From NCBI RefSeq assembly GCF_001180205.1, contig NZ_CVSU01000110.1:1-60591 (forward strand): DNA of 60,591 bases, read 5' to 3'. Positions 1 through 60,591 of this stretch are shown here, in pieces (within the stretch, counting starts at the first letter, position 1; the number at the start of each line of letters is the position of its first letter). The position numbers were made by a program, and so were the translations under genes. This stretch comes from Candidatus Pelagibacter communis (lineage in GTDB: Bacteria > Pseudomonadota > Alphaproteobacteria > Pelagibacterales > Pelagibacteraceae). The notes beneath the pieces are model-generated. The model made no database searches, had not been told where the DNA came from, and worked only from the letters and a program-made list of their open reading frames with translations.

Positions 1-59
1 GACGATGGAAGGGTAAAATTGTTAATGATAAAACGAAAATTGTAATAAAAAATTTAAAT
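1..59. repeat. Inverted repeat arm matching nadK
   Basis: Bases 1-59 are the exact reverse complement of 797-855 inside nadK. The match breaks at base 60 (A here, where G796 would require C). It cannot be followed to the left because the window begins there. Such inverted copies close to a contig edge are typical of multiple-displacement-amplification chimeras or assembly joins, though a real partial duplication is not excluded. Confidence 0.9.
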
Positions 60-119
60 ATATCAAATAGTGCAGCAATTGTGTTTCATCACCTTAGTTA
101 TATAAAAAAAAAGAGTTGA
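1..119 (+). other. Partial reading frame at window edge, begins with NadK-like sequence
   Basis: An open frame runs in from the window edge and ends at TGA 117-119. Its first 19 codons (RWKGKIVNDKTKIVIKNLN) are identical to part of NAD kinase encoded at 797-855 on the other strand, and in the same reading frame. After base 59 the sequence diverges completely, ending in AAIVFHHLSYIKKKS. I do not recognise that tail. It may be the end of an unrelated gene joined artificially to a piece of nadK, or a genuine truncated nadK duplicate. Low confidence that this is a functional coding end. Confidence 0.3.
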
Positions 120-152
120 TTATTTAACAAATAGTTAATAATTATTGCGCAT

Positions 153-228
153 GCCCTTGTAGCTCAGCTGGTAGAGCAATTGATTTGTAATCAATAGGTC
201 CGCGGTTCGAATCCGTGCGGGGGCACCA
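153..228 (+). tRNA. tRNA-Thr (anticodon TGT)
   Basis: A complete 76-nt cloverleaf including an encoded CCA at 226-228. The acceptor stem GCCCTTG pairs with CGGGGGC using two G-U pairs. The D arm contains AGCTCAGCTGGTAGAGC and the T arm contains GGTTCGAATCC. The anticodon stem ATTGA/TCAAT encloses the loop TTTGTAA, giving anticodon TGT, which reads threonine ACN codons. Confidence 0.96.
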
Positions 229-321
229 CTTCACTTAACAATTTATCAAAATAATTTTTATAAAAATTAATTTATGACAATAAGCATTATCAAACTATCA
301 TCAGATTAAAGTTTTTTCATT

Positions 322-447
322 TTAAAAACCGCCTCTCCAGTTGTCTTTATCTTCAAACCGCTCTTTTTCTTTTTTAGAGGTGGGTCTAAATAAAAAATAA
401 ACTGTAAGGATGATAGTTAATAAAATTATAATAATCTCAAGTGTCAT
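322..447 (-). CDS. Small single-pass membrane protein, 41 aa
   Basis: ATG at 447 to TAA at 322. The product begins MTLEIIIILLTIILTVYFLF, a continuous hydrophobic helix over about residues 3-20. A short charged tail follows with several Lys/Glu, ending NWRGGF. One membrane span with a small cytoplasmic tail is the simplest topology. It lies 40 bp downstream of another tiny membrane protein gene and of nadK on the same strand, so it may be the last gene of a nadK transcript. Function unknown; the reading frame plus a credible transmembrane helix is the only support. Confidence 0.55.
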   Translation of the reverse strand: MTLEIIIILLTIILTVYFLFRPTSKKEKERFEDKDNWRGGF

Positions 448-487
448 AAACTCTGATCAGCAATTCCTTAAATTTTTTTCATTTGAT

Positions 488-625
488 CTACCATGCAGTT
501 AATTTCCAACACTCGTCAACATTTTCAATTCGAACATAACAACCAAGAAATGACATAATTTTAAATGCACAAAAGCCTGCAACTAATATAATTACTACTA
601 ATATAACTGGATTAATTTTTTTCAT
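488..625 (-). CDS. Small single-pass membrane protein, 45 aa
   Basis: ATG at 625 to TAG at 488, starting 3 bp after the nadK stop. The start MKKINP is followed by a hydrophobic segment (VILVVIILVAGFCAF, residues 7-21), then a short tail with Cys29 and Cys39 ending KLTAW. The two tail cysteines could form a disulphide if the tail is periplasmic, which the KK-then-helix arrangement allows. The tight spacing suggests co-expression with nadK. Function unknown; it is also too small to be certain it is translated. Confidence 0.55.
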   Translation of the reverse strand: MKKINPVILVVIILVAGFCAFKIMSFLGCYVRIENVDECWKLTAW

Positions 626-628
626 ATA

Positions 629-1399
629 CTAACTAGTTTCTCTTCTTATTTGTTCAATTTTAATCTTTTTCTGTAGACCTCTGTTTTTATCATAAAGAAG
701 ATTAAACTTTATTTTATTATTAGTTTTAACTGTAATTGATTTAGCATTTCTTACTTCTAGATTATCTGCTACTGCACTTATGGGTCTTTTTGATGGATTT
801 AAATTTTTTATTACAATTTTCGTTTTATCATTAACAATTTTACCCTTCCATCGTCGTGGTCTAAAAGCACTTATAGGAGATATTGATAATTTTTTTGAGT
901 GAAGACTCAAAATAGGTCCATGAACAGAAAGATTGTAAGCCGTACTACCTGCTGGTGTTGATACTAATACTCCGTCAGAAACTAATTTTTTGATTATTTG
1001 TTTTGAACCTTGTTTAATAGATATTGTAGCAGCTTGCCTACTTTGTCTTAATACAGATACCTCATTTATTGCTATAGATCTCTTAGTTTGATTATTTTTA
1101 TTTTTGACAATCATTTCTAATGGAGAAATTGAAACTACATTTGCTTTTGACAAGTTTTTTAAAATATCTTTTGAGGAAAATTTATTCATTAGGAAACCAT
1201 AATTTCCAGAATTAATCCCATAAAAATTTTTGTTAGAATTTTTATTTTTTTTTAATGTTTGAAGCATAAAACCATCGCCTCCAATAACTATTATGAGATT
1301 TTCTTTTTTAAAATCATTTAATTTTATTTTTTTTAATAATAAATTTTTAATACTTGATGATTTTTTATTTTTATCTGAGATGATTTGAGGTTTACTCAT
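629..1399 (-). CDS. nadK: NAD kinase
   Basis: Phosphorylates NAD to NADP using ATP in the cytosol and is the only route to NADP in most bacteria. The 256-aa product has the GGDG loop at residues 40-43 (Asp42 is the catalytic base of the family), the conserved GFMLQTL stretch right after it, an NE motif (AINEVS), and the nucleotide-binding DGVLVSTPAGSTAY segment. Length fits short alphaproteobacterial NadK proteins. The ATG is only 4 nt from the 3' end of the tRNA-Leu upstream on the same strand, so the message may be released by tRNA 3' processing. A 59-bp piece of this gene is repeated inverted at the window edge. Confidence 0.93.
   Translation of the reverse strand: MSKPQIISDKNKKSSSIKNLLLKKIKLNDFKKENLIIVIGGDGFMLQTLKKNKNSNKNFYGINSGNYGFLMNKFSSKDILKNLSKANVVSISPLEMIVKNKNNQTKRSIAINEVSVLRQSRQAATISIKQGSKQIIKKLVSDGVLVSTPAGSTAYNLSVHGPILSLHSKKLSISPISAFRPRRWKGKIVNDKTKIVIKNLNPSKRPISAVADNLEVRNAKSITVKTNNKIKFNLLYDKNRGLQKKIKIEQIRRETS
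797..855. repeat. Inverted repeat arm within nadK
   Basis: This is the second arm of the exact 59-bp inverted repeat with 1-59. It encodes NadK residues around RWKGKIV, so this copy is the intact, ancestral one. Confidence 0.9.
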
Positions 1400-1403
1400 T
1401 TAG

Positions 1404-1489
1404 TGGTGCCCTCGGCCAGACTCGAACTGGCACTCCGCAAGCGGCAAGGATTTTAAGTCCTTTGTGTCTACCAATTTCACCACGAGGGC
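1404..1489 (-). tRNA. tRNA-Leu (anticodon TAA)
   Basis: Read on the minus strand this is an 86-nt type II tRNA. The acceptor stem GCCCTCG pairs with CGAGGGC, the discriminator is A and CCA is encoded at 1404-1406. The anticodon stem AAGGA/TCCTT encloses CTTAAAA, giving anticodon TAA. The long variable arm (GCCGCTTGCGG hairpin) is characteristic of leucine tRNAs. Its 3' end is separated from the nadK ATG by just CTAA. Confidence 0.96.
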
Positions 1490-1587
1490 ATGAGTTATTT
1501 TCATGAGTGTTTATGCTAATATTTATAATTGAACAAGTCTAATTAGTAAAATTGTTATTTATTAGAATATTTTATAAATATCAATTA

Positions 1588-2391
1588 ATGGAAAAAGCAA
1601 TCAAAATTTTGATATTTACTGACCTAGACGGTTCTCTGCTTCATAGAGATACGTTTAAATTTGATGAAATAAAAGACTATTTGAAACAACTAATATCAAA
1701 AGGTATTTTTATAATACCTAATACTAGTAAAACTGAGAAAGAAATTTTACAATTTAATTACGAGTTAGGATCAAATTTACCTTTTATTTCTGAAAATGGA
1801 GCAGCTATTAATGGCTTAGACTTATTAAATCCAGATTTACCTAAAGAATTAATTCTTAGTAGAGAAAAAGATGATATTTTTAATATTTTTAAAAATATAG
1901 TTCCATTAAACCTGCAAAACAAATGCAAATGGTTGTCTGAAATGAATAATACAAACCAAAGTTTAATTTTTGGTTTATGTGATAAAAAACTTAAAATGGC
2001 TTTAGATCGTAAGTATACTATTCCTTTTATATTTAATGGAACTAAAAATGAAAAAAATCAATTATCAAAAATAATAAAAAAAGACGGTCTATCTTTGCAA
2101 GAAGGTGGCAGGGTAATTAATTTAACTGATAAAGTAAATAAAGCCAAAGCTCTTCGAGTATTTGTAAGATTTTATAGAAGATATCATCAAAATGTAAAAA
2201 CAGTGGCAGTAGGAGATAATCACAATGACTTAGATATGTTGAAAACAAGTGATTTTCCTTGCTTAGTATTTAATGATAAATTCATTTTAGATGAAATTCC
2301 TATAAATAACTTAATTACAACTAACAAGCCATCACCTGAGGGCTGGGCAGATGTGATTAAAATGGCTCTAGTTAAAATAAATAAAAATTAA
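1588..2391 (+). CDS. HAD phosphatase, mannosyl/glucosyl-3-phosphoglycerate phosphatase family
   Basis: Predicted to remove phosphate from a glycosyl-3-phosphoglycerate, giving the neutral osmolyte glucosyl- or mannosylglycerate. The sequence shows the HAD nucleophile motif FTDLDGSLL near the N-terminus (residues about 10-18), a motif II Thr/Ser (PNTSKT), and the late AVGDNHNDLDML motif with the Mg-binding acidic residues. A TTG-initiated extension to 1552 is possible, but the ATG at 1588 places the nucleophile at the usual distance from the start. It lies 11 bp upstream of a matching glycosyltransferase, which supports the substrate assignment. Glucose versus mannose cannot be decided from sequence. 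Confidence 0.82.
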   Translation: MEKAIKILIFTDLDGSLLHRDTFKFDEIKDYLKQLISKGIFIIPNTSKTEKEILQFNYELGSNLPFISENGAAINGLDLLNPDLPKELILSREKDDIFNIFKNIVPLNLQNKCKWLSEMNNTNQSLIFGLCDKKLKMALDRKYTIPFIFNGTKNEKNQLSKIIKKDGLSLQEGGRVINLTDKVNKAKALRVFVRFYRRYHQNVKTVAVGDNHNDLDMLKTSDFPCLVFNDKFILDEIPINNLITTNKPSPEGWADVIKMALVKINKN

Positions 2392-2402
2392 TAAAAAACT
2401 GT

Positions 2403-3623
2403 ATGAGCGAATTTACACAAAATGGAATTATATCTACACTTCATGACTTTGGAACAAAGTCAACAAGACAAATAGAGAAAGAGCTTTTAAGTTTTTCAAA
2501 AGAGAGGAAAATGGAACTTATCTTGCCATGTCTTTATAGCGAGTTAAATGGAGAAGCATTACCAAAAATTGTTTCTGAAATTGCTCAAACTAACTATCTT
2601 CATCATATAATCATAGGATTAGATCAAGCTAATGAAAAACAGGCTAGGAAAGCATGGTCATTTTTTGAAAAATTAGAAACCCCTTTCACAATACTTTGGA
2701 ATGATGGTCCAAATTTGAAAAAATTAGATAAAGAATTAAAAAAAAAAGCATTAGCACCAAATGAAAAAGGTAAAGGAAGAAACGTTTGGTATTGTATTGG
2801 GATGTCAATAGCAAGAAATAGTGCAAGATCAGTTGCTTTACATGATTGCGATATAAAAACATACGATCGAAGAATGCTAGCAAAGTTATTTTACCCAGTG
2901 GTTAATCCTTTATTTAATTTTGAATTTTGCAAAGGTTACTATCCCCGGGTTGCAGATAACAAAATGAATGGAAGAGTAGCCAGACTGTTAGTGTTTCCGA
3001 TGTTAAATGCTTTAGAAAAAACAATAGGCAAAAGTGAATATTTGGATTTTATGAAATCATTTAAATACCCACTAGCTGGGGAATTTTCTTTTAGAAGAAA
3101 TATTCTTCCAGAATTAAGAATTTCATCAGACTGGGGAATAGAAATTGGAATATTGTCAGAAATGCAAAGAAACTTTTCTCCACAAAATATCTGTCAGGTT
3201 GATTTAGCAGATACTTATGATCACAAACATCAGGATTTATCTATTGATGATGAAAATAAAGGTTTATCAAGAATGTCAATTGATATAATTAAAACCTTTA
3301 TCAAAAAGCTTGCTACTCAAGGTCACTCGTTTAGTAGAGAAGAATTAAGATCACTTAAAGCAACATACTATAGGTCAGCACTTGATTTAATTGACGCTTA
3401 TCGAGGTGATGCTGAAATGAATGGTTTGAAATTTGATTCACATTCTGAAGAAAAAGCAGTTGAATTATTTTCAAAAAATATAATTAAAGCTGGCGAAGAC
3501 TTTTATTTAAACCCCATGGATGCTCCATTTATACCAACATGGAGCAGAGTTAAAAGCGCTATCCCAGATTTTTTATTAAGATTAGAAAAAGCTGTTAATG
3601 AAGATAATAAATATTATCTTTAG
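2403..3623 (+). CDS. Glycosyl-3-phosphoglycerate synthase-like glycosyltransferase
   Basis: A 406-aa GT-A type glycosyltransferase related to glucosyl/mannosyl-3-phosphoglycerate synthases. It would transfer a hexose from a nucleotide sugar to 3-phosphoglycerate. It carries the donor and metal-binding ALHDCDIKTY (DxD-like) motif near residue 145 and conserved regions such as FCKGYYPR and PLAGEFSFRR. It follows the phosphatase gene by 11 bp, making a two-gene synthase/phosphatase osmolyte operon. Family members of this type are common in SAR11 and cyanobacteria. The donor sugar (UDP-glucose versus GDP-mannose) is inferred, not proven. Confidence 0.8.
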   Translation: MSEFTQNGIISTLHDFGTKSTRQIEKELLSFSKERKMELILPCLYSELNGEALPKIVSEIAQTNYLHHIIIGLDQANEKQARKAWSFFEKLETPFTILWNDGPNLKKLDKELKKKALAPNEKGKGRNVWYCIGMSIARNSARSVALHDCDIKTYDRRMLAKLFYPVVNPLFNFEFCKGYYPRVADNKMNGRVARLLVFPMLNALEKTIGKSEYLDFMKSFKYPLAGEFSFRRNILPELRISSDWGIEIGILSEMQRNFSPQNICQVDLADTYDHKHQDLSIDDENKGLSRMSIDIIKTFIKKLATQGHSFSREELRSLKATYYRSALDLIDAYRGDAEMNGLKFDSHSEEKAVELFSKNIIKAGEDFYLNPMDAPFIPTWSRVKSAIPDFLLRLEKAVNEDNKYYL

Positions 3624-3629
3624 TTTTAT

Positions 3630-4031
3630 TTATGTTCTTAGTGCTTTATGTAAAAATCTTTTATCAAGTTTACAATCTCGATATCCTTTTTTTACAACAT
3701 TTAAATATCTTTCAGTTGGAAATTTGAATGGAGATTTTTTAACCATTGTATAAGTCATCACTTTCTTTCCATAATAATAAAAATAATGTTTTTTATATAG
3801 TATTGGAAAATCTTCATACACATCTAATTTTTTTTCATCACTTTTAGAAATTTCAAATAAAGCACCTGGTACAATTGAATTTTTTTTTGTCTCTATATCT
3901 GCAGCTCTATATTTACTTCTAAAGGTTAATTTAAAATCTTTTAAATTTATTTTTTTTAAAAAAATACTGTCTTTGCATCTACGTTTCATTTGAAAATGAT
4001 GAAGATTACTTCCATAAGCAAAATACAGCAT
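3630..4031 (-). CDS. Gamma-glutamylcyclotransferase-like protein
   Basis: A 133-aa protein of the GGCT/AIG2 fold. The signature FAYGSNL is at residues 4-10, and acidic residues follow in the YEDFPILY segment where the family's catalytic Glu lies. Such enzymes release 5-oxoproline from gamma-glutamyl peptides such as glutathione fragments. It is translationally coupled to the upstream CinA-like gene (TAATG, 1-bp overlap). The exact substrate is unknown. Confidence 0.8.
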   Translation of the reverse strand: MLYFAYGSNLHHFQMKRRCKDSIFLKKINLKDFKLTFRSKYRAADIETKKNSIVPGALFEISKSDEKKLDVYEDFPILYKKHYFYYYGKKVMTYTMVKKSPFKFPTERYLNVVKKGYRDCKLDKRFLHKALRT

Positions 4032-4780
4032 TATCTATCTACTACCTCAATTTTTTTTTCATTAACAAATTTTAAAATTTGAGAATTACAATCATCTATT
4101 TTATTCTGATCTTCTGATCTAATCACAATTGATACACCTAATTTACCTGCATGGAAGAAAGGATAGCTTCCAATTTCTACATCTATATTATTGTTTTGAA
4201 CTTTTGTTAATGAATTTGCTATTTCACTTTCAACAGTTCTTAAGCTTATAGTAAGACTTTTGATTGGCTTCCCTCCTACTATCCTGTTAGTCAAACCACC
4301 CAACATTGATTTCAAAATGGATGGAACTCCTGGCAATGAAAAAACATTTTCAACATTAAAACCTGGTGCGCCACTCGTTGGATTTATAATTAAATTTGCA
4401 TTCTCTGGCATCCAGGCCATTTTTTGTCTTCCATCATTAAATTCACCTGGTTGATAATAAGCTTCTAAAATTTTAAAAGCTTCTTTATGAACTTCATATT
4501 TTATTCCAAAAGCCTTTGATACTGACTTAGCTGTAATATCATCATGTGTTGGACCAATACCACCGGTTGTAAATACGTAATCATATTTAGATCTAAGTAA
4601 ATTTAAAGTATCAACAATAATATCTTCAACATCAGGTATTACTCTAACTTCACCAACATTAACACCAATTGAATTTAGCCAGTTAGCTAAAGTAGATGTA
4701 TTCGTATCTTGGGTTCTTCCAGATAAAATTTCATTACCTATTATTAAAATTGAAGCATTAACTTTTACTTTTTTATTCAT
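4031..4780 (-). CDS. CinA-like molybdopterin-binding domain protein
   Basis: A 249-aa protein with the MoCF/CinA N-terminal domain: IGNEILSGRTQDTNT near residue 14, and FTTGGIGPTHDDIT, the typical nucleotide-binding loop. It lacks the C-terminal nicotinamide-nucleotide amidase domain found in full-length CinA. Family members hydrolyse ADP-ribose or pyridine-nucleotide derivatives, so a pyridine nucleotide repair role is plausible. It is divergently arranged with sfsA across only 20 bp, so both promoters must be very compact or overlapping. Confidence 0.82.
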   Translation of the reverse strand: MNKKVKVNASILIIGNEILSGRTQDTNTSTLANWLNSIGVNVGEVRVIPDVEDIIVDTLNLLRSKYDYVFTTGGIGPTHDDITAKSVSKAFGIKYEVHKEAFKILEAYYQPGEFNDGRQKMAWMPENANLIINPTSGAPGFNVENVFSLPGVPSILKSMLGGLTNRIVGGKPIKSLTISLRTVESEIANSLTKVQNNNIDVEIGSYPFFHAGKLGVSIVIRSEDQNKIDDCNSQILKFVNEKKIEVVDR

Positions 4781-4800
4781 ATGAAATATATAATTTAATA

Positions 4801-5499
4801 ATGGAATTTACCAAGTCTTTAATAAAAGGCAAATTAATCAAACGTTATAAAAGGTTTTTTACTGATGTGCAGCTAGGTAAAGAAATTGTCACAGCTCACT
4901 GTCCTAACACAGGATCAATGAAAGGTTTACTAGATGAAGGCAATGAAGTTTATTTGCTTCCTAATAACGATCCAAGAAGAAAACTAAAATATGGATTGGA
5001 AATTATTAAATCTAGAAAAAATTTAGTTGGAGTGAACACTCATATGGCAAATAGAATAGTTGAGCATGGTCTCAAAAACAATCTAGTAAATGAACTCAAG
5101 AATAATGAAATTATTAAACCTGAGGTTTTTTTTAATAAGGAAACAAGATTTGATTTTTTGTTACAAAGAAAAGGTCAAAAAATGTTTGTTGAGGTTAAAA
5201 ATGTTACTTTATTTAGAAATAAGGATACTGCTGAATTTCCAGATGCACCAACAGCAAGAGGAATTAAGCATTTATTAACCCTTATTGATGCCATAAAAAA
5301 AAGTTATAAAACATACTTAATATTTTTAGTTCAAATTCAAAATATGAAATATTTTAAAATAGCTAAAGACATAGATGAACAATATTATAAGAACTATTTA
5401 AAAGCTAAAAAGGCTGGTGTTAATTTTTTAGCATATAGATGCGATATAAGTTCTAAAAAAATTTTTATAGATAAAAAATTAAAAATTATAGATGATTGA
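4801..5499 (+). CDS. sfsA: SfsA family protein (sugar fermentation stimulation)
   Basis: A 232-aa SfsA protein. It has the N-terminal OB-like segment with the conserved CPNTGSM stretch, and the nuclease-like core TRFDFLL...FVEVKNVTL and FPDAPTARG with the acidic/Lys residues of the PD-(D/E)XK-like fold. It was named from an E. coli phenotype; DNA binding and possible nuclease activity have been suggested for the family. Its end overlaps map by 8 bp, so it is the first gene of a long forward run. Confidence 0.9.
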   Translation: MEFTKSLIKGKLIKRYKRFFTDVQLGKEIVTAHCPNTGSMKGLLDEGNEVYLLPNNDPRRKLKYGLEIIKSRKNLVGVNTHMANRIVEHGLKNNLVNELKNNEIIKPEVFFNKETRFDFLLQRKGQKMFVEVKNVTLFRNKDTAEFPDAPTARGIKHLLTLIDAIKKSYKTYLIFLVQIQNMKYFKIAKDIDEQYYKNYLKAKKAGVNFLAYRCDISSKKIFIDKKLKIIDD

Positions 5500-6262
5500 T
5501 TATAAAGAAAAGTTTGAAAAAATGAGAATTGCAGGAAATTTAGCTGCAAGAACTTTGGACATGTTAACTGAGAATATCAAAGAAGGTGTATCCACTGATC
5601 ATATCGATAAACTAGGTTATGAATTTATAAGAGATAATGGAGGCTACTCTGCGCCACTATATTATAGAGGCTTTACAAAATCGTTATGCACATCTTTAAA
5701 TCATGTTGTGTGTCATGGAATACCCTCTGATAGAATTTTACAAGAAGGTGACGCTGTAAATGTAGATGTAACAGCAATTGTTGATGAACATTATGGTGAT
5801 ACAAGCAGGATGTTTTGTATTGGAAAAACGCCAGTAAAATTAAACAATCTTATAGAAGCTACTTACGAATCTATGATGAGAGCAATTAAAATTTTAAAAC
5901 CTGGAATTAAATTAGGAGATATTGGTTATGAAATTCAATCTTATGTAGAAGACAAAGGATTTTCAGTCGTAAGAGATTTTTGTGGTCACGGAATTAGTAC
6001 AACTTTTCATGAACCACCAAATATTCTTCATTATGGAAATAAAAATACTGGCATGGAACTTAGACCTGGAATGACATTTACTATAGAACCAATGATTAAT
6101 TCAGGTAATTATGATGTTAAAATGTTGAATGATGGGTGGACAGCGGTTACAAAAGACAAATCTTTATCTGCACAATTTGAACACACGCTAGGAATTACTG
6201 AAAATGGTTATGAAATCTTTACAGAATCTGCTAAAGGTTATTTAAAGCCTCCATACTTATAA
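5492..6262 (+). CDS. map: Methionine aminopeptidase type I
   Basis: Removes the initiator Met from nascent proteins. The 256-aa product has the type I MetAP layout. The metal ligands are visible as VDVTAIVDEHYGDTSRMF (two Asp), FCGHGIS (His), FTIEPM (Glu) and the late QFEHT (Glu). No N-terminal zinc-finger extension is present. It overlaps sfsA by 8 bp and is followed 3 bp later by purB, so it appears transcribed with the purine genes. Confidence 0.95.
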   Translation: MIDYKEKFEKMRIAGNLAARTLDMLTENIKEGVSTDHIDKLGYEFIRDNGGYSAPLYYRGFTKSLCTSLNHVVCHGIPSDRILQEGDAVNVDVTAIVDEHYGDTSRMFCIGKTPVKLNNLIEATYESMMRAIKILKPGIKLGDIGYEIQSYVEDKGFSVVRDFCGHGISTTFHEPPNILHYGNKNTGMELRPGMTFTIEPMINSGNYDVKMLNDGWTAVTKDKSLSAQFEHTLGITENGYEIFTESAKGYLKPPYL

Positions 6263-6265
6263 TTA

Positions 6266-7558
6266 ATGATTAAAAGATACTCGCGAAAAGAATTAACTGA
6301 TATTTGGTCGGAAGAACATAAATACAAAATCTGGTTGGATGTTGAGATTGCAGCTGCTGAGGCAATGGAAAAACTTGGTCAGATTCCAAAAGGAGTTGCC
6401 TCTGTTGTGAGAAAAAAAACAAGGATTAATGTAGGCAGAATTCACAAAATTGAATCTGAGGTAAAACACGATGTAATAGCATTTCTTACTTCTGTCACTG
6501 AAAAAGCCGGAATTAAAGCACGGTACCTACATCAAGGAATGACATCATCGGATATTTTAGATACTAGTTTTAATATTCAATTAGTCCAATCAGGTAAAAT
6601 TATTTTAAAAGATATAGATCAAATTTTAAAAGTTTTAAAAAAACAGGCCAAAAAGTATAAATTTACTCCTTGTATGGGAAGAAGTCATGGTATCCATGCA
6701 GAACCAATTACTTTTGGATTAAAATTGGCTTCCTTTTATGAGGAGTTTAAAAGAAACAGAAAAAGACTTAAGTATGCTATTGATGAAGTATCAACTTGTG
6801 CAATATCTGGTGCTGTTGGAACATTTGCTAACATTAACCCAAATGTTGAAAAACATGTGGCAAAAAAATTAGGTTTAAAAGTTGAACCAATTTCCACGCA
6901 AGTAATTCCAAGAGATAGACATGCATTTTATTTTTCTGTTTTAGGAATTATTGCAGGTTCAATAGAGAGAGTGGCAGTTGAAATAAGACACTTACAAAGA
7001 ACTGAGGTTTATGAAATACAAGAATATTTCTCTAAAAATCAAAAAGGATCCTCTGCAATGCCTCATAAAAAAAATCCCATATTAAGTGAGAATCTTACTG
7101 GTTTAGCTAGAATGATTAGAAGTTCAGTTGTGCCAGCACTTGAAAACATAGCTCTTTGGCACGAGAGGGATATTTCTCATTCTAGTGTTGAAAGAAATAT
7201 TGGTCCAGATGCTAATATAACAACTGATTTTGCATTAGTTAGACTTACAAATATTTTAGATAATATGATTATTTATCCAAAAAAAATGCTAGAAAATTTA
7301 AATTTAACAAAAGGTTTAATCTTTTCTCAAGAAGTTATGTTGGAATTAACTAAAACAGGATTGAGCAGAGAAAAATCGTACAAAATGGTTCAAAATTATG
7401 CAAAAAAATGTTTTGCAGAGAATTTAAACTTAATTGACGTTATTTCATCTGATAAATTTATAATGAATAAAATTTCACAAAAAAAACTAAAGTCTATATT
7501 TAATTATTCTAAACACTTTAAAAATGTAAATTTAATCTTTAGAAGAGTTTTTAAATAA
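6266..7558 (+). CDS. purB: Adenylosuccinate lyase
   Basis: Catalyses fumarate release from SAICAR and from adenylosuccinate, two steps of purine and AMP synthesis. The 430-aa sequence belongs to the fumarase/aspartase superfamily. It has the TSSDILDT region, the [10 protein letters not shown] catalytic histidine segment and the signature [11 protein letters not shown] near residue 265, where the flexible-loop serine lies. It starts 3 bp after map; its last base is the A of the purC ATG. Ordinary length. Confidence 0.95.
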
Positions 7559-8343
7559 TGAAAAAAGGTAAAAAATTATACGAAGGAAAAGCTAAAATCA
7601 TTTATGCAACAAATGATAAAAACTTAGTTATTCAATATTTTAAAGATGATGCAACAGCATTTAATAATCAAAAAAAAACTACCATTGAAGGTAAAGGTGT
7701 TCTAAATAATAGAATATCAGAACATATACTCTCAAACCTCTCTCAAATAGGAATTAAAAATCATTTAATTAAAAGATTAAATATGCGTGAGCAAATTATA
7801 AAACTTGTAGAAATAATTCCGATAGAATTTATTGTGAGAAATGTTGCAACAGGCTCGATAACTAAAAGATTAGGTATTGAGGATGGTACTGTTTTGAAAG
7901 AACCTTTAATTGAATATTGCTTAAAAGATGACAAACTTGGTGATCCCTTGATATCTGAAGAACATATTTTAGCATTTGATTGGGCGTCAAAATCAGAAAT
8001 AGATAAAGTTAAAAAAACTATTTTAAGAATTAATGATTTTATGATTGGGATGTTTAGAGGTGTTGGAATTAAACTTATCGATTTTAAATTAGAATTTGGA
8101 AGAATTAAAATTGATGGAAAAAATGAAATTATTTTAGCTGATGAAATAAGTCCTGATACATGCAGATTGTGGGACAGTATTACAGAAAAAAAATTAGACA
8201 AAGATCGATTTAGAAAAGATCTAGGTGATCTAATCCCGGCCTATACTGAGGTTGCTAAAAGATTGGGTATACTCCATGAACAATCTAATGTTTCAGCAGT
8301 AAATGTAACTAAATTATCTTCAGTTAAAAGAAAGAAAAAATGA
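7558..8343 (+). CDS. purC: SAICAR synthetase
   Basis: Joins CAIR and aspartate with ATP to make SAICAR. The 261-aa product begins [17 protein letters not shown], the standard PurC N-terminus. It contains [14 protein letters not shown] and the substrate-binding [14 protein letters not shown] stretch. It overlaps purB and purS by 1-4 bp, indicating translational coupling within the purine operon. The C-terminus carries a short Lys-rich tail. Confidence 0.95.
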
Positions 8344-8582
8344 AAATTTCTGTAATCATCACTCTAAAAAAAGATGTGCTTGATCCACAAGGAAAAGTCA
8401 TTCATCAAACTCTTGATGGAATGGGTTTTGATGATGTTAATGAAGTTAGACAAGGTAAATATTTTGAAATAGACACTAAAGAAACCGATAACGATAAAGC
8501 AAAAGCAAAAGTTGAAGAAATGTGCAAAAAACTTTTGGCAAATCTTGTAATTGAAAATTATAAAATTATTGATCCAAAGTAA
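8340..8582 (+). CDS. purS: FGAM synthetase subunit PurS
   Basis: The 80-aa small subunit of the three-part formylglycinamidine ribonucleotide synthase. It bridges PurQ and PurL so that ammonia can be channelled. Typical features are the opening beta strand, [16 protein letters not shown] and VRQGKYFEI. It lies between purC and purQ and overlaps purC by 4 bp. Its presence agrees with the short, bacterial-type PurL encoded downstream. Confidence 0.93.
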
Positions 8583-8585
8583 TTA

Positions 8586-9269
8586 ATGAAATCATCAGTT
8601 ATTACTTTTCCAGGTTCAAATTGCGACAGAGACATGGATGTTGCTCTAAAAAAATTTGGATTTAAAAATAAAATGGTTTGGCATGCTGATGCTGAATTGC
8701 CAAAAAGTGATTTGGTTGTATTGCCTGGTGGTTTTTCTTATGGTGATTACCTAAGATGTGGAAGTATGGCCTCTAAATCGAAAATAATGCAGTCTGTAAT
8801 TAATTTTGCGAATTCTGGTGGTATGGTTATGGGTATCTGTAATGGATTTCAAATACTGGTAGAAACTGGTTTAGTTCCAGGTGTTTTGCTTAGAAACAAA
8901 TATCTAGAATTTATTTGTAAAAATGTTTTTGTAAAAATTAACGACAAAAAAAACAAATATTTTAAAAATGTTAATAACGAGGTTTTAGAATTACACATAG
9001 CACATAATGAAGGAAATTATTTCTGTACTCAAGATCAATTAAAACAAATTGAGGATAATAATCAAATAGCTATTAATTATTGTGATGAAAATGGAAAAAT
9101 AGAAGATCAATTTAATCCTAATGGATCCATAAAAAATATTGCTGGTATCTTTAATAAAGAAAAAAATGTTCTAGGAATGATGCCTCATCCTGAAAGAATG
9201 ATTGATACATCTTTATCTGGTGAAGATGGATCATTATTTTTTAAAAACTTAATAAACAACTTAAAATGA
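8586..9269 (+). CDS. purQ: FGAM synthetase glutaminase subunit PurQ
   Basis: A class I glutamine amidotransferase of 227 aa that supplies ammonia to PurL. The nucleophile elbow GICNGFQ holds the catalytic Cys. The catalytic His/Glu are in the C-terminal MMPHPERM motif. The N-terminal VITFPGSNCDRD is typical of PurQ. It overlaps purL by 4 bp. Confidence 0.95.
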   Translation: MKSSVITFPGSNCDRDMDVALKKFGFKNKMVWHADAELPKSDLVVLPGGFSYGDYLRCGSMASKSKIMQSVINFANSGGMVMGICNGFQILVETGLVPGVLLRNKYLEFICKNVFVKINDKKNKYFKNVNNEVLELHIAHNEGNYFCTQDQLKQIEDNNQIAINYCDENGKIEDQFNPNGSIKNIAGIFNKEKNVLGMMPHPERMIDTSLSGEDGSLFFKNLINNLK

Positions 9270-11458
9270 TTGTAAACGAACAAGTAGCAATTGATCATGG
9301 TTTAAAAAAAGATGAATACGCTAAAATTTGTGAGCAATTAAAAAGAACTCCTAATATTACAGAACTAGGAATTTTTTCTGCAATGTGGAATGAGCATTGT
9401 TCTTATAAATCATCAAGATTACATTTAAAAAAGCTACCTACTAAAGGAAAGAAAGTTATTCAAGGTCCAGGTGAAAATGCTGGCGTTATCGATATTGAAG
9501 ATAATGATGCAATAGTTTTTAAAATTGAAAGTCACAATCACCCTTCATTTATTGAACCTTATCAAGGAGCTGCAACTGGTGTTGGTGGAATAATGAGAGA
9601 TGTATTTACAATGGGTGCAAGGCCGATAGCTAACTTGAATTCAATACATTTTGGGTCACCACAACATAAAAAAACTAAAAATTTATTAAGAGGTGTTGTT
9701 CATGGCATAGGTGGTTATGGTAATTGTATGGGTGTTCCTACGATCGCTGGCCAAACAAGTTTTGATAGCTCCTATAATGGAAATATTTTAGTAAACGCTA
9801 TGACATTAGGATTGGTTAAAAAAGATAAGATTTTTTATTCTAGGGCCGCAGGTTTAAATAAACCAGTTATTTATGTTGGATCTAAAACCGGAAGAGATGG
9901 AATACATGGTGCAAGCATGGCTTCAGCTAGTTTTGATGAAAAAATTGAGGAAAAGAAACCTACAGTTCAAGTTGGAGATCCGTTTACTGAAAAACTTTTG
10001 CTTGAAGCTTGCTTAGAGCTTATGACAGGAAACTCGATTATAGCCATTCAAGACATGGGTGCTGCCGGATTAACTTCCTCAAGTATTGAAATGGCATCAA
10101 AAGGAAACCTTGGAATAGAAATTAATTTAAACAAAGTACCTTGCAGAGAAGCCAAGATGACACCTTATGAAATAATGCTCTCTGAGAGCCAAGAAAGAAT
10201 GTTGATTGTTTTAGAAAACGGTAAGGAAGAACAAGCAAAAAAAATATTCGATAAATGGAATCTTGATTTTGCTATAATTGGAAAAACCACTAAGACAAAA
10301 AAAATAGAACTTTATTATGATAAAGAAAAAGTTGCTGACATTCCAGTTAATATCTTAGTTGAAAACTCTCCAATGTATGATCGTAAATGGAAAAAGGCAA
10401 AACTTCCAAAAAAGAATAAAATTAAAAAAGAAGACATTAAACAATTAAAAATTATTGATGTTCTAAAGAAAATTTTAGCAAATCCAAATGTATGCAGCAA
10501 AGAATGGATTTGGCAACAATATGATCATACTGTAATGGGTGATACAATACAAAAACCTGGTGGAGATGCAGGTGTAGTAAGAGTTCATGGAACGGATAAA
10601 GCTGTTGCTGCTTCTGTAGATTCTTCTGCAGTTTATTGTTGGGCGCATCCTTTAACTGGTGGAAAACAAGTTGTATGTGAAAGTTTTAGAAATCTTATAT
10701 CGGTAGGGGCAAAACCAATTGCTATAACTAATTGTTTAAATTTTGGTAGTCCTGAAAATGAAGAAAATATGGGTGAATTTGTTGAATGTGTTCAAGGAAT
10801 TGGTGAAGCAAGCGATTATTTAAAATTCCCAGTGGTTTCTGGAAATGTATCTTTCTATAATCAGACAAAAGACCAAGGTATAAAACCTACACCTTCAATT
10901 GGTGGAGTTGGATTAATTAAAGATTATAAGAATATGATTACTATGGAATTCAAAGAAGTTAATAATTTAGTTTTGGTCATTGGAAAAACTGAGGGACATA
11001 TTGATCAAAGTTTATTTGCAAGAACTATTTTAGATGAAAAAAATGGACCACCACCAGAAGTAAATTTATTTAATGAAAAAAATAATGGAGAAACATTGCT
11101 TAAATTGATTGCTAATAATTTAATAAAAAGCGCACACGATGTTTCTTTAGGTGGCATAATTACTGCGGTTGCAAAAATGTGTATTAAAGGAAAAAAAGGA
11201 ATAAATATTAAAAAACCTAAGTTTCTAATAAATGAGATTGAATACTTATTCGCTGAAGATCAAGGTAGATATATTATAGAAATTAATAAAAAAGATTTTA
11301 AAAATGTAGCTGATATACTGAATAAAAATGCAGTCCATTTTGATGAACTTGGTACAATTAGTGAAAATGAACTATATATTAACGATAAGACAAAAGTTAC
11401 AATTGACGAATTATCAACCACGGATAAAAGTTGGCTAAAGAAATATATGAGTAAATAA
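9266..11458 (+). CDS. purL: FGAM synthetase large subunit PurL
   Basis: The 730-aa ATP-dependent synthetase subunit converting FGAR to FGAM. It is the small, PurS/PurQ-dependent form, with no fused glutaminase. Recognisable motifs are MWNEHCSYKSS near residue 40, FKIESHNHPS, GVGGIMRDVFTMGARP and the repeated second half (GVVRVHGTDKAVA, SAHDVSLGG). It ends the purB-C-S-Q-L string. purF and purM are not in this window. The next gene, bolA, starts on its stop codon. Confidence 0.95.
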   Translation: MIVNEQVAIDHGLKKDEYAKICEQLKRTPNITELGIFSAMWNEHCSYKSSRLHLKKLPTKGKKVIQGPGENAGVIDIEDNDAIVFKIESHNHPSFIEPYQGAATGVGGIMRDVFTMGARPIANLNSIHFGSPQHKKTKNLLRGVVHGIGGYGNCMGVPTIAGQTSFDSSYNGNILVNAMTLGLVKKDKIFYSRAAGLNKPVIYVGSKTGRDGIHGASMASASFDEKIEEKKPTVQVGDPFTEKLLLEACLELMTGNSIIAIQDMGAAGLTSSSIEMASKGNLGIEINLNKVPCREAKMTPYEIMLSESQERMLIVLENGKEEQAKKIFDKWNLDFAIIGKTTKTKKIELYYDKEKVADIPVNILVENSPMYDRKWKKAKLPKKNKIKKEDIKQLKIIDVLKKILANPNVCSKEWIWQQYDHTVMGDTIQKPGGDAGVVRVHGTDKAVAASVDSSAVYCWAHPLTGGKQVVCESFRNLISVGAKPIAITNCLNFGSPENEENMGEFVECVQGIGEASDYLKFPVVSGNVSFYNQTKDQGIKPTPSIGGVGLIKDYKNMITMEFKEVNNLVLVIGKTEGHIDQSLFARTILDEKNGPPPEVNLFNEKNNGETLLKLIANNLIKSAHDVSLGGIITAVAKMCIKGKKGINIKKPKFLINEIEYLFAEDQGRYIIEINKKDFKNVADILNKNAVHFDELGTISENELYINDKTKVTIDELSTTDKSWLKKYMSK

Positions 11459-11688
11459 TGGCAATGGATTTAAAAGAAATTGAGAACTTTATAAAAGAGG
11501 CAATGCCAGATGCAATTGTTGAAATCCAAGATTTAGCAGGAGACGGAAATCATTATTCAGCAACAGTTACCTCTTCAGAATTTTCTGGAAAAAGTAAAAT
11601 TGAGCAACATAAAATGGTTTACAACTCATTAAAAGGTAGAATGGGCAATGAATTACATGCTTTAGCAATTAAAACAAAGGAGAGTTAA
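11458..11688 (+). CDS. bolA: BolA family protein
   Basis: A 76-aa BolA protein with the family core: a conserved His in GDGNHYSA and the helix-turn segment KSKIEQHKMVYNSL...ELHALAIKT. BolA proteins pair with CGFS monothiol glutaredoxins to bind [2Fe-2S] clusters. The partner gene follows 1 bp later, so a BolA-Grx4 Fe-S complex is very likely. The start ATG overlaps the purL stop (TAATG). Confidence 0.92.
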   Translation: MAMDLKEIENFIKEAMPDAIVEIQDLAGDGNHYSATVTSSEFSGKSKIEQHKMVYNSLKGRMGNELHALAIKTKES

Positions 11689-11689
11689 A

Positions 11690-12022
11690 ATGGATCAACA
11701 AACAAATGATTTAATTAAAAATGAAATTGAAAACAACGAAGTTTGTTTATTTATGAAAGGAACGCCAGATGCACCACAATGTGGATTTTCAATGGCTACA
11801 TCCAATATTTTAAAAATCCTTGAAGTAAATTTTAAAGGTATAAATGTTTTGGAAAATCAAAATTTAAGAGAAGGTATAAAAGTTTTTAGTGATTGGCCAA
11901 CTATTCCACAATTATATATTAAAAATGAGTTTATAGGTGGATGCGATATAGTTAAAGAAATGTATGAAAGTGGTGAATTAAAAAAACTGTTGGTTGAAAA
12001 AAATATTAAACACAAATCTTAA
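11690..12022 (+). CDS. grxD: Monothiol glutaredoxin Grx4
   Basis: A 110-aa monothiol glutaredoxin with the CGFS active site in APQCGFS (near residue 30), the WPTIPQLYI cis-Pro loop and the IGGCDIVKEM glutathione-binding segment. It carries or transfers [2Fe-2S] clusters and pairs with BolA encoded just upstream. A GAGAG-type ribosome-binding sequence sits within the end of bolA. It ends the forward run; the next gene converges 12 bp away. Confidence 0.94.
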   Translation: MDQQTNDLIKNEIENNEVCLFMKGTPDAPQCGFSMATSNILKILEVNFKGINVLENQNLREGIKVFSDWPTIPQLYIKNEFIGGCDIVKEMYESGELKKLLVEKNIKHKS

Positions 12023-12034
12023 TAATTTTCCTTA

Positions 12035-12673
12035 TTAATTTTTTCTAAAAAAAGTCCTTAAGTTTTTTGAGATAAATTTTCTTAACAAATAAAGTCTAGA
12101 AAATTTTTGAGTTATTTTACTTTCTACATTTTTTTTATATTTTATCTGGTTTTCCCAATAAAGTTCTAAAACCAAGCTTTGTTTAAAAATTTCTGACAAT
12201 TTTTTTATAGTAGAAACTGTTAAAATAGGTTCAAAATATTGAACCTTTTTTGAAATAATTAATTCATAATTTATATCATCAAACTCCATATGCCAGATAT
12301 GGTCTTTTTTATTTTCAAAAACTAAATTATCCTCAAGTTTGGTGGGTACTTCAATATAACCTTTTGAAGAAACTCTCTCCAATTCTTTTATAAATATATC
12401 TATATCTTTAACATGTTCGAGAACATGTGAAGCAATTACAAAATCAAACTCTTTATCTTTAAACGGTAAAATTTCAGTTTCGAGTTTAATAAATGTTTTA
12501 TCCTCATAAAATTTAGATAAATCTTGCACATCACAAACAACTGAAGCCTTTTTATGTGCACCATATCCACAACCAATATCTAACACTTTCCAGTTTGGAT
12601 TATCGTCTAAGAGTTTATTAATATATTTTTTTGAGGATCTTTTAATCAAGAGGTTATCTTGAATAATATTCAA
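12035..12673 (-). CDS. SAM-dependent methyltransferase, class I
   Basis: A 212-aa Rossmann methyltransferase (Methyltransf_11 type). SAM-binding motif I is [11 protein letters not shown] near residue 32; the post-motif acidic segment and [14 protein letters not shown] follow. Methyltransferases of this shape often act on envelope sugars, lipids or quinones; no substrate is indicated. The only plausible starts are TTG codons. The chosen one overlaps the end of rpsD by 20 bp, so the true start may be slightly downstream at the TTG around 12649. Confidence 0.75.
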
Positions 12674-13271
12674 TTACTAGGTTTGGTTCCATAACTATTG
12701 GATAAGGAACTTCTTCAAATTTTGGAATCCTAACAAATTTAAGTTTTTTATTTTTTTCATCCATTTGAATATATTCAGGTGTTTCTCTTTCTTTGTTTGC
12801 TAATGCAATATCTATTATTGCAAGTTGTTTTGACTTATCTCTAATCTCAATAGTATCTTCTTCTTTAATTAAATAACTACCAATATTTACTTTTTTGCCA
12901 TTTACTCTCACATGACCATGGTTAATTAATTGTCTAGCTGAAAAAATTGTAGTAGCAAATTTAGCTCTATAAATAACTGCATCCAACCTTCTTTCTAATA
13001 GTCCTATTAAGTTTTCACCTGTATCACCTTTAAGCATTACAGCTTTTTTATAAATATTTCTAAATTGTCTTTCGTTAATATTTCCATAATAAGCTTTTAG
13101 CTTTTGTTTTGCTTGAAGCTGAATACCATAGTCAGAGGGCTTTGATGTTTTAGTTTGTCCATGTTGACCTGGCCCATAAGCTCTTTTATTAAAAGGACTT
13201 TTAGGTCTACCCCAAAGGTTTACTTTTAATCTTCTATCTACTTTATGTTTAGAGTTTAATCTTTTTGTCAT
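12654..13271 (-). CDS. rpsD: 30S ribosomal protein S4
   Basis: A 205-aa S4 protein, a primary 16S rRNA binder. N-terminal region: [27 protein letters not shown]4 RNA-binding domain: [33 protein letters not shown] around residues 95-130. It is isolated here from other ribosomal protein genes, as is common in alphaproteobacteria. Confidence 0.97.
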
Positions 13272-13311
13272 CTGATAGTGGGCTTTATAAACTTACTCTT
13301 AATTTTGTCAA

Positions 13312-14025
13312 TCAACGTTTTTTACCTAAACTAGCAAATACACCAGATAAAATACGTGTTTCTTTAGCTGATAATTCCATCCTGTAAAAAATATTCCTTA
13401 AGTTTTCTAGCATTATTGGTTTCTTTTCTTTTGTTTTAAAGAAATCAATATCATCAAGATTCTTGATACAAAGGTTTGCCATAGCAACTATCTCTTTTTT
13501 AGAAGCTGATTTAACTTTATCTGATTTCTTAAAAGGGAATTTTTTTGAATTAATTATATTTGATACATAGTGCGCAACTATTATTAAGCTGTGAGATAAA
13601 TTTAAAGATTTAAAGTCAGGATTTGTTGGAATTTGAAGTGTGTAATTTGCATAGCTTATTTCGTTATTTGATAAACCAGATGCCTCTGATCCAAATAAGA
13701 AAGCTACTTTTTTTTTATAATTAATTTTTTTTAAATCCTCTAGTTGGATATGTTTAATATTTTTATTTCTAAATCTTGCAGATGTAGCAATAACAATGTC
13801 AATATTCTTAAGAGCTTTTTCAATATTTTCATAATTCTTTGAGTTATTTATTACATTTTTTGCTCCTACAGAGGTTGCTAAGATTTTATCATTTGGAAAT
13901 ATTGGTTTAGGATTAACAACAATAAGTTTATTAAAATTAAAATTTTTCATACCTCTAGCGCATGATCCAATATTTTCTGAAAGTTGAGGCTTATGTAGAA
14001 TAAAGGTAATATTACTTGTTAACAT
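13312..14025 (-). CDS. trmJ: tRNA (cytidine/uridine-2'-O-)-methyltransferase TrmJ-like
   Basis: A 237-aa SPOUT-family 2'-O-methyltransferase. Family motifs visible are PQLSENIGSCARGMKNF (motif 1, RNA-binding Asn/Arg), FGSEASGLSNNEI (motif 2, SAM knot) and LQIPTNPDFKSLNLSHS (motif 3). TrmJ modifies position 32 of tRNAs. The C-terminal helical extension fits TrmJ better than the shorter TrmL. Confidence 0.85.
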   Translation of the reverse strand: MLTSNITFILHKPQLSENIGSCARGMKNFNFNKLIVVNPKPIFPNDKILATSVGAKNVINNSKNYENIEKALKNIDIVIATSARFRNKNIKHIQLEDLKKINYKKKVAFLFGSEASGLSNNEISYANYTLQIPTNPDFKSLNLSHSLIIVAHYVSNIINSKKFPFKKSDKVKSASKKEIVAMANLCIKNLDDIDFFKTKEKKPIMLENLRNIFYRMELSAKETRILSGVFASLGKKR

Positions 14026-14044
14026 TATTAATGATAAATTTAAA

Positions 14045-15646
14045 TTATAGACTAGCTGGGGCCTTATCTTTAAACAATTTATAATCCAAGCTATCTACTA
14101 ATGCTTTAAATGATGCATCAATTATATTCGGAGAAACACCTATAGTGAACCAGTTAACACCATTAGAGTCTGTACTTTCAATTGAAACTCTTGTCACCGC
14201 TTCTGTGCCTGTATTTAAGATTCTCACTTTATAGTCAACTAACCTTAAGTCTTTTAAATAATCAGAATATTTTGCAAGTTTATTTACATTTTTTCTAATA
14301 GCATTATCGAGTGCATTTACAGGTCCATTCCCCATTCCTTCGCATAATATTTTTTGACCATCAACTTCTAAGTGTGCTTTGGCGTGTGAAACGATTTCGC
14401 CTGTGCTGTCTTTTTTAACTGAAACATCATATTCATTAATTGAAATATACCTTGGTATATCGCCCATTAATCTTCTGGCTAATAATTCAAAAGAAGCATC
14501 TGCACCATCATAACTATATCCAATAAATTCTCTATCCTTAACTTCTGCTAAGAGTTTTTTAATTTTTGGATCATTTTTTTCAATTTGAATACCAATTGAT
14601 TTTAATCTAGACATTATATTTGATTGTCCAGCTTGATCTGATACCACAATATTTCTTGAATTTCCCACTTCTTCTGGATCAATATGTTCATAAGTTTTTG
14701 GATCCTTTTGAACCGCAGAAACATGCATGCCTCCTTTATGTGAAAACGCTGAAGCCCCAACATAAGGTAAATGTTTATTAGGTTTTCTGTTTAAAAGTTC
14801 ATCCAATAATCTAGAACACTGGGTTAAATTTTTTAGATTTTCTCTTTTAATATTTAATTCAAATTTCTCACTAAAATTTTTTTTTAAAAATAATGACGGA
14901 ATTAAAGACATCAAATTTGCATTACCACATCTCTCCCCTAGTCCATTAATAGTTCCTTGGATTTGTCTAACACCTGCTTGAACTGCTGCCAAACTGTTTG
15001 CTACAGCATTTTCTGTGTCATTATGAGCGTGAATACCTAAATTTTCTCCTGGTATATGCTTGATCACTTCAGATACAATTTCACTAACTTCATGAGGAAG
15101 GGTACCACCATTAGTGTCACATAAAATAATCCACCTAGCCCCTTGGTCATATGCAGCTTTTAAACATTTTAATGCATAGTCAGGATTAGATTTGTATCCA
15201 TCAAAAAAATGCTCCGCATCAAACATAAATTCTTTACCTGATTCAACTATATGTTTTGCGCTTTCACGAATATTTTCTAAATTTTCCTCATTAGTAATCC
15301 CAAGTGCCACGCTCACTTGAAAATCCCAAGATTTTCCAAATAGACAAACCGATGTACTTTTTGAATTTATCAATGATGCTAACATTGGATCATTTTCAGC
15401 ACTATGCTCTGACTTTTTAGTCATGCCAAAAGCTGTAAGTTTTGCATTTTTAAAACCATGGTCTTTATTGAAAAATTCAGTATCGGTTGGATTAGCTCCT
15501 GGCCACCCACCTTCAATATAATCTACACCTAGGGTCTCTAATGAATTTGATATTTTTTCTTTATCATCAATTGAAAAATCAACACCCTGAGTTTGAGCAC
15601 CATCTCTTAATGTAGTGTCAAAAATATATAGTTTTTCCTTATTCAT
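14045..15646 (-). CDS. cimA: (R)-citramalate synthase
   Basis: Condenses pyruvate and acetyl-CoA to citramalate, feeding isoleucine synthesis without threonine deaminase. The roughly 533-aa product is a LeuA-like DRE-TIM enzyme: FDTTLRDGAQTQGVDFS at the N-terminus, GIHAHNDTENAVANS, and NGLGERCGNANL. A C-terminal LeuA regulatory domain follows from about residue 400. I chose the ATG at 15646, which forms an ATGA overlap with the cysS stop, rather than an upstream TTG. The long form is typical of CimA rather than LeuA. Confidence 0.9.
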   Translation of the reverse strand: MNKEKLYIFDTTLRDGAQTQGVDFSIDDKEKISNSLETLGVDYIEGGWPGANPTDTEFFNKDHGFKNAKLTAFGMTKKSEHSAENDPMLASLINSKSTSVCLFGKSWDFQVSVALGITNEENLENIRESAKHIVESGKEFMFDAEHFFDGYKSNPDYALKCLKAAYDQGARWIILCDTNGGTLPHEVSEIVSEVIKHIPGENLGIHAHNDTENAVANSLAAVQAGVRQIQGTINGLGERCGNANLMSLIPSLFLKKNFSEKFELNIKRENLKNLTQCSRLLDELLNRKPNKHLPYVGASAFSHKGGMHVSAVQKDPKTYEHIDPEEVGNSRNIVVSDQAGQSNIMSRLKSIGIQIEKNDPKIKKLLAEVKDREFIGYSYDGADASFELLARRLMGDIPRYISINEYDVSVKKDSTGEIVSHAKAHLEVDGQKILCEGMGNGPVNALDNAIRKNVNKLAKYSDYLKDLRLVDYKVRILNTGTEAVTRVSIESTDSNGVNWFTIGVSPNIIDASFKALVDSLDYKLFKDKAPASL

Positions 15647-16992
15647 TTGAATTTCCAAATCGTTTTACCATCTTTATCTTCTATTAAAACACCTTTGTCT
15701 AAAAGATAATCTCGAATATCATCAGCTTCTTTATATTTTTTATTTGATCTAGCTTTATTTCTAAGTTCTATCTTATTTTCAATTTCTGCCTCTGATATAT
15801 CTGCTTTATCTTTTTTATACTTTAACCACTCTTCTTTTGTTTCTTGAAGCAGACCTATAAAATTACAAGCTGAATTGAATATTTTTTTATCTTCATCACT
15901 TCCTTTACTGGCTTTATCATAAAGTTTGTGCAAATTTGCAATATAACCTGGTGTATTAATATCATCATACAGGGGTTTAATAATTTCATTATCTAATTCT
16001 TTATTTGAAGGTAAAAAAACATTGTACCATTTATCAATTGTATTTTTACAATCCTCCAATAATTTATCATTCCAGTCTAATGGTTGTTTGTAGTGAGCAC
16101 TAATAAGAGCTAATCTTAAAACTTGTCCACTAATTTTACTTCTAAAATCTTTTATCTTTAAAATATTACCCTGAGATTTTGCCATTTTTTCATTAGACAT
16201 AGTAATAAAAGCATTATGCAACCAATAATTAGCAAAAACTTTAGTACCATTAGCACATCTAGATTGTGCTATTTCATTCTCATGATGTGGGAATAACAAG
16301 TCAATACCACCCCCATGAACATCAAACTCTTTACCCAAGTATTTTTTTGACATTGCTGAACATTCTAAATGCCAACCTGGTCGACCCTTTCCCCATGGAG
16401 ACTCCCAATAAGGTTCATCACTTTTGGATGGTTTCCATAAAACAAAATCTTCAGAATTTTTTTTATTCTCACTAACCTCAATTCTTGATCCAGCTATTAA
16501 TTCTTCTAATTTTTTGTTTGATAGTTTTCCATAATCTTTAAATTTTTTAACTTCAAAATAAACATGATTATTAATTTCATATGCATACCCTTTTTTTATT
16601 AATTCAGAAATCATCTGAATCATCAAGTTGATATGTTCAGTAGCTTTGGGTTCATGTGTTGGTAATTCACAATTTAGATAATTACAATCTTCGCTAAAAC
16701 TTTTAGTTACTTTTTTGGTTAATTCTGAAATAGAAATATTATTTTCTTTAGAAAAATTTATAATTTTATCATCGACATCAGTGATATTTCTTACATAGGT
16801 TACTTTTTGATAATTTTTTTTAAAAATCTTATAAAGGATATCAAATATAACTATTGGTCTTGCGTTTCCTATATGTGGATCATCGTATACAGTTGGTCCA
16901 CACACATACATTCTAATATCATGATCATTTAATGGTACAAATTTTTCTTTTTTATTTGTTAAATTATTTGTTAAAAAAATATCTTTACTCAT
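15643..16992 (-). CDS. cysS: Cysteinyl-tRNA synthetase
   Basis: A 449-aa class I synthetase charging tRNA-Cys. The first zinc ligand region is CGPTVYDDPHIGNARP, containing the HIGN signature. Further metal ligands lie in WHLECSAMS and FPHHENEIAQS, and the KMSKS-type loop reads KMAKSQGN. The C-terminal anticodon-binding helices are present. It overlaps cimA downstream by 4 bp. Confidence 0.96.
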   Translation of the reverse strand: MSKDIFLTNNLTNKKEKFVPLNDHDIRMYVCGPTVYDDPHIGNARPIVIFDILYKIFKKNYQKVTYVRNITDVDDKIINFSKENNISISELTKKVTKSFSEDCNYLNCELPTHEPKATEHINLMIQMISELIKKGYAYEINNHVYFEVKKFKDYGKLSNKKLEELIAGSRIEVSENKKNSEDFVLWKPSKSDEPYWESPWGKGRPGWHLECSAMSKKYLGKEFDVHGGGIDLLFPHHENEIAQSRCANGTKVFANYWLHNAFITMSNEKMAKSQGNILKIKDFRSKISGQVLRLALISAHYKQPLDWNDKLLEDCKNTIDKWYNVFLPSNKELDNEIIKPLYDDINTPGYIANLHKLYDKASKGSDEDKKIFNSACNFIGLLQETKEEWLKYKKDKADISEAEIENKIELRNKARSNKKYKEADDIRDYLLDKGVLIEDKDGKTIWKFK

Positions 16993-17037
16993 TAATTGAG
17001 GAATATACTTAAATTATAGATTTGTGAATCTATTTGA

Positions 17038-17775
17038 TTAATTTGGAATTATGCATACGGGAATTGGCTCCATTTTATGCATATTTTGTTTTCTAATAAT
17101 TTCGTATTTTGCACGATTCGGAGAATTTGGATTCTCCATAGCTTCTTCTAATTCATTATATTTTAAACCAAGTTGACCTTCATCGGTTCTACCGTCGTCC
17201 CATAAACCATCAGTTGGAGGAGCATCGATAATCTCTTGTAAAATTCCTAGCTCTTTTCCTAATTCCCAAACCTGAGTTTTGTTACAATCAGCTATAGGTG
17301 AAATATCTACTCCACCATCTCCATACTTCGTATAAAATCCAACACCAAAATCCTCAACTTTGTTACCAGTTCCTACAACAATTCCTTTATTTGCTGCTGC
17401 TACTTGATAAAGAGTAGTCATCCTTAATCTAGCTCTTGAATTAGCCATTCCATGTTCACTATCAAATTTTGATAAGCTTGCATTAAATGCTAAAAATAAC
17501 TCGTCAAGATTAATTGTATGTGCTTCAACATTTTTGAAATTTTTTAGTAACCACTCCTGATGCTTTAGACTTAAATCATGTTGATGAGATTTTTGTTTAA
17601 TAGGCATAGATAAAACAATAGTTTTTAAACCTGTCATAGCACTAAGTGTACTTGATACAGATGAGTCTATACCTCCAGAAATTCCTATAACTAATGACTC
17701 TGCTTTTGAGGGCATTTTATCCACATATTCTTTTATCCAATTTGATATAAATTTTACTTTTTCTGAAGAGTTCAT
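17038..17775 (-). CDS. nadE: NAD synthetase, ammonia-dependent
   Basis: A 245-aa N-type ATP pyrophosphatase converting nicotinate adenine dinucleotide to NAD. The P-loop is GISGGIDSSV near residue 29. VGTGNKVEDFGVGFYTKYGDGGVDI and the C-terminal PPTDGLW segment are characteristic. No glutaminase domain is fused, so it should use free ammonia or a separate donor. With nadK, two NAD(P) steps lie in this window, though in different transcripts. Confidence 0.94.
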   Translation of the reverse strand: MNSSEKVKFISNWIKEYVDKMPSKAESLVIGISGGIDSSVSSTLSAMTGLKTIVLSMPIKQKSHQHDLSLKHQEWLLKNFKNVEAHTINLDELFLAFNASLSKFDSEHGMANSRARLRMTTLYQVAAANKGIVVGTGNKVEDFGVGFYTKYGDGGVDISPIADCNKTQVWELGKELGILQEIIDAPPTDGLWDDGRTDEGQLGLKYNELEEAMENPNSPNRAKYEIIRKQNMHKMEPIPVCIIPN

Positions 17776-17812
17776 GGTTTGTTAATATAAATAATTTTTT
17801 TTTTTACAATGT

Positions 17813-19192
17813 CTAAGATGCCGCTCTTCTTGCATTTTTAGAATATGAGCTATTCTTTTTAATCTCATCTGATATTAAAAATGCTAATTCTAAAGCTTGA
17901 TTTCCATTAAGTCTTGGATCACAGTGAGTATGGTATCTAGAAGATAAATCTTTTTCAGATATTTTTTGAGCACCTCCTATGCATTCAGTTACATCTTGAC
18001 CAGTTAATTCGATATGTAGACCGCCTGCATAACTTCCCTCACTTTGATGGCATGCAAAAACCTCTTTTACTTCTTTTAAAACACTGTTGAATGGTCTTGT
18101 TTTGAACCCTGTTGCTGCTTTGATTGTATTACCATGACAAGGATCGCATGACCAAATGACATTTAATCCCTCTTTTTTAATTGCTCTAATTAATTTTGGT
18201 AAAAATTTTGATACATTGTCAGCTCCAAATCTTGATATTAGAGTAATTTTGCCTTTTTCATTTTTTGGATTAATTCTATTACAAAGGTTAATTAAATCAT
18301 CAGCTTTCAAAGTTGGTCCACATTTAATTCCAATTGGATTTTCTATACCTCTACAAAATTCGACATGTCCTCCGTCTAATTGTCTAGTTCTATCTCCTAT
18401 CCAAACAAAATGAGCAGATGTATCATGATTTTCACCAGTGGTAGAGTCTGTTCTAGTCATAGACTCCTCGAAAGGTAGTAGTAAAGCTTCATGTGATGTC
18501 CAAAAATTTACAGTGTACAATCTATTATTAAAATCTGAAGTAATTCCACATGCTCTCATAAAAGCAATAGCATCAGCAATCTTATCCTCAAGATCCTTGA
18601 ATTTTTTAGCTTGTGGGCTTTTTTTAATATAATCTAAATTCCATAAGTGGACTTTATTTAAATCTGCAAAACCTCCTTTTGAGAAAGCTCTAATAAGATT
18701 AAGAGTTGCAGCTGATTGTGAATATGCTTTAAATAATCTTTTAGGATCTGGAACTCTTGCTTTTTGATTAAATTCCATACCATTAATATTGTCACCTAGA
18801 TAACTTGGAAGCTCTACTTCATCTTTTATTTCTGTAGGTGCACTTCTAGGTTTTGAAAATTGACCAGCTATTCTTCCAACTTTTACTACTGGTAATGAAG
18901 CTGAATAAGTTAAAACTAATGACATTTGCAACATTAGTTTAAATGTATCTCTAATATTATCTGGATTAAATTCTGCAAAACTTTCAGCACAATCTCCACC
19001 CTGAAGTAAAAATGCTTTTCCGTCTACAACATCTGCTAATTGGCTTTTAAGATGTCTTGTCTCTCCAGCAAATACTAACGGAGGAAATGTTCCTATCTTA
19101 TCTAAAACCTTATCCAGTTCTTTTTTATCTGGATAATCTGGTATGTGTTTAACAGGATATTTTCTCCAACTATTTTTTTTCCAAATTTTCAT
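17813..19192 (-). CDS. Class II (plant-type) DAHP synthase
   Basis: First step of the shikimate pathway: phosphoenolpyruvate plus erythrose-4-phosphate to DAHP. The roughly 459-aa sequence is the class II form. It has QGGDCAESFAEF with the metal-binding Cys, GRIAGQFSKPRS, WIGDRTRQLDGGHVEF, and SCDPCHGN near residue 350 providing a metal His. I prefer the ATG at 19192 over a TTG two codons upstream. The class II type typically carries extra feedback-sensing elements for aromatic amino acids, but no site can be assigned here. Confidence 0.93.
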   Translation of the reverse strand: MKIWKKNSWRKYPVKHIPDYPDKKELDKVLDKIGTFPPLVFAGETRHLKSQLADVVDGKAFLLQGGDCAESFAEFNPDNIRDTFKLMLQMSLVLTYSASLPVVKVGRIAGQFSKPRSAPTEIKDEVELPSYLGDNINGMEFNQKARVPDPKRLFKAYSQSAATLNLIRAFSKGGFADLNKVHLWNLDYIKKSPQAKKFKDLEDKIADAIAFMRACGITSDFNNRLYTVNFWTSHEALLLPFEESMTRTDSTTGENHDTSAHFVWIGDRTRQLDGGHVEFCRGIENPIGIKCGPTLKADDLINLCNRINPKNEKGKITLISRFGADNVSKFLPKLIRAIKKEGLNVIWSCDPCHGNTIKAATGFKTRPFNSVLKEVKEVFACHQSEGSYAGGLHIELTGQDVTECIGGAQKISEKDLSSRYHTHCDPRLNGNQALELAFLISDEIKKNSSYSKNARRAAS

Positions 19193-19227
19193 GTTCAACC
19201 TGAAGGTGTTTTAGCAGAGTTTTAAGT

Positions 19228-21048
19228 TTATTCAACAGTGACAGATTTAGCCAAATTTCTAGGCTTATCAATGTCGTAACCTTTTTTAAGAGCAGAGTAG
19301 TACGCAAGTTTTTGAAGCGGAATAGTCAAAAGAAATGGAAGTAAGTCATCATTTGTATTCTCAACTTCAATAGTTTCCCAAATATTTTCTGATACAACTT
19401 CGTCTTTACTTTTGTTGGTTATCAATAATACCTTCGCTCCTCTAGCAATAACTTCCTGCATATTAGAAATTGTTTTTTTATAATAATTGTCTCTCGGAGC
19501 CAAAACAACTACAGGCATGCCCTCTTCTATTAAGGCCAAAGGTCCATGTTTCATTTCCCCAGCTGGATATCCCTCAGCATGAATATATGAAAGTTCTTTG
19601 AGTTTTAATGCACCTTCTAAAGCTATTGGATATGAATACCCCCTACCTAAAAACATTGAACCTTTAGCTTCATTAAATGTTGAGGATATTGCCTGGATAT
19701 CATTATCATGAAGTAATGTTTTCTCTATTAGGCCAGGCAAAGCTTTTAAATCTTTAATCTTTTCTTGATATTCTTTTTTATCAATTTCATTTCTCATTGA
19801 TCCAATTTTTAAAGCTAAAATATATAAAACAAGTATTTGACCAAGAAATGCTTTTGTTGATGCAACTCCAATTTCAGGACCACAATGAATTGGTAAAACA
19901 AAATTAGAATCTCTTGCTATTGAGCTTTCGATTACATTAACAACAGCACATGTTTTCATGCTATTTTTGTTGCATATATCTAAAGCCGCATAAGTATCTG
20001 CTGTTTCCCCAGATTGTGAAACAAAGACATATAAAACATCTTTTTTAAATCTATTTTTTCTATATCTAAATTCTGAAGCTATATCTATGTTAACATCTAA
20101 ATTTGTAAGTTCTTCAAACCAATATTTTGCCATTAAGCAAGAGTGGTACGCTGTTCCACATCCTATTAGAGTGATTGAATTAATCTCCTCTATTTTCCAA
20201 GGAAAATTAAAAATATTTATGTCTTTATTTACATTATCAACATATTCTTTAATTCCAGTTTTGATTGTTTGTGGTTGCTCTTCAATTTCTTTTGCCATGA
20301 AGTGTTTAAATTCACCTTTGTTGTAATTTGCTTGATCTGATGATAGTTCTAATATTTTTTTATTAACTTTTTTCCCTTCCTCGTTGAAAAAAAGAACTTG
20401 ATCTTTTTTGACAATGCAAAATTCACCATCATCAAGATAAGTAATTTTATTTGTCATAGATTTTAATGCATAAGAATCTGATCCTAGATAGTTTTCATTT
20501 GGACCATAACCAACAGCTAAGGGTGACCCTCTTCTAGCGCCAACTATTAAGTCTGGCATATCTTTAAAAACAATTCCAAGAGCAAAACTTCCATGAAGTT
20601 GTTTTAAAGTTTTTGTAATGGCTTCTTCTAATTCTGAAATCTTTAAATGTTCTGTTATTAAATGAACAATTACCTCTGTATCTGTCTGTGATTTGAAGTT
20701 ATGACCTTTGTTAATTAAATGTTTTTTTAATATTGTAGAATTTTCAATAATTCCATTATGAACTACAGATACGTTATGAGAAGAATGAGGATGAGCATTT
20801 AAACTGTTTGGAATTCCATGAGTTGCCCACCTTACATGACCTATACCAATATTTCCTCTTAAGTTTTTTAAATCAAAATTATTTTCTAAGTTATCAACTC
20901 TTCCCTCTGATTTTACTTCATTGATTTTACCATCTGAAAGTGTGGCTATTCCTGCTGAGTCATATCCTCTGTACTCTAATTTTTTTAATGAATTAATTAT
21001 ATTTGCAGAAACAGGTTTGTTACTTGATATTCCAATAATTCCACACAT
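19228..21048 (-). CDS. glmS: Glucosamine-6-phosphate synthase (isomerising)
   Basis: A 606-aa enzyme making glucosamine-6-phosphate from fructose-6-phosphate and glutamine, the entry to peptidoglycan and LPS amino sugars. Cys2 (MCGIIGI) is the N-terminal glutaminase nucleophile, and the GHVRWATHG segment supports the class II amidotransferase. Two SIS sugar-isomerase domains follow (SQSGETADTYAAL, GVASTKAF, GRGYSYPIALEGALKLKE), ending in KPRNLAKSVTVE. Immediately upstream is a GlmU acetyltransferase domain, 3 bp away, giving a hexosamine pair. Confidence 0.96.
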   Translation of the reverse strand: MCGIIGISSNKPVSANIINSLKKLEYRGYDSAGIATLSDGKINEVKSEGRVDNLENNFDLKNLRGNIGIGHVRWATHGIPNSLNAHPHSSHNVSVVHNGIIENSTILKKHLINKGHNFKSQTDTEVIVHLITEHLKISELEEAITKTLKQLHGSFALGIVFKDMPDLIVGARRGSPLAVGYGPNENYLGSDSYALKSMTNKITYLDDGEFCIVKKDQVLFFNEEGKKVNKKILELSSDQANYNKGEFKHFMAKEIEEQPQTIKTGIKEYVDNVNKDINIFNFPWKIEEINSITLIGCGTAYHSCLMAKYWFEELTNLDVNIDIASEFRYRKNRFKKDVLYVFVSQSGETADTYAALDICNKNSMKTCAVVNVIESSIARDSNFVLPIHCGPEIGVASTKAFLGQILVLYILALKIGSMRNEIDKKEYQEKIKDLKALPGLIEKTLLHDNDIQAISSTFNEAKGSMFLGRGYSYPIALEGALKLKELSYIHAEGYPAGEMKHGPLALIEEGMPVVVLAPRDNYYKKTISNMQEVIARGAKVLLITNKSKDEVVSENIWETIEVENTNDDLLPFLLTIPLQKLAYYSALKKGYDIDKPRNLAKSVTVE

Positions 21049-21051
21049 AAA

Positions 21052-21663
21052 TTATTTTTTCTTTCTTTTGTAATTCTTAACTTCCAATTGTGGCGATCTT
21101 GTTAGTGCTAAAGATTTTTTTTTAACGTTCTTTGTAATTACTGATCCAGCTCCAACAATACTATCTTTATTGATAGTAATTGGAGCAACTAAAGAAGAGT
21201 TTGAGCCTATAAATACTTTGTCTTTAATTTTTGTCTTATTTTTATTTACTCCATCATAATTACAAGTAATTGTGCCTGCTCCAATATTTACTGACTTTCC
21301 AATATGAGCGTCTCCCACATAAGATAAATGGTTAACTTTTGATTTATTTCCTAAAGTACTTTTTTTAATCTCTACAAAATTACCTACTTTAGATCCTTCT
21401 TTTAAGATTGTATTAGGTCTTATTCTGGCATATGGACCAATTTCAACTTTATTTTCAATTTTACAAGATTCTAAATGTGAAAAAGATTTTATAATTACAT
21501 TATTCCCAATTTTTACATTAGAGCCAATAACAACATAAGGTTCTATAGTCACATTATTTCCAATCTTAGTATCTTTTGAAAAAAAAATAGTTTCAGGACC
21601 TATCATTTTTACTCCTAACTTTATAAATTTTTCTCTAAGTTTTTTTTGATTTATAACTTCCAT
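21052..21663 (-). CDS. Stand-alone GlmU-type glucosamine-1-phosphate N-acetyltransferase domain
   Basis: A 203-aa protein equivalent to only the C-terminal half of bifunctional GlmU. It begins in the linker-helix region ([20 protein letters not shown]), then shows hexapeptide repeats of the left-handed beta helix. It retains [32 protein letters not shown] (catalytic His region) and [11 protein letters not shown] (acetyl-CoA site). The N-terminal uridylyltransferase domain (about 230 aa, with the LAAGxGTRM motif) is absent, and the 69 bp upstream cannot encode it. It precedes glmS. A separate uridylyltransferase must exist elsewhere if UDP-GlcNAc is made. Confidence 0.85.
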
Positions 21664-21732
21664 TTAGAATTGATTTACATTAAGTATACATATTGATTAA
21701 TTCACAATTTATTTCTTTAAAATACTTTTATA

Positions 21733-22416
21733 ATGAAACAAAAATTTACAGTTTTATTTGATTTAGATGGTACGTTAGTTGATACAGCTCCAGATTTGAT
21801 GAGAGCACACAACCATGTTATGCAAAAATATGGTTACCCAACCAAATCAACTGAAGAAATTAGAAATCTTGTAGGTAAAGGTGCTGGCGCAATGATAGGA
21901 AGATCAATATGGGGCCAAGCAAAAAAAGAATTTGGTAAAGTAAATGATGAAAAAGTAAAAGAAGAAATGGTAATTGAGTTTGTCGATTTTTATGGAAAAA
22001 ATATAATAAATGAAAGTACACTTATTAATGGTGTAAAAGAATTTTTAAATTGGTGTAAAAGTCAAAATATATCCATGGCTGTTTGTACAAACAAGCAAGA
22101 GCATTTATCAAATGATCTTTTAAAAAAAATTGGCATCTATGATTATTTTGAATATGTTGCTGGTTCAGATACTTTTGATTATTGCAAACCAGATCCAAGG
22201 CATCTTACCTCTGTGGTTGAAATACTAGATGGAGATATAAAAAAATCGATAATGATAGGTGATAGTGAAACTGACGCAAATGCTGCAAAGGCAGCTGAAA
22301 TACCAATTATTTTATTAGAGGACGGATATACTGAAAAAAATAAAGACGAAATTTATCACAATCACTTAATAAAAGACTTTATAGGTATTGAGAAAATAGT
22401 ATCTCAATATCTTTAA
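21733..22416 (+). CDS. gph: Phosphoglycolate phosphatase-like HAD hydrolase
   Basis: A 227-aa HAD phosphatase. The N-terminal nucleophile motif is FDLDGTLVDTAPDL, motif II is VCTNK, and the motif III/IV segment is CKPDPRHL...MIGDSETDANAAKAA. The cap domain and length match Gph, which removes 2-phosphoglycolate arising from DNA repair or oxygenation. Other small phosphate esters are possible substrates. Divergent from the GlmU-like gene across 69 bp. Confidence 0.85.
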   Translation: MKQKFTVLFDLDGTLVDTAPDLMRAHNHVMQKYGYPTKSTEEIRNLVGKGAGAMIGRSIWGQAKKEFGKVNDEKVKEEMVIEFVDFYGKNIINESTLINGVKEFLNWCKSQNISMAVCTNKQEHLSNDLLKKIGIYDYFEYVAGSDTFDYCKPDPRHLTSVVEILDGDIKKSIMIGDSETDANAAKAAEIPIILLEDGYTEKNKDEIYHNHLIKDFIGIEKIVSQYL

Positions 22417-22469
22417 TATTGATAAATTTATTTTAACTATTAAAACAAAATCACAACTTAGGAGTTATT

Positions 22470-23972
22470 TTGTTATTACATTCTGTTAAAGTATATCCTT
22501 CAAAAATTAATCTTCCAAAGAAGAAACAACTTGCGTGGAAAATTGCTGAAATTGCAAGCGATAATGCAAAATTAAATAAAAATGCTATCGAAATGGTTAT
22601 CAATAGAATTATTGATAATGCGTCTGTTGCAATTGCTTCATTAAATAGGAAACCAGTAATATCATCTAGGGAGATGGCATTAAAGCATTCTAGAAAAAAT
22701 GGTGCTACACTATTTGGTGTAAACTCAAAATTAAAATTTGATTGTGAATGGGCTGCATGGTCAAACGGAACTGCTGTTAGAGAATTGGATTTTCATGATA
22801 CTTTTTTAGCTGCAGACTATAGTCATCCTGGTGATAACATACCTCCACTTATAAGTGTTGCACAACAAAATAAAAAAAGTGGATTAGATTTACTAAAAGG
22901 AATACTTACTGCATACGAAGTTCAAGTTAATTTAGTTAAAGGAATTTGTTTACATAAGCATAAAATTGATCACATTGCACATTTAGGACCTAGTGTAGCT
23001 GCTGGATTAGGAACAATGTTAAAATTAAATACTGAAACTATTTATCAGGCTGTTCAACAAGCAGTACATACAACTATTTCTACAAGACAATCTAGAAAAG
23101 GAGAAATTTCAAGCTGGAAAGCTTTTGCTCCAGCACATGCAAGTAAACTTGCTATCGAAGCTGTAGATAGAGCTATGAGAGGCGAAGGTGCTCCAAGTCC
23201 AATATACGAAGGTGAGGATAGTGTAATAGCTAGAATATTAGATGGTAAAAAAGCCAAATATAAAGTCCCATTACCAAAAAAAGGTGAAAGTAAAAAAGCT
23301 ATTTTGGAGTCGTACACAAAAGAATATTCTGCTGAATACCAATCACAAGCTTTAATAGATCTAGCTAAAAAAATAAAATCAAAAATCCCTAATTTAAATC
23401 TTATTAAAAAAATTGATATTTTTACCAGTCATCACACTCATTATGTAATTGGTACGGGTGCTAATGACCCTCAAAAAATGGATCCTAGTGCCAGCAGAGA
23501 GACATTAGATCATTCTATAATGTACATCTTTGCCGTAGCACTTGAAGATGGAGATTGGCATCATGTCAAATCTTATACAAAAGCCAGAGCTAATAGAAAA
23601 AGTACAATAAAAATTTGGAGATCAATTAAAACATATGAAGATAAAAAATGGACAAAGAAATATCACAATCCAAACCCAAAAAACAAAGCATTTGGAGCAA
23701 AAGTAGTTGTGACCCTTAATAATGGAAAAAAAATAACAGAGGAACTAGATAGAGCAGACGCGCATCCATATGGTGCTAGACCATTTAAGAGAGAAAATTA
23801 TATAAATAAATTTTTAACTTTAACCGATGGTATTTTAGATAGAAATGAAAGTGATCGGTTTTTAAAAACAGTACAAAATTTAAAAAATTTAAAACCTGGT
23901 CAACTTGATAAATTAAATATTGAAGTTAGAAAGAACAAATTAAAACAAAATAATAAAAAAGGAATTTTTTGA
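22470..23972 (+). CDS. prpD: 2-methylcitrate dehydratase
   Basis: A 500-aa MmgE/PrpD-family enzyme dehydrating 2-methylcitrate in propionate oxidation. Motifs include [26 protein letters not shown] and the [16 protein letters not shown] segment. The start is a TTG at 22470, supported by a clear AGGAG 6 bp upstream (22460-22464). It is the first gene of prpD-prpB-prpC, overlapping prpB by 1 bp. In SAR11 propionyl-CoA probably comes from branched-chain amino acids, odd-chain acids or DMSP-derived carbon; this source is inference. Confidence 0.93.
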
Positions 23973-24868
23973 TGCACTTTGTTGAAAAAGAACCAAGTCA
24001 AAAGAGATTAGATTTTGACCAGAAATTAAAATCAAATAAAATATTACGAGTTCCTGGTGCATATAATCCACTAACAGCAAAATTAATTGAAGAAATTGGA
24101 TATGATGCAGTTTATGTATCTGGTGGAGTAATGGCTAATGATCTTGGCTTTCCTGATATTGGTTTAACAACACTGCAAGATGTTAGTACAAGATCTTATT
24201 TAATTTCTAGAGTCACTAATCTTCCAACAATAGTAGATATAGATACAGGATTTAAATCATGTAAAGAAACAATAGAAACATTTGAAGAATTTGGAATAAC
24301 AGGAGTTCATTTAGAAGATCAAATTGAGAGAAAAAGATGTGGTCATCTTGATAATAAAGAACTTATTTCAACTGATGCTATGGTTAAAAAAATTAAAGAA
24401 TGTGTAGCAGCAAAAAAAGATCAAAATTTTAAAATTATAGCTCGTTCAGATGCCAAGAGTGTTGAAGGTATCGATAAAATGATTGAAAGATGCAAAGCCT
24501 ATATTGATGCTGGTGCTGAAATAATATTTCCTGAAGCTCTTCAAGATGAGAAAGATTTTGAAAAAGTTCGTAAAGAATTAACTGGATATTTATTAGCTAA
24601 TATGACTGAGTTTGGTAAGTCTAAATTGTTTAACTACAAAGAATTAGAAAATTTTGGATACAATATTGTGATTTATCCAGTTACCACACAAAGATTGGCT
24701 ATGAAAAATGTTGAAGATGGATTAAGAGACATTTATGCAAATGGACACCAAAATAATATAATTGATAAGATGCAAACTAGAAAAAGACTTTATGAATTAG
24801 TTGATTATGAAAAATATAATTCATTAGATGAAAAAATTTATAATTTTAGTACGGAAGGACATGAATAA
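23972..24868 (+). CDS. prpB: 2-methylisocitrate lyase
   Basis: A 298-aa isocitrate-lyase-superfamily enzyme splitting methylisocitrate to pyruvate and succinate. It shows the Mg-binding TIVDIDTGFK, the superfamily catalytic Cys in ERKRCGHLDNK near residue 118, and IARSDAKSVEG. I start at the ATG overlapping the prpD stop (TGATG) rather than the TTG one codon earlier. Its stop overlaps the prpC start. Confidence 0.93.
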   Translation: MHFVEKEPSQKRLDFDQKLKSNKILRVPGAYNPLTAKLIEEIGYDAVYVSGGVMANDLGFPDIGLTTLQDVSTRSYLISRVTNLPTIVDIDTGFKSCKETIETFEEFGITGVHLEDQIERKRCGHLDNKELISTDAMVKKIKECVAAKKDQNFKIIARSDAKSVEGIDKMIERCKAYIDAGAEIIFPEALQDEKDFEKVRKELTGYLLANMTEFGKSKLFNYKELENFGYNIVIYPVTTQRLAMKNVEDGLRDIYANGHQNNIIDKMQTRKRLYELVDYEKYNSLDEKIYNFSTEGHE

Positions 24869-25992
24869 TGAGTGATGATATCAAGAAGGGATTACTAGGC
24901 ATTGTTGTTGATGAAACAGAGGTTTCAAAAGTAATGCCTGAGATTAACTCGCTTACTTATAGGGGGTATGCTGCTCAAGATTTATGTGAGTATTGTAGAT
25001 TTGAGGAGGTTGCATATTTAATTTTAAACAAAGATTTACCAAATACTCTTGAACTTAGAAAATTTGAGAAAGAAGAAAGAAATCATAGGGAGTTAACTAA
25101 AAATTTATATGAGATTATTAGGCATATGCCAAAAAAATCTCATCCGATGGATGTAGCTAGGACTGCTGTAAGTGTAATGGGATTGGAAGATAAAGAGACT
25201 ACCGACTCTTCACCTGAAGCAAATATGAGAAAAGCCCTAAGAATTTTTGCAAAAACTCCTACAGCACTTGCCGCTTTTTACCGAATAAGGAAAGGAAAAA
25301 AAATTATTAAACCAAAAAAAACTTTAACTTTTGCTGAAAACTTTTTCTATATGTGTTTTGGAAAAGTACCTCAAAAAGAAATTGTTAAGGCTTTTGATGT
25401 ATCTCTAATTCTTTATGCAGAGCATAGTTTTAATGTTTCTACATTTACGGCAAGAACAATCACTAGCAGTTTGTCTGATATACATGGAGCAATAACAGGT
25501 GCAATCGCCAGTTTAAAAGGCCCTCTTCACGGTGGAGCTAATGAGGAAGTTATGCATATGATGAACAAAATTAAAAAGCCTGAAAATGCCTTAAAATGGA
25601 TTAATAACGCTTTGAAAAATAAAGAGGTGGTGATGGGATTTGGGCATAGGGTTTATAAATCAGGTGATTCAAGAGTTCCAACCATGAGGAAATATTTTGC
25701 AAAAGTTGCAAAAATTAAGAAAGATAAAAAATTCGAGAAAATTTACGATATTGTTGAAAGGGTAATGATAAAAGAAAAAAACATATATCCTAATGTAGAC
25801 TATCCAACAGGACCTACTTATCATTTAATGGGATTTGAAACTGATTTTTTTACTCCAATATTTGTAATTTCAAGAATTACCGGTTGGTCTGCTCATATAA
25901 TGGAGCAACATGCTGCTAATAAACTTATTAGACCTTTAGCTAGTTACAAAGGTAACAAGCATCGAAAAGTGATGCAGTTAAATCAAAGATAA
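24868..25992 (+). CDS. prpC: 2-methylcitrate synthase
   Basis: A 374-aa citrate-synthase-family enzyme condensing propionyl-CoA with oxaloacetate. Catalytic residues are visible in AEHSFNVSTFTAR (His), GALKGPLHGGANEE-type sequence (His) and the late YPNVDYPTGPTY (Asp). VMGFGHRVYK is the conserved oxaloacetate loop. The methylcitrate assignment comes from the prpD-prpB context; it could also have weak citrate synthase activity. It ends 8 bp from the convergent nrdB. Confidence 0.93.
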   Translation: MSDDIKKGLLGIVVDETEVSKVMPEINSLTYRGYAAQDLCEYCRFEEVAYLILNKDLPNTLELRKFEKEERNHRELTKNLYEIIRHMPKKSHPMDVARTAVSVMGLEDKETTDSSPEANMRKALRIFAKTPTALAAFYRIRKGKKIIKPKKTLTFAENFFYMCFGKVPQKEIVKAFDVSLILYAEHSFNVSTFTARTITSSLSDIHGAITGAIASLKGPLHGGANEEVMHMMNKIKKPENALKWINNALKNKEVVMGFGHRVYKSGDSRVPTMRKYFAKVAKIKKDKKFEKIYDIVERVMIKEKNIYPNVDYPTGPTYHLMGFETDFFTPIFVISRITGWSAHIMEQHAANKLIRPLASYKGNKHRKVMQLNQR

Positions 25993-26000
25993 ATTTAAAA

Positions 26001-27008
26001 TTAACTAAAAGCTTCTGCCCAAGTACCCTGAGTTGATGCTTTAGAATATTCAGTTGCTCTACCTTCAAAGAAATTCATATGCTCGACTGCATTTAGCATT
26101 GTATCCAACCAAGTTAGTGGATTTTTTTGTACATCATAAATTGGCTCTAATCCTAATTGAATAAGTCTTCTATTCGCAATGAACCTAATGTAATCTTTAA
26201 CTTCTTGGGCAGTTAAACCTTCCATCGGACCCATTTCAAAAGCTAAATCAATAAAAGCATCTTCGTGCTCAACAATTATTCTACACGCTTCATAAAGTTC
26301 TTTTTTAAGTTTAGGTGTCCAGATTTCAGGATTTTCTTTTATAAACTCTTTAAAAATTCTGATCATAGAATTACAATGAAGTGTTTCATCTCTTACAGAC
26401 CAAGTAACTATCTGCCCCATTCCTTTCATTTTATTGTGTCTTGGAAAATTCAATAAAATTGCAAAACTTGCAAACAACTGTAATCCTTCTGTAAATGCAC
26501 TAAACACTGCAACTGTTTTTGCAATATCCTCTTTAGAATTTACATTGAAGCCCTGCATGTAATCGTACTTATCTTTCATCTCTTTGTATTTCATGAAAGC
26601 TGAGTATTCTGACTCAGGCATACCGATAGTATCTAAAAGATGAGAATAAGCTGCTACATGAACTGTTTCCATTGCAGCAAATGCTGTCATCATCATTAAT
26701 ACTTCTGTTGGTTTAAATACAGTTGTATAATGTCTTAAATAACAATTATTAACTTCTACATCCGCTTGAGTAAAAAATCTAAAAATTTGTGTTAATAGAT
26801 TTTTCTCTGGTTGAGACAAGTTTTTTTGCCAATCTCTAACATCATCTCCTAAAGGTACCTCTTCTGGTAACCAATGAATTCTTTGCTGAGTTAACCATGC
26901 ATCATAACACCATGGATATCTAAAAGGTTTGTACACAGGGTTTTCAACTAGTAAACCCATCTTTTTTGGTTGAATAATTTCTTTATTAATTTTTTCTGCT
27001 ACTGACAT
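26001..27008 (-). CDS. nrdB: Ribonucleotide reductase class I small subunit
   Basis: The radical-generating beta subunit, about 335 aa. Metal ligands are visible at TQADVEV (Asp83), AAMETVH (Glu114, His117) and later CIIVEHEDAFIDLA. Tyr121 (AAYSHLL) occupies the position of the radical tyrosine of class Ia enzymes. The ATG at 27008 is preferred to a GTG three codons upstream; it overlaps the end of nrdA by about 10 bp. Expressed with nrdA from the promoter near 28950. Confidence 0.94.
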   Translation of the reverse strand: MSVAEKINKEIIQPKKMGLLVENPVYKPFRYPWCYDAWLTQQRIHWLPEEVPLGDDVRDWQKNLSQPEKNLLTQIFRFFTQADVEVNNCYLRHYTTVFKPTEVLMMMTAFAAMETVHVAAYSHLLDTIGMPESEYSAFMKYKEMKDKYDYMQGFNVNSKEDIAKTVAVFSAFTEGLQLFASFAILLNFPRHNKMKGMGQIVTWSVRDETLHCNSMIRIFKEFIKENPEIWTPKLKKELYEACRIIVEHEDAFIDLAFEMGPMEGLTAQEVKDYIRFIANRRLIQLGLEPIYDVQKNPLTWLDTMLNAVEHMNFFEGRATEYSKASTQGTWAEAFS

Positions 27009-28939
27009 GATAAACACTCCTCGTACTCTGGTTGCTCGTTAGATTGTTGATTTTTAGATTTATAAACATTTGCTGTAATATCAGTTGATTTAGCATCATT
27101 GATATTTTCAGCTCTCTGAATTGATTTTGATCTACAGTAATAAAGACTTTTTAAGCCCTTCTTCCATGCATCAAAATGAATTTTATGTAATTCTTTTTTA
27201 TGTACATCTGCTGGTAAAAATAAATTTACTGATTGAGCTTGTGAAATATAAGGAGTTCTGTCTCCACTAAGTTCAATTATCCAATTTTGATTAAGCTCAA
27301 ATGCTGTTTTAAATACATCTTTTTCTAAATCAGTTAAAAAATCTAGATGGCTAACAGACCCCTGATTGGTAGTAATCATTGACCAAGTTTCATCATCATT
27401 TTTACCATAATTTTGTAGTATTTCTTCTAGATATCTATTTCTGACATTAAAAGAACCTGATAGAGTTTTATGAGTATAGCTGTTTGCAGCAATAGGCTCT
27501 ACTCCTGGAGATGCTCCACCACAAATAATCGAAATTGATGCTGTAGGAGCAATTGCTGTCTTATTAGAAAATCTTTCTTTGTAACCATACTCAGCTGCAT
27601 CTGGACAGGCACCTCTCTCTTCAGCTAAATCTTTAGATGCTTGATTTACTTTTTCATCAATATTTTTAAATATTTTTTTGTTCCATGATTTTGCCATTAC
27701 AGACTCAAGTGGAATTCTATTTTTTTGTAAAAATGAATGAAAGCCCATCACACCTAATCCAACACTTCTTTCTCTTTCTGCTGAATATTTCGCGTCTTTA
27801 AACTGATCAGGAGCTTTATTAATAAAATCTGATAAGACATTGTCTAAAAATCTCATCACATCATTAATCATATCTGGATCATCTTTCCATTCATCATACT
27901 TCTCTAAATTTAAAGAAGATAAACAACATACTGCTGTTCTATCTCTTCCATCTTTATCAATTCCTGTAGGCAAAGTTATCTCACTACATAAGTTGGAAGT
28001 TTTAACTGTAAGATTTGCTAATTTATGATGCTGAGGAATTTGTCTGTTAACAGTATCAATATAAATAATATATGGCTCTCCTGTCTCTATTCTTGCAGTT
28101 AATAATCTAATCCATAAATTTCTTGCAGAAATAGTTTGCTGAATGCTTCCATCAGCAGGACTTTTTAATGCCCACTGTTCATCAGTTTCAACTGCTCTCA
28201 TAAAAGCGTCTGAAACTAAAACGCCATGATGTAGATTTAGTGCTTTTCTATTTGGGTCTCCACCTGTGGGTCTTCTCATCTCTATAAATTCTTCTATCTC
28301 AGGATGATCAATTGGAAGGTAACAAGCAGCTGATCCTCTTCTTAATGAACCTTGGCTGATTGCCATAGTTAATGAGTCCATCACCTTTATGAAAGGAATT
28401 ATTCCAGAAGTTTTTCCAACTCTACCTATTTTTTCTCCTATAGATCTTAAGTTACCCCAGTAACTTCCAATACCTCCACCTTTTGCAGCTAACCAAACAT
28501 TCTCACTCCATAAATCAAGAATGCCTCCTAGGCTGTCAGATGCTTCATTTAAAAAACATGAAATTGGTAATCCTCTTTTTGTACCACCATTTGATAAAAC
28601 TGGTGTTGCAGGCATAAACCAAAGTTTACTAATATAGTTATAAATTCTTTGAGCATGCAAGTTATCATCTGAATATGTGCTAGCTACTCTTGCAAATAAA
28701 TCTTGATAAGATTCATTTAAACCAAGGTATCTATCTTTTAAAGTTGCTTTCCCAAAGTCAGTTAGATTTGCATCTCTAGAACGGTCAATTTTAATTATGA
28801 TACCTTTTTCATTTTGAAATAACTCTGTCTCATTATTTAAAGAGAAAAGATCTGGTCTATTACCTTTAGAGACCTCCTTAACTGAAGGGCTATATTCAGA
28901 GACAGCTTTTTTGAGGGCCTGAGAAAGAATCTTATTCAT
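26999..28939 (-). CDS. nrdA: Ribonucleotide reductase class I large subunit
   Basis: The 646-aa catalytic alpha subunit making deoxyribonucleotides. It has the active-site PISCFLNEASDSLGG (Cys128), the CCLSSLNLEKY segment with the second redox Cys and catalytic residues, and a C-terminal tail ending CLSCQ (Cys642, Cys645) that would relay reducing power. The first active-site Cys is about 100 residues closer to the N-terminus than in E. coli NrdA, so the ATP-cone allosteric activity domain is missing. Overall dATP shut-off may therefore be absent, leaving transcriptional control. Class I assignment rests on NrdB. Confidence 0.94.
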   Translation of the reverse strand: MNKILSQALKKAVSEYSPSVKEVSKGNRPDLFSLNNETELFQNEKGIIIKIDRSRDANLTDFGKATLKDRYLGLNESYQDLFARVASTYSDDNLHAQRIYNYISKLWFMPATPVLSNGGTKRGLPISCFLNEASDSLGGILDLWSENVWLAAKGGGIGSYWGNLRSIGEKIGRVGKTSGIIPFIKVMDSLTMAISQGSLRRGSAACYLPIDHPEIEEFIEMRRPTGGDPNRKALNLHHGVLVSDAFMRAVETDEQWALKSPADGSIQQTISARNLWIRLLTARIETGEPYIIYIDTVNRQIPQHHKLANLTVKTSNLCSEITLPTGIDKDGRDRTAVCCLSSLNLEKYDEWKDDPDMINDVMRFLDNVLSDFINKAPDQFKDAKYSAERERSVGLGVMGFHSFLQKNRIPLESVMAKSWNKKIFKNIDEKVNQASKDLAEERGACPDAAEYGYKERFSNKTAIAPTASISIICGGASPGVEPIAANSYTHKTLSGSFNVRNRYLEEILQNYGKNDDETWSMITTNQGSVSHLDFLTDLEKDVFKTAFELNQNWIIELSGDRTPYISQAQSVNLFLPADVHKKELHKIHFDAWKKGLKSLYYCRSKSIQRAENINDAKSTDITANVYKSKNQQSNEQPEYEECLSCQ

Positions 28940-28947
28940 AAAAGTTT

Positions 28948-28976
28948 AATATATTTTGTTATTAGTACGAAAACAA
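28948..28976 (-). promoter_or_regulatory. Candidate nrdAB promoter (-35 TTGTTT, -10 TATATT)
   Basis: On the minus strand TTGTTT (28971-28976) and TATATT (28948-28953) are separated by exactly 17 bp. The -10 element lies about 9 bp from the nrdA ATG, so the predicted transcript would have almost no 5' leader. The -35 overlaps the first NrdR-like box. Confidence 0.5.
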
Positions 28977-29019
28977 CTATATGTTGTAGGCGTTTGCTGT
29001 AAATATACTATATAAACAT
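28973..29019. promoter_or_regulatory. Tandem NrdR-like operator boxes upstream of nrdAB
   Basis: Box 1 (28973-28987, ACAACTATATGTTGT) is a perfect inverted repeat ACAAC-TATAT-GTTGT. Box 2 (about 29004-29019, TATACTATATAAACAT) shares the CTATAT core. The two cores start exactly 31 bp apart (28977 and 29008). NrdR boxes in bacteria are AT-rich palindromes around an ATATAT-like core in pairs about three helical turns apart, and they sit at RNR promoters. Box 2 is clearly weaker. Confidence 0.55.
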
Positions 29020-29119
29020 TTTCACAACAGAACATTTATAGAACGCGACAATATGATAATCAATAAAAAAATTAAATTTTTTCCAAGAAATTAACATAAA
29101 AAGGTTAAGTAAATATCTA

Positions 29120-30574
29120 ATGAATCAAAACATAAAAATAGACCCTTATGGATTTAGAGAATATGACGCTCGTTGGTTGTATGAGAAAGACATAAATTCA
29201 GTTGGAATTGAGAATCTTGGTAAAGGACTTGGGACACAAGTAAAAATTCATACAAAAAAAGAAAATCCAAGAATCATAGTTGGACATGATTACAGATCTT
29301 ATAGCGAAGAAATAAAAGCTGCTCTTAAAAAAGGATTAATATCTACCGGATGTTATATTGAAGATGTGGGTCTATCCTTATCTCCAATGGTTTATTTTGC
29401 ACAATTTAATTTAGAAGCAGATGCGGTTGCAATGATTACAGCAAGTCATAATGAAAATGGGTGGACTGGTGTCAAAATGGGAATCAAAAAAGGACTAACT
29501 CATGCACCTGAAGAAATGAAAGAACTAAAAGAAATTACCTTAAATGAAAAGTTCACAAAAGGCGAAGGTAGTGAAAAACAAATAAAAGATTTTGATAAAA
29601 TTTATAAGGATGACTTAATTAGTAAAAACAAAATTAAGAAAAAAATTAAAGCTGTAGTTGCTTGTGGAAATGGGACTGCAGGAGTTTTTGCTCCTGATAT
29701 ATTAAGAGGCATTGGTTGTGAAGTAATTGAGTTAGATTGCAAGTTAGATTGGAATTTTCCAAAATATAATCCAAATCCAGAGGATTTAGAGATGCTTCAT
29801 GAAATTGCAAAAGTAGTAAAAGAAAATAATGCTGATATAGGTTTTGGTTTTGATGGAGATGGAGATAGAGTTGGTGTTATTGATAACGAAGGAAATGAAA
29901 TTTTTTCAGATAAAATAGGTCTATTAATAGCTAGAAATTTATCAAATAAACATAAAAATTCTAAATTTGTAGTAGATGTAAAATCTACAGGATTATATTC
30001 AAAAGATAAGATTTTATTAGAAAATAATTGTGAAACTATTTATTGGAAAACAGGACACTCTCATATTAAACGAAAAGTTAACACCGAAAAAGCTCTAGCA
30101 GGATTTGAAAAAAGTGGTCATTTCTTTTTTAATCAACCTTTAGGATATGGTTATGATGATGGAATTAATTCAGCTATTCAAGTTTGCCACTTGTTAGATA
30201 ATCAAAATAAAAAAATAAGTGAAATTATTAGTGAATTACCTAGCACATTTCAAACACCAACTATGGCACCTTTTTGCAAAGACGAAGAGAAATATATTGT
30301 TGTTGAAGAGCTAGTTAAACAAATTAAAAATTTAAAAGAAAACAAAACTGAAATTGATGGTAAAGTTATTAATGATATTTTAACTGTTAATGGAGTTAGA
30401 TTTTCATTCGAAGATGGTTCTTGGGGGCTTATAAGAGCTTCTTCAAACAAACCATCTTTAGTTATTGTTACTGAAAGCCCAACATCAGATGAAAGAAAGA
30501 AAAAAATCTTTGATTTTATTGACGATTTGTTACAAAAAACAGGTAAAGTCGGTGAATATGATCAGAAAATTTAA
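29120..30574 (+). CDS. Phosphomannomutase/phosphoglucomutase
   Basis: A 484-aa alpha-D-phosphohexomutase interconverting hexose 6- and 1-phosphates. It has the active serine loop TASHNENGWTG (Ser near residue 110), the metal-binding GFDGDGDRVG loop near residue 245, the sugar-binding GFEKSGHFFF and a phosphate-binding RASSNKPSLVI at the end. It would supply mannose-1-P or glucose-1-P for LPS and osmolyte synthesis, possibly including the glycosyltransferase at 2.4 kb (inference). Its stop overlaps the stop of the convergent coiled-coil gene. Confidence 0.92.
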   Translation: MNQNIKIDPYGFREYDARWLYEKDINSVGIENLGKGLGTQVKIHTKKENPRIIVGHDYRSYSEEIKAALKKGLISTGCYIEDVGLSLSPMVYFAQFNLEADAVAMITASHNENGWTGVKMGIKKGLTHAPEEMKELKEITLNEKFTKGEGSEKQIKDFDKIYKDDLISKNKIKKKIKAVVACGNGTAGVFAPDILRGIGCEVIELDCKLDWNFPKYNPNPEDLEMLHEIAKVVKENNADIGFGFDGDGDRVGVIDNEGNEIFSDKIGLLIARNLSNKHKNSKFVVDVKSTGLYSKDKILLENNCETIYWKTGHSHIKRKVNTEKALAGFEKSGHFFFNQPLGYGYDDGINSAIQVCHLLDNQNKKISEIISELPSTFQTPTMAPFCKDEEKYIVVEELVKQIKNLKENKTEIDGKVINDILTVNGVRFSFEDGSWGLIRASSNKPSLVIVTESPTSDERKKKIFDFIDDLLQKTGKVGEYDQKI

Positions 30575-31671
30575 TTTTTTAAATTATCTTGATCGGTTTT
30601 ATTTTCTAAATTATCGTTATCAGCTTTAGTTTCTAAATTATCACCATCCTGATTGTTTTCTTGTTCGGGGGTTTCATCGCTGTAAAATTTTCTAACCAAT
30701 TCCTCCTCTTTTAGCCGTTGTTCTTCATCAAATTTTTTCTCCCATTCTTTCATTCGCCTATTTTCCTCTTCAATTCTTTCTTTTTGAGCAATTTCAGCTA
30801 ATCGAATTCTCTCGTTTTCTTCTTCAATTCTTTTTTGTCTTTCCTCCTCTATTTTCAATTCTCTTTCTCTTTGACGTCTTTCATTTTCTTTATTTATTCT
30901 CTCACGTTCTGCGTCTTTAAGTTCTTTTTCTTTATTCCTTAATTCCTCTTCCTTCGCTCTTTGCTCAGCCTCTTCTTTTAAAATTTGTCTTTGTATTTCT
31001 TGCTGTCTTTCAGTTTCTAGATCTCTTAATCTTTCTTCCATTTCTTTAAGTTTTTCTTGCTCATATTTCAGCTTCCTAGCTGCCTCTCTTAATCTTTGTT
31101 CTTCCTCAAGTCTATTTTTCCTTTCAATTTCTTTTAATCTTATTTTTTCTTGTCTTTCTTTTTCTTTTTCATCTCTTCTCTTTTGAGCTTCAATTTCTTT
31201 ATTTTTTAATTGTTCCTCTTTAATTTTAATATTTTCTTCTCTAATTCTTTGTCTCTCTAACATTTTTAGCCTTAAATCTTCTTGTTTAAGCTTTCTGGCT
31301 TCCTCTCTAAGTTTTCTAGTTTCTTCGTCTTTAATTTTTTTCTGTTCTATTTTAATTCTTTGAGCTTCTATCTTTTGTCTTTTTTCTTCATTCTTTTTTT
31401 GTTGTTTTTCATTTTCAATGATTAATTTTTTTTGAAAAAGAAGTTTCTTTCTTTCTTCTTTCAATTCATCTTGTTTGGCTTTTTTCGCTAATTTTTTTTC
31501 TAAAATTAATTCTCTTTTCTTTTCTTTTTCTAATTGTTTTTGTAATGCTAAATCTTTTTTAACTTTGTTTTTTTTAAAATCTTTTAAAATTGTGGAAAAC
31601 TTATTTTTAGTTTTATCTATTGGATCAAATAATTTTTTAATATTTTTATTAATGTCTTTTATTGAAACCAT
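30571..31671 (-). CDS. Highly charged long coiled-coil protein
   Basis: About 366 aa, nearly all Lys, Glu, Arg, Leu and Gln. From roughly residue 45 to 330 it consists of KERxRLEEE-type heptads predicted to form one long helical coiled coil. A short N-terminal segment (MVSIKDINKNIKKLFDPIDK) and an acidic Asn/Asp-rich tail ending in degenerate repeats of DNLE(N/T)K flank it. No signal peptide or membrane span is visible. A structural, filament-like or scaffolding role is possible, but composition alone gives no function. I chose the ATG at 31671 over a TTG five codons upstream. Confidence 0.75.
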   Translation of the reverse strand: MVSIKDINKNIKKLFDPIDKTKNKFSTILKDFKKNKVKKDLALQKQLEKEKKRELILEKKLAKKAKQDELKEERKKLLFQKKLIIENEKQQKKNEEKRQKIEAQRIKIEQKKIKDEETRKLREEARKLKQEDLRLKMLERQRIREENIKIKEEQLKNKEIEAQKRRDEKEKERQEKIRLKEIERKNRLEEEQRLREAARKLKYEQEKLKEMEERLRDLETERQQEIQRQILKEEAEQRAKEEELRNKEKELKDAERERINKENERRQRERELKIEEERQKRIEEENERIRLAEIAQKERIEEENRRMKEWEKKFDEEQRLKEEELVRKFYSDETPEQENNQDGDNLETKADNDNLENKTDQDNLKN

Positions 31672-31800
31672 TTTTAAAAGTATCAATTAGAATAATAACA
31701 CTAAGTATTATGTATGGCTAAATTGAGTTTTTTTTTAAGACTAAATACAACTTAAGATTGTTTAGCTTTAAATTAGTTAATAAATTGCATTTACAACTAT

Positions 31801-31882
31801 TAAGTGTTCTTAAATATTTAAAGAATCACTTAGTTTGGATTTGTGAGGTGATGGAGGGAGACTGAAGTCACCTCTTTTTTTT
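31801..31882 (+). ncRNA. Candidate small RNA with two hairpins and an intrinsic terminator
   Basis: In a 200-bp gap with no gene, the plus strand forms hairpin 1 (TAAGTG-TTCTT 31801-31811 with AAGAA-T-CACTTA 31821-31832, one bulged base). A short linker, GTTTGGATTTGT, follows. Hairpin 2 (GAGGTGA/TCACCTC) then leads into eight T. No upstream plus-strand gene exists for this terminator to serve: the flanking genes are both on the minus strand. The loop of hairpin 2 is purine-rich (GGAGGGAG). The 5' end is unknown and may lie anywhere between about 31700 and 31800. Confidence 0.5.
31845..31882 (+). terminator. Intrinsic terminator
   Basis: A 7-bp perfect stem, GAGGTGA (31845-31851) with TCACCTC (31868-31874), and a 16-nt loop, is followed by T8 (31875-31882). 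The reverse strand has no U-tract after the stem, so it acts on the plus strand only. Confidence 0.75.
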
Positions 31883-31887
31883 GCTTG

Positions 31888-32673
31888 TTATAGTTTCAAG
31901 TATTCATAAAAAAATTTAATCGAAACGACTAAAAGAAAAATTCCAAAAAACTTACTAATTTTATTCTTATCAATACTATGAACTGTTTTAGCTCCTATTC
32001 GAGCCATGAAAGTTGTGATTGGTATAAAAATTAAAAAGGCTGGTATGTTTATAAAACCAACACTTAGTGGAAGACTAGAATTTAAAAAACTTCCTGAAAG
32101 AAGAAATCCTATTGCTCCAAATAGAGCAATTAAAAATCCTATGGCTGCTGCACTTCCTATAGCTTTATTTATTGAATAACCAAAGAATTTTAGAATAGGA
32201 ACATTCATTACAGCTCCTCCAATACCCATAGGGGCAGATATAAACCCAACAAGAAAACCAAGTATTACTTTTAAATGTAATTTCATTTTAACAATTATGT
32301 TTTGTTCCTTTTCTTTTATTAACAATAAGTAAATACCTAAAAATAAGATTATAATTGAAAAAAATAAAACCAAAGATTTGGTTTTTAAAGAGGCTGCAAA
32401 AACAGTACCAACAATAACTCCTAGTACAACAAACAGACCGTAATTCCTAACAATATCAAAATCAACTGCTTTAAATTTATGATGTGTTAAAACTGAGACT
32501 GTAGAGGTTGGTATTATAATTGCAAAGGAAGTTCCGACGGCAAGGTGCATAACATATTGAGGATCAATTTCTAATGAACCAAAAATAAAATACAAAAATG
32601 GAACAGTTATCAACCCTCCACCTATACCAAATAATCCAGCCACAAAACCTACTGGAATAGCTGTTAAAGCCAT
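31888..32673 (-). CDS. TauE/SafE family membrane transporter
   Basis: A 261-aa integral membrane protein with about eight hydrophobic segments and the two family repeats: VAGLFGIGGGLITVPFLY near residue 12 and GFISAPMGIGGAVMNVPIL near residue 140. TauE/SafE proteins move sulfite, sulfoacetate or other organosulfur and C2 anions. The substrate is unknown here; export of sulfite from organosulfur breakdown would fit SAR11's reliance on reduced sulfur, but this is inference. Confidence 0.85.
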   Translation of the reverse strand: MALTAIPVGFVAGLFGIGGGLITVPFLYFIFGSLEIDPQYVMHLAVGTSFAIIIPTSTVSVLTHHKFKAVDFDIVRNYGLFVVLGVIVGTVFAASLKTKSLVLFFSIIILFLGIYLLLIKEKEQNIIVKMKLHLKVILGFLVGFISAPMGIGGAVMNVPILKFFGYSINKAIGSAAAIGFLIALFGAIGFLLSGSFLNSSLPLSVGFINIPAFLIFIPITTFMARIGAKTVHSIDKNKISKFFGIFLLVVSIKFFYEYLKL

Positions 32674-32713
32674 TAATAAAATAATATAACTGTATTCGTT
32701 TGTTAGAATTGAA

Positions 32714-33706
32714 TTAAGCAGACTGTCCTACTCTAGTATCTACATTGTTGTATTTAATTTTATCCATGATGTGATCAATTTTTTTCACATCAGCATCTCT
32801 CACACACATGTTTTCACTTAAATATCTTTTCCAATAACTTGCACCTGTTTGACCATGAAATAAACCAAGAGTATGTCTCATAATTTGATTCAATCTTGTT
32901 CCTTTTTTTAATTCTTCTTTAACATAAGGAATGAGTTGTTCAATTACATCTTGTCTACTTGGAACATTGTCATTATTAAATATTTCTCTTTCAATATCTG
33001 CTAATAAGTAAGGTGTATGATACGCAGCTCTTCCTATCATTACACCATCTGTTTTTTCTAAATGAGGTTTTATTTCATCCACTGTGATTATTCCTCCGTT
33101 AATTATGATCTCTTCATTAGGAAAATCTTTTTTTAATTGATAAACATATTCGTATTTTAGAGGAGGAATATTTAAATTTTGTTTAGGTGTAAATTTACCT
33201 AACATTGCTTTTCTTGCATGAATGATAAAAGTTTTAACTCCAGTTGCTTTTAAGGTAGAAATAAAACTATGTAAATTTTCATAATCTTCTACATCATCGT
33301 AACCAATTCTTGTTTTTATAGTTACTGGTAGTTTTGTAACTGATTGCATTTTACTTAAACAATCTGCCACTAAATTTGGCTCTTTCATTAAACAAGCACC
33401 AAATCTATTTTTTTCAACTTTTTTACTAGGACAACCTAAGTTTAGATTAATTTCATCATAACCAAAATTTTCGCCTACTTTAGTGGCTTCAGCTAAAAGT
33501 TTTGGAGAAGAGCCTCCTAATTGAAGTGCTACAGGTTTCTCATTAATATTAAACTCCAATAACTTTTTTTTATCTCCTCTATTTATAGCTTCATCGACTA
33601 CCATCTCAGTGTAAAGAAGAGTGTTTTTGGATATTAATCTTAGAAAAAATCGTTCATGACGATCTGTGCAATCCATCATAGGAGCAACTGATACTTTCCT
33701 ATTCAT
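32714..33706 (-). CDS. dusA: tRNA-dihydrouridine synthase A
   Basis: A 330-aa FMN-dependent enzyme reducing uridines in the tRNA D-loop. It begins VSVAPMMDCTDRHERFFLR. It contains LQLGGSSP, the catalytic Cys in NLNLGCPSKKVEKNRFGACLM, and KTRIGYDD. The C-terminal helical RNA-binding region has LGLFHGQTGASYWKR, typical of the DusA subfamily. Confidence 0.94.
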   Translation of the reverse strand: MNRKVSVAPMMDCTDRHERFFLRLISKNTLLYTEMVVDEAINRGDKKKLLEFNINEKPVALQLGGSSPKLLAEATKVGENFGYDEINLNLGCPSKKVEKNRFGACLMKEPNLVADCLSKMQSVTKLPVTIKTRIGYDDVEDYENLHSFISTLKATGVKTFIIHARKAMLGKFTPKQNLNIPPLKYEYVYQLKKDFPNEEIIINGGIITVDEIKPHLEKTDGVMIGRAAYHTPYLLADIEREIFNNDNVPSRQDVIEQLIPYVKEELKKGTRLNQIMRHTLGLFHGQTGASYWKRYLSENMCVRDADVKKIDHIMDKIKYNNVDTRVGQSA

Positions 33707-33728
33707 GGTATAACTTTATATTATTTTT

Positions 33729-34265
33729 TTATGAGTTTGAAGCTTCAGCGTCATCTGAAGATACGTCTGCTTCTTGGTTTTCCGATTCTGATACTTCATC
33801 TAAAGAGACTTCTCCTTGCTCATTCATCGTTTCTTCTCCTACTGAATTATCAACTTCTGCTTTAGCTGTTTCAGATAGCTCAGCCAAATCCTCTTTTGTT
33901 ACTTGAATTTTTTCTGGAGTTTTTCTTGCTCTTTTAGATGGTAAAATTGGCGTACCACTTTTTGAAATTTCACCTTTGTATAGATTTTCAAAATCATCAC
34001 CTATTTCTTCATCATCCTCTACACTATCATCAACTTGTTCAACATGTTTTCTAAGTTTGTAAACAGCGCTATCTGTTAAATCTGAAACTTTAATTTTTTC
34101 TTCAGCAATTTCTCTTAATGAAATAACCGTATTTTTATCGTTATCTCTGTCAATTGTTGGTTCTATTCCTGCATTAAGTTGAGTAGCTCTTTCTTTAGCA
34201 ACAAGTACTAATTCGTATGGGCTCTCTACTTTATCTATACAATCTTCAACGGTAACTCTAGCCAT
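33729..34265 (-). CDS. rpoZ: RNA polymerase omega subunit with long acidic tail
   Basis: The N-terminal 60-70 residues match omega: MARVTVEDCIDKVESPYELVLVAKERA with conserved DCIDKV and LVxVAKxRA, then DNDKNTVISLREIAE. Omega supports RNA polymerase assembly. The protein is 178 aa, whereas omega is often 70-130 aa. From about residue 75 the tail is dominated by Glu, Asp and Ser, looks disordered, and carries a short basic patch (PSKRARKTPEKIQVTK). Confidence 0.88.
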   Translation of the reverse strand: MARVTVEDCIDKVESPYELVLVAKERATQLNAGIEPTIDRDNDKNTVISLREIAEEKIKVSDLTDSAVYKLRKHVEQVDDSVEDDEEIGDDFENLYKGEISKSGTPILPSKRARKTPEKIQVTKEDLAELSETAKAEVDNSVGEETMNEQGEVSLDEVSESENQEADVSSDDAEASNS

Positions 34266-34308
34266 GCGGAGTATCTACACAGTGAGTCTTTAAAAATCAA
34301 GGGCTTTT

Positions 34309-35514
34309 TTATAAATAATTTGGATTTAGTTTATTTTTAACCAAATAAAGAAGGGTAATTGAGCCAAAGATATAAGTTCCTGAAACAACGGCTATCTGCT
34401 CAATTGAAAAACCAATATCAATCAAAAAACCAAATAAAGCTGTACCAAAGGCTGTTGAAAATACCATTAGAGCAGTTGTTAAGGCTTTTATAGATCCGAT
34501 ATATTTAACACCATAAATCTCAGCCCAAGTTGAAGAACCAAGTACGTTTGCCAAACCATTGGTGACACCAACTAAACCAAAAAATACAAAAGAAGAAATC
34601 GGTGCATTAAAATAGTAAAGAACTATAGTACCAAAAAGAAGTGGGATATTCATATAGATTAATAATTTTCTACTTGAAAATTTATCAATTAAAAAACCAG
34701 ATATAAAAAGAGTAATTACTGATAAAATAGAGTAAGCCATAAATGATTGTGCAATCACATAAGGTCCCCACTCTTTAGAAGAGGATATAAATGACTGATA
34801 AACAAAAGATCCTGTTGCAATCCATGGCATTGCTAACATCGTCATACAAATGATATAAAATCTATAATCTTTTAAAACTTCTATTCTTTTCCATTGTTTA
34901 ATTTCTTTATTATTCTCTTCAATTTTAGATTCTTCTCTAGTATCAAGCTTAACGTCTTTAACTAAAAGAAAAGCTGCAACAGGTAAAACAATTATAACTA
35001 AAATAGATATTGAGACCCAAATATCTCTCCATTCTATAAAAGTTAATAAAAAAACAATTAAAACTGGCATTATAAATTCAGCCAATGACAATCCTAACCA
35101 TCCTGTGCTTAAAGCTCTGCCTCTATTTTTTTCAAAAAAACGAGATATGGTTGTTGTTGCTGTATGACTTGATAAACCTTGTCCAGCTAATCGCATCAAA
35201 AAAATTCCTACGAATAAAAAAATAACTGATGAAATTTTTGAAAATATAAAACAAGAAGCTGATAAAAAAATTATTACATAAGATGCAAATTTTAATATGT
35301 TTACGTCATCAATTTTTTTTCCAATCCAAACTAAAATAATACTACTTAATAAAGTGGCTGATGCATAAATTGAGCCAAATTGTCCATGTGTAATTGATAA
35401 GGCGTCTCTAATACTAGAATTAAATAGGCCAAGAAAAAAACTCTGTCCAAAACTTGAAAAAAATGTAAAAATAAATCCAAATACAATTACTTTTAAACTT
35501 AAACTTTTAAACAT
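34309..35514 (-). CDS. Major facilitator superfamily transporter
   Basis: A 401-aa protein with about 12 hydrophobic segments. The N-terminal half shows a MFS loop-like WIGKKIDD and RFFEKNRGRALSTGW. A central hydrophilic loop lies near residues 190-205, and the second half repeats the signature as GFLIDKFSSRK. It resembles monocarboxylate/oxalate-formate type carriers in overall organisation. Substrate unknown. Confidence 0.85.
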   Translation of the reverse strand: MFKSLSLKVIVFGFIFTFFSSFGQSFFLGLFNSSIRDALSITHGQFGSIYASATLLSSIILVWIGKKIDDVNILKFASYVIIFLSASCFIFSKISSVIFLFVGIFLMRLAGQGLSSHTATTTISRFFEKNRGRALSTGWLGLSLAEFIMPVLIVFLLTFIEWRDIWVSISILVIIVLPVAAFLLVKDVKLDTREESKIEENNKEIKQWKRIEVLKDYRFYIICMTMLAMPWIATGSFVYQSFISSSKEWGPYVIAQSFMAYSILSVITLFISGFLIDKFSSRKLLIYMNIPLLFGTIVLYYFNAPISSFVFFGLVGVTNGLANVLGSSTWAEIYGVKYIGSIKALTTALMVFSTAFGTALFGFLIDIGFSIEQIAVVSGTYIFGSITLLYLVKNKLNPNYL

Positions 35515-35525
35515 ATAAAAAAATT

Positions 35526-36401
35526 ATGACTTGTAATGTTGCTTTCATAGGTCTTGGGGTTATGGGCTACCCAATGGCTGGATATATATCAAAAGCCGGA
35601 CACAATGTAACTGTTTTTAATAGAACTAAATCTAAAGCTGAAAAATGGATTGGTGAATATAAAGGTAAAATGGCCAATACACCTGCGGAGGCTGCAGATG
35701 GAGCTGATTTCATTTTTACATGCGTTGGTAATGATGATGATTTAAGAGAAGTAGCAACTGGGGCAAATGGATTATTTAATACAGCAAAAGCTGGGTCTAT
35801 TTTTATTGATAACTCAACTGTATCTGCAGAAGTATCAAGAGAATTAAATAAAAAAGCAAATGATAAAGGGTTTAGTTTTTTAGATGCTCCTATTTCGGGA
35901 GGACAAGCTGGCGCTGAAGGCGGAATACTAACAGTAATGGTTGGCGGTGATGAAGAAGTGTTTAAAAAGGCTGAACCTGTAATTAATTGTTACAGTAAAA
36001 AAGTAAAATTAATTGGTCCTTGTGGAAGTGGGCAGTTAACAAAGATGATGAACCAAATGTGTATTGCTGGAACAGTTCAAGGTTTATCAGAGGCAATTAA
36101 TTTTGGAATAAACGCTGGTTTAGATATGGATAAAGTTATGGAAACAATATCTAAGGGTGCTGCTCAATCATGGCAGATGGAGAATAGATACAGAACTATG
36201 ACGGATGATAAGTTTGATTATGGTTTTGCTATTGATTGGATGAGAAAAGATTTAAAAATTGCAATTGAAGAAGCAAAGAAAAATGGTTCACCTGTTCCTA
36301 TAACAGAAATTATTGATGGTTATTATGCTGAAGTTCAACAAATGGGTGGAAATCGTTGGGATAGTTCAGGTTTAATTGCTAGACTAAAAAAGAAAAAATA
36401 A
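35526..36401 (+). CDS. 3-hydroxyisobutyrate dehydrogenase family (beta-hydroxyacid dehydrogenase)
   Basis: A 291-aa NAD(P)-dependent dehydrogenase. The Rossmann motif is FIGLGVMGYPMAGYISKAGH at the N-terminus. The substrate motif is DAPISGGQAGAEGG near residue 120, and the catalytic Lys lies in GQLTKMMNQM near residue 170. Family members oxidise 3-hydroxyisobutyrate or reduce tartronate semialdehyde or succinic semialdehyde; the sequence does not decide which. It is divergent from the MFS gene across 11 bp, so that transporter might carry a related acid. Confidence 0.85.
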   Translation: MTCNVAFIGLGVMGYPMAGYISKAGHNVTVFNRTKSKAEKWIGEYKGKMANTPAEAADGADFIFTCVGNDDDLREVATGANGLFNTAKAGSIFIDNSTVSAEVSRELNKKANDKGFSFLDAPISGGQAGAEGGILTVMVGGDEEVFKKAEPVINCYSKKVKLIGPCGSGQLTKMMNQMCIAGTVQGLSEAINFGINAGLDMDKVMETISKGAAQSWQMENRYRTMTDDKFDYGFAIDWMRKDLKIAIEEAKKNGSPVPITEIIDGYYAEVQQMGGNRWDSSGLIARLKKKK

Positions 36402-36405
36402 TTTC

Positions 36406-37011
36406 GTGACTGATACAGTTCCGTATTACGAGGACTTTGCAGAGATCAAAAAGAAAATTTGGTCAATGCTAGACAATGCTGTTAAAGACAGAAGTTCACC
36501 TTTTAGAATACCAGTATTTATTTGTGGCGATCAATCTGATCTAGATGGAAGAATTGTAGTTTTAAGAAAGTCAGACCAATTAAATAATTTAGTACAATAT
36601 CATAGTGACATTCGATCAGACAAAATAGAAAAACTAAATGCAAATAAAAATGCTGCAATGTTATTTTATGATAAAGATGAAAAGATACAGGTCAGATTAA
36701 AAGTAGAATGTATTATTAATCACAATAATGATGTAACAAAAGAATCTTGGTCTAAAACACAGCATATAAGTAGAAAATGTTATTTAGTTGATAATGGGCC
36801 CGGAACAGAGTCTGATATTCCAACTTCAGGTTTAAAACCAGAATTAGATAATTTTGATTATACAAAAGAACAAAGTGAAGAAGGTTACAAAAACTTTACT
36901 GTCATTCAGTGTAAGATCAAATCTATAGAATGGCTTTATTTAGCAGCTAAAGGCCACCGAAGAGCAAAGTTTAATCTGGAAAACAATAAAGACACCTGGT
37001 TAGTTCCATAG
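36406..37011 (+). CDS. Pyridoxamine 5'-phosphate oxidase-like flavoprotein
   Basis: A 201-aa protein of the split-barrel FMN-binding family. Visible segments are GRIVVLRKSDQLNN, the FMN-phosphate-like LVQYHSDIRSDKIEKLNANKNAAMLF run and the C-terminal WLYLAAKGHRRAKF. The start is GTG, 4 bp after the upstream dehydrogenase. Genuine PdxH has longer substrate-binding motifs, so a generic FMN reductase or oxidase is as likely as B6 metabolism. Confidence 0.72.
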   Translation: MTDTVPYYEDFAEIKKKIWSMLDNAVKDRSSPFRIPVFICGDQSDLDGRIVVLRKSDQLNNLVQYHSDIRSDKIEKLNANKNAAMLFYDKDEKIQVRLKVECIINHNNDVTKESWSKTQHISRKCYLVDNGPGTESDIPTSGLKPELDNFDYTKEQSEEGYKNFTVIQCKIKSIEWLYLAAKGHRRAKFNLENNKDTWLVP

Positions 37012-37215
37012 ATGGTTACTGGATATATATTTACAGCATTTCTTATTATTTTAGGTTTAGCTGTAATGAGATTTGGCAGCATTCATTTTAAAAAATTTAA
37101 AGAAGGAAAAACAAGAATAAAAGCTCATTTAAGTGGAACAATTTCTTTTTTAATTCTATTAATTATTATTATTGGGTTGATAGTTTATTCAATTAACGAT
37201 CTCTTATTTAATTAA
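37012..37215 (+). CDS. Small two-span membrane protein, 67 aa
   Basis: The ATG follows the previous stop directly. Two hydrophobic helices, residues 4-20 and about 45-62, are separated by a basic loop (HFKKFKEGKTRIKAHLSGT). Function unknown; the tight spacing suggests co-transcription with the FMN-binding protein. Confidence 0.7.
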   Translation: MVTGYIFTAFLIILGLAVMRFGSIHFKKFKEGKTRIKAHLSGTISFLILLIIIIGLIVYSINDLLFN

Positions 37216-37232
37216 ATAACTAACTATTTTTT

Positions 37233-37817
37233 TCATTTTGATATTTTTTTATCATTAAGCTTTGTCATTGCTCTACCAGCAGAAAATGTATAATCATTGT
37301 CATCCATTAATTTTCCAGCTCCATCGTAAAGTTTCCAATTAAATTTTATTTTATCTTTTTGTTTTTTTCCTAGTTTTAAAATAGTTAATTCAATTTTTCT
37401 TGTCTTTCCTCCAGAAGATCCGTTAAATGATCTTTTTTCACCTTCTTTCCAAAATCCTAAGGGAAATTTACATCCGTTTACAATTATTCTTCCTCCACGC
37501 CTACTATCCCAAACTCTTCCAATACATTGTCCATCATTAGTAACAGTAAAATATTGGGTTTTTACTCCACTTTGACCTTTTCTTGTTCTTTTATAAACTT
37601 TAATTATCTTACCTGTATTTGGATATTTCCAATCTTCAGGTCCTACTATTTTTTTTCTTTTCTTTTCTCCAAAGACCAAATTGGCTTTTGTAAATTTAAT
37701 TTCTGTATCATCACGAATTTCTCCACCTGTAAATAGTTCAAGTGGTATAAATCTTTCGTTTGCTTGAGATAATTGAGAAATTAAAGAAATTGTTAAAATT
37801 ACTAAAAGTTTTTTCAT
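37233..37817 (-). CDS. Secreted protein of unknown function
   Basis: A 194-aa protein with a clear signal peptide, MKKLLVILTISLISQLSQANE, cleaved near residue 19. The mature part is basic and rich in Gly and Lys with no motif I recognise; one Cys pair (QCIGRVW, NGCKFP) could form a disulphide. The start overlaps the stop of the upstream metallopeptidase-like gene by 1 bp, so the two secreted proteins are probably made together. Confidence 0.7.
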   Translation of the reverse strand: MKKLLVILTISLISQLSQANERFIPLELFTGGEIRDDTEIKFTKANLVFGEKKRKKIVGPEDWKYPNTGKIIKVYKRTRKGQSGVKTQYFTVTNDGQCIGRVWDSRRGGRIIVNGCKFPLGFWKEGEKRSFNGSSGGKTRKIELTILKLGKKQKDKIKFNWKLYDGAGKLMDDNDYTFSAGRAMTKLNDKKISK

Positions 37818-38743
37818 TAACTAAAAATATCCTGTATCTTTAATGTCTTCCTTGGGAGTATTTTTTTAAGATCTTTTCTTTTGTATTTACTTAATCTTTC
37901 ATAAAATTCATCATGACTCATTCCAAAAGTATTTTTAAAAGATGGTTGCCAATTCCAGCCTTGAGGCTGCTTGCCTCTCTGTATCCAGAATTCTCTAAAA
38001 ACCAACTCAAATGCTTTTTCTTCAGAAATATTATTTTTTTTTAACTCGTTAACTAGGGCCAGAACTATGAATGCAGAGCCTGAGTAATTGTTATCAAATC
38101 CTTTTTTTTGTGGTGATGTATTATATTTTTCATATAATTTAGGTTCTTTGGAAACCCTTTTAATACTCCAATTATCACTTTGCTTAAGATCATTCTTTAA
38201 AAGGTATTTTTCATAATATTGCTTTAAATAAATCTCCTCTAAAACCTTAGCACCCCCCTCAAATAACCATTTTGGAGAGTTTCTATCTAAAATTTTGTCA
38301 TGAGAAAGTGCTCTTTGATAAACATGAAAATATTCATGAACAATAACAGAGTAAGTACGAATTTTATTTGCTGAACTTTTTAAATCATTTGGGTTTATGT
38401 CTAATTGCACCCATGGTGCGGGTGAATTAATTCCTTCAAGACCTGAGTACTTCATATTAGCACGCTTTTCTGGAAAAGGATTTTTTGTACTTTTCCATGC
38501 ATAAATGTCCATTCCATAGCCCTGTTTCATGTTCATTAATGTCATATTATTTTTAACCCAATGGTTAGTGTTCTCATTTATAGGCATAACTTCTTGAACA
38601 ATATTCATTATATTATTGAATTCTGAAATCCACTTCTTTGGTAAATTTTCATGCAAGTTATATTTGAACTTAAATTTTTCAACAGCGACAACTGAAGTAG
38701 AATAAAAAACTAAAGCGATAAAAACTATAAATATTTTTTTCAT
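37817..38743 (-). CDS. Secreted gluzincin-like metallopeptidase
   Basis: A 308-aa protein with signal peptide (MKKIFIVFIALVFYSTSVVA) and the zinc motif VIVHEYFHVYQ, an HExxH, near residue 140. WLFEGGAKVLEEIY about 25 residues later could supply the third ligand (Glu), the gluzincin arrangement. No other domain is recognised. A periplasmic peptidase is likely; the substrate is unknown. It overlaps the neighbouring genes by 1-4 bp on either side. Confidence 0.7.
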   Translation of the reverse strand: MKKIFIVFIALVFYSTSVVAVEKFKFKYNLHENLPKKWISEFNNIMNIVQEVMPINENTNHWVKNNMTLMNMKQGYGMDIYAWKSTKNPFPEKRANMKYSGLEGINSPAPWVQLDINPNDLKSSANKIRTYSVIVHEYFHVYQRALSHDKILDRNSPKWLFEGGAKVLEEIYLKQYYEKYLLKNDLKQSDNWSIKRVSKEPKLYEKYNTSPQKKGFDNNYSGSAFIVLALVNELKKNNISEEKAFELVFREFWIQRGKQPQGWNWQPSFKNTFGMSHDEFYERLSKYKRKDLKKILPRKTLKIQDIFS

Positions 38744-39030
38744 AATCCTTTAATTATTATATTTGTTCCCTCAGCATTATCTAATCTTATTTGTTTTATT
38801 GGTTTGTACTCTTCAGAATTATACCAATCAAGAGCTCTTTCATAGCTCGGAAATTTAAGAATAATTATTCTTGGAAATTTTGTTTCCCCATCAAAAATTT
38901 GAAATTCACCAGCTCTAACCAAATATTCTCCACCAAATTTTTTTATAATTGGATTCACTTTTTCAATATACTCTTTATAATTTTCAGGATTAGTTATTTT
39001 CAATTGTGCTATTACATATCCTGCCGACAT
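38740..39030 (-). CDS. DUF1330 family protein
   Basis: A 96-aa alpha/beta ferredoxin-like protein. The family pattern is visible in YVIAQLKITNPENYKEY, FGGEYLVRAGEF and ILKFPSYERALDWYNSEEYKPI. DUF1330 proteins are small dimeric-barrel proteins of unknown role. It overlaps the metallopeptidase gene by 4 bp. Confidence 0.8.
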   Translation of the reverse strand: MSAGYVIAQLKITNPENYKEYIEKVNPIIKKFGGEYLVRAGEFQIFDGETKFPRIIILKFPSYERALDWYNSEEYKPIKQIRLDNAEGTNIIIKGL

Positions 39031-39039
39031 TTAACTCCT

Positions 39040-39552
39040 TTAAAAAATTGATTTCGAATATTTTTTCCAATTATCTTGATAATGTTTTGTGTTTTCAAAT
39101 ACTGCTTTTTTTTCTTCTTCTGAAACTTCTCTAATAACTTTACCTGGTGAACCAACAACCAAAGAGTTATCTGGTATGATTTTATTTTCTGTTATCAAAG
39201 CTTTAGCACCAATAATACAATTCTTGCCAATATTAGCTTTATTAAGAATGACAGCGCCAATTCCAATTAAACTATTGTCTCCTATAGTACACCCGTGGAG
39301 CATAACTAAATGACCAATGGTAACATTTTTTCCAACTTTTAAAGGACATCCAGGATCTGTGTGTAAAACGCTCCCATCTTGTACATTAGATCCTTCACCA
39401 ATATGAATATTTTCAATATCGCCTCTAAGCACTGCATTAAACCAAATACTTGTATTTTTTTCTAAGGTAACATCTCCTATTATCGTTGCATTAGGAGCTA
39501 CCCAATTTTCGCCAGAGTTTTTTGGTTTTTTATCTTTTAAATCATAAAACAT
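39040..39552 (-). CDS. Gamma-carbonic anhydrase-like hexapeptide protein
   Basis: A 170-aa left-handed beta-helix protein. Metal-binding histidines of the gamma class appear in VLHTDPG and GHLVMLHG. Gln/Asp residues in NVQDGSV match the YrdA/PaaY group. The group includes carbonic anhydrases and CoA-thioesterase-like proteins; activity here is uncertain. Divergent from the thioredoxin-like gene across 19 bp. Confidence 0.85.
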   Translation of the reverse strand: MFYDLKDKKPKNSGENWVAPNATIIGDVTLEKNTSIWFNAVLRGDIENIHIGEGSNVQDGSVLHTDPGCPLKVGKNVTIGHLVMLHGCTIGDNSLIGIGAVILNKANIGKNCIIGAKALITENKIIPDNSLVVGSPGKVIREVSEEEKKAVFENTKHYQDNWKKYSKSIF

Positions 39553-39571
39553 AATCTATATATTTTACATT

Positions 39572-40127
39572 ATGCCTATACAAACTCCAATATGTGATTT
39601 TGGTCAAAAAGCTATTCCATTTGAATTAAAATCCACTGATAATAAAATTCTGTCTTTAAATGATATCAAGGGTGAAAATGGAACTTTGATAATGTTCATT
39701 TGTAATCATTGTCCATATGTAAAAGCTATTACAAAAGAATTAGTTGAAGATTGTAGTGAATTAAAAAAAAATTGGTATCAACTCAGTTGCTATCTGCTCA
39801 AATGACTTTGTTAATTATCCAGAAGACTCATTTGTTAACATGATCAAGTTTTCACATGAAAATTATTTCAATTTTCCTTACTTACATGATGAAAACCAAG
39901 AAATTGCTAAAGCATATGAAGCTGTATGTACTCCTGATTTCTTTGGCTATAATAAAAATTTAGAACTTCAATACAGAGGAAGATTAAGAGAACTTAAAAA
40001 GTTTATCCCAGTTAAAGACGGAGAAAGTGATCTACTAACAGCTATGAAAGAAATAGCTAAAACCGGAAAAGGTCCTGAAGATCAAATACCGAGCGCAGGC
40101 TGTGGTATTAAATGGAAGTATGATTAA
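39572..40127 (+). pseudogene. Thioredoxin-like (AhpC/TSA-type) protein, frameshifted at an A9 tract
   Basis: Two reading frames (39572-39805 and from about 39806 to 40127) together give one thioredoxin-fold protein of about 185 aa. The N-terminal part has the redox motif ICNHCPYVKA. The C-terminal part has YEAVCTPDFFGYN and the conserved QIPSAGCGIKWK. The break is at a run of nine A (39763-39771). With eight A the frame would continue ELKKIGINSVAICSNDFVNY into the second frame without interruption. This may be a sequencing or assembly indel, a real recent mutation, or a slippage site that still allows expression. Confidence 0.85.
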
Positions 40128-41209
40128 TGTATCTAATTGTAACTAGATCATTCCCACCTGAAGTTGGTGGTATGCAAAATCTAATGTGGGGCCTTTCAAG
40201 AGAACTATCTAAAAACTTTATGATAAAAGTTTTTGCAGATCATATAGAAGGTCATAAAGAATTTGATGAACAAGCCTCTTTTTCGATAGAAAGAGTTGGA
40301 GGAATAAAATTGCTTAGAAAATATAGAAAAGCACAATTAATTAATGAATATATCAAAGAAAATAAAATTGATGGTGTTATTGCTGATCATTGGAAAAGTT
40401 TAGAATTTATTAAAACTTCTAAGAACAAATACTGTTTAATTCATAGTAAAGAAATTAACCATCCTAAAGGTTCTAGTCAAAATAAAAAAGTGATTAGTGT
40501 TTTAAATAATGTTGAAAAAGTTATAGCAAATTCTCAGTTTACAAAAAATCTAGCAATAGAACTTGGTGTTAATAAAAATAAAGTAATTGTTATAAATCCA
40601 GGTGTAGATCCTGCTGAAGAATTAAATAAAAAAACTTTAGATAAAGTTGAAAGTATACTTAAAGTTAAAAATCCAAGATTAATTACAGTTTCAAGATTTG
40701 ATAAACGTAAAAATCATGAAAAAATCGTAATGGCTTTAAGGAATTTAAAACAAATTTATCCAGATATTGTTTACATTTGTGTTGGATATGGAGAAGAAGA
40801 GGAAAATATTAAGAAACTGGTAAAAGAACTAGATCTTGAAGCACAAGTTATGTTTTTTAAAGATATTAGTAATGATTTAAAAAATGCTTTAGTTTCAAAA
40901 TCAAATATCTTTGTAATGCCATCCATAATCTATAAAAAATCAGTTGAAGGTTTTGGTATAGCTTACGTTGAAGCTGCACAATACGGTATTCCATCAATTG
41001 GTGGTAAAGATGGTGGTGCAGCAGATGCAATTGATCATGAAAAAACTGGTTTAATATGTGATGGAAATAGTCTTGATGATATTTATTCTTCGATTACTTC
41101 AATGTTAGAAAATAAAAAGTATTTAAACCTTGGGAAAAATGCAAAAGAATTTGTTAATAAATTTCAATGGTCAAAAATAATTGAAGATTACAAAAAGATA
41201 CTTAATTGA
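40127..41209 (+). CDS. Glycosyltransferase family 4
   Basis: A 360-aa GT-B glycosyltransferase. The N-terminal acceptor domain has FPPEVGGMQNLMWGL, the C-terminal donor domain has SRFDKRKNHEKIV and VCVGYGEEEEN-like strands, and the E-x7-E motif is EGFGIAYVEAAQYGIP near residue 270. It probably adds a sugar to LPS or another glycan. The next gene overlaps its end by 4 bp. Confidence 0.88.
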   Translation: MYLIVTRSFPPEVGGMQNLMWGLSRELSKNFMIKVFADHIEGHKEFDEQASFSIERVGGIKLLRKYRKAQLINEYIKENKIDGVIADHWKSLEFIKTSKNKYCLIHSKEINHPKGSSQNKKVISVLNNVEKVIANSQFTKNLAIELGVNKNKVIVINPGVDPAEELNKKTLDKVESILKVKNPRLITVSRFDKRKNHEKIVMALRNLKQIYPDIVYICVGYGEEEENIKKLVKELDLEAQVMFFKDISNDLKNALVSKSNIFVMPSIIYKKSVEGFGIAYVEAAQYGIPSIGGKDGGAADAIDHEKTGLICDGNSLDDIYSSITSMLENKKYLNLGKNAKEFVNKFQWSKIIEDYKKILN

Positions 41210-42096
41210 TTTCAAATAATAAATTAGCAATTTTTTTAATTATAATCTCAGTTTTTTGTGGAACATTGATGTTAACCTTTTTAAAATTAGCACAAGAAGA
41301 AGTTAATGTTTATGTTGCTGGATTTTTTAGATTTTTATTTGGTTTACTAATTATTTTTCCATATATGCTAAAATCTAAATTTACAGTTTTTAAAACAAAT
41401 CATCATAAAAAACATTTACTTAGAGCAGTTTTAAACTTGCCCTCAATGTTATTATATTTCTCAGCTTTAGTAATGATGCCAATTGAAAAAGCTACAGCTA
41501 TATCTTTTGTAGTTCCTTTCATAGTAACAATATTGGCAGTTTTGTTTCTGGGAGAAAAAATTTACATATATAGAAGTTTTGCACTAGTTTTAGGATTTAT
41601 TGGAATGTTAATAATTTTAAGACCAGGAATAATTGAAATCTCTCTTGGAGTTTATATGGCACTGGCATCTTCTTTTTTGTGGTCGATAGTAATTATAATT
41701 ACAAAAACTATCGCAAAAGATGATAGTTCGATTACGATTTTATCTTATGGATACACGTATATGACACTTTTTAGTTTGATTATTGCGTTGTTTTATTGGC
41801 AAACACCTAGTTTTCAAACTTTGATTTATTTATTTTTTGCAGGTTTGTTTGGTACGTTGCTACATCTTTGCATAAATCACGCATACAAATTAGTAGATGT
41901 TAGTATGACACAACCATACTCGTTTCTAAGTTTAGTTTTTGCTTCTTTAATTGGATATTATGTTTTTAGTGAAACCCCTGATCTCTTCACTTGGATTGGT
42001 GCTAGTGTTATATTTTTAGGTGTTTTAATCATGTCATATCGTGAAATGAAACTTGATAAAGAAATTATTAGAAAGCGTATAGATATAAAATCTTAA
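41206..42096 (+). CDS. EamA/DMT family transporter
   Basis: A 296-aa membrane protein with ten hydrophobic segments arranged as two EamA repeats. Conserved features include the MLTFLKLAQEEVNVYVAGFFRF opening and FLGEKIYIYRSFALVLGFIGMLIIL in repeat 1. The start is TTG, overlapping the preceding stop; no nearby ATG exists. Substrate not predictable: amino acids, nucleotide sugars and organic cations are all seen in the family. Confidence 0.85.
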   Translation: MISNNKLAIFLIIISVFCGTLMLTFLKLAQEEVNVYVAGFFRFLFGLLIIFPYMLKSKFTVFKTNHHKKHLLRAVLNLPSMLLYFSALVMMPIEKATAISFVVPFIVTILAVLFLGEKIYIYRSFALVLGFIGMLIILRPGIIEISLGVYMALASSFLWSIVIIITKTIAKDDSSITILSYGYTYMTLFSLIIALFYWQTPSFQTLIYLFFAGLFGTLLHLCINHAYKLVDVSMTQPYSFLSLVFASLIGYYVFSETPDLFTWIGASVIFLGVLIMSYREMKLDKEIIRKRIDIKS

Positions 42097-42138
42097 TTTT
42101 TCTTTTAAAGGTTTTGTAAATAAGAGTATTAGAAAAAA

Positions 42139-43080
42139 TTAAGAAATAATTTCAGAAAGTCTTTCAAAAACTTTTTCTGCTGAAAGTTTAGATAATTCAG
42201 GAGCTTGTATTGCTTTAAAATTTTCTCTTTCGATACTTACTTTAAAAGGAGTTGTGTGAGATCCAAATAAAGCAATTCCTTTTGATCCTAAGTGTGCTGT
42301 CATATGTGCTGGTCCAGTATCATTTGCAATAACAAATGAACTATCTTTAATTAATGTTGATAACTGAGAAATATCTAAAGCTTTACCATTATCTAAAACA
42401 CAAAGTGCATTTATATTTGATCCTTCCTTAATTTCACTCGGTCCAGGTGCAATAACTACTTTAAATTTGTTACCTGACTTTTTATTAATCTTAGAAATTA
42501 ATTCATTATAATAAGGCCATTTCTTTGAAGTTAAATGAGGCGAACAGAAAGGAAAAAGAAGAATATATTTATCTAATTCATAGTATTTTTTTATTTGAGA
42601 TATGTCTGTAGCACTCCAAGAAAAATCAGGTTTCAAAGTATGATTTGTATTTATGCCTGAACTTTTTAATTGAAAATCAAATCTAGATAGAACAGAATCT
42701 TTATCAAAATCTTCTTTTGTGGTTCCTTCAGGTAAAGTGGTTTCTGTAGAAGACCAAATATCTTTTGTAGCTTTTGGAAATAAAATTTTTTTATAAAAAG
42801 CTGTTCTGCTTGAGTTTTGAAGATCATAAACTTTAGAGAAATTATATTTTTTTATGTTTTTCATTAATGAATATAAGTAAATCAGGTTAAGTCTTGATAA
42901 TCTTTTATCTAAAATAACATCAGAAATATGTGGATTTTTTTTAAATAAATCAAAGTATGGTTTAGTTGTGAGCAAATAAATTTCATCTTCTTTATGATTC
43001 TCTGATATATCTTGAATTGCACCACAAGCTTGAGCTATATCACCCAATGATCCGTGTTTAATAATTAAAATATTAGACAT
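42139..43080 (-). CDS. Glycosyltransferase family 9 (heptosyltransferase-like)
   Basis: A 313-aa GT-B enzyme. The N-terminal IIKHGSLGDIAQACGAI and the C-terminal FVIANDTGPAHMTAHLGSKGIALFGSHTTPF motifs are diagnostic of GT9 LPS core transferases. With the GT4 gene and DUF6165 gene around it, this forms a small envelope-glycan neighbourhood. The sugar donor is not certain. Confidence 0.88.
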   Translation of the reverse strand: MSNILIIKHGSLGDIAQACGAIQDISENHKEDEIYLLTTKPYFDLFKKNPHISDVILDKRLSRLNLIYLYSLMKNIKKYNFSKVYDLQNSSRTAFYKKILFPKATKDIWSSTETTLPEGTTKEDFDKDSVLSRFDFQLKSSGINTNHTLKPDFSWSATDISQIKKYYELDKYILLFPFCSPHLTSKKWPYYNELISKINKKSGNKFKVVIAPGPSEIKEGSNINALCVLDNGKALDISQLSTLIKDSSFVIANDTGPAHMTAHLGSKGIALFGSHTTPFKVSIERENFKAIQAPELSKLSAEKVFERLSEIIS

Positions 43081-43112
43081 ATTTTTAACAATTTAACATA
43101 GTATAAGATTTA

Positions 43113-43502
43113 ATGAATAAAATTATAGTAGAAGTATCGGTAGGTGAGCTTTTAGACAAAATTTCTATACTAGAAATTAAGAAAGATAAAATTAAAGATC
43201 CTGATAAGTTAAAATTCATTTCAGATGAGCACTCTGTTTTAAAAGAGCAATTAAACAAAAATGTCAAATCAGATGATAAACTTAATAACTTATTTCAATC
43301 ACTAAAAGATATTAACTCTAAACTTTGGGTTATTGAAGATGCTAAAAGACTTTGTGAAAAAGATAAAGATTTTACTGAAAAATTTGTAAAACTTTCAAGA
43401 GATGTCCATTTTCTGAATGATGATCGAGCTAAAATTAAATTAGAAATAAATGAGCATACTGGATCAAAAATAAAAGAAATTAAAGAATACACTAGTTATT
43501 AA
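43113..43502 (+). CDS. DUF6165-like helical protein
   Basis: A 129-aa soluble, largely helical protein. It opens with VEVSVGELLDKISILEIKKDKI and has a charged helical body (LWVIEDAKRLCEKDKDFTEKFVKLSRDVHFLND). Proteins like this are often found beside LPS or glycan glycosyltransferases, as here (GT9 divergent, 32 bp away). Function unknown. Confidence 0.7.
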   Translation: MNKIIVEVSVGELLDKISILEIKKDKIKDPDKLKFISDEHSVLKEQLNKNVKSDDKLNNLFQSLKDINSKLWVIEDAKRLCEKDKDFTEKFVKLSRDVHFLNDDRAKIKLEINEHTGSKIKEIKEYTSY

Positions 43503-43505
43503 TTA

Positions 43506-44657
43506 ATGGCGCTTCATTTTTCAAAGCAAGAATTTTTACAAAGAAAAACCAAAGTACTTCAGTCAATGAAAGAACAAAGTCTTGATGCCTTATTAATGTT
43601 CAGACAAGAGTCAATGTATTGGTTAACTGGTTATGATACTTTTGGTTATGTTTTCTTTCAAACATTAGTTCTCGATAACAAAGGTAATGTAATTCTTTTA
43701 ACTAGAGCTCCAGATTTAAGACAAGCTCAAAATACATCTAATATTGAAGATATTAGAATTTGGGTTGATAAAGATAACTCAAACCCTGTTTATGACCTTA
43801 AGAAAATTTTAGAGGAATTGTCTTTGAAAGGAAAAAAAATTGGTATTGAGTATGAAGCTTATGGTTTAACCGGGCGTAATGCTTTAAGATTAAATAAATC
43901 GTTAGAAGGTTATTGCAATATAGAGGATCAATCAGAATTGATAACAAAACTTAGAGTTATTAAATCTCCAGAAGAAATTACTTATGTAAAAAAAGCTGCA
44001 GAGCTAGCTGACTTAGCTTTAGATCAAGCTTGGAAATATACTAAAGCTGGTGAAAGTGAGGCTAAAATTTTAGGCGAGATGCAAAAAGTTGTCTTGGAGG
44101 GTGGCGGAGATTATCCTGCTAATGAATATATTATTGGATCAGGCCATAATGCCTTGCTGTGTAGATACCAATCAGAAAAAAGAGTTTTATCAAATACAGA
44201 CCAATTGAGTATTGAATGGGCAGGTACTTACAAACACTATCACTCTGCAATGTTTAGAACTATTACTGTAGGAAAACCTGATGCTAAACACTTTAAAATG
44301 TACGATGCATGTTTAGAAGCATTAAAAAATTGTGAAAAAAAATTAATACCTGGAAGTAAAGTTGGTGAAGTTTTTGATATTCATGCAAAAACTTTTGACG
44401 ATCTTGGATATAATAAATCAAGAATGAATGCTTGTGGATATTCACTAGGATCAACATTTTCACCAAATTGGATGGACTGGCCTATGCTATATACCGATAA
44501 TCCTTATATCATAAAAACAGGTAATATCTTTTTCATGCATATGATCTTGATGGACTCGGATAATAAGTTAGCAATGAATTTAGGTGAGACATATCTAGTA
44601 ACGGAGAATGGTAACGAAAGATTAGGTAAACAAAAATTAGATTTAGTAAATCTATAA
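43506..44657 (+). CDS. M24-family hydrolase resembling ectoine hydrolase (DoeA/EutD-like)
   Basis: A 383-aa creatinase/aminopeptidase-P fold protein. N-terminal domain to about residue 150 (LMFRQESMYWLTGYDTFGY), then a pita-bread domain. Where metal-dependent M24 enzymes carry two Asp ligands, this reads SIEWAGTYKHYHSAMFRT (residues 235-251): Glu237 replaces the first Asp, and Ser/Ala the second. Loss of the metal site together with EWAG...HYH resembles the ectoine hydrolase group. The substrate could be ectoine or another N-acyl or cyclic amidine solute. Its stop overlaps the convergent PhyH gene. Confidence 0.75.
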   Translation: MALHFSKQEFLQRKTKVLQSMKEQSLDALLMFRQESMYWLTGYDTFGYVFFQTLVLDNKGNVILLTRAPDLRQAQNTSNIEDIRIWVDKDNSNPVYDLKKILEELSLKGKKIGIEYEAYGLTGRNALRLNKSLEGYCNIEDQSELITKLRVIKSPEEITYVKKAAELADLALDQAWKYTKAGESEAKILGEMQKVVLEGGGDYPANEYIIGSGHNALLCRYQSEKRVLSNTDQLSIEWAGTYKHYHSAMFRTITVGKPDAKHFKMYDACLEALKNCEKKLIPGSKVGEVFDIHAKTFDDLGYNKSRMNACGYSLGSTFSPNWMDWPMLYTDNPYIIKTGNIFFMHMILMDSDNKLAMNLGETYLVTENGNERLGKQKLDLVNL

Positions 44658-45434
44658 AATTTTAGGAAACCAATCTTCTCTCATCGAATCTCCTGTTTTT
44701 AAATTAATACCATCAAATGGTGGCGAAGTAGGTCCTCCTCTATCAATATATTTAACATCGTCCCCTATAAATCTCATAGAAAATGCCCTTCTAGCTTTAG
44801 AAGTATTGTTTCCTGTTGATCCATGTATAGTTTTAAAATTAAACAAAACAGAATCACCTAAACTTAGTTCTGGGATTAAAATATTTTTTTTAAATTCTTC
44901 TTCTGAAGGTAAATCCATAAAAGAACCATCATCATCATACCAGGATTGGTTATTAGACCATTTTGTAGGTTTGATTAATTTAGACCATTTGTGAGAACCT
45001 AAGATTAATTTAAGATTATTTTTTTGATCAACTTCATCTAATGGAATCCAAAAACTTCCTGTATCGTTACCATCAACACAGTAATATGGCATATCTTGAT
45101 GCCATGGTGTTTCTTTGTGAGTGCCTGGGTCCTTTATAAAAATGTGTTCATGAAAAATTTGAGTAGATTTAGAGTTAGTTGCTTCTGCAAATATTTGAGC
45201 TCCAGGTGAATTAAATAAACAATCCTTAAATTCGTCTATTCTTTCCCAGTTACAATAATCTTCAAAAAATCTTCCATTATCATTAGCTACATTCTCACGC
45301 CCATGCTTACTTGGATTATCTAAAACTTTTTGAAATCCTTTTCTAAGTGGCTCAATCCAATCTTTGAATACATCCTTAACTACTATTACACCATCATTTT
45401 GATACTCTTTAATTTGTTTATGAGATAAAAACAT
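44652..45434 (-). CDS. PhyH-family 2-oxoglutarate/Fe(II) dioxygenase
   Basis: A 260-aa phytanoyl-CoA-dioxygenase-like protein. The iron facial triad is visible as WHQDMPYY (His-x-Asp) near residue 117 and KTIHGSTGN (His) near residue 200, followed by ARRAFSMRF with the Arg expected to bind 2-oxoglutarate. It lies 4 bp behind an ABC-transporter permease on the same strand, so it probably hydroxylates an imported compound or a derivative of one. It is too short and different from canonical EctD to call it that. Confidence 0.82.
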   Translation of the reverse strand: MFLSHKQIKEYQNDGVIVVKDVFKDWIEPLRKGFQKVLDNPSKHGRENVANDNGRFFEDYCNWERIDEFKDCLFNSPGAQIFAEATNSKSTQIFHEHIFIKDPGTHKETPWHQDMPYYCVDGNDTGSFWIPLDEVDQKNNLKLILGSHKWSKLIKPTKWSNNQSWYDDDGSFMDLPSEEEFKKNILIPELSLGDSVLFNFKTIHGSTGNNTSKARRAFSMRFIGDDVKYIDRGGPTSPPFDGINLKTGDSMREDWFPKIL

Positions 45435-45438
45435 TTTA

Positions 45439-46113
45439 TTATTGAAAGCTATACTTTTTCTCTAAATATTTAATTACATTATGGATGATAAAAGTCATGA
45501 ACAAATAAATTCCACCAGCAACAATAAATACTTCGATTGGTTTAAAAGTTGTTGAAATTATATATTTAGCAACACCAGTTAAATCCATTAAGGTTACCGT
45601 GCTTGCTAATGATGTTCCTTTCATCATCAATATGATTTCATTTCCATATGCTGGGAGTGATTGTCGAATAGCAATTGGAATTTGAATTTTATAAAAGATT
45701 ATCTTATTTGATATACCTAAACTTTTTCCAGCTTCAATAATGCCTGGTTTTATCGTTTGAAATGCAGATCTTAAAATTTCAGAGGTATAAGCACCAGTAT
45801 TTAAAGTAAATGCAATTATTGCACACCAGTAAGGTTCTTTTAAAATAATCCACAGAAATGTTGTTCTTAAATATTCGATTTGTCCTAATCCAAAATATAT
45901 TATAAAAATCTGTACCAGTAATGGTGTTCCTCTAAATATATATGAATAGCCATAAGCAAATTTATTAATAAAAATATTTTTATTTAATCTTAAAATTGCA
46001 AAAAAAAGACCTAGGAATAATCCAAAGAATAATGATGCAGATAATAATTTTAAAGTAACTACTGTTGCTCCTAAAAGTTTAGGGAAACTAGTGATCATTA
46101 AATCAAAATCCAT
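45439..46113 (-). CDS. Polar amino acid ABC transporter permease
   Basis: A 224-aa HisM/GlnP-type inner-membrane permease with five hydrophobic segments. It begins MDFDLMITSFPKLLGATVVTLKL. The cytoplasmic EAA loop reads EAGKSLGISNKIIFYKIQIPIAI. It overlaps the other permease by 1 bp. The matching ATPase is not in this window. Confidence 0.9.
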   Translation of the reverse strand: MDFDLMITSFPKLLGATVVTLKLLSASLFFGLFLGLFFAILRLNKNIFINKFAYGYSYIFRGTPLLVQIFIIYFGLGQIEYLRTTFLWIILKEPYWCAIIAFTLNTGAYTSEILRSAFQTIKPGIIEAGKSLGISNKIIFYKIQIPIAIRQSLPAYGNEIILMMKGTSLASTVTLMDLTGVAKYIISTTFKPIEVFIVAGGIYLFMTFIIHNVIKYLEKKYSFQ

Positions 46114-46805
46114 TAAAACCCCCTGCTATACCTAACTTCTAACTTATTGATTAATTTCATGCTCACATAAGTAAGCATCAGATATAAAACTGCTGCAAAT
46201 GAATAGAAGAATAATGGATCTCTAGTAGATCCTGCCGAAATATAAGACTGTCTCATTATTTCAACCAAACCCGTAACTGAGATAAGAGAAGTGTCTTTTA
46301 AAGTTATTTGCCAAACATTACTTAAATTTGGAATAGCTAATCTTAACATCTGGGGTAGTATTATTTTATAAAATTGCCCAAACTTATTTATTCCAAGTAC
46401 CTTTGCAGCTTCAAATTGACCTTTATCTATTGATTGAATTGCACCTCGAAATACTTCAGTTGAATAAGCTCCAGAAATAATTCCAATAGCCAATGAGCCA
46501 GTAATAAATGCGTTAATCTCTATGTATTCGTAATAACCAAAAATTGAAGCTACATACATGATTGCTCCACTGCCACCAAAAAAGAACAGGTATATGACGA
46601 GTAATTCAGGTACTCCACGGATCACTGTTGTATAAAAATTACCAACTAAATTTAAAGTTTTATATTTGGAGAGTTTTAAAGGTGTAAAAATTAATGCAAA
46701 AAAGAAACCAACAAACATTGCTGTAATCGATACAGCAATTGTCATTAAGGTTGCATAAAATAACTCATCACCCCAACCAGTTTTACCAAATGCGAGAAGT
46801 TCCAT
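46113..46805 (-). CDS. Polar amino acid ABC transporter permease
   Basis: A 230-aa second permease (HisQ type). Its EAA loop is EAAKVLGINKFGQFYKIILPQML, and GVPELLVIYLFFFG is typical of basic amino-acid systems. It is separated from the substrate-binding protein gene by 44 bp that contain a strong hairpin, then directly joined to the second permease. Confidence 0.9.
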   Translation of the reverse strand: MELLAFGKTGWGDELFYATLMTIAVSITAMFVGFFFALIFTPLKLSKYKTLNLVGNFYTTVIRGVPELLVIYLFFFGGSGAIMYVASIFGYYEYIEINAFITGSLAIGIISGAYSTEVFRGAIQSIDKGQFEAAKVLGINKFGQFYKIILPQMLRLAIPNLSNVWQITLKDTSLISVTGLVEIMRQSYISAGSTRDPLFFYSFAAVLYLMLTYVSMKLINKLEVRYSRGF

Positions 46806-46811
46806 ATAGAT

Positions 46812-46836
46812 TGGCGACTATATATTATAGTCGCCA
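46812..46836 (-). promoter_or_regulatory. Perfect hairpin between binding-protein and permease genes
   Basis: An exact 11-bp inverted repeat, TGGCGACTATA...TATAGTCGCCA, with a 3-nt loop, sits in the 44-bp gap after the binding-protein stop. No U-tract follows on either strand, so it is probably a transcript-stabilising or attenuating element rather than a full terminator. Such hairpins let the binding-protein message outlast the permease message. Confidence 0.7.
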
Positions 46837-46849
46837 GATCTGAAACGAA

Positions 46850-47701
46850 TTACATAGAAGCGTCGAAACCGAAGTGCTTAATAGCAAGTTTGCTAATAAT
46901 TCCTTGTTTTCTAGCCTTGTTAATTGCTTTATTGAAGTCTTTTAAAATTTTGGCATCTCTTTTTCCAATAGCACTATCGCTAGCTTGTCGAATACCAACA
47001 CCTACACCATTACCAAATGCACCACCTGAAAAAGTTGGTCCAACTAATACTACTGGTTTACCAGATTTATCAGCATAATCAGTAAATGCTACTGCTGCTG
47101 CTAAAGCAACATCGCATCTTCCAGATGTTAAATCTAGATTAACTTCATCTTGAGTTTTATAAGTTCTTACATTTACACTTCCTACATCACCTGACTCTAA
47201 AAAGTTTTGGTGAATTGTACCTGTTTGAGTACAAACAGTTTTACCAGCAAGTGCTCCTGTTAATGTTTTAAGAGCTTTCTTAACATCAGATCCACCTAAT
47301 GATAAATTAATACCTTCTGGTGTATCCATTCCTTCTAAACTTGAACCTTTCATTACTGCAAGAGAAGCTACTTCGTCAGCATAACCTTGTGAAAAAGTAA
47401 TTGTCTTTTGTCGTTCAGCAGTAATTGACATTCCAGCCATTATTGCATCAAACTTTCTCATTACTAGAGCTGGTATCATGCCGTCCCAGTCTTGTTCAAC
47501 GATTGTACACTCATACTTCATAATTGCACAAAGTTCTTGAGCAAGCTCTACCTCAAAACCAATAAGATTACCTGATGCATCTTTTGAATTCCATGGAGGG
47601 TAAGCGCCTTCAGTTCCTATTTTTATTTTTTCAGCAGAAACATTTCCAATGATAAATAAAGAAGCAAGAACTGTTAAAATAGTTTTTTTGAATATATTCA
47701 T
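46850..47701 (-). CDS. ABC transporter substrate-binding protein, basic/polar amino acid type
   Basis: A 283-aa family 3 periplasmic binding protein with a signal peptide (cleavage after ...NVSA, about residue 23). Motifs: KIGTEGAYPPWNSKDASGNLIGFEVELA, then DGMIPALVMRKFDAIMAGMSIT with the Arg/Asp residues that clamp the alpha-amino and carboxyl groups of an amino acid. It resembles ArgT/OccT-like proteins, suggesting arginine, lysine, ornithine or an opine-like ligand. It starts 59 bp from the speD-speE fusion, same strand, consistent with precursor import for polyamines. Confidence 0.88.
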   Translation of the reverse strand: MNIFKKTILTVLASLFIIGNVSAEKIKIGTEGAYPPWNSKDASGNLIGFEVELAQELCAIMKYECTIVEQDWDGMIPALVMRKFDAIMAGMSITAERQKTITFSQGYADEVASLAVMKGSSLEGMDTPEGINLSLGGSDVKKALKTLTGALAGKTVCTQTGTIHQNFLESGDVGSVNVRTYKTQDEVNLDLTSGRCDVALAAAVAFTDYADKSGKPVVLVGPTFSGGAFGNGVGVGIRQASDSAIGKRDAKILKDFNKAINKARKQGIISKLAIKHFGFDASM

Positions 47702-47707
47702 TATTTT

Positions 47708-47713
47708 CTCCTT
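47708..47713 (-). promoter_or_regulatory. Strong ribosome-binding site of the binding-protein gene
   Basis: AAGGAG lies 6 nt from the ATG at 47701. Most genes in this window have no recognisable Shine-Dalgarno sequence, so this marks an expected highly expressed protein. Confidence 0.8.
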
Positions 47714-47760
47714 TAATTAAGTAGAATTATTTCACAATTTTAAATAAGAAAAAAGAAAAA

Positions 47761-48801
47761 TTAATGATTAATTGATGAAGAAAAATTCCAAGAGCAATCA
47801 AAACTAGGTATGTAAACTCTTGTTAATTTTGCGTTCCCAAAATTTTGATTAAAAACATTTAACCAATTTTCAACCTGCTGTGGTTTTTTATCCTGACTTC
47901 CAACTTGTGCAGTAATAACTCCTTTGGGTTTTAAAATTCTTACCAAGGAATCCATATTGTTAGAAGCTAAATCTATGCAAAATTGATCATCATTAAGATC
48001 TACAAATATATGATCGTAAGTATCATCATTTACAGATTTAATACTTTCAAAAGCATCGCCCCAGACACATTTAACAGAATTTTTTTCTGTTGCCTTCTTA
48101 CCAATTTCTCCAAGATGCTTATTACAAACATCAACTACTTCTGGATCTAGTTCGTACCAATCTATAAAATTAAATTTTTTAGAAATACATTCTCTTGCTA
48201 CACCACCGTCACCTCCTCCAATGATAGCAGCCCTTTCATTGTCTTTATTTAAATCTAAACCAGAACCAACAAAAGTTGAGCTGTACAAATGTTCATCTGT
48301 TGAAGCAACTTGAATTTCTCCATCTATAAATAATGATTTTCCGAACTGCTCTAAATCTAGTATTTCAATATGTTGACCTACTTTAGATTTAAAGTCCTCT
48401 AATACATCGTTTACAACATATGACTTTTGTAAACCTGGCGAACTATAAATGTCATGATAAAGAGATTTTGTATCTCTGTTAAACTCTTTTTTAACTATTC
48501 TTTTATGTTCGAATTCTTTTTTAATAATATCTATTGCAACGGAAGGGTTTACCTTTCCACAAGTAAAAAAATCAAAACTAATAATCCCCTTTTCTGGAAA
48601 AGTATGAAAGCTAATGTGACTTTCAGCCAATAAAGCTAAAATTGTAAAACCTTGTGGTTCAAATTTATATTTTGAAATATTAAGAATTGTAACTTTAGCA
48701 GCTTTTGCAATATCATGAATTACCTTTTCAAATAAAACAGGATCATATTCTTTTGTAGTTCCAATAATATCTAGGGTAATGTGTTCACCAACTTTTGTCA
48801 T
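47761..48801 (-). CDS. S-adenosylmethionine decarboxylase-aminopropyltransferase fusion (SpeD-SpeE)
   Basis: A 346-aa two-domain protein. Residues 1-125 are prokaryotic SpeD: LLAESHISFHTFPEKG places the self-cleaving, pyruvoyl-forming Ser at 61, with His66 and Cys81 (FFTCG) completing the known catalytic set. Residues 140-340 are a spermidine-synthase fold: DGEIQVASTDEHLYSS, GGGDGG (195-200), WYELDPEVVDVC and the GDAFE / VDLNDD aminopropyl-transfer region. It would decarboxylate SAM and transfer the aminopropyl group to a diamine, releasing MTA. The synthase half is divergent (VDLNDD instead of the usual DSSDP-like loop), so the amine acceptor is uncertain. Confidence 0.88.
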   Translation of the reverse strand: MTKVGEHITLDIIGTTKEYDPVLFEKVIHDIAKAAKVTILNISKYKFEPQGFTILALLAESHISFHTFPEKGIISFDFFTCGKVNPSVAIDIIKKEFEHKRIVKKEFNRDTKSLYHDIYSSPGLQKSYVVNDVLEDFKSKVGQHIEILDLEQFGKSLFIDGEIQVASTDEHLYSSTFVGSGLDLNKDNERAAIIGGGDGGVARECISKKFNFIDWYELDPEVVDVCNKHLGEIGKKATEKNSVKCVWGDAFESIKSVNDDTYDHIFVDLNDDQFCIDLASNNMDSLVRILKPKGVITAQVGSQDKKPQQVENWLNVFNQNFGNAKLTRVYIPSFDCSWNFSSSINH

Positions 48802-48835
48802 AATAACCTTGATGAAACCTTACTAATCAAATTTT

Positions 48836-48866
48836 TTGCTTCTTTCAAACAAAAAACTATTATAAT
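48836..48866 (+). promoter_or_regulatory. Candidate promoter for the aldolase-dehydrogenase gene
   Basis: A perfect -10 TATAAT (48861-48866) with a possible -35 TTGCTT (48836-48841) at a long 19-bp spacing. A GAGG (48875-48878) lies 8 bp before the GTG start at 48887 and supports that start. Confidence 0.45.
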
Positions 48867-48886
48867 ACTTCGCTGAGGTTGTAACT

Positions 48887-50920
48887 GTGAAAAACAATTG
48901 GTCAAATTTAGAAGCAAAAAAATACATCAAAAAGTATACAAAACTTGGTCATTCAAAAGATATGGCTTTAAGAGTTTATACAACAAGACTATTGGGAAGA
49001 AATAGTGAACTTGTTCTTCATGGAGGTGGAAATACATCTGTAAAAACCTCAATTAAAGATATTGATGGTAAAAATTACGAGGTACTCTGTGTTAAAGGAA
49101 GTGGTTGGGACATGGCTGAAATAGAACCAGCTGGTTTACCTGCAGTGAAATTAAATCCACTTTTAGCTCTTAAAAATAAAAAATATTTAAGTGATGAAGA
49201 TATGGTTGCTTATCAAAAAAGAAACTTAATAGATATTAAGTCACCTAACCCATCTGTAGAAACTTTTTTGCATGCATTTCTACCTTTTAAATTTGTTGAT
49301 CACACGCATTCTGATGCAATTATGGATGTAACAAATAGGCCAAATGGTAAAGATCTTTGTAAAAAAATTTTTGGAACCAAGGTTAGTATTGTACCTTACG
49401 TAATGCCCGGATTTGGTTTGGCTCAAAAAATTAATGAGGTTTATAATAAAAATCCAAATATTAACTGTTTAATACTTTTAAACCATGGAATATTCACTTT
49501 TGATAATGATGCTAAAAAATCATATGACTTAATGATTAAATATGTTTCTATTGCAGAGAAAACAATTAGAAAATTAAAACGAAAAAAAATAAAGCAAATC
49601 AAAAATTATAATACAAAGTTTAAGCCACATGAAATTGCACCAATTTTAAGAGGTTTATTAACTGAAAAAAAAGATCAGAAATTTATACTTAATTTTAGGT
49701 CAAACAAAACCTTAGATTATTTTATAAATGGTAAAGAAGTCAAAAGATATTCTGGTATTGGAACTGCTACACCAGATCATGTAATAAGAGTAAAACCATT
49801 TCCATTAGTAATCACTCCAAAACAAAATTCAAGTATTGAAGATTTCAAAAAAATTGCAAAGAAAAGTTTTAAAGATTATAGAAAAAAATATGTGAAGTAT
49901 TTCAATACGAATAAGAAAAAAGTTAAAGGTAAAAAAACAATGTTAGATACATCTCCTAGGGTAATCTTGGTACAAAACGTTGGTTTATTTAGTGTGGGTG
50001 ATAGTTTAAATGCTTCAAAAATAGCTGGAGACCTAACTGAAACAAATGCCAGAGTAATTTCATCAGTTGAAGAAACAACAAAATACAAGTTTATACCTGA
50101 AAAAGATTTATTTGATGTTGAATATTGGTCGCTAGAACAAGCTAAAATTAAAAAAGCTAAAAAAATTCTTCAAGGAAATGTTGTTGTAATAACTGGTGGA
50201 TTTGGTGCAATTGGTTCAGCCACTTATAAACTATTTAAAAGTTATGGTGCAGAAATTGTATTGCTTGATTACGATTCTAAAAAAGTAAAAGAAATGCAAA
50301 GTAAAATTAAAGATCTATGTTTGCACTGTGATGTAAGAAATAAAAATAGCGTAAAAAATGCTTTTAAAATAATAAGTGAACAATATGGTGGTATAGATAT
50401 TTTAATATCAAATGCTGGAACAGCGGTTGGTGGATCTATTGCTGAAGTTGATGATAAAATTTTAAGAGAAAGTTTCGAAGATAATTTTTTTTCTCATCAA
50501 AATTGTGCTTCAGAAACTATTAAAATAATGAAAAAACAAAATATACAGGGATGCTTATTGTTTAATATTTCAAAACAATCAGTAAATCCTGGAAAAAACT
50601 TTGGTCCTTATGGTCTTCCAAAAACAGCTTTATTAAGTTTATGTAAACAATATGCATTAGATTATGGTGCGTTAGGAATTAGATCAAATGGAGTTAATGC
50701 TGACAGAATTAGAAGTGGTCTTTTAAATGATGTAATGATTAAATCTCGAGCTAAGGCCAGAGAAGTTTCAACGGATGAATATATGAAAGGAAACTTACTT
50801 TTAAACGAAGTAAAAGCTGAAGATGTTGCAAAAGCCTTTTTTCATTTAGCCGTATCAAAAAAAACAACTGGTGCAGTACTAACTGTTGATGGTGGAAATA
50901 TAGCTGCTTCACTTAGATAA
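48887..50920 (+). CDS. Bifunctional class II aldolase / short-chain dehydrogenase
   Basis: A 677-aa fusion. The N-terminal class II (fuculose/rhamnulose-1-phosphate type) aldolase has HGGGNTS (45-51), KGSG (70-73), catalytic Glu125 (PSVETFLHAF) and zinc ligands His139 and His141 (DHTHSDA) with His200 (LNHG). The C-terminal SDR from about 430 has TGGFGAIG (436-443), NAG (509-511) and Tyr575-x3-Lys579 (YGLPK). The known relative is the rhamnulose-1-phosphate aldolase/lactaldehyde dehydrogenase. The neighbours are mtnA, mtnP, apt and speD-speE, not rhamnose genes. I therefore suspect methylthioribulose-1-phosphate or 5-deoxyribulose-1-phosphate as substrate. Confidence 0.85.
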   Translation: MKNNWSNLEAKKYIKKYTKLGHSKDMALRVYTTRLLGRNSELVLHGGGNTSVKTSIKDIDGKNYEVLCVKGSGWDMAEIEPAGLPAVKLNPLLALKNKKYLSDEDMVAYQKRNLIDIKSPNPSVETFLHAFLPFKFVDHTHSDAIMDVTNRPNGKDLCKKIFGTKVSIVPYVMPGFGLAQKINEVYNKNPNINCLILLNHGIFTFDNDAKKSYDLMIKYVSIAEKTIRKLKRKKIKQIKNYNTKFKPHEIAPILRGLLTEKKDQKFILNFRSNKTLDYFINGKEVKRYSGIGTATPDHVIRVKPFPLVITPKQNSSIEDFKKIAKKSFKDYRKKYVKYFNTNKKKVKGKKTMLDTSPRVILVQNVGLFSVGDSLNASKIAGDLTETNARVISSVEETTKYKFIPEKDLFDVEYWSLEQAKIKKAKKILQGNVVVITGGFGAIGSATYKLFKSYGAEIVLLDYDSKKVKEMQSKIKDLCLHCDVRNKNSVKNAFKIISEQYGGIDILISNAGTAVGGSIAEVDDKILRESFEDNFFSHQNCASETIKIMKKQNIQGCLLFNISKQSVNPGKNFGPYGLPKTALLSLCKQYALDYGALGIRSNGVNADRIRSGLLNDVMIKSRAKAREVSTDEYMKGNLLLNEVKAEDVAKAFFHLAVSKKTTGAVLTVDGGNIAASLR

Positions 50921-50921
50921 C

Positions 50922-51998
50922 TTATTTAAATAATTTTTTTAGACCTTCGGAAGAAGCATCCGAAATCCCTTTTTCAGTAATTAATCCTGTCACATATTTT
51001 GCAGGCGTAACATCAAATGCTAAGTTCATTGCTTTACTTTTGCTTGGGTATATCAAAACTTTCTTAATTTGATTATTCTCATCAATACCTTCGACATGAG
51101 ATAATTCATCTGAATTTCTTTCTTCAATAGGAATATCTTTTGCATCTTTAATATCCCAATCAATTGTTGAGCTTGGAAGAGCTACATAAAAAGGAACGTT
51201 ATTATCATGAGCAGCTAATGCTTTAAGATAAGTTCCAATTTTATTGCAAACGTCCCCATTGGATAATGTCCTATCTGTACCTACAATACATATATCAACT
51301 TCACCCCTTTGCATTAAAATACCCCCTGTATTATCAGCAATAATAGTATTAGGAATTTCTTCTTCATTTAATTCATAGGAGGTTAAATTTGCACCTTGGT
51401 TTCTTGGTCTTGTCTCATCTACCCAGACATGAATTGGAATTCCTTTTTTATGAGCATGATAAATGGGCGAAGTTGCTGTTCCCCAATTAATAGTTGCTAA
51501 CCAGCCAGCATTACAATGTGTTAATATGTTCACAGTATTTTTCTTTTTATTATAAATTTCCTCAATTATTTTTAATCCATTGATACCTATATTTTTACAA
51601 AACTTTTCATCTTCATCACATATTTCTTTTGCCTCATTTAAAGCTACATTTAATAATTCGTTATTATTTAACCTTGATAATTTTTTCATCATTCGATCTA
51701 CTGCCCATTTTAAATTAATAGCTGTAGGTCTTGATTGGATTAAATCTTCTGAACTTTTTTTAATAAAATTAGGATCATTTTTTTCCATAATAGCTAAAAC
51801 AATACCGTAAGCAGCGGTTCCACCAATTAATGGCGCTCCTCTTACCTCCATAATTTTGATGGCATTGATTGCATCTTTTACAGTTTTGAGATCTTTAATT
51901 ATAAATTGATGTGGAAGTTTTGTTTGATCAATGATTTTAACAGTTTGGCTTTTCTCATCAAACCAAATTGTTCGATATTCCTTTCCTTCAATTTTCAT
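50922..51998 (-). CDS. mtnA: Methylthioribose-1-phosphate isomerase
   Basis: A 358-aa eIF2B-like isomerase converting 5-methylthioribose-1-phosphate to methylthioribulose-1-phosphate. Signatures: EVRGAPLIGGTAAYG near residue 55, THCNAGWLATINWGTA with the catalytic Cys near residue 168, and GTDRTLSNGDVCNKIGTY with the catalytic Asp. It overlaps the hydrolase gene by 4 bp (ATGA), downstream of mtnP. 5-deoxyribose-1-phosphate is a known alternative substrate for such enzymes. Confidence 0.94.
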   Translation of the reverse strand: MKIEGKEYRTIWFDEKSQTVKIIDQTKLPHQFIIKDLKTVKDAINAIKIMEVRGAPLIGGTAAYGIVLAIMEKNDPNFIKKSSEDLIQSRPTAINLKWAVDRMMKKLSRLNNNELLNVALNEAKEICDEDEKFCKNIGINGLKIIEEIYNKKKNTVNILTHCNAGWLATINWGTATSPIYHAHKKGIPIHVWVDETRPRNQGANLTSYELNEEEIPNTIIADNTGGILMQRGEVDICIVGTDRTLSNGDVCNKIGTYLKALAAHDNNVPFYVALPSSTIDWDIKDAKDIPIEERNSDELSHVEGIDENNQIKKVLIYPSKSKAMNLAFDVTPAKYVTGLITEKGISDASSEGLKKLFK

Positions 51999-52936
51999 TT
52001 CAATCTTGATGCAATATAATCTAATATTGTTGGATTATAATATTGAAAACAAAGTCCAACATCCATATTATGACCTTTTTTTACTGGTTCCTCCCAGTCA
52101 TCTCCTTTTCTCTTACAGCTCTTTCCATTAATTTTATAATTTTCTGAAATTACTATTCTTTTCATCCCAGGAATTTGTTCTAACCAATCAGATAATAATC
52201 CTTCATATTTATCCTTTGGATGTGTGAAGGCTAATATAGGAACTTTTAAATTATTTTTAATTTCGTCATTCATCTTTTGTCGCAAATCATGAGGTCCTTG
52301 ATATTTTTTTCTAAATTTAGCCATTGCTTTTTCTACACCATTTTTTTTTACTTTATATTTAGAAGATAATTTTCCAAAACATGCTTGCATATAAGATATG
52401 CCTCCACCCGCCTTATCTGGGTACCTAGACATAAACAATAACGTGGTTAAACCGCCACAAGAATGTCCAGTAACAAAAACTTGTTTTCTTGGTACTCCCG
52501 CATCTACAAATTTTTCAATTAATTCTAAATTTAATTCTACTCTTTTATCCAATATATGCTTACCTTCATAAATTTTTGGTACAGGCTTTAACCACCACCA
52601 ATCCTTTTTTTTAGACATATTTTTAGACATATCTCCTCTAAGATGAGTTGAGCATAAATTATAAACCATTATTTTTTTTCCATTAACCTCTTGGTCTATC
52701 AAAGATGCATGATTTCTTAACATTGATACCCATGTACAATTTATTGCGATATCATTTTCGTCTTGTCCGTGATTATAAATTAAAATAATTTTATTTTTAG
52801 GATCCTTAATTTCAAAATTCTTAATCAATCTAACCTCTTTATTAATGAAACCGCTTTCATTAATCTTATCGTAAGGTCCTGCATAAGCTAGAGTTGAAAA
52901 TAATATAAAAGTAAAAATTAATAATATTTTTCTCAT
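51995..52936 (-). CDS. Exported alpha/beta hydrolase
   Basis: A 313-aa protein with signal peptide (MRKILLIFTFILFSTLAYA). The nucleophile elbow is VTGHSCGGLTTLLF with Ser near residue 160, and a likely acid/His pair lies toward the end (KGHNMDVGLCFQY). It resembles dienelactone-hydrolase or esterase folds. It overlaps mtnP upstream and mtnA downstream by 4 bp each, so it is translationally locked into the MTA operon despite being exported. Substrate unknown. Confidence 0.78.
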   Translation of the reverse strand: MRKILLIFTFILFSTLAYAGPYDKINESGFINKEVRLIKNFEIKDPKNKIILIYNHGQDENDIAINCTWVSMLRNHASLIDQEVNGKKIMVYNLCSTHLRGDMSKNMSKKKDWWWLKPVPKIYEGKHILDKRVELNLELIEKFVDAGVPRKQVFVTGHSCGGLTTLLFMSRYPDKAGGGISYMQACFGKLSSKYKVKKNGVEKAMAKFRKKYQGPHDLRQKMNDEIKNNLKVPILAFTHPKDKYEGLLSDWLEQIPGMKRIVISENYKINGKSCKRKGDDWEEPVKKGHNMDVGLCFQYYNPTILDYIASRLK

Positions 52937-53808
52937 TTTTTTAAAAGTACCCTTCCTGCTACTGTTTTAAGTTTATCTTTTGTTTTTTGTGTTCTTTTTT
53001 CTGGGGCTGTTATTATTGCTACATCTAAACAATTATTAGTTGGATCATTTGGATCAATATGATCTTCAAAATTATCAATTAAATTTTTTATCATTACTTT
53101 GGCTTTTTCAGCGTTTTCTAATAATACTTTAATAACTTGTTGTACGTCAACATTCTCATGATCTGGATGCCAACAATCAAAATCAGTTACCATTGATACT
53201 GATGCATACCTAATTTCAGCTTCTCTAGCAAGTTTTGCTTCGGGCATGTTAGTCATACCTATTACATCTGCTTTCCAAGATCTGTACAAATTAGACTCTG
53301 CCAGTGTTGAAAATTGTGGTCCTTCCATTACAACATAAGTACCGTTTCTCTGATAATCTATTTTTGATTTTTTAATTGCATCTTCACAAGCATTCATTAA
53401 TCCGTTAGAGGTTGGGTGAGCCATTGATACATGGGCAACAATCTCATCATCAAAAAAAGTTTTATTTCTTGCAAAAGTTCTATCAATAAATTGGTCTACA
53501 ATTACAAATTTTCCAGGAGGTAAATTTTCTTTAAGAGAACCAACAGCTGATACAGAAACAATATCTGTAACACCTAATTGTTTCAGAGCATCTATATTTG
53601 CTCTAAAATTTATATTTGAAGGAGAAACAAAATGCCCCCTGCCGTGTCTTGGTAAAAAATAAATTTCCTTACTATTATATTTAGTTTTTAAAATCTGATC
53701 AGAAGGTTTTCCCCAAGGTGTATGTAAATCAAGTAACTCTCTTTCTTTGAATTCCTCAACATCATAAAGGCCACTGCCGCCAATTATTGCCAATTTATTT
53801 GTTGTCAT
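52933..53808 (-). CDS. mtnP: 5'-methylthioadenosine phosphorylase
   Basis: A 291-aa PNP-family enzyme splitting MTA with phosphate into adenine and methylthioribose-1-phosphate. N-terminal IIGGSGLYD, the phosphate-binding PRHGRGH and NFRANIDALKQLGV, VVMEGPQFST, IGMTNMPEAKLAREAEI and the catalytic DFDCWH are all MTAP hallmarks. It heads the mtnP-hydrolase-mtnA operon. The apt gene is divergent 41 bp away, so the adenine released can be recycled. 5'-Deoxyadenosine is a likely second substrate. Confidence 0.94.
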   Translation of the reverse strand: MTTNKLAIIGGSGLYDVEEFKERELLDLHTPWGKPSDQILKTKYNSKEIYFLPRHGRGHFVSPSNINFRANIDALKQLGVTDIVSVSAVGSLKENLPPGKFVIVDQFIDRTFARNKTFFDDEIVAHVSMAHPTSNGLMNACEDAIKKSKIDYQRNGTYVVMEGPQFSTLAESNLYRSWKADVIGMTNMPEAKLAREAEIRYASVSMVTDFDCWHPDHENVDVQQVIKVLLENAEKAKVMIKNLIDNFEDHIDPNDPTNNCLDVAIITAPEKRTQKTKDKLKTVAGRVLLKK

Positions 53809-53849
53809 AATTAAAAAATTATTTATTTATACTTTTATATTTAACTATT

Positions 53850-54377
53850 ATGAATTTAAAAGATTATATTAGATCTATTCCTGATTATCCAAAAAAAGGT
53901 ATTCTATTTAGAGATATAACAACTTTAATTAAAGACGAAAATGCATTTGCAGAAACAATTAATCAAATTATTGAAAGATCAAAAAAATATAATTTTACAA
54001 AAATAGCAGCCATTGAGTCTAGAGGTTTTGTATTTGCTTCTGCTGTCTCCTATATTCTTAAAAAACCCTTTATAATGTTAAGAAAAAAAAATAAGTTACC
54101 AGCAGATGTTCATTCTGTTGATTTTGAGCTTGAATATGGAACGGCAACGATTGAGGTTCATAAAGACTCTATAAATGAAAAAGATGAAGTTCTAATTATA
54201 GACGATTTAATTGCAACTGGAGGTACAGCTGAAGCAGCTGCAAAATTAGTTGAGATTTCGAAAGGTAAAGTTTCAGCATTTGTATTTGTAATTAACCTAT
54301 TTGATCTAGGTGGATCAGATAATTTAGTAAAAAATAATTATAAAGTTGAGAATTTAATTGAATTTCCAGGGCATTAA
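53850..54377 (+). CDS. apt: Adenine phosphoribosyltransferase
   Basis: A 175-aa type I phosphoribosyltransferase making AMP from adenine and PRPP. IPDYPKKGILFRDITTLI at the N-terminus, AIESRGFVFA, MLRKKNKLP and the PRPP loop VLIIDDLIATGGTAEAA are diagnostic. Its position opposite mtnP suggests it salvages MTA-derived adenine. Confidence 0.95.
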   Translation: MNLKDYIRSIPDYPKKGILFRDITTLIKDENAFAETINQIIERSKKYNFTKIAAIESRGFVFASAVSYILKKPFIMLRKKNKLPADVHSVDFELEYGTATIEVHKDSINEKDEVLIIDDLIATGGTAEAAAKLVEISKGKVSAFVFVINLFDLGGSDNLVKNNYKVENLIEFPGH

Positions 54378-54389
54378 AAAGCAAAAAAC

Positions 54390-54398
54390 TTATCCACA
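54390..54398 (+). promoter_or_regulatory. Perfect DnaA-box-like 9-mer TTATCCACA upstream of guaC
   Basis: TTATCCACA matches the strong DnaA box. It lies 50 bp before the guaC ATG and just ahead of a TATAAT (54404-54409) that could be a -10 element. It is single, so it is not an origin; a regulatory role or chance are both possible. Confidence 0.35.
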
Positions 54399-54447
54399 GG
54401 CCATATAATGTTTGAAATAAAATTTTATGATTATAACTTAATCAACG

Positions 54448-55482
54448 ATGAGAATTGAAGAAGAGCTTAAGTTAGATTATTCAGATGTACTATTTAGACC
54501 TAAAAGAAGTACATTAAAAAGTCGTAAAGACGTAAATCTTCTTAGAACATATAGATTTAAATACAGCAAAAATGAATGGTCAGGTATTCCAATTATGGCA
54601 GCAAACATGGATGGTGTTGGAGAATTAGGTGTTGCTGAAAAATTAAATGAATATGGAATGATTACATCATTAACAAAACAACATGATGTTAAAAAAATCA
54701 AACAAAATAAAAATATTAAAAAAATCTATCCTAATATCGCACTTAGCGTTGGTATTAAAAAAGAAGATTTTCAAAATTTAGATAAAGTATTAAAAGAATT
54801 TAGTTTTTTTAAATTCATTTGTATTGATGTTGCGAATGGATACACAGAACATTTCACTAATTTCATTAAATCTGTAAGAGATAAATACCCAACTAAAACA
54901 ATAATTGCAGGTAATGTAGTAACTGCTGATATGACTCAAGAATTAGTTCTTAGTGGAGCGGATATTGTTAAAGTTGGAATAGGACCAGGCAGCGTTTGTA
55001 CTACAAGAATTCAAACTGGTGTTGGTTATCCACAATTGAGTGCGGTAATCGAATGTGCCGATGCTGCTCATGGACTTGGTGCACATGTAATTGCGGATGG
55101 TGGATGTACTTGTCCTGGTGATGTGGCTAAAGGTTTTGGAGGTGGTGCTGATTTTGTAATGCTCGGCGGTATGCTTGCAGGACATGATGAAGGAAACGGT
55201 AAAATTGTTAAATTAAATGGAGAAAAATATATAGAGTTTTATGGATCTAGCTCTGAAGTTGCTAATAAAAAACACTATGGTGGACTTTCAGATTATCGAA
55301 GTAGTGAGGGAAGAAAAGTAAGAGTAAAATACAGAGGTAAAATAAACGATACTATTTTAAATATTCTTGGGGGTGTAAGAAGTAGTTGTACTTATGTTGG
55401 TGCGCCCTCACTTAAACAATTAAGCAAATGCACTACATTCGTAAGAGTTTCTAATCAATTTAATGATAGTTTAATTAAATAA
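54448..55482 (+). CDS. guaC: GMP reductase
   Basis: A 344-aa TIM-barrel enzyme of the IMPDH/GMPR family converting GMP to IMP. It lacks CBS domains. The opening MRIEEELKLDYSDVLFRPKRSTLKSR-type sequence matches E. coli GuaC. The catalytic Cys lies in GIGPGSVCTTR near residue 180, and LGGMLAGHDE is conserved. With apt and a further phosphoribosyltransferase it forms a purine-recycling group. Confidence 0.92.
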   Translation: MRIEEELKLDYSDVLFRPKRSTLKSRKDVNLLRTYRFKYSKNEWSGIPIMAANMDGVGELGVAEKLNEYGMITSLTKQHDVKKIKQNKNIKKIYPNIALSVGIKKEDFQNLDKVLKEFSFFKFICIDVANGYTEHFTNFIKSVRDKYPTKTIIAGNVVTADMTQELVLSGADIVKVGIGPGSVCTTRIQTGVGYPQLSAVIECADAAHGLGAHVIADGGCTCPGDVAKGFGGGADFVMLGGMLAGHDEGNGKIVKLNGEKYIEFYGSSSEVANKKHYGGLSDYRSSEGRKVRVKYRGKINDTILNILGGVRSSCTYVGAPSLKQLSKCTTFVRVSNQFNDSLIK

Positions 55483-55483
55483 T

Positions 55484-56002
55484 TTATTTTTCAAACTTAA
55501 AATCTTTAATATTTGTAGTTTCATATTTCTCAAAAGGCATATGTATCCAAGGAGAGTCTTTTAAATAATCTACAGAATAATCAGGTTTAAATTTTGAAGT
55601 TGACTTGTGCCATATAACTGCAGTTTTAATTTTTTTATCAAAATAAAATCCATAAAAATGTTCTAACCATTTAATACTTTTTATTAAAGTTTTTCCAGAA
55701 TCAGCTAAATCATCAACTAACAAAACATGTGAACCTAAGTTTGGAGTAGTTTTTGCTAAATCTCTTGAAAAAGTAAACTGTCCCTGTTGATTTTTAATAT
55801 CATCACTATCACCATGGTAAGACTCAACAGATAAAATGGCTAAAGGAACATTAAAAAGTCTACTAAAAATATCTCCAACCCTTAATCCACCTTTTGCAAT
55901 ACAAATTATTTGATTAAATTTTAAATTATCCTCATGAATTTTTTTAGCTAATTGCTCTATCTTTTTATGATAATCTTCCCAAGTTATATAAATATCTTTC
56001 AT
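55484..56002 (-). CDS. Purine phosphoribosyltransferase (xanthine/guanine/hypoxanthine type)
   Basis: A 172-aa type I phosphoribosyltransferase. It starts MKDIYITWEDYHKKIEQLAKKI. The core strand is IICIAKGGLRVGDIFSRLF and the PRPP loop is VLLVDDLADSGKTL; a Gpt-like ending follows. A longer frame to 56077 runs through the tRNA-Met fragment and is not believable, so I start at the ATG at 56002. It converges with guaC, with 1 bp between stops. Confidence 0.85.
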   Translation of the reverse strand: MKDIYITWEDYHKKIEQLAKKIHEDNLKFNQIICIAKGGLRVGDIFSRLFNVPLAILSVESYHGDSDDIKNQQGQFTFSRDLAKTTPNLGSHVLLVDDLADSGKTLIKSIKWLEHFYGFYFDKKIKTAVIWHKSTSKFKPDYSVDYLKDSPWIHMPFEKYETTNIKDFKFEK

Positions 56003-56008
56003 AATTTT

Positions 56009-56055
56009 TGGTAGCGGGAAGTGGGATCGAACCACTGACCTCGGGCTTATGAGTC
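56009..56055 (-). repeat. Copy of the 3' half of tRNA-Met (47-bp direct repeat)
   Basis: These 47 bp are identical to 57457-57503, i.e. CCA, the 3' acceptor strand, T arm, variable loop and the anticodon arm up to the GACTCATAA loop. The expected 5' half (D arm, GGCGGGG) is not present; 56056-56100 is unrelated or heavily degraded. It is a direct repeat in the same orientation as the tRNA, 1.4 kb away. This is the geometry left when an element integrates into a tRNA 3' end. Confidence 0.85.
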
Positions 56056-56156
56056 TATCGCCATGAACCCTGTTCACCTACTCTAGAACAATTACCCCTG
56101 TAAATGCTCTCTTTCCTTTCTAATGATATTGAATCAAATTAAAGAATCTTAGTCAA

Positions 56157-56175
56157 GAACCAATCTCATTGACGC
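56157..56175. repeat. 19-bp direct repeat, left copy
   Basis: GAACCAATCTCATTGACGC, differing at one base from the copy at 57404-57422. The pair brackets the DmdA-like gene. This copy sits 54 bp before its ATG and might carry a promoter or attachment-arm site. The remaining bases of 56056-56229 show no other feature I can support. Confidence 0.6.
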
Positions 56176-56229
56176 GTATATGGAGCAGGAAAATTTTCTT
56201 TAAATTAAATTTTTATCATAGTAAAAGCC

Positions 56230-57372
56230 ATGATGACAAAAAAAGAATTTGGTTTTGGGACTCAGATTAGAAAATCTCCATATTTTGATGCAACTGTTAG
56301 ATGGGGAGCAAAAGATTTTTCCGTATATAATCACATGTATATCCCAAGAGATTTTGGCAGTCCTGAAGAAAACTTTTGGAACCTAATTAATGATGCAATT
56401 TTATGTGATGTGGCTGTTGAAAGACAAGTAGAAATAACAGGACCAGATGCGTATAAATTTATTCAGTTACTTACACCTAGAGATCTTGCAAAATTATCTG
56501 TTGGACAATGTAAATATGTTTTAATTACTAATCATGAAGGTGGAATTTTAAACGACCCTGTGCTTTTAAGATTAGCAGAAAATCATTTTTGGTTATCTTT
56601 AGGAGATAGCGATATTTTGTTATGGGCACAAGGAGTTGCTATTAATTCAGGATTGGATGTTAAAATTTCCGAACCTGATGTTTCACCTCTGCAACTTCAA
56701 GGACCTAACTCAGGTAAAATAATGCAAAAGTTATTTGGTGATAGTATTAATGATTTAAAATATTATTGGTTAAGAGAATATAATTTAGATGGAATACCTT
56801 TGATTGTATCTAGAACTGGTTGGTCAAGTGAACTTGGATATGAAATTTATTTGAGAGATGGAACTAAAGGTGATGTTCTATGGGAAAAAATAATGGCAGC
56901 TGGAAAAAATTATAATTTAAAACCAGGCCACACATCATCAATAAGAAGAATAGAAGCAGCTATGCTTTCATATCATGCTGACGCAGATATTTACACCAAT
57001 CCATTTGAAGTAGGCTTAGATCGATTAGTAAGTTTTGATACAGACGTAAATTATATTGGTAAAGATGCCTTAAGAAAAATTAAGGAAGAAGGAATTAAAA
57101 GAAAACAAGTTGGGATCATAATTGAATGTGAACCTTTACAAGGACCTAATACTACTTTTTGGAAAATATTTAAGGATAATGAACAGATTGGAAAAGTTAC
57201 TTCGGCTGTTTATTCACCAAGATTAAAAAAGAACATTGCATTAGCAATGATTAATTTAGAATATTCAGAAATTGGTACAGAATTGGATGTAAAAATTGGA
57301 GATAAGAATTTTAAATCTATTGTTGTTGAAAAACCTTTTTACGATCCAAAAAAGAAAATAGCTTCAAGCTAA
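56230..57372 (+). CDS. DmdA-like GcvT-family tetrahydrofolate-dependent methyltransferase
   Basis: A 380-aa aminomethyltransferase-fold protein. Segments such as RKSPYFDATVRWGAKDFSVY, RQVEITGPDAYKFIQLLTPRDL, VGQCKYVLI, SDILLWAQG and EPDVSPLQLQGPNSGKIM resemble DMSP demethylase (DmdA) and its SAR11 paralogues more than true GcvT. It probably moves a one-carbon unit from a methylated osmolyte to tetrahydrofolate. Several differences from my recollection of Pelagibacter DmdA suggest a paralogue with another substrate. It stands alone between tRNA-Met and a duplicated tRNA half, with its own terminator. Confidence 0.82.
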   Translation: MMTKKEFGFGTQIRKSPYFDATVRWGAKDFSVYNHMYIPRDFGSPEENFWNLINDAILCDVAVERQVEITGPDAYKFIQLLTPRDLAKLSVGQCKYVLITNHEGGILNDPVLLRLAENHFWLSLGDSDILLWAQGVAINSGLDVKISEPDVSPLQLQGPNSGKIMQKLFGDSINDLKYYWLREYNLDGIPLIVSRTGWSSELGYEIYLRDGTKGDVLWEKIMAAGKNYNLKPGHTSSIRRIEAAMLSYHADADIYTNPFEVGLDRLVSFDTDVNYIGKDALRKIKEEGIKRKQVGIIIECEPLQGPNTTFWKIFKDNEQIGKVTSAVYSPRLKKNIALAMINLEYSEIGTELDVKIGDKNFKSIVVEKPFYDPKKKIASS

Positions 57373-57388
57373 GTAGCTATTTTTTTTA
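57355..57388 (+). terminator. Intrinsic terminator overlapping the DmdA-like gene's end
   Basis: A 9-bp stem, AAAATAGCT (57355-57363) with AGCTATTTT (57375-57383), has an 11-nt loop that contains the TAA stop, followed by more T. It keeps this transcript from running into the antisense side of tRNA-Met. Confidence 0.75.
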
Positions 57389-57403
57389 TTTAATCCTAGT
57401 TTT

Positions 57404-57422
57404 GAACCAATTTCATTGACGC
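57404..57422. repeat. 19-bp direct repeat, right copy
   Basis: GAACCAATTTCATTGACGC, one mismatch from 56157-56175. It lies 34 bp from the 3' end of tRNA-Met. Confidence 0.6.
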
Positions 57423-57456
57423 CTCAGATACACAAAACAGACTAATGCTTCTAGAA

Positions 57457-57533
57457 TGGTAGCGGGAAGTGGGATCGAACCACTGACCTCGGGCTTATGA
57501 GTCCCGCGCTCTAACCAACTGAGCTACCCCGCC
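57457..57533 (-). tRNA. tRNA-Met (anticodon CAT, elongator-type)
   Basis: On the minus strand this is a 77-nt cloverleaf with encoded CCA. The acceptor GGCGGGG pairs with TCCCGCT (G-U at both ends), D arm TAGCTCAGTTGGTTAGAGC, T stem AGTGG/CCACT. The anticodon loop is CTCATAA, giving CAT. G1-U72 pairing and no run of three G-C pairs in the anticodon stem argue against initiator tRNA. A lysidine-modified tRNA-Ile(CAT) is not ruled out from sequence. Its 3' 47 bases are duplicated at 56009-56055. Confidence 0.92.
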
Positions 57534-57603
57534 ATAATTGATAAATGATTTATAATATATATCTTTATTGTTTCAATAAACTTTTTTTAAATCAAATCCT
57601 AAA

Positions 57604-57813
57604 CTAAATAATAAAATAAATAGCTAATGAGCTAACTAAACCAGCCAAAATAATTGAAAAAACAATTCTTTTTTTTAAAGTTCTTTTTTGATCTAATCTA
57701 ACTCTGTTTAGTAAAATATTTACATTAGTAGTTTTAATTTTATCTACTTCAAAATCTTTATTTCTAGTAATTTCGGTATTAAATAATGATGAGTCTTGAT
57801 CTTTTTTTTTCAC
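57604..57813 (-). CDS. Small single-pass membrane protein, 69 aa
   Basis: A charged N-terminal stretch with many Lys, Asp and Asn (MKKKDQDSSLFNTEITRNKD...) is followed by a basic anchor (DQKRTLKKR) and one C-terminal hydrophobic helix (residues about 50-68, IVFSIILAGLVSSLAIYFII). The helix could make it a tail-anchored protein. No family recognised. It lies 45 bp downstream of the DMGDH-type gene on the same strand. Confidence 0.65.
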   Translation of the reverse strand: MKKKDQDSSLFNTEITRNKDFEVDKIKTTNVNILLNRVRLDQKRTLKKRIVFSIILAGLVSSLAIYFII

Positions 57814-57858
57814 AATTTATCTAACCAGCTAATTAACTTAAATACAATAAAATTATAA

Positions 57859-60303
57859 TTAAATTTTTCTAAAATCTTTTGTATTTAGTGGTTTTGAAAG
57901 TATTTCGATTGGATATTTGATCTTCTCCACTTCTATGAACAAATTTTTATCTTTAAGCGTATCTATTGTGTTTCCTGAATTAACATAGCCAAATGATAAA
58001 TTTTTATCATAGCAGAATGAATAATTTCCTGAAGTTGTCCTTCCAATGATTTTATCATCTAAATAAATAGGTTCTTCATGTAACAACAAAGGTTGGCCTG
58101 GTTTACTATCTTTTAATGTAAACATCATCATTGTCTTTTCTAAAGGTTTATCTTTAATTTTTAACAATGCGTCTTTACCTATAAAATTAAAATTTTTTTT
58201 ATAACTAATAGTAAAATTTAAACCTGCTTGATACTGATTTTCTTCTGGTGAAATATCATGGCCCCAATGTAAAAAACCACTTTCCATTCTCATTATATCC
58301 ATTGCATGCATACCACAATGAGATAAGCGAAAGTTTTTACCTTCATTAGTTAAAATTTTATATAAATCCAAAGCATAGTTTTTATTTACATATAATTCAA
58401 AGCCAAGTTCACCTACATAAGATATTCTTTGTGCCCAAACTTTTATATTCTTAATCAATACATTTTTTCCTGATCCAAATTGAAAATTTTCTGGTGAATA
58501 ATCTTCATCACTAATTTTTTGAATCATTTCTCTACTTTTAGGACCAAATAAACCAAGACAGCAAATCTCTTCTGTAACATCAATAAATTTAACATCTTCA
58601 GATAAATATTTTAAAATATGAAATTTATCTCTTTCTCTAGTTGCTGCTGAACTAACTATTCTAAAATAATTTTTATCAATACAGACAACTGTTACATCCG
58701 TTTCAATACCACCGTCTTCATTTAGCATGTGAGTATAAGTAGATTTGCCAATTTCATTTTTAATGTTAGCTGTACAAATTTTTTGTAAATCGCTATGAAC
58801 TTTCTCACCTTTTAAATCAAATTTAGAAAAAGTAGAAAAATCAAAAAGTCCTACATTTTTTCTAGCATTTATGGTTTCATGTTTTGCTGATGGATACCAA
58901 TTTTGATAGTTAAAACTATGTTCATAATCTGATTTTTCTCCATTTAAGGAATACCACATAGGTCTTTCAAACCCTCCTGCTACACCAAAACATGCACCAG
59001 CTTTTTTTAATTCATCATGATAAGGTAATAATTTTTCATTTCTAGAAGTTGAGTGTTGTTTATAAGGCCAATGCATACCATATAAGTCCCCTAAGGTTTC
59101 AGTAACTCTATCCATTATAAATTTTTTAGATGAATGAAACTTTTGAAATCTTTTTATATCAAGTGAAAATAAATCCTCATTTATATGACCATTAATCATC
59201 CATTCAGCAGTTACTCTTCCCGCTCCTCCAGAACTTGCAATTCCGATACTATTGAAACCACAGCATGTATAAAGATTTTTTACTTCTGGAGTTTCTCCAA
59301 GCAAATACTGTGTGTCAGGTGTAAATGACTCAGGGCCTGAAAAAAATTTTCTTATACCTGCATTTTCTAACATTGGGAGTCTATGAAATGATTTTTCAAG
59401 GTAAGGTTCTAAATGTTCAAAATCGTCAGGAAATTCTCCAAATGAAAAATCATCTGGAACTCTTCCATCATCTTTAAATGCAGGTTTTGCATTAGGTTCG
59501 AAAATTCCAACCAACATTTTTCCAGCATCTTCTTTCAAATAAAGACAAGCATTGTAATCCCTCAAAACAGGTAAATCTTTTGGAAGATCTCTCATTGGCT
59601 CCGTAATCACATAGAAGTGCTCATTAGGATATAGCGGAACACTAACACCAATATCTTCTCCAATTTGTCGAGACCACATTCCTGTAGCTAAAACTACATA
59701 TTCACAATCTATTTTTCCTTCAGAAGTTTCAACACCACATATTCTTTTATTTTTTATCAAAATTTTATTTACTGGTGACTTCTCAAATATTTGAACACCC
59801 AACATTTTAGCAGCTTTAGCCAATACATTTGTAACCCCAACAGGATCTGCCTGACCATCTTTTGGCATATAAACACCACCTACTAGATCTTCGTTTTTTA
59901 CTACTGGATACAGTTCTTTTATTCTCTCTTTGTTTAAAACCTCTACCTCAACATTAGATAGTTGTGCAGTTGTAGCTTGTCTTAATAATTCCTGCATTCT
60001 TTCTTTGGAAGAAGCTACTGTTATTGCTCCATTCTGTTTAAGCCCAGTTGATAAACCTGTTGTTTTTTCTAGCTCTTTGTAAAGATCTAAAGAATATTTT
60101 CTTAATTTGGTTATAGTAGAAGTGGCTCCTAATTGACCTATTAATCCTGCAGCATGCCATGTCGTTCCAGAAGTGAGTTGGTCTCTTTCTAATAAAATTA
60201 TATCTTTCCAGCCAAATTTAGCTAAATGATAAGCACAAGAAGTGCCAGCAACTCCACCCCCTACTACAACTACCTTTGCGCTTGAAGGATAGTTTTTTTC
60301 CAT
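57859..60303 (-). CDS. Dimethylglycine/sarcosine dehydrogenase-type FAD enzyme with folate domain
   Basis: An 814-aa protein with three parts. The N-terminal DAO FAD domain has VVVVGGGVAGTSCAYHLAKFG and LERDQLTSGTTWHAAGL, including the His that carries covalent FAD in DMGDH and SARDH. An FAO_M linker follows. A C-terminal GcvT-type folate domain begins around residue 430 (GVAGGFERPMWY...). It would oxidatively demethylate an N-methylated glycine, passing formaldehyde to tetrahydrofolate, as in glycine betaine breakdown. Dimethylglycine versus sarcosine cannot be separated here. It starts 2 bp after the alanine dehydrogenase stop. Confidence 0.87.
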   Translation of the reverse strand: MEKNYPSSAKVVVVGGGVAGTSCAYHLAKFGWKDIILLERDQLTSGTTWHAAGLIGQLGATSTITKLRKYSLDLYKELEKTTGLSTGLKQNGAITVASSKERMQELLRQATTAQLSNVEVEVLNKERIKELYPVVKNEDLVGGVYMPKDGQADPVGVTNVLAKAAKMLGVQIFEKSPVNKILIKNKRICGVETSEGKIDCEYVVLATGMWSRQIGEDIGVSVPLYPNEHFYVITEPMRDLPKDLPVLRDYNACLYLKEDAGKMLVGIFEPNAKPAFKDDGRVPDDFSFGEFPDDFEHLEPYLEKSFHRLPMLENAGIRKFFSGPESFTPDTQYLLGETPEVKNLYTCCGFNSIGIASSGGAGRVTAEWMINGHINEDLFSLDIKRFQKFHSSKKFIMDRVTETLGDLYGMHWPYKQHSTSRNEKLLPYHDELKKAGACFGVAGGFERPMWYSLNGEKSDYEHSFNYQNWYPSAKHETINARKNVGLFDFSTFSKFDLKGEKVHSDLQKICTANIKNEIGKSTYTHMLNEDGGIETDVTVVCIDKNYFRIVSSAATRERDKFHILKYLSEDVKFIDVTEEICCLGLFGPKSREMIQKISDEDYSPENFQFGSGKNVLIKNIKVWAQRISYVGELGFELYVNKNYALDLYKILTNEGKNFRLSHCGMHAMDIMRMESGFLHWGHDISPEENQYQAGLNFTISYKKNFNFIGKDALLKIKDKPLEKTMMMFTLKDSKPGQPLLLHEEPIYLDDKIIGRTTSGNYSFCYDKNLSFGYVNSGNTIDTLKDKNLFIEVEKIKYPIEILSKPLNTKDFRKI

Positions 60304-60305
60304 TT

Positions 60306-60591
60306 CTAATGTTTGATAGCTTCTCCAGGTTCAACAAAATTATGTCCAAAGACATCAGCAACTGCTTTGTAAGTTACTTGACCTTTATGAACATTTAACC
60401 CTGCTAAGAAGTTTTTATCTTCACTTAATGCTTTTTGATAACCTTTATTAGCAAGCTTAACTAAGAAAGGTAAAGTTGCATTATTTAATGCCAATGTTGA
60501 TGTTCTAGGTACACCTCCTGGCATATTTGCCACACAATAATGAACTACATCATCTACTATATAAGTTGGGTCACCGTGTGTTGTAGGTTTG
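60306..60591 (-). CDS. ald: Alanine dehydrogenase, C-terminal part (runs off window)
   Basis: About 95 residues, continuing past the right edge. [30 protein letters not shown], then [17 protein letters not shown] and [15 protein letters not shown], match the end of alanine dehydrogenase, which interconverts alanine and pyruvate with NADH. An internal Met is not the true start. It is 2 bp from the DMGDH gene, so the two are likely co-transcribed, linking N-methyl-amine and amino acid catabolism. Confidence 0.9.

Follow-up and report, generated by a model that had tools for sequence, protein, structure and literature searches.

A single-gene insert between a tRNA-Met gene and a copy of its 3′ half

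In the 60,591-nt stretch of Candidatus Pelagibacter communis DNA analysed here (the window), an intact tRNA-Met(CAT) gene occupies positions 57457–57533 on the minus strand (ARAGORN call; Rfam tRNA, 62.6 bits). Its 3′ 47 nt (57457–57503, minus strand; tRNA positions 31–77, from the 5′ side of the anticodon stem through CCA) recur with 100% identity and in direct orientation at 56009–56055 (minus strand), 1448 bp away from start to start. The earlier note's central observation, an exact direct 47-bp half-tRNA repeat at 1.4 kb, was confirmed against a chance expectation of 0: a 46-nt query allowing up to 3 mismatches found just these two sites in the window and none in 100 shuffles. Together with the tRNA calls, the repeat delimits a putative attachment core inside the tRNA gene, and the displaced half corresponds to the single core of an empty site in a relative (L127; see below), marking it as the distal attachment core. 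The displaced half lies 6 bp from the ATG (56002) of a phosphoribosyltransferase gene (55484–56002, minus strand), whose longest open reading frame (GTG start) continues through it; in the sister genomes G088 and G718, this gene also adjoins tRNA-Met or a displaced half. We take genes of the window to be APT, MTAP and GuaC; family-model scans of named window genes covered the phosphoribosyltransferase, the DmdA-like gene described next and an 814-aa oxidoreductase (labelled DMGDH) only.

Between the repeats lies one gene and no other, as the note had stated: an intact 380-aa DmdA-like paralog of the GcvT-like family (56230–57372, plus strand). The inner ends of the insert consist of arms common to other elements. 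Next to the displaced half, the core-proximal part of the left arm (TATCGCCATGAACC...TTTCCTTTCTA; 56056–56127) is strongly conserved in an alignment of 16 left ends, except at two short spots (56072–56081 and 56122–56126) that are hypervariable amid conserved sequence and differ between most cassettes. It is followed by a repeat that we call X (56128–56191), whose end carries a pair of half-sites 11 bp apart, TTGACGC (56169–56175) and ATGGAGC (56180–56186), and by an AT-rich leader from X to the gene (56192–56229, plus strand) that is not homologous to the locus where Pelagibacter G078 natively carries the same gene. Downstream, a hairpin/T-tract and native downstream sequence were carried along with the gene (57373–57403; homology to G078 runs to 57407), and a right arm of type I (GAACCAATTTCATTGACGC...CTTCTAGAA; 57404–57456), in which the second half-site has decayed, abuts the tRNA gene. 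A terminator of the gene's own had been proposed; by eye, a hairpin followed by T's is visible at ~57352–57390 and is kept in the native G078 copy, but it is absent from the terminator scan list. An Rfam scan of the repeated inner motif yielded tRNA and sub-threshold matches only, and a promoter scan no excess over shuffles.

Empty and differently filled sites in relatives

In the sister genome G088 (L127), the window background aligns through a single core with no insert: window positions 54446–56055 match L127 5615–4006 at 92.6% identity and positions 57457–60283 match L127 4052–1224 at 91.0%. A second sister, G718 (L183), carries a different insert of 622 bp in the same background and between the same repeats. 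The note's proposed checks for empty sites and for other cargo in SAR11 relatives were hence positive, and the insert is an acquired unit rather than an old duplication. The direct tRNA 3′ repeat and the one-copy empty site together support tRNA-targeted integration, and the empty and differently filled sites lend weight to the idea of single-gene swapping. The presence of the repeat is all that speaks for the tRNA half having been duplicated locally long ago, or for faulty assembly; the same architecture occurs elsewhere with other cargo and the sister has an uninterrupted single core, and because this empty site exists, either explanation is practically excluded. What the note had named as evidence against itself, the gene and half-tRNA in all relatives or a misassembly, does not hold.

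To survey the site, tRNA-Met stretches were taken from 38 other genomes (19 genomes with 20 stretches, 19 more, and a second stretch of G123), chosen from tRNA matches; arm- or X-carrying genomes were added later. In 40 loci whose stretch includes both genes, the window counted, tRNA-Met and APT were separated by 4 bp in four (L118, L119, L140, L141) and by 397 bp to 12.2 kb in 35, with one (L180) arranged differently, and the full tRNA-Met was accompanied by partial extra copies in 17 of the 50 loci that have one; the genomes having been selected and the set of 50 likewise enriched, these counts are not population frequencies. The tRNA-Met site is, on this comparison, an integration hot spot.

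Three of the 17 partial copies are of another kind: 5′ fragments (positions 1–63) upstream of the full gene (L115 16390–16452, L128 4794–4856, L134 18361–18423), indicative of insertions of a second kind, located in the T-arm; in L190, an integrase adjoins such a site. Other arrangements included a 3.4-kb insert in G026 (L117 11197–14673) with two pilin-like genes (by eye) and diverged arms with TTGGAGC repeats, and two full tRNA-Met genes 2 kb apart in G051 (L120 2500–4605). A cassette-like layout was also seen outside the window's genus, in G086 (L204 5198–6298), where half a tRNA-Met, one 260-aa gene and tRNA-Met span 1024 bp with different arms.

Shared ends

A left arm of ~137 bp following the half-tRNA was found in 16 SAR11 genomes, with half-tRNA-Met adjoining wherever visible; in L125 the core beside it is badly decayed, and a second copy in G668 (L188) begins at the contig edge, with its core out of view. 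The left arms of the 15 other genomes are 80–95% identical to that of the window, and mean column identity across the 16 aligned left ends is 84% (a seventeenth, L174, stops at a contig end and was kept out of the alignment and the size counts). Left-arm genomes numbered 6 of 397 in the family and 13 of 399 in the genus (overlapping samples), after matches covering X or less had been excluded from raw tallies of 15 and 21, respectively, at E ≤ 0.001.

Right arms fell into two types: type I in the window, L116b, L135a, L179 and L181 and, more weakly, in L186 and L125, and type II in L116a, L173, L178, L182, L183, L184 and L187. L180 has no recognisable right arm of either type, and the right end of L185 was assigned to neither. 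Half-sites are exactly 11 bp apart in 7 of 10 arms inspected. Two further arms, both of L117, have TTGGAGC/GTGGAGC copies 11 bp apart counted from the common GGAGC (its left arm with one extra copy at 8 bp), and the right arm of the window is the one with a single half-site. Such paired half-sites resemble the arm-type sites of tyrosine integrases, and the existence of two right-arm types suggests more than one integrase, of which one was seen.

Element sizes and cargo

Thirteen of the 16 elements with both ends visible are shorter than 1.65 kb and hold one or two genes; only L116b among the 16 was found to carry an integrase. From start to start, they measure 1448 bp (window), 993 (L173), 622 (L178), 1640 (L179), 1114 (L180), 1641 (L181), 3479 (L182), 622 (L183), 897 (L184), 1069 (L185), 1093 (L186), 1037 (L187), 1104 (L125), 1640 (L135a), 5160 (L116b) and 10814 bp (L116a), where L135a was taken as 1640 rather than 1638 (the core that follows is truncated to 45 nt) and L185 as 1069 rather than 2978 (a second half copy divides the stretch). 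The right end is recognisable in 14 of the 16.

Cargo genes encode an ArsR-like HTH protein with an ArsP permease (L179, L181, L135a), LysE (L173), a 66-aa small membrane protein below the DUF2061 cutoff (L178, L183), a 2OG oxygenase (L180), a tautomerase (L184), a protein with a sub-cutoff methyltransferase match (L186, and the same gene in L125), a dienelactone hydrolase (L187, and the same gene in L185), ASST, pirin, flavodoxin-fold and HxlR proteins (L182), and a TRAP transporter among others (L116a). This diversity does not bear out the methyl-osmolyte theme that the earlier note had suggested. Among 23 well-assembled genomes searched for the ArsP permease, only G123 had one, namely the cassette copy itself. 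Anti-phage defence as a function of the cargo was rejected: PADLOC matched two of the ten scanned proteins (that of L180 to a CRISPR-associated 2OG model and a T5orf172 protein of L116b to PDC-S57) and returned no match for the window's cargo gene.

Origin of the DmdA-like gene

The 380-aa cargo protein comprises GCV_T and GCV_T_C domains. Its score with the DMSP demethylase model, 388.7 bits, falls short of the curated equivalog cutoff of 410; the label DmdA-like, already used in the note, is therefore appropriate, while DmdA itself is not established. Paralogs 37–43% identical to it occur in all 16 genomes searched, and an ortholog at least 78% identical in seven of them, the window's included. 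In the sisters G088 (98% complete) and G718 (64%), searches for the ortholog retrieved just paralogs of 37–39% identity.

The closest relative found sits at an ordinary locus in Pelagibacter G078 (L217; 94% amino acid identity). Nucleotide identity is 91.3% over 1176 bp, from the second codon to 35 bp past the stop; a comparison of window positions 54001–59000 with the L217 stretch gave no other match, and other regions of the window are 75–81% identical to G078. A tree of 76 proteins, comprising those of the window, of G078 and of 74 out of 80 gene-relative loci (truncated and distant ones having been dropped), places the window and G078 proteins as sisters with support of 100/99. With dN of 0.025, dS of 0.42 and dN/dS of ~0.06 between the two, the cargo gene is under purifying selection. 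None of the 80 gene-relative loci (L035–L114) matched X, and only two (L074 and L081) had tRNA-Met on the same stretch. Comparison thus shows the cargo to be a copy of a gene that has an ordinary chromosomal place in SAR11.

Probable transfer between hosts

For four cargo families, the inserted units are 95–99% identical while the host flanks reach 78–81%. Unit and flank identities are 97.2% versus 78.4% for L179/L181, 98.5% versus 79.9% for L181/L135, 99.0% versus 78.8–80.5% for L173/L184 (66.8% in a shorter flank piece), 95.1% versus 78.3–79.1% for L178/L183 and 96.8% versus 79.0% for L182/L184; a further pair, L186/L125, shows 89.6% versus 74.2%. The high-identity stretch stops within 10 bp of the tRNA and the core in L178/L183 and L179/L181, and at the core in L181/L135 (coordinates L178 1231–1941, L179 15577–17299, L181 4373–6058). 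In L179/L135, 93% identity extends beyond the cassette into the flank, and no flank alignment was obtained for L182/L188 and L187/L185, leaving these three pairs uninformative on transfer. On the simplest reading, the cassettes were transferred between hosts in small form.

These comparisons bear on two alternatives. The window segment could be a deletion remnant, that is, an integrase-bearing island that lost its integrase and most cargo and kept its ends and one gene. Its ends are indeed of the same kind as those of the integrase-bearing L116b, and the half-tRNA cores of L125, L180, L185, L186 and L187 have decayed to varying degrees. However, units of 95–99% identity between flanks of 78–81% imply that the elements travelled small; 13 of the 16 elements are below 1.65 kb, and 14 of the 16 have a recognisable right end. 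We therefore consider a remnant unlikely, and the decayed element envisaged in the note less likely than a small non-autonomous cassette, given the near-identical small units in different hosts. Alternatively, an ancient integrase event could have been followed mainly by homologous recombination between strains through the tRNA and conserved flanks. SAR11 bacteria recombine often, X and the core repeats are long enough to serve, and X half-site variants have been swapped between ends in L178/L183, yet in three pairs high identity is confined to the cassette and the tRNA or core, L179/L135 being the one pair in which it runs into the flank. This makes recombination as the main route rather improbable.

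A candidate integrase and a proposed mechanism

The note's claim that the insert lacks an integrase held up: its one long open reading frame is GcvT-like. The window's own assembly (72% complete) likewise returned no match to PF00589. In L116b, by contrast, both matching arms enclose a 337-aa open reading frame beside tRNA-Met with a PF00589 match of 82 bits and a sub-cutoff match to an arm-binding domain. A PF00589 search had matches in 12 of 18 genomes, and an integrase of the L116b type was found in 1 of the 16 arm-carrying genomes (G017). The other full-domain matches are putatively Xer-like open frames of 298–336 aa, except that G063 has a different integrase and that the match in G123, a weak one, lies within a prophage at tRNA-Met. 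This prophage-like insertion of 33 kb (L135 3322 to L134 16812) occupies the same tRNA-Met beside the ArsP cassette and includes genes for a major head protein, terminase, head-tail adaptor, tail and a 425-aa integrase.

Relatives of the L116b integrase (E ≤ 1e-20) were present in 13 of 300 genus genomes, the best at 46% identity and G017 not among the matches. In 5 of 12 loci fetched (L190, L191, L195, L200, L201) they adjoin a whole or partial tRNA-Met, so that this gene is apparently the target of integrases from several lineages. One carrier among 16 and a best relative at 46% indicate that the helper is rare or resides elsewhere. By eye, the open reading frames of L116b include no conjugation genes (four were scanned with models).

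Exact-pattern scans of IMG/VR for the arm junctions, the arm and X gave no matches, nor did a scan for the L116b integrase; the bare core alone was present, on three contigs whose integrase and flanks both differ. A phage DNA collection contained no combination of half-tRNA and arm, and its 443 records matching the integrase were all below 60% identity (35% for the best listed). No free circle or virus with the arms was found by these viral scans, which require exact matches. Separately, a complete tRNA-Met accompanied by GGTACGTACC-type repeats is present on IMG/VR contigs L220–L222, and two of these contigs also have an integrase-like open reading frame of 424 aa.

Taken together, the 1448-bp segment can with good confidence be regarded as a non-autonomous tRNA-Met gene cassette, for which a tyrosine integrase of the L116b type, acting in trans, is the probable means of movement. 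The basis is what comparison between genomes showed, namely an empty site, alternative cargo, common arms and near-identical units in hosts that have diverged. A copy of an ordinary chromosomal gene of SAR11 would have been captured between the arms, by a route that we infer, and the resulting cassette, presumably circular and equipped with its own version of the tRNA 3′ half, would recombine with the chromosomal tRNA-Met, entering site-specifically in its anticodon-to-CCA half. The cassette's copy would restore the tRNA, displacing the old 3′ half by 1.4 kb to its place beside the phosphoribosyltransferase gene. The recombinase being absent from the cassette, an L116b-like integrase, whose element has the same ends, may act in trans on core and arms, and some vehicle would carry the cassette between cells.

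X repeats and a possible second level of shuffling

The left arm terminates in X (~60 bp), and several right ends start with X-like sequence. Additional copies divide the larger elements L116, L182 and L188 or, in L184, mark an earlier tandem unit. X-bordered units recur with other neighbours, for instance an ASST gene in L182/L188 (98.4% identity), a pirin operon in L182/L184 (96.8%) and LysE in L173/L184 (99.0%). The common sequence stops at the end of X in the ASST and LysE pairs, with the other side of LysE in L184 lacking X, and begins within 20 bp of an X-like copy in the pirin pair. As both members share X and the alignment crosses it anyway, the common unit is the gene plus X, and recombination at X is not implied. 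In L178 and L183, which share their cargo, two half-site variants have been exchanged between the left and right ends.

At E ≤ 0.001, the X model matched 15 genomes out of 329 in the genus and 10 out of 247 in the order, the latter all belonging to the window's genus; some matches were weak, and the searches also applied filters stricter than this threshold. In G223, from another genus (L175 1936–5584), three tRNA-Met 3′ halves lie in tandem, and one is followed by X, which there stands behind a diverged tRNA-Met and a different, unrelated left arm. L176 has X on an 18-kb stretch without any tRNA. The window's right X-like match (57392–57422) consists in part of sequence native to the captured gene, and its inner repeat is therefore partly coincidental. 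Two other interpretations were rejected: X as a 5′ regulatory element, since the main gene points towards X in 10 of 14 elements, the window's included, and an occurrence of X outside arms, since L203, L206 and L208 matched only weakly and, on visual inspection, seem to share a single conserved coding sequence rather than X.

That X borders cargo and that units appear in different orders hints at a second, integron-like level of shuffling. A two-tier system of this kind, without integrons, in which genes would be captured between X copies, reordered at X and docked in tRNA-Met by a tyrosine integrase in trans, X serving as both arm site and exchange site, is a tentative possibility.

Relation to known systems and implications

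CIMEs are att-flanked segments without recombination genes that are mobilised by a related ICE. Like these, the window cassette has two att ends, no recombinase, and ends matching an integrase-bearing element, and tandem accretion occurs at one site (L116, L184, G123). Unlike them, the cassettes are mostly 0.6–1.65 kb with one or two genes, combine many cargos with one pair of ends, and have no conjugative partner in view. Tycheposons, in the portion of the source available, span 4–200 kbp, carry a recombinase and include tRNA-Met among their named borders (PMC10872708). The same text describes tRNA targeting, a tyrosine recombinase and metabolic cargo in streamlined aquatic bacteria, all points of likeness, whereas the window element, at 1.45 kb and without a recombinase, falls outside tycheposons as described there (PMC10872708). 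With CALINs, as far as the excerpted account goes, the system shares small gene cassettes, a repeated border site, varying orders and an enzyme from elsewhere (PMC11389934); in contrast, X is a border repeat rather than an established recombination site or attC, and every tRNA-level unit here also carries the tRNA core. The SAR11 hypervariable regions are likewise variable loci, and HVR4 is flanked by tRNA genes; no attC sites are reported there by the authors, and the sections available describe neither tRNA-Met cassettes nor common ends (PMC2217521).

Of features typical of phage satellites (PICI, PICMI), packaging and phage-interference genes are absent from the insert, which holds a GcvT-like gene only. 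As for MITEs, the ends are direct repeats, and no listed inverted pair of at least 18 nt joins the two ends. A literature search returned no report of SAR11 tRNA-Met cassettes in titles and abstract openings.

To our knowledge, recognised mobile elements are few in the very small, streamlined genomes of SAR11 bacteria, yet gene content varies. The common ends of the window cassette cost ~240 bp (core, left arm and right arm), and a cassette docking at one tRNA would offer a compact route of gene exchange among very abundant ocean bacteria. With a predicted attachment site, arms, integrase and circle, the cassette model is directly testable, and the slots that are empty or filled with a single gene in relatives point to simple gene swapping for very small genomes.
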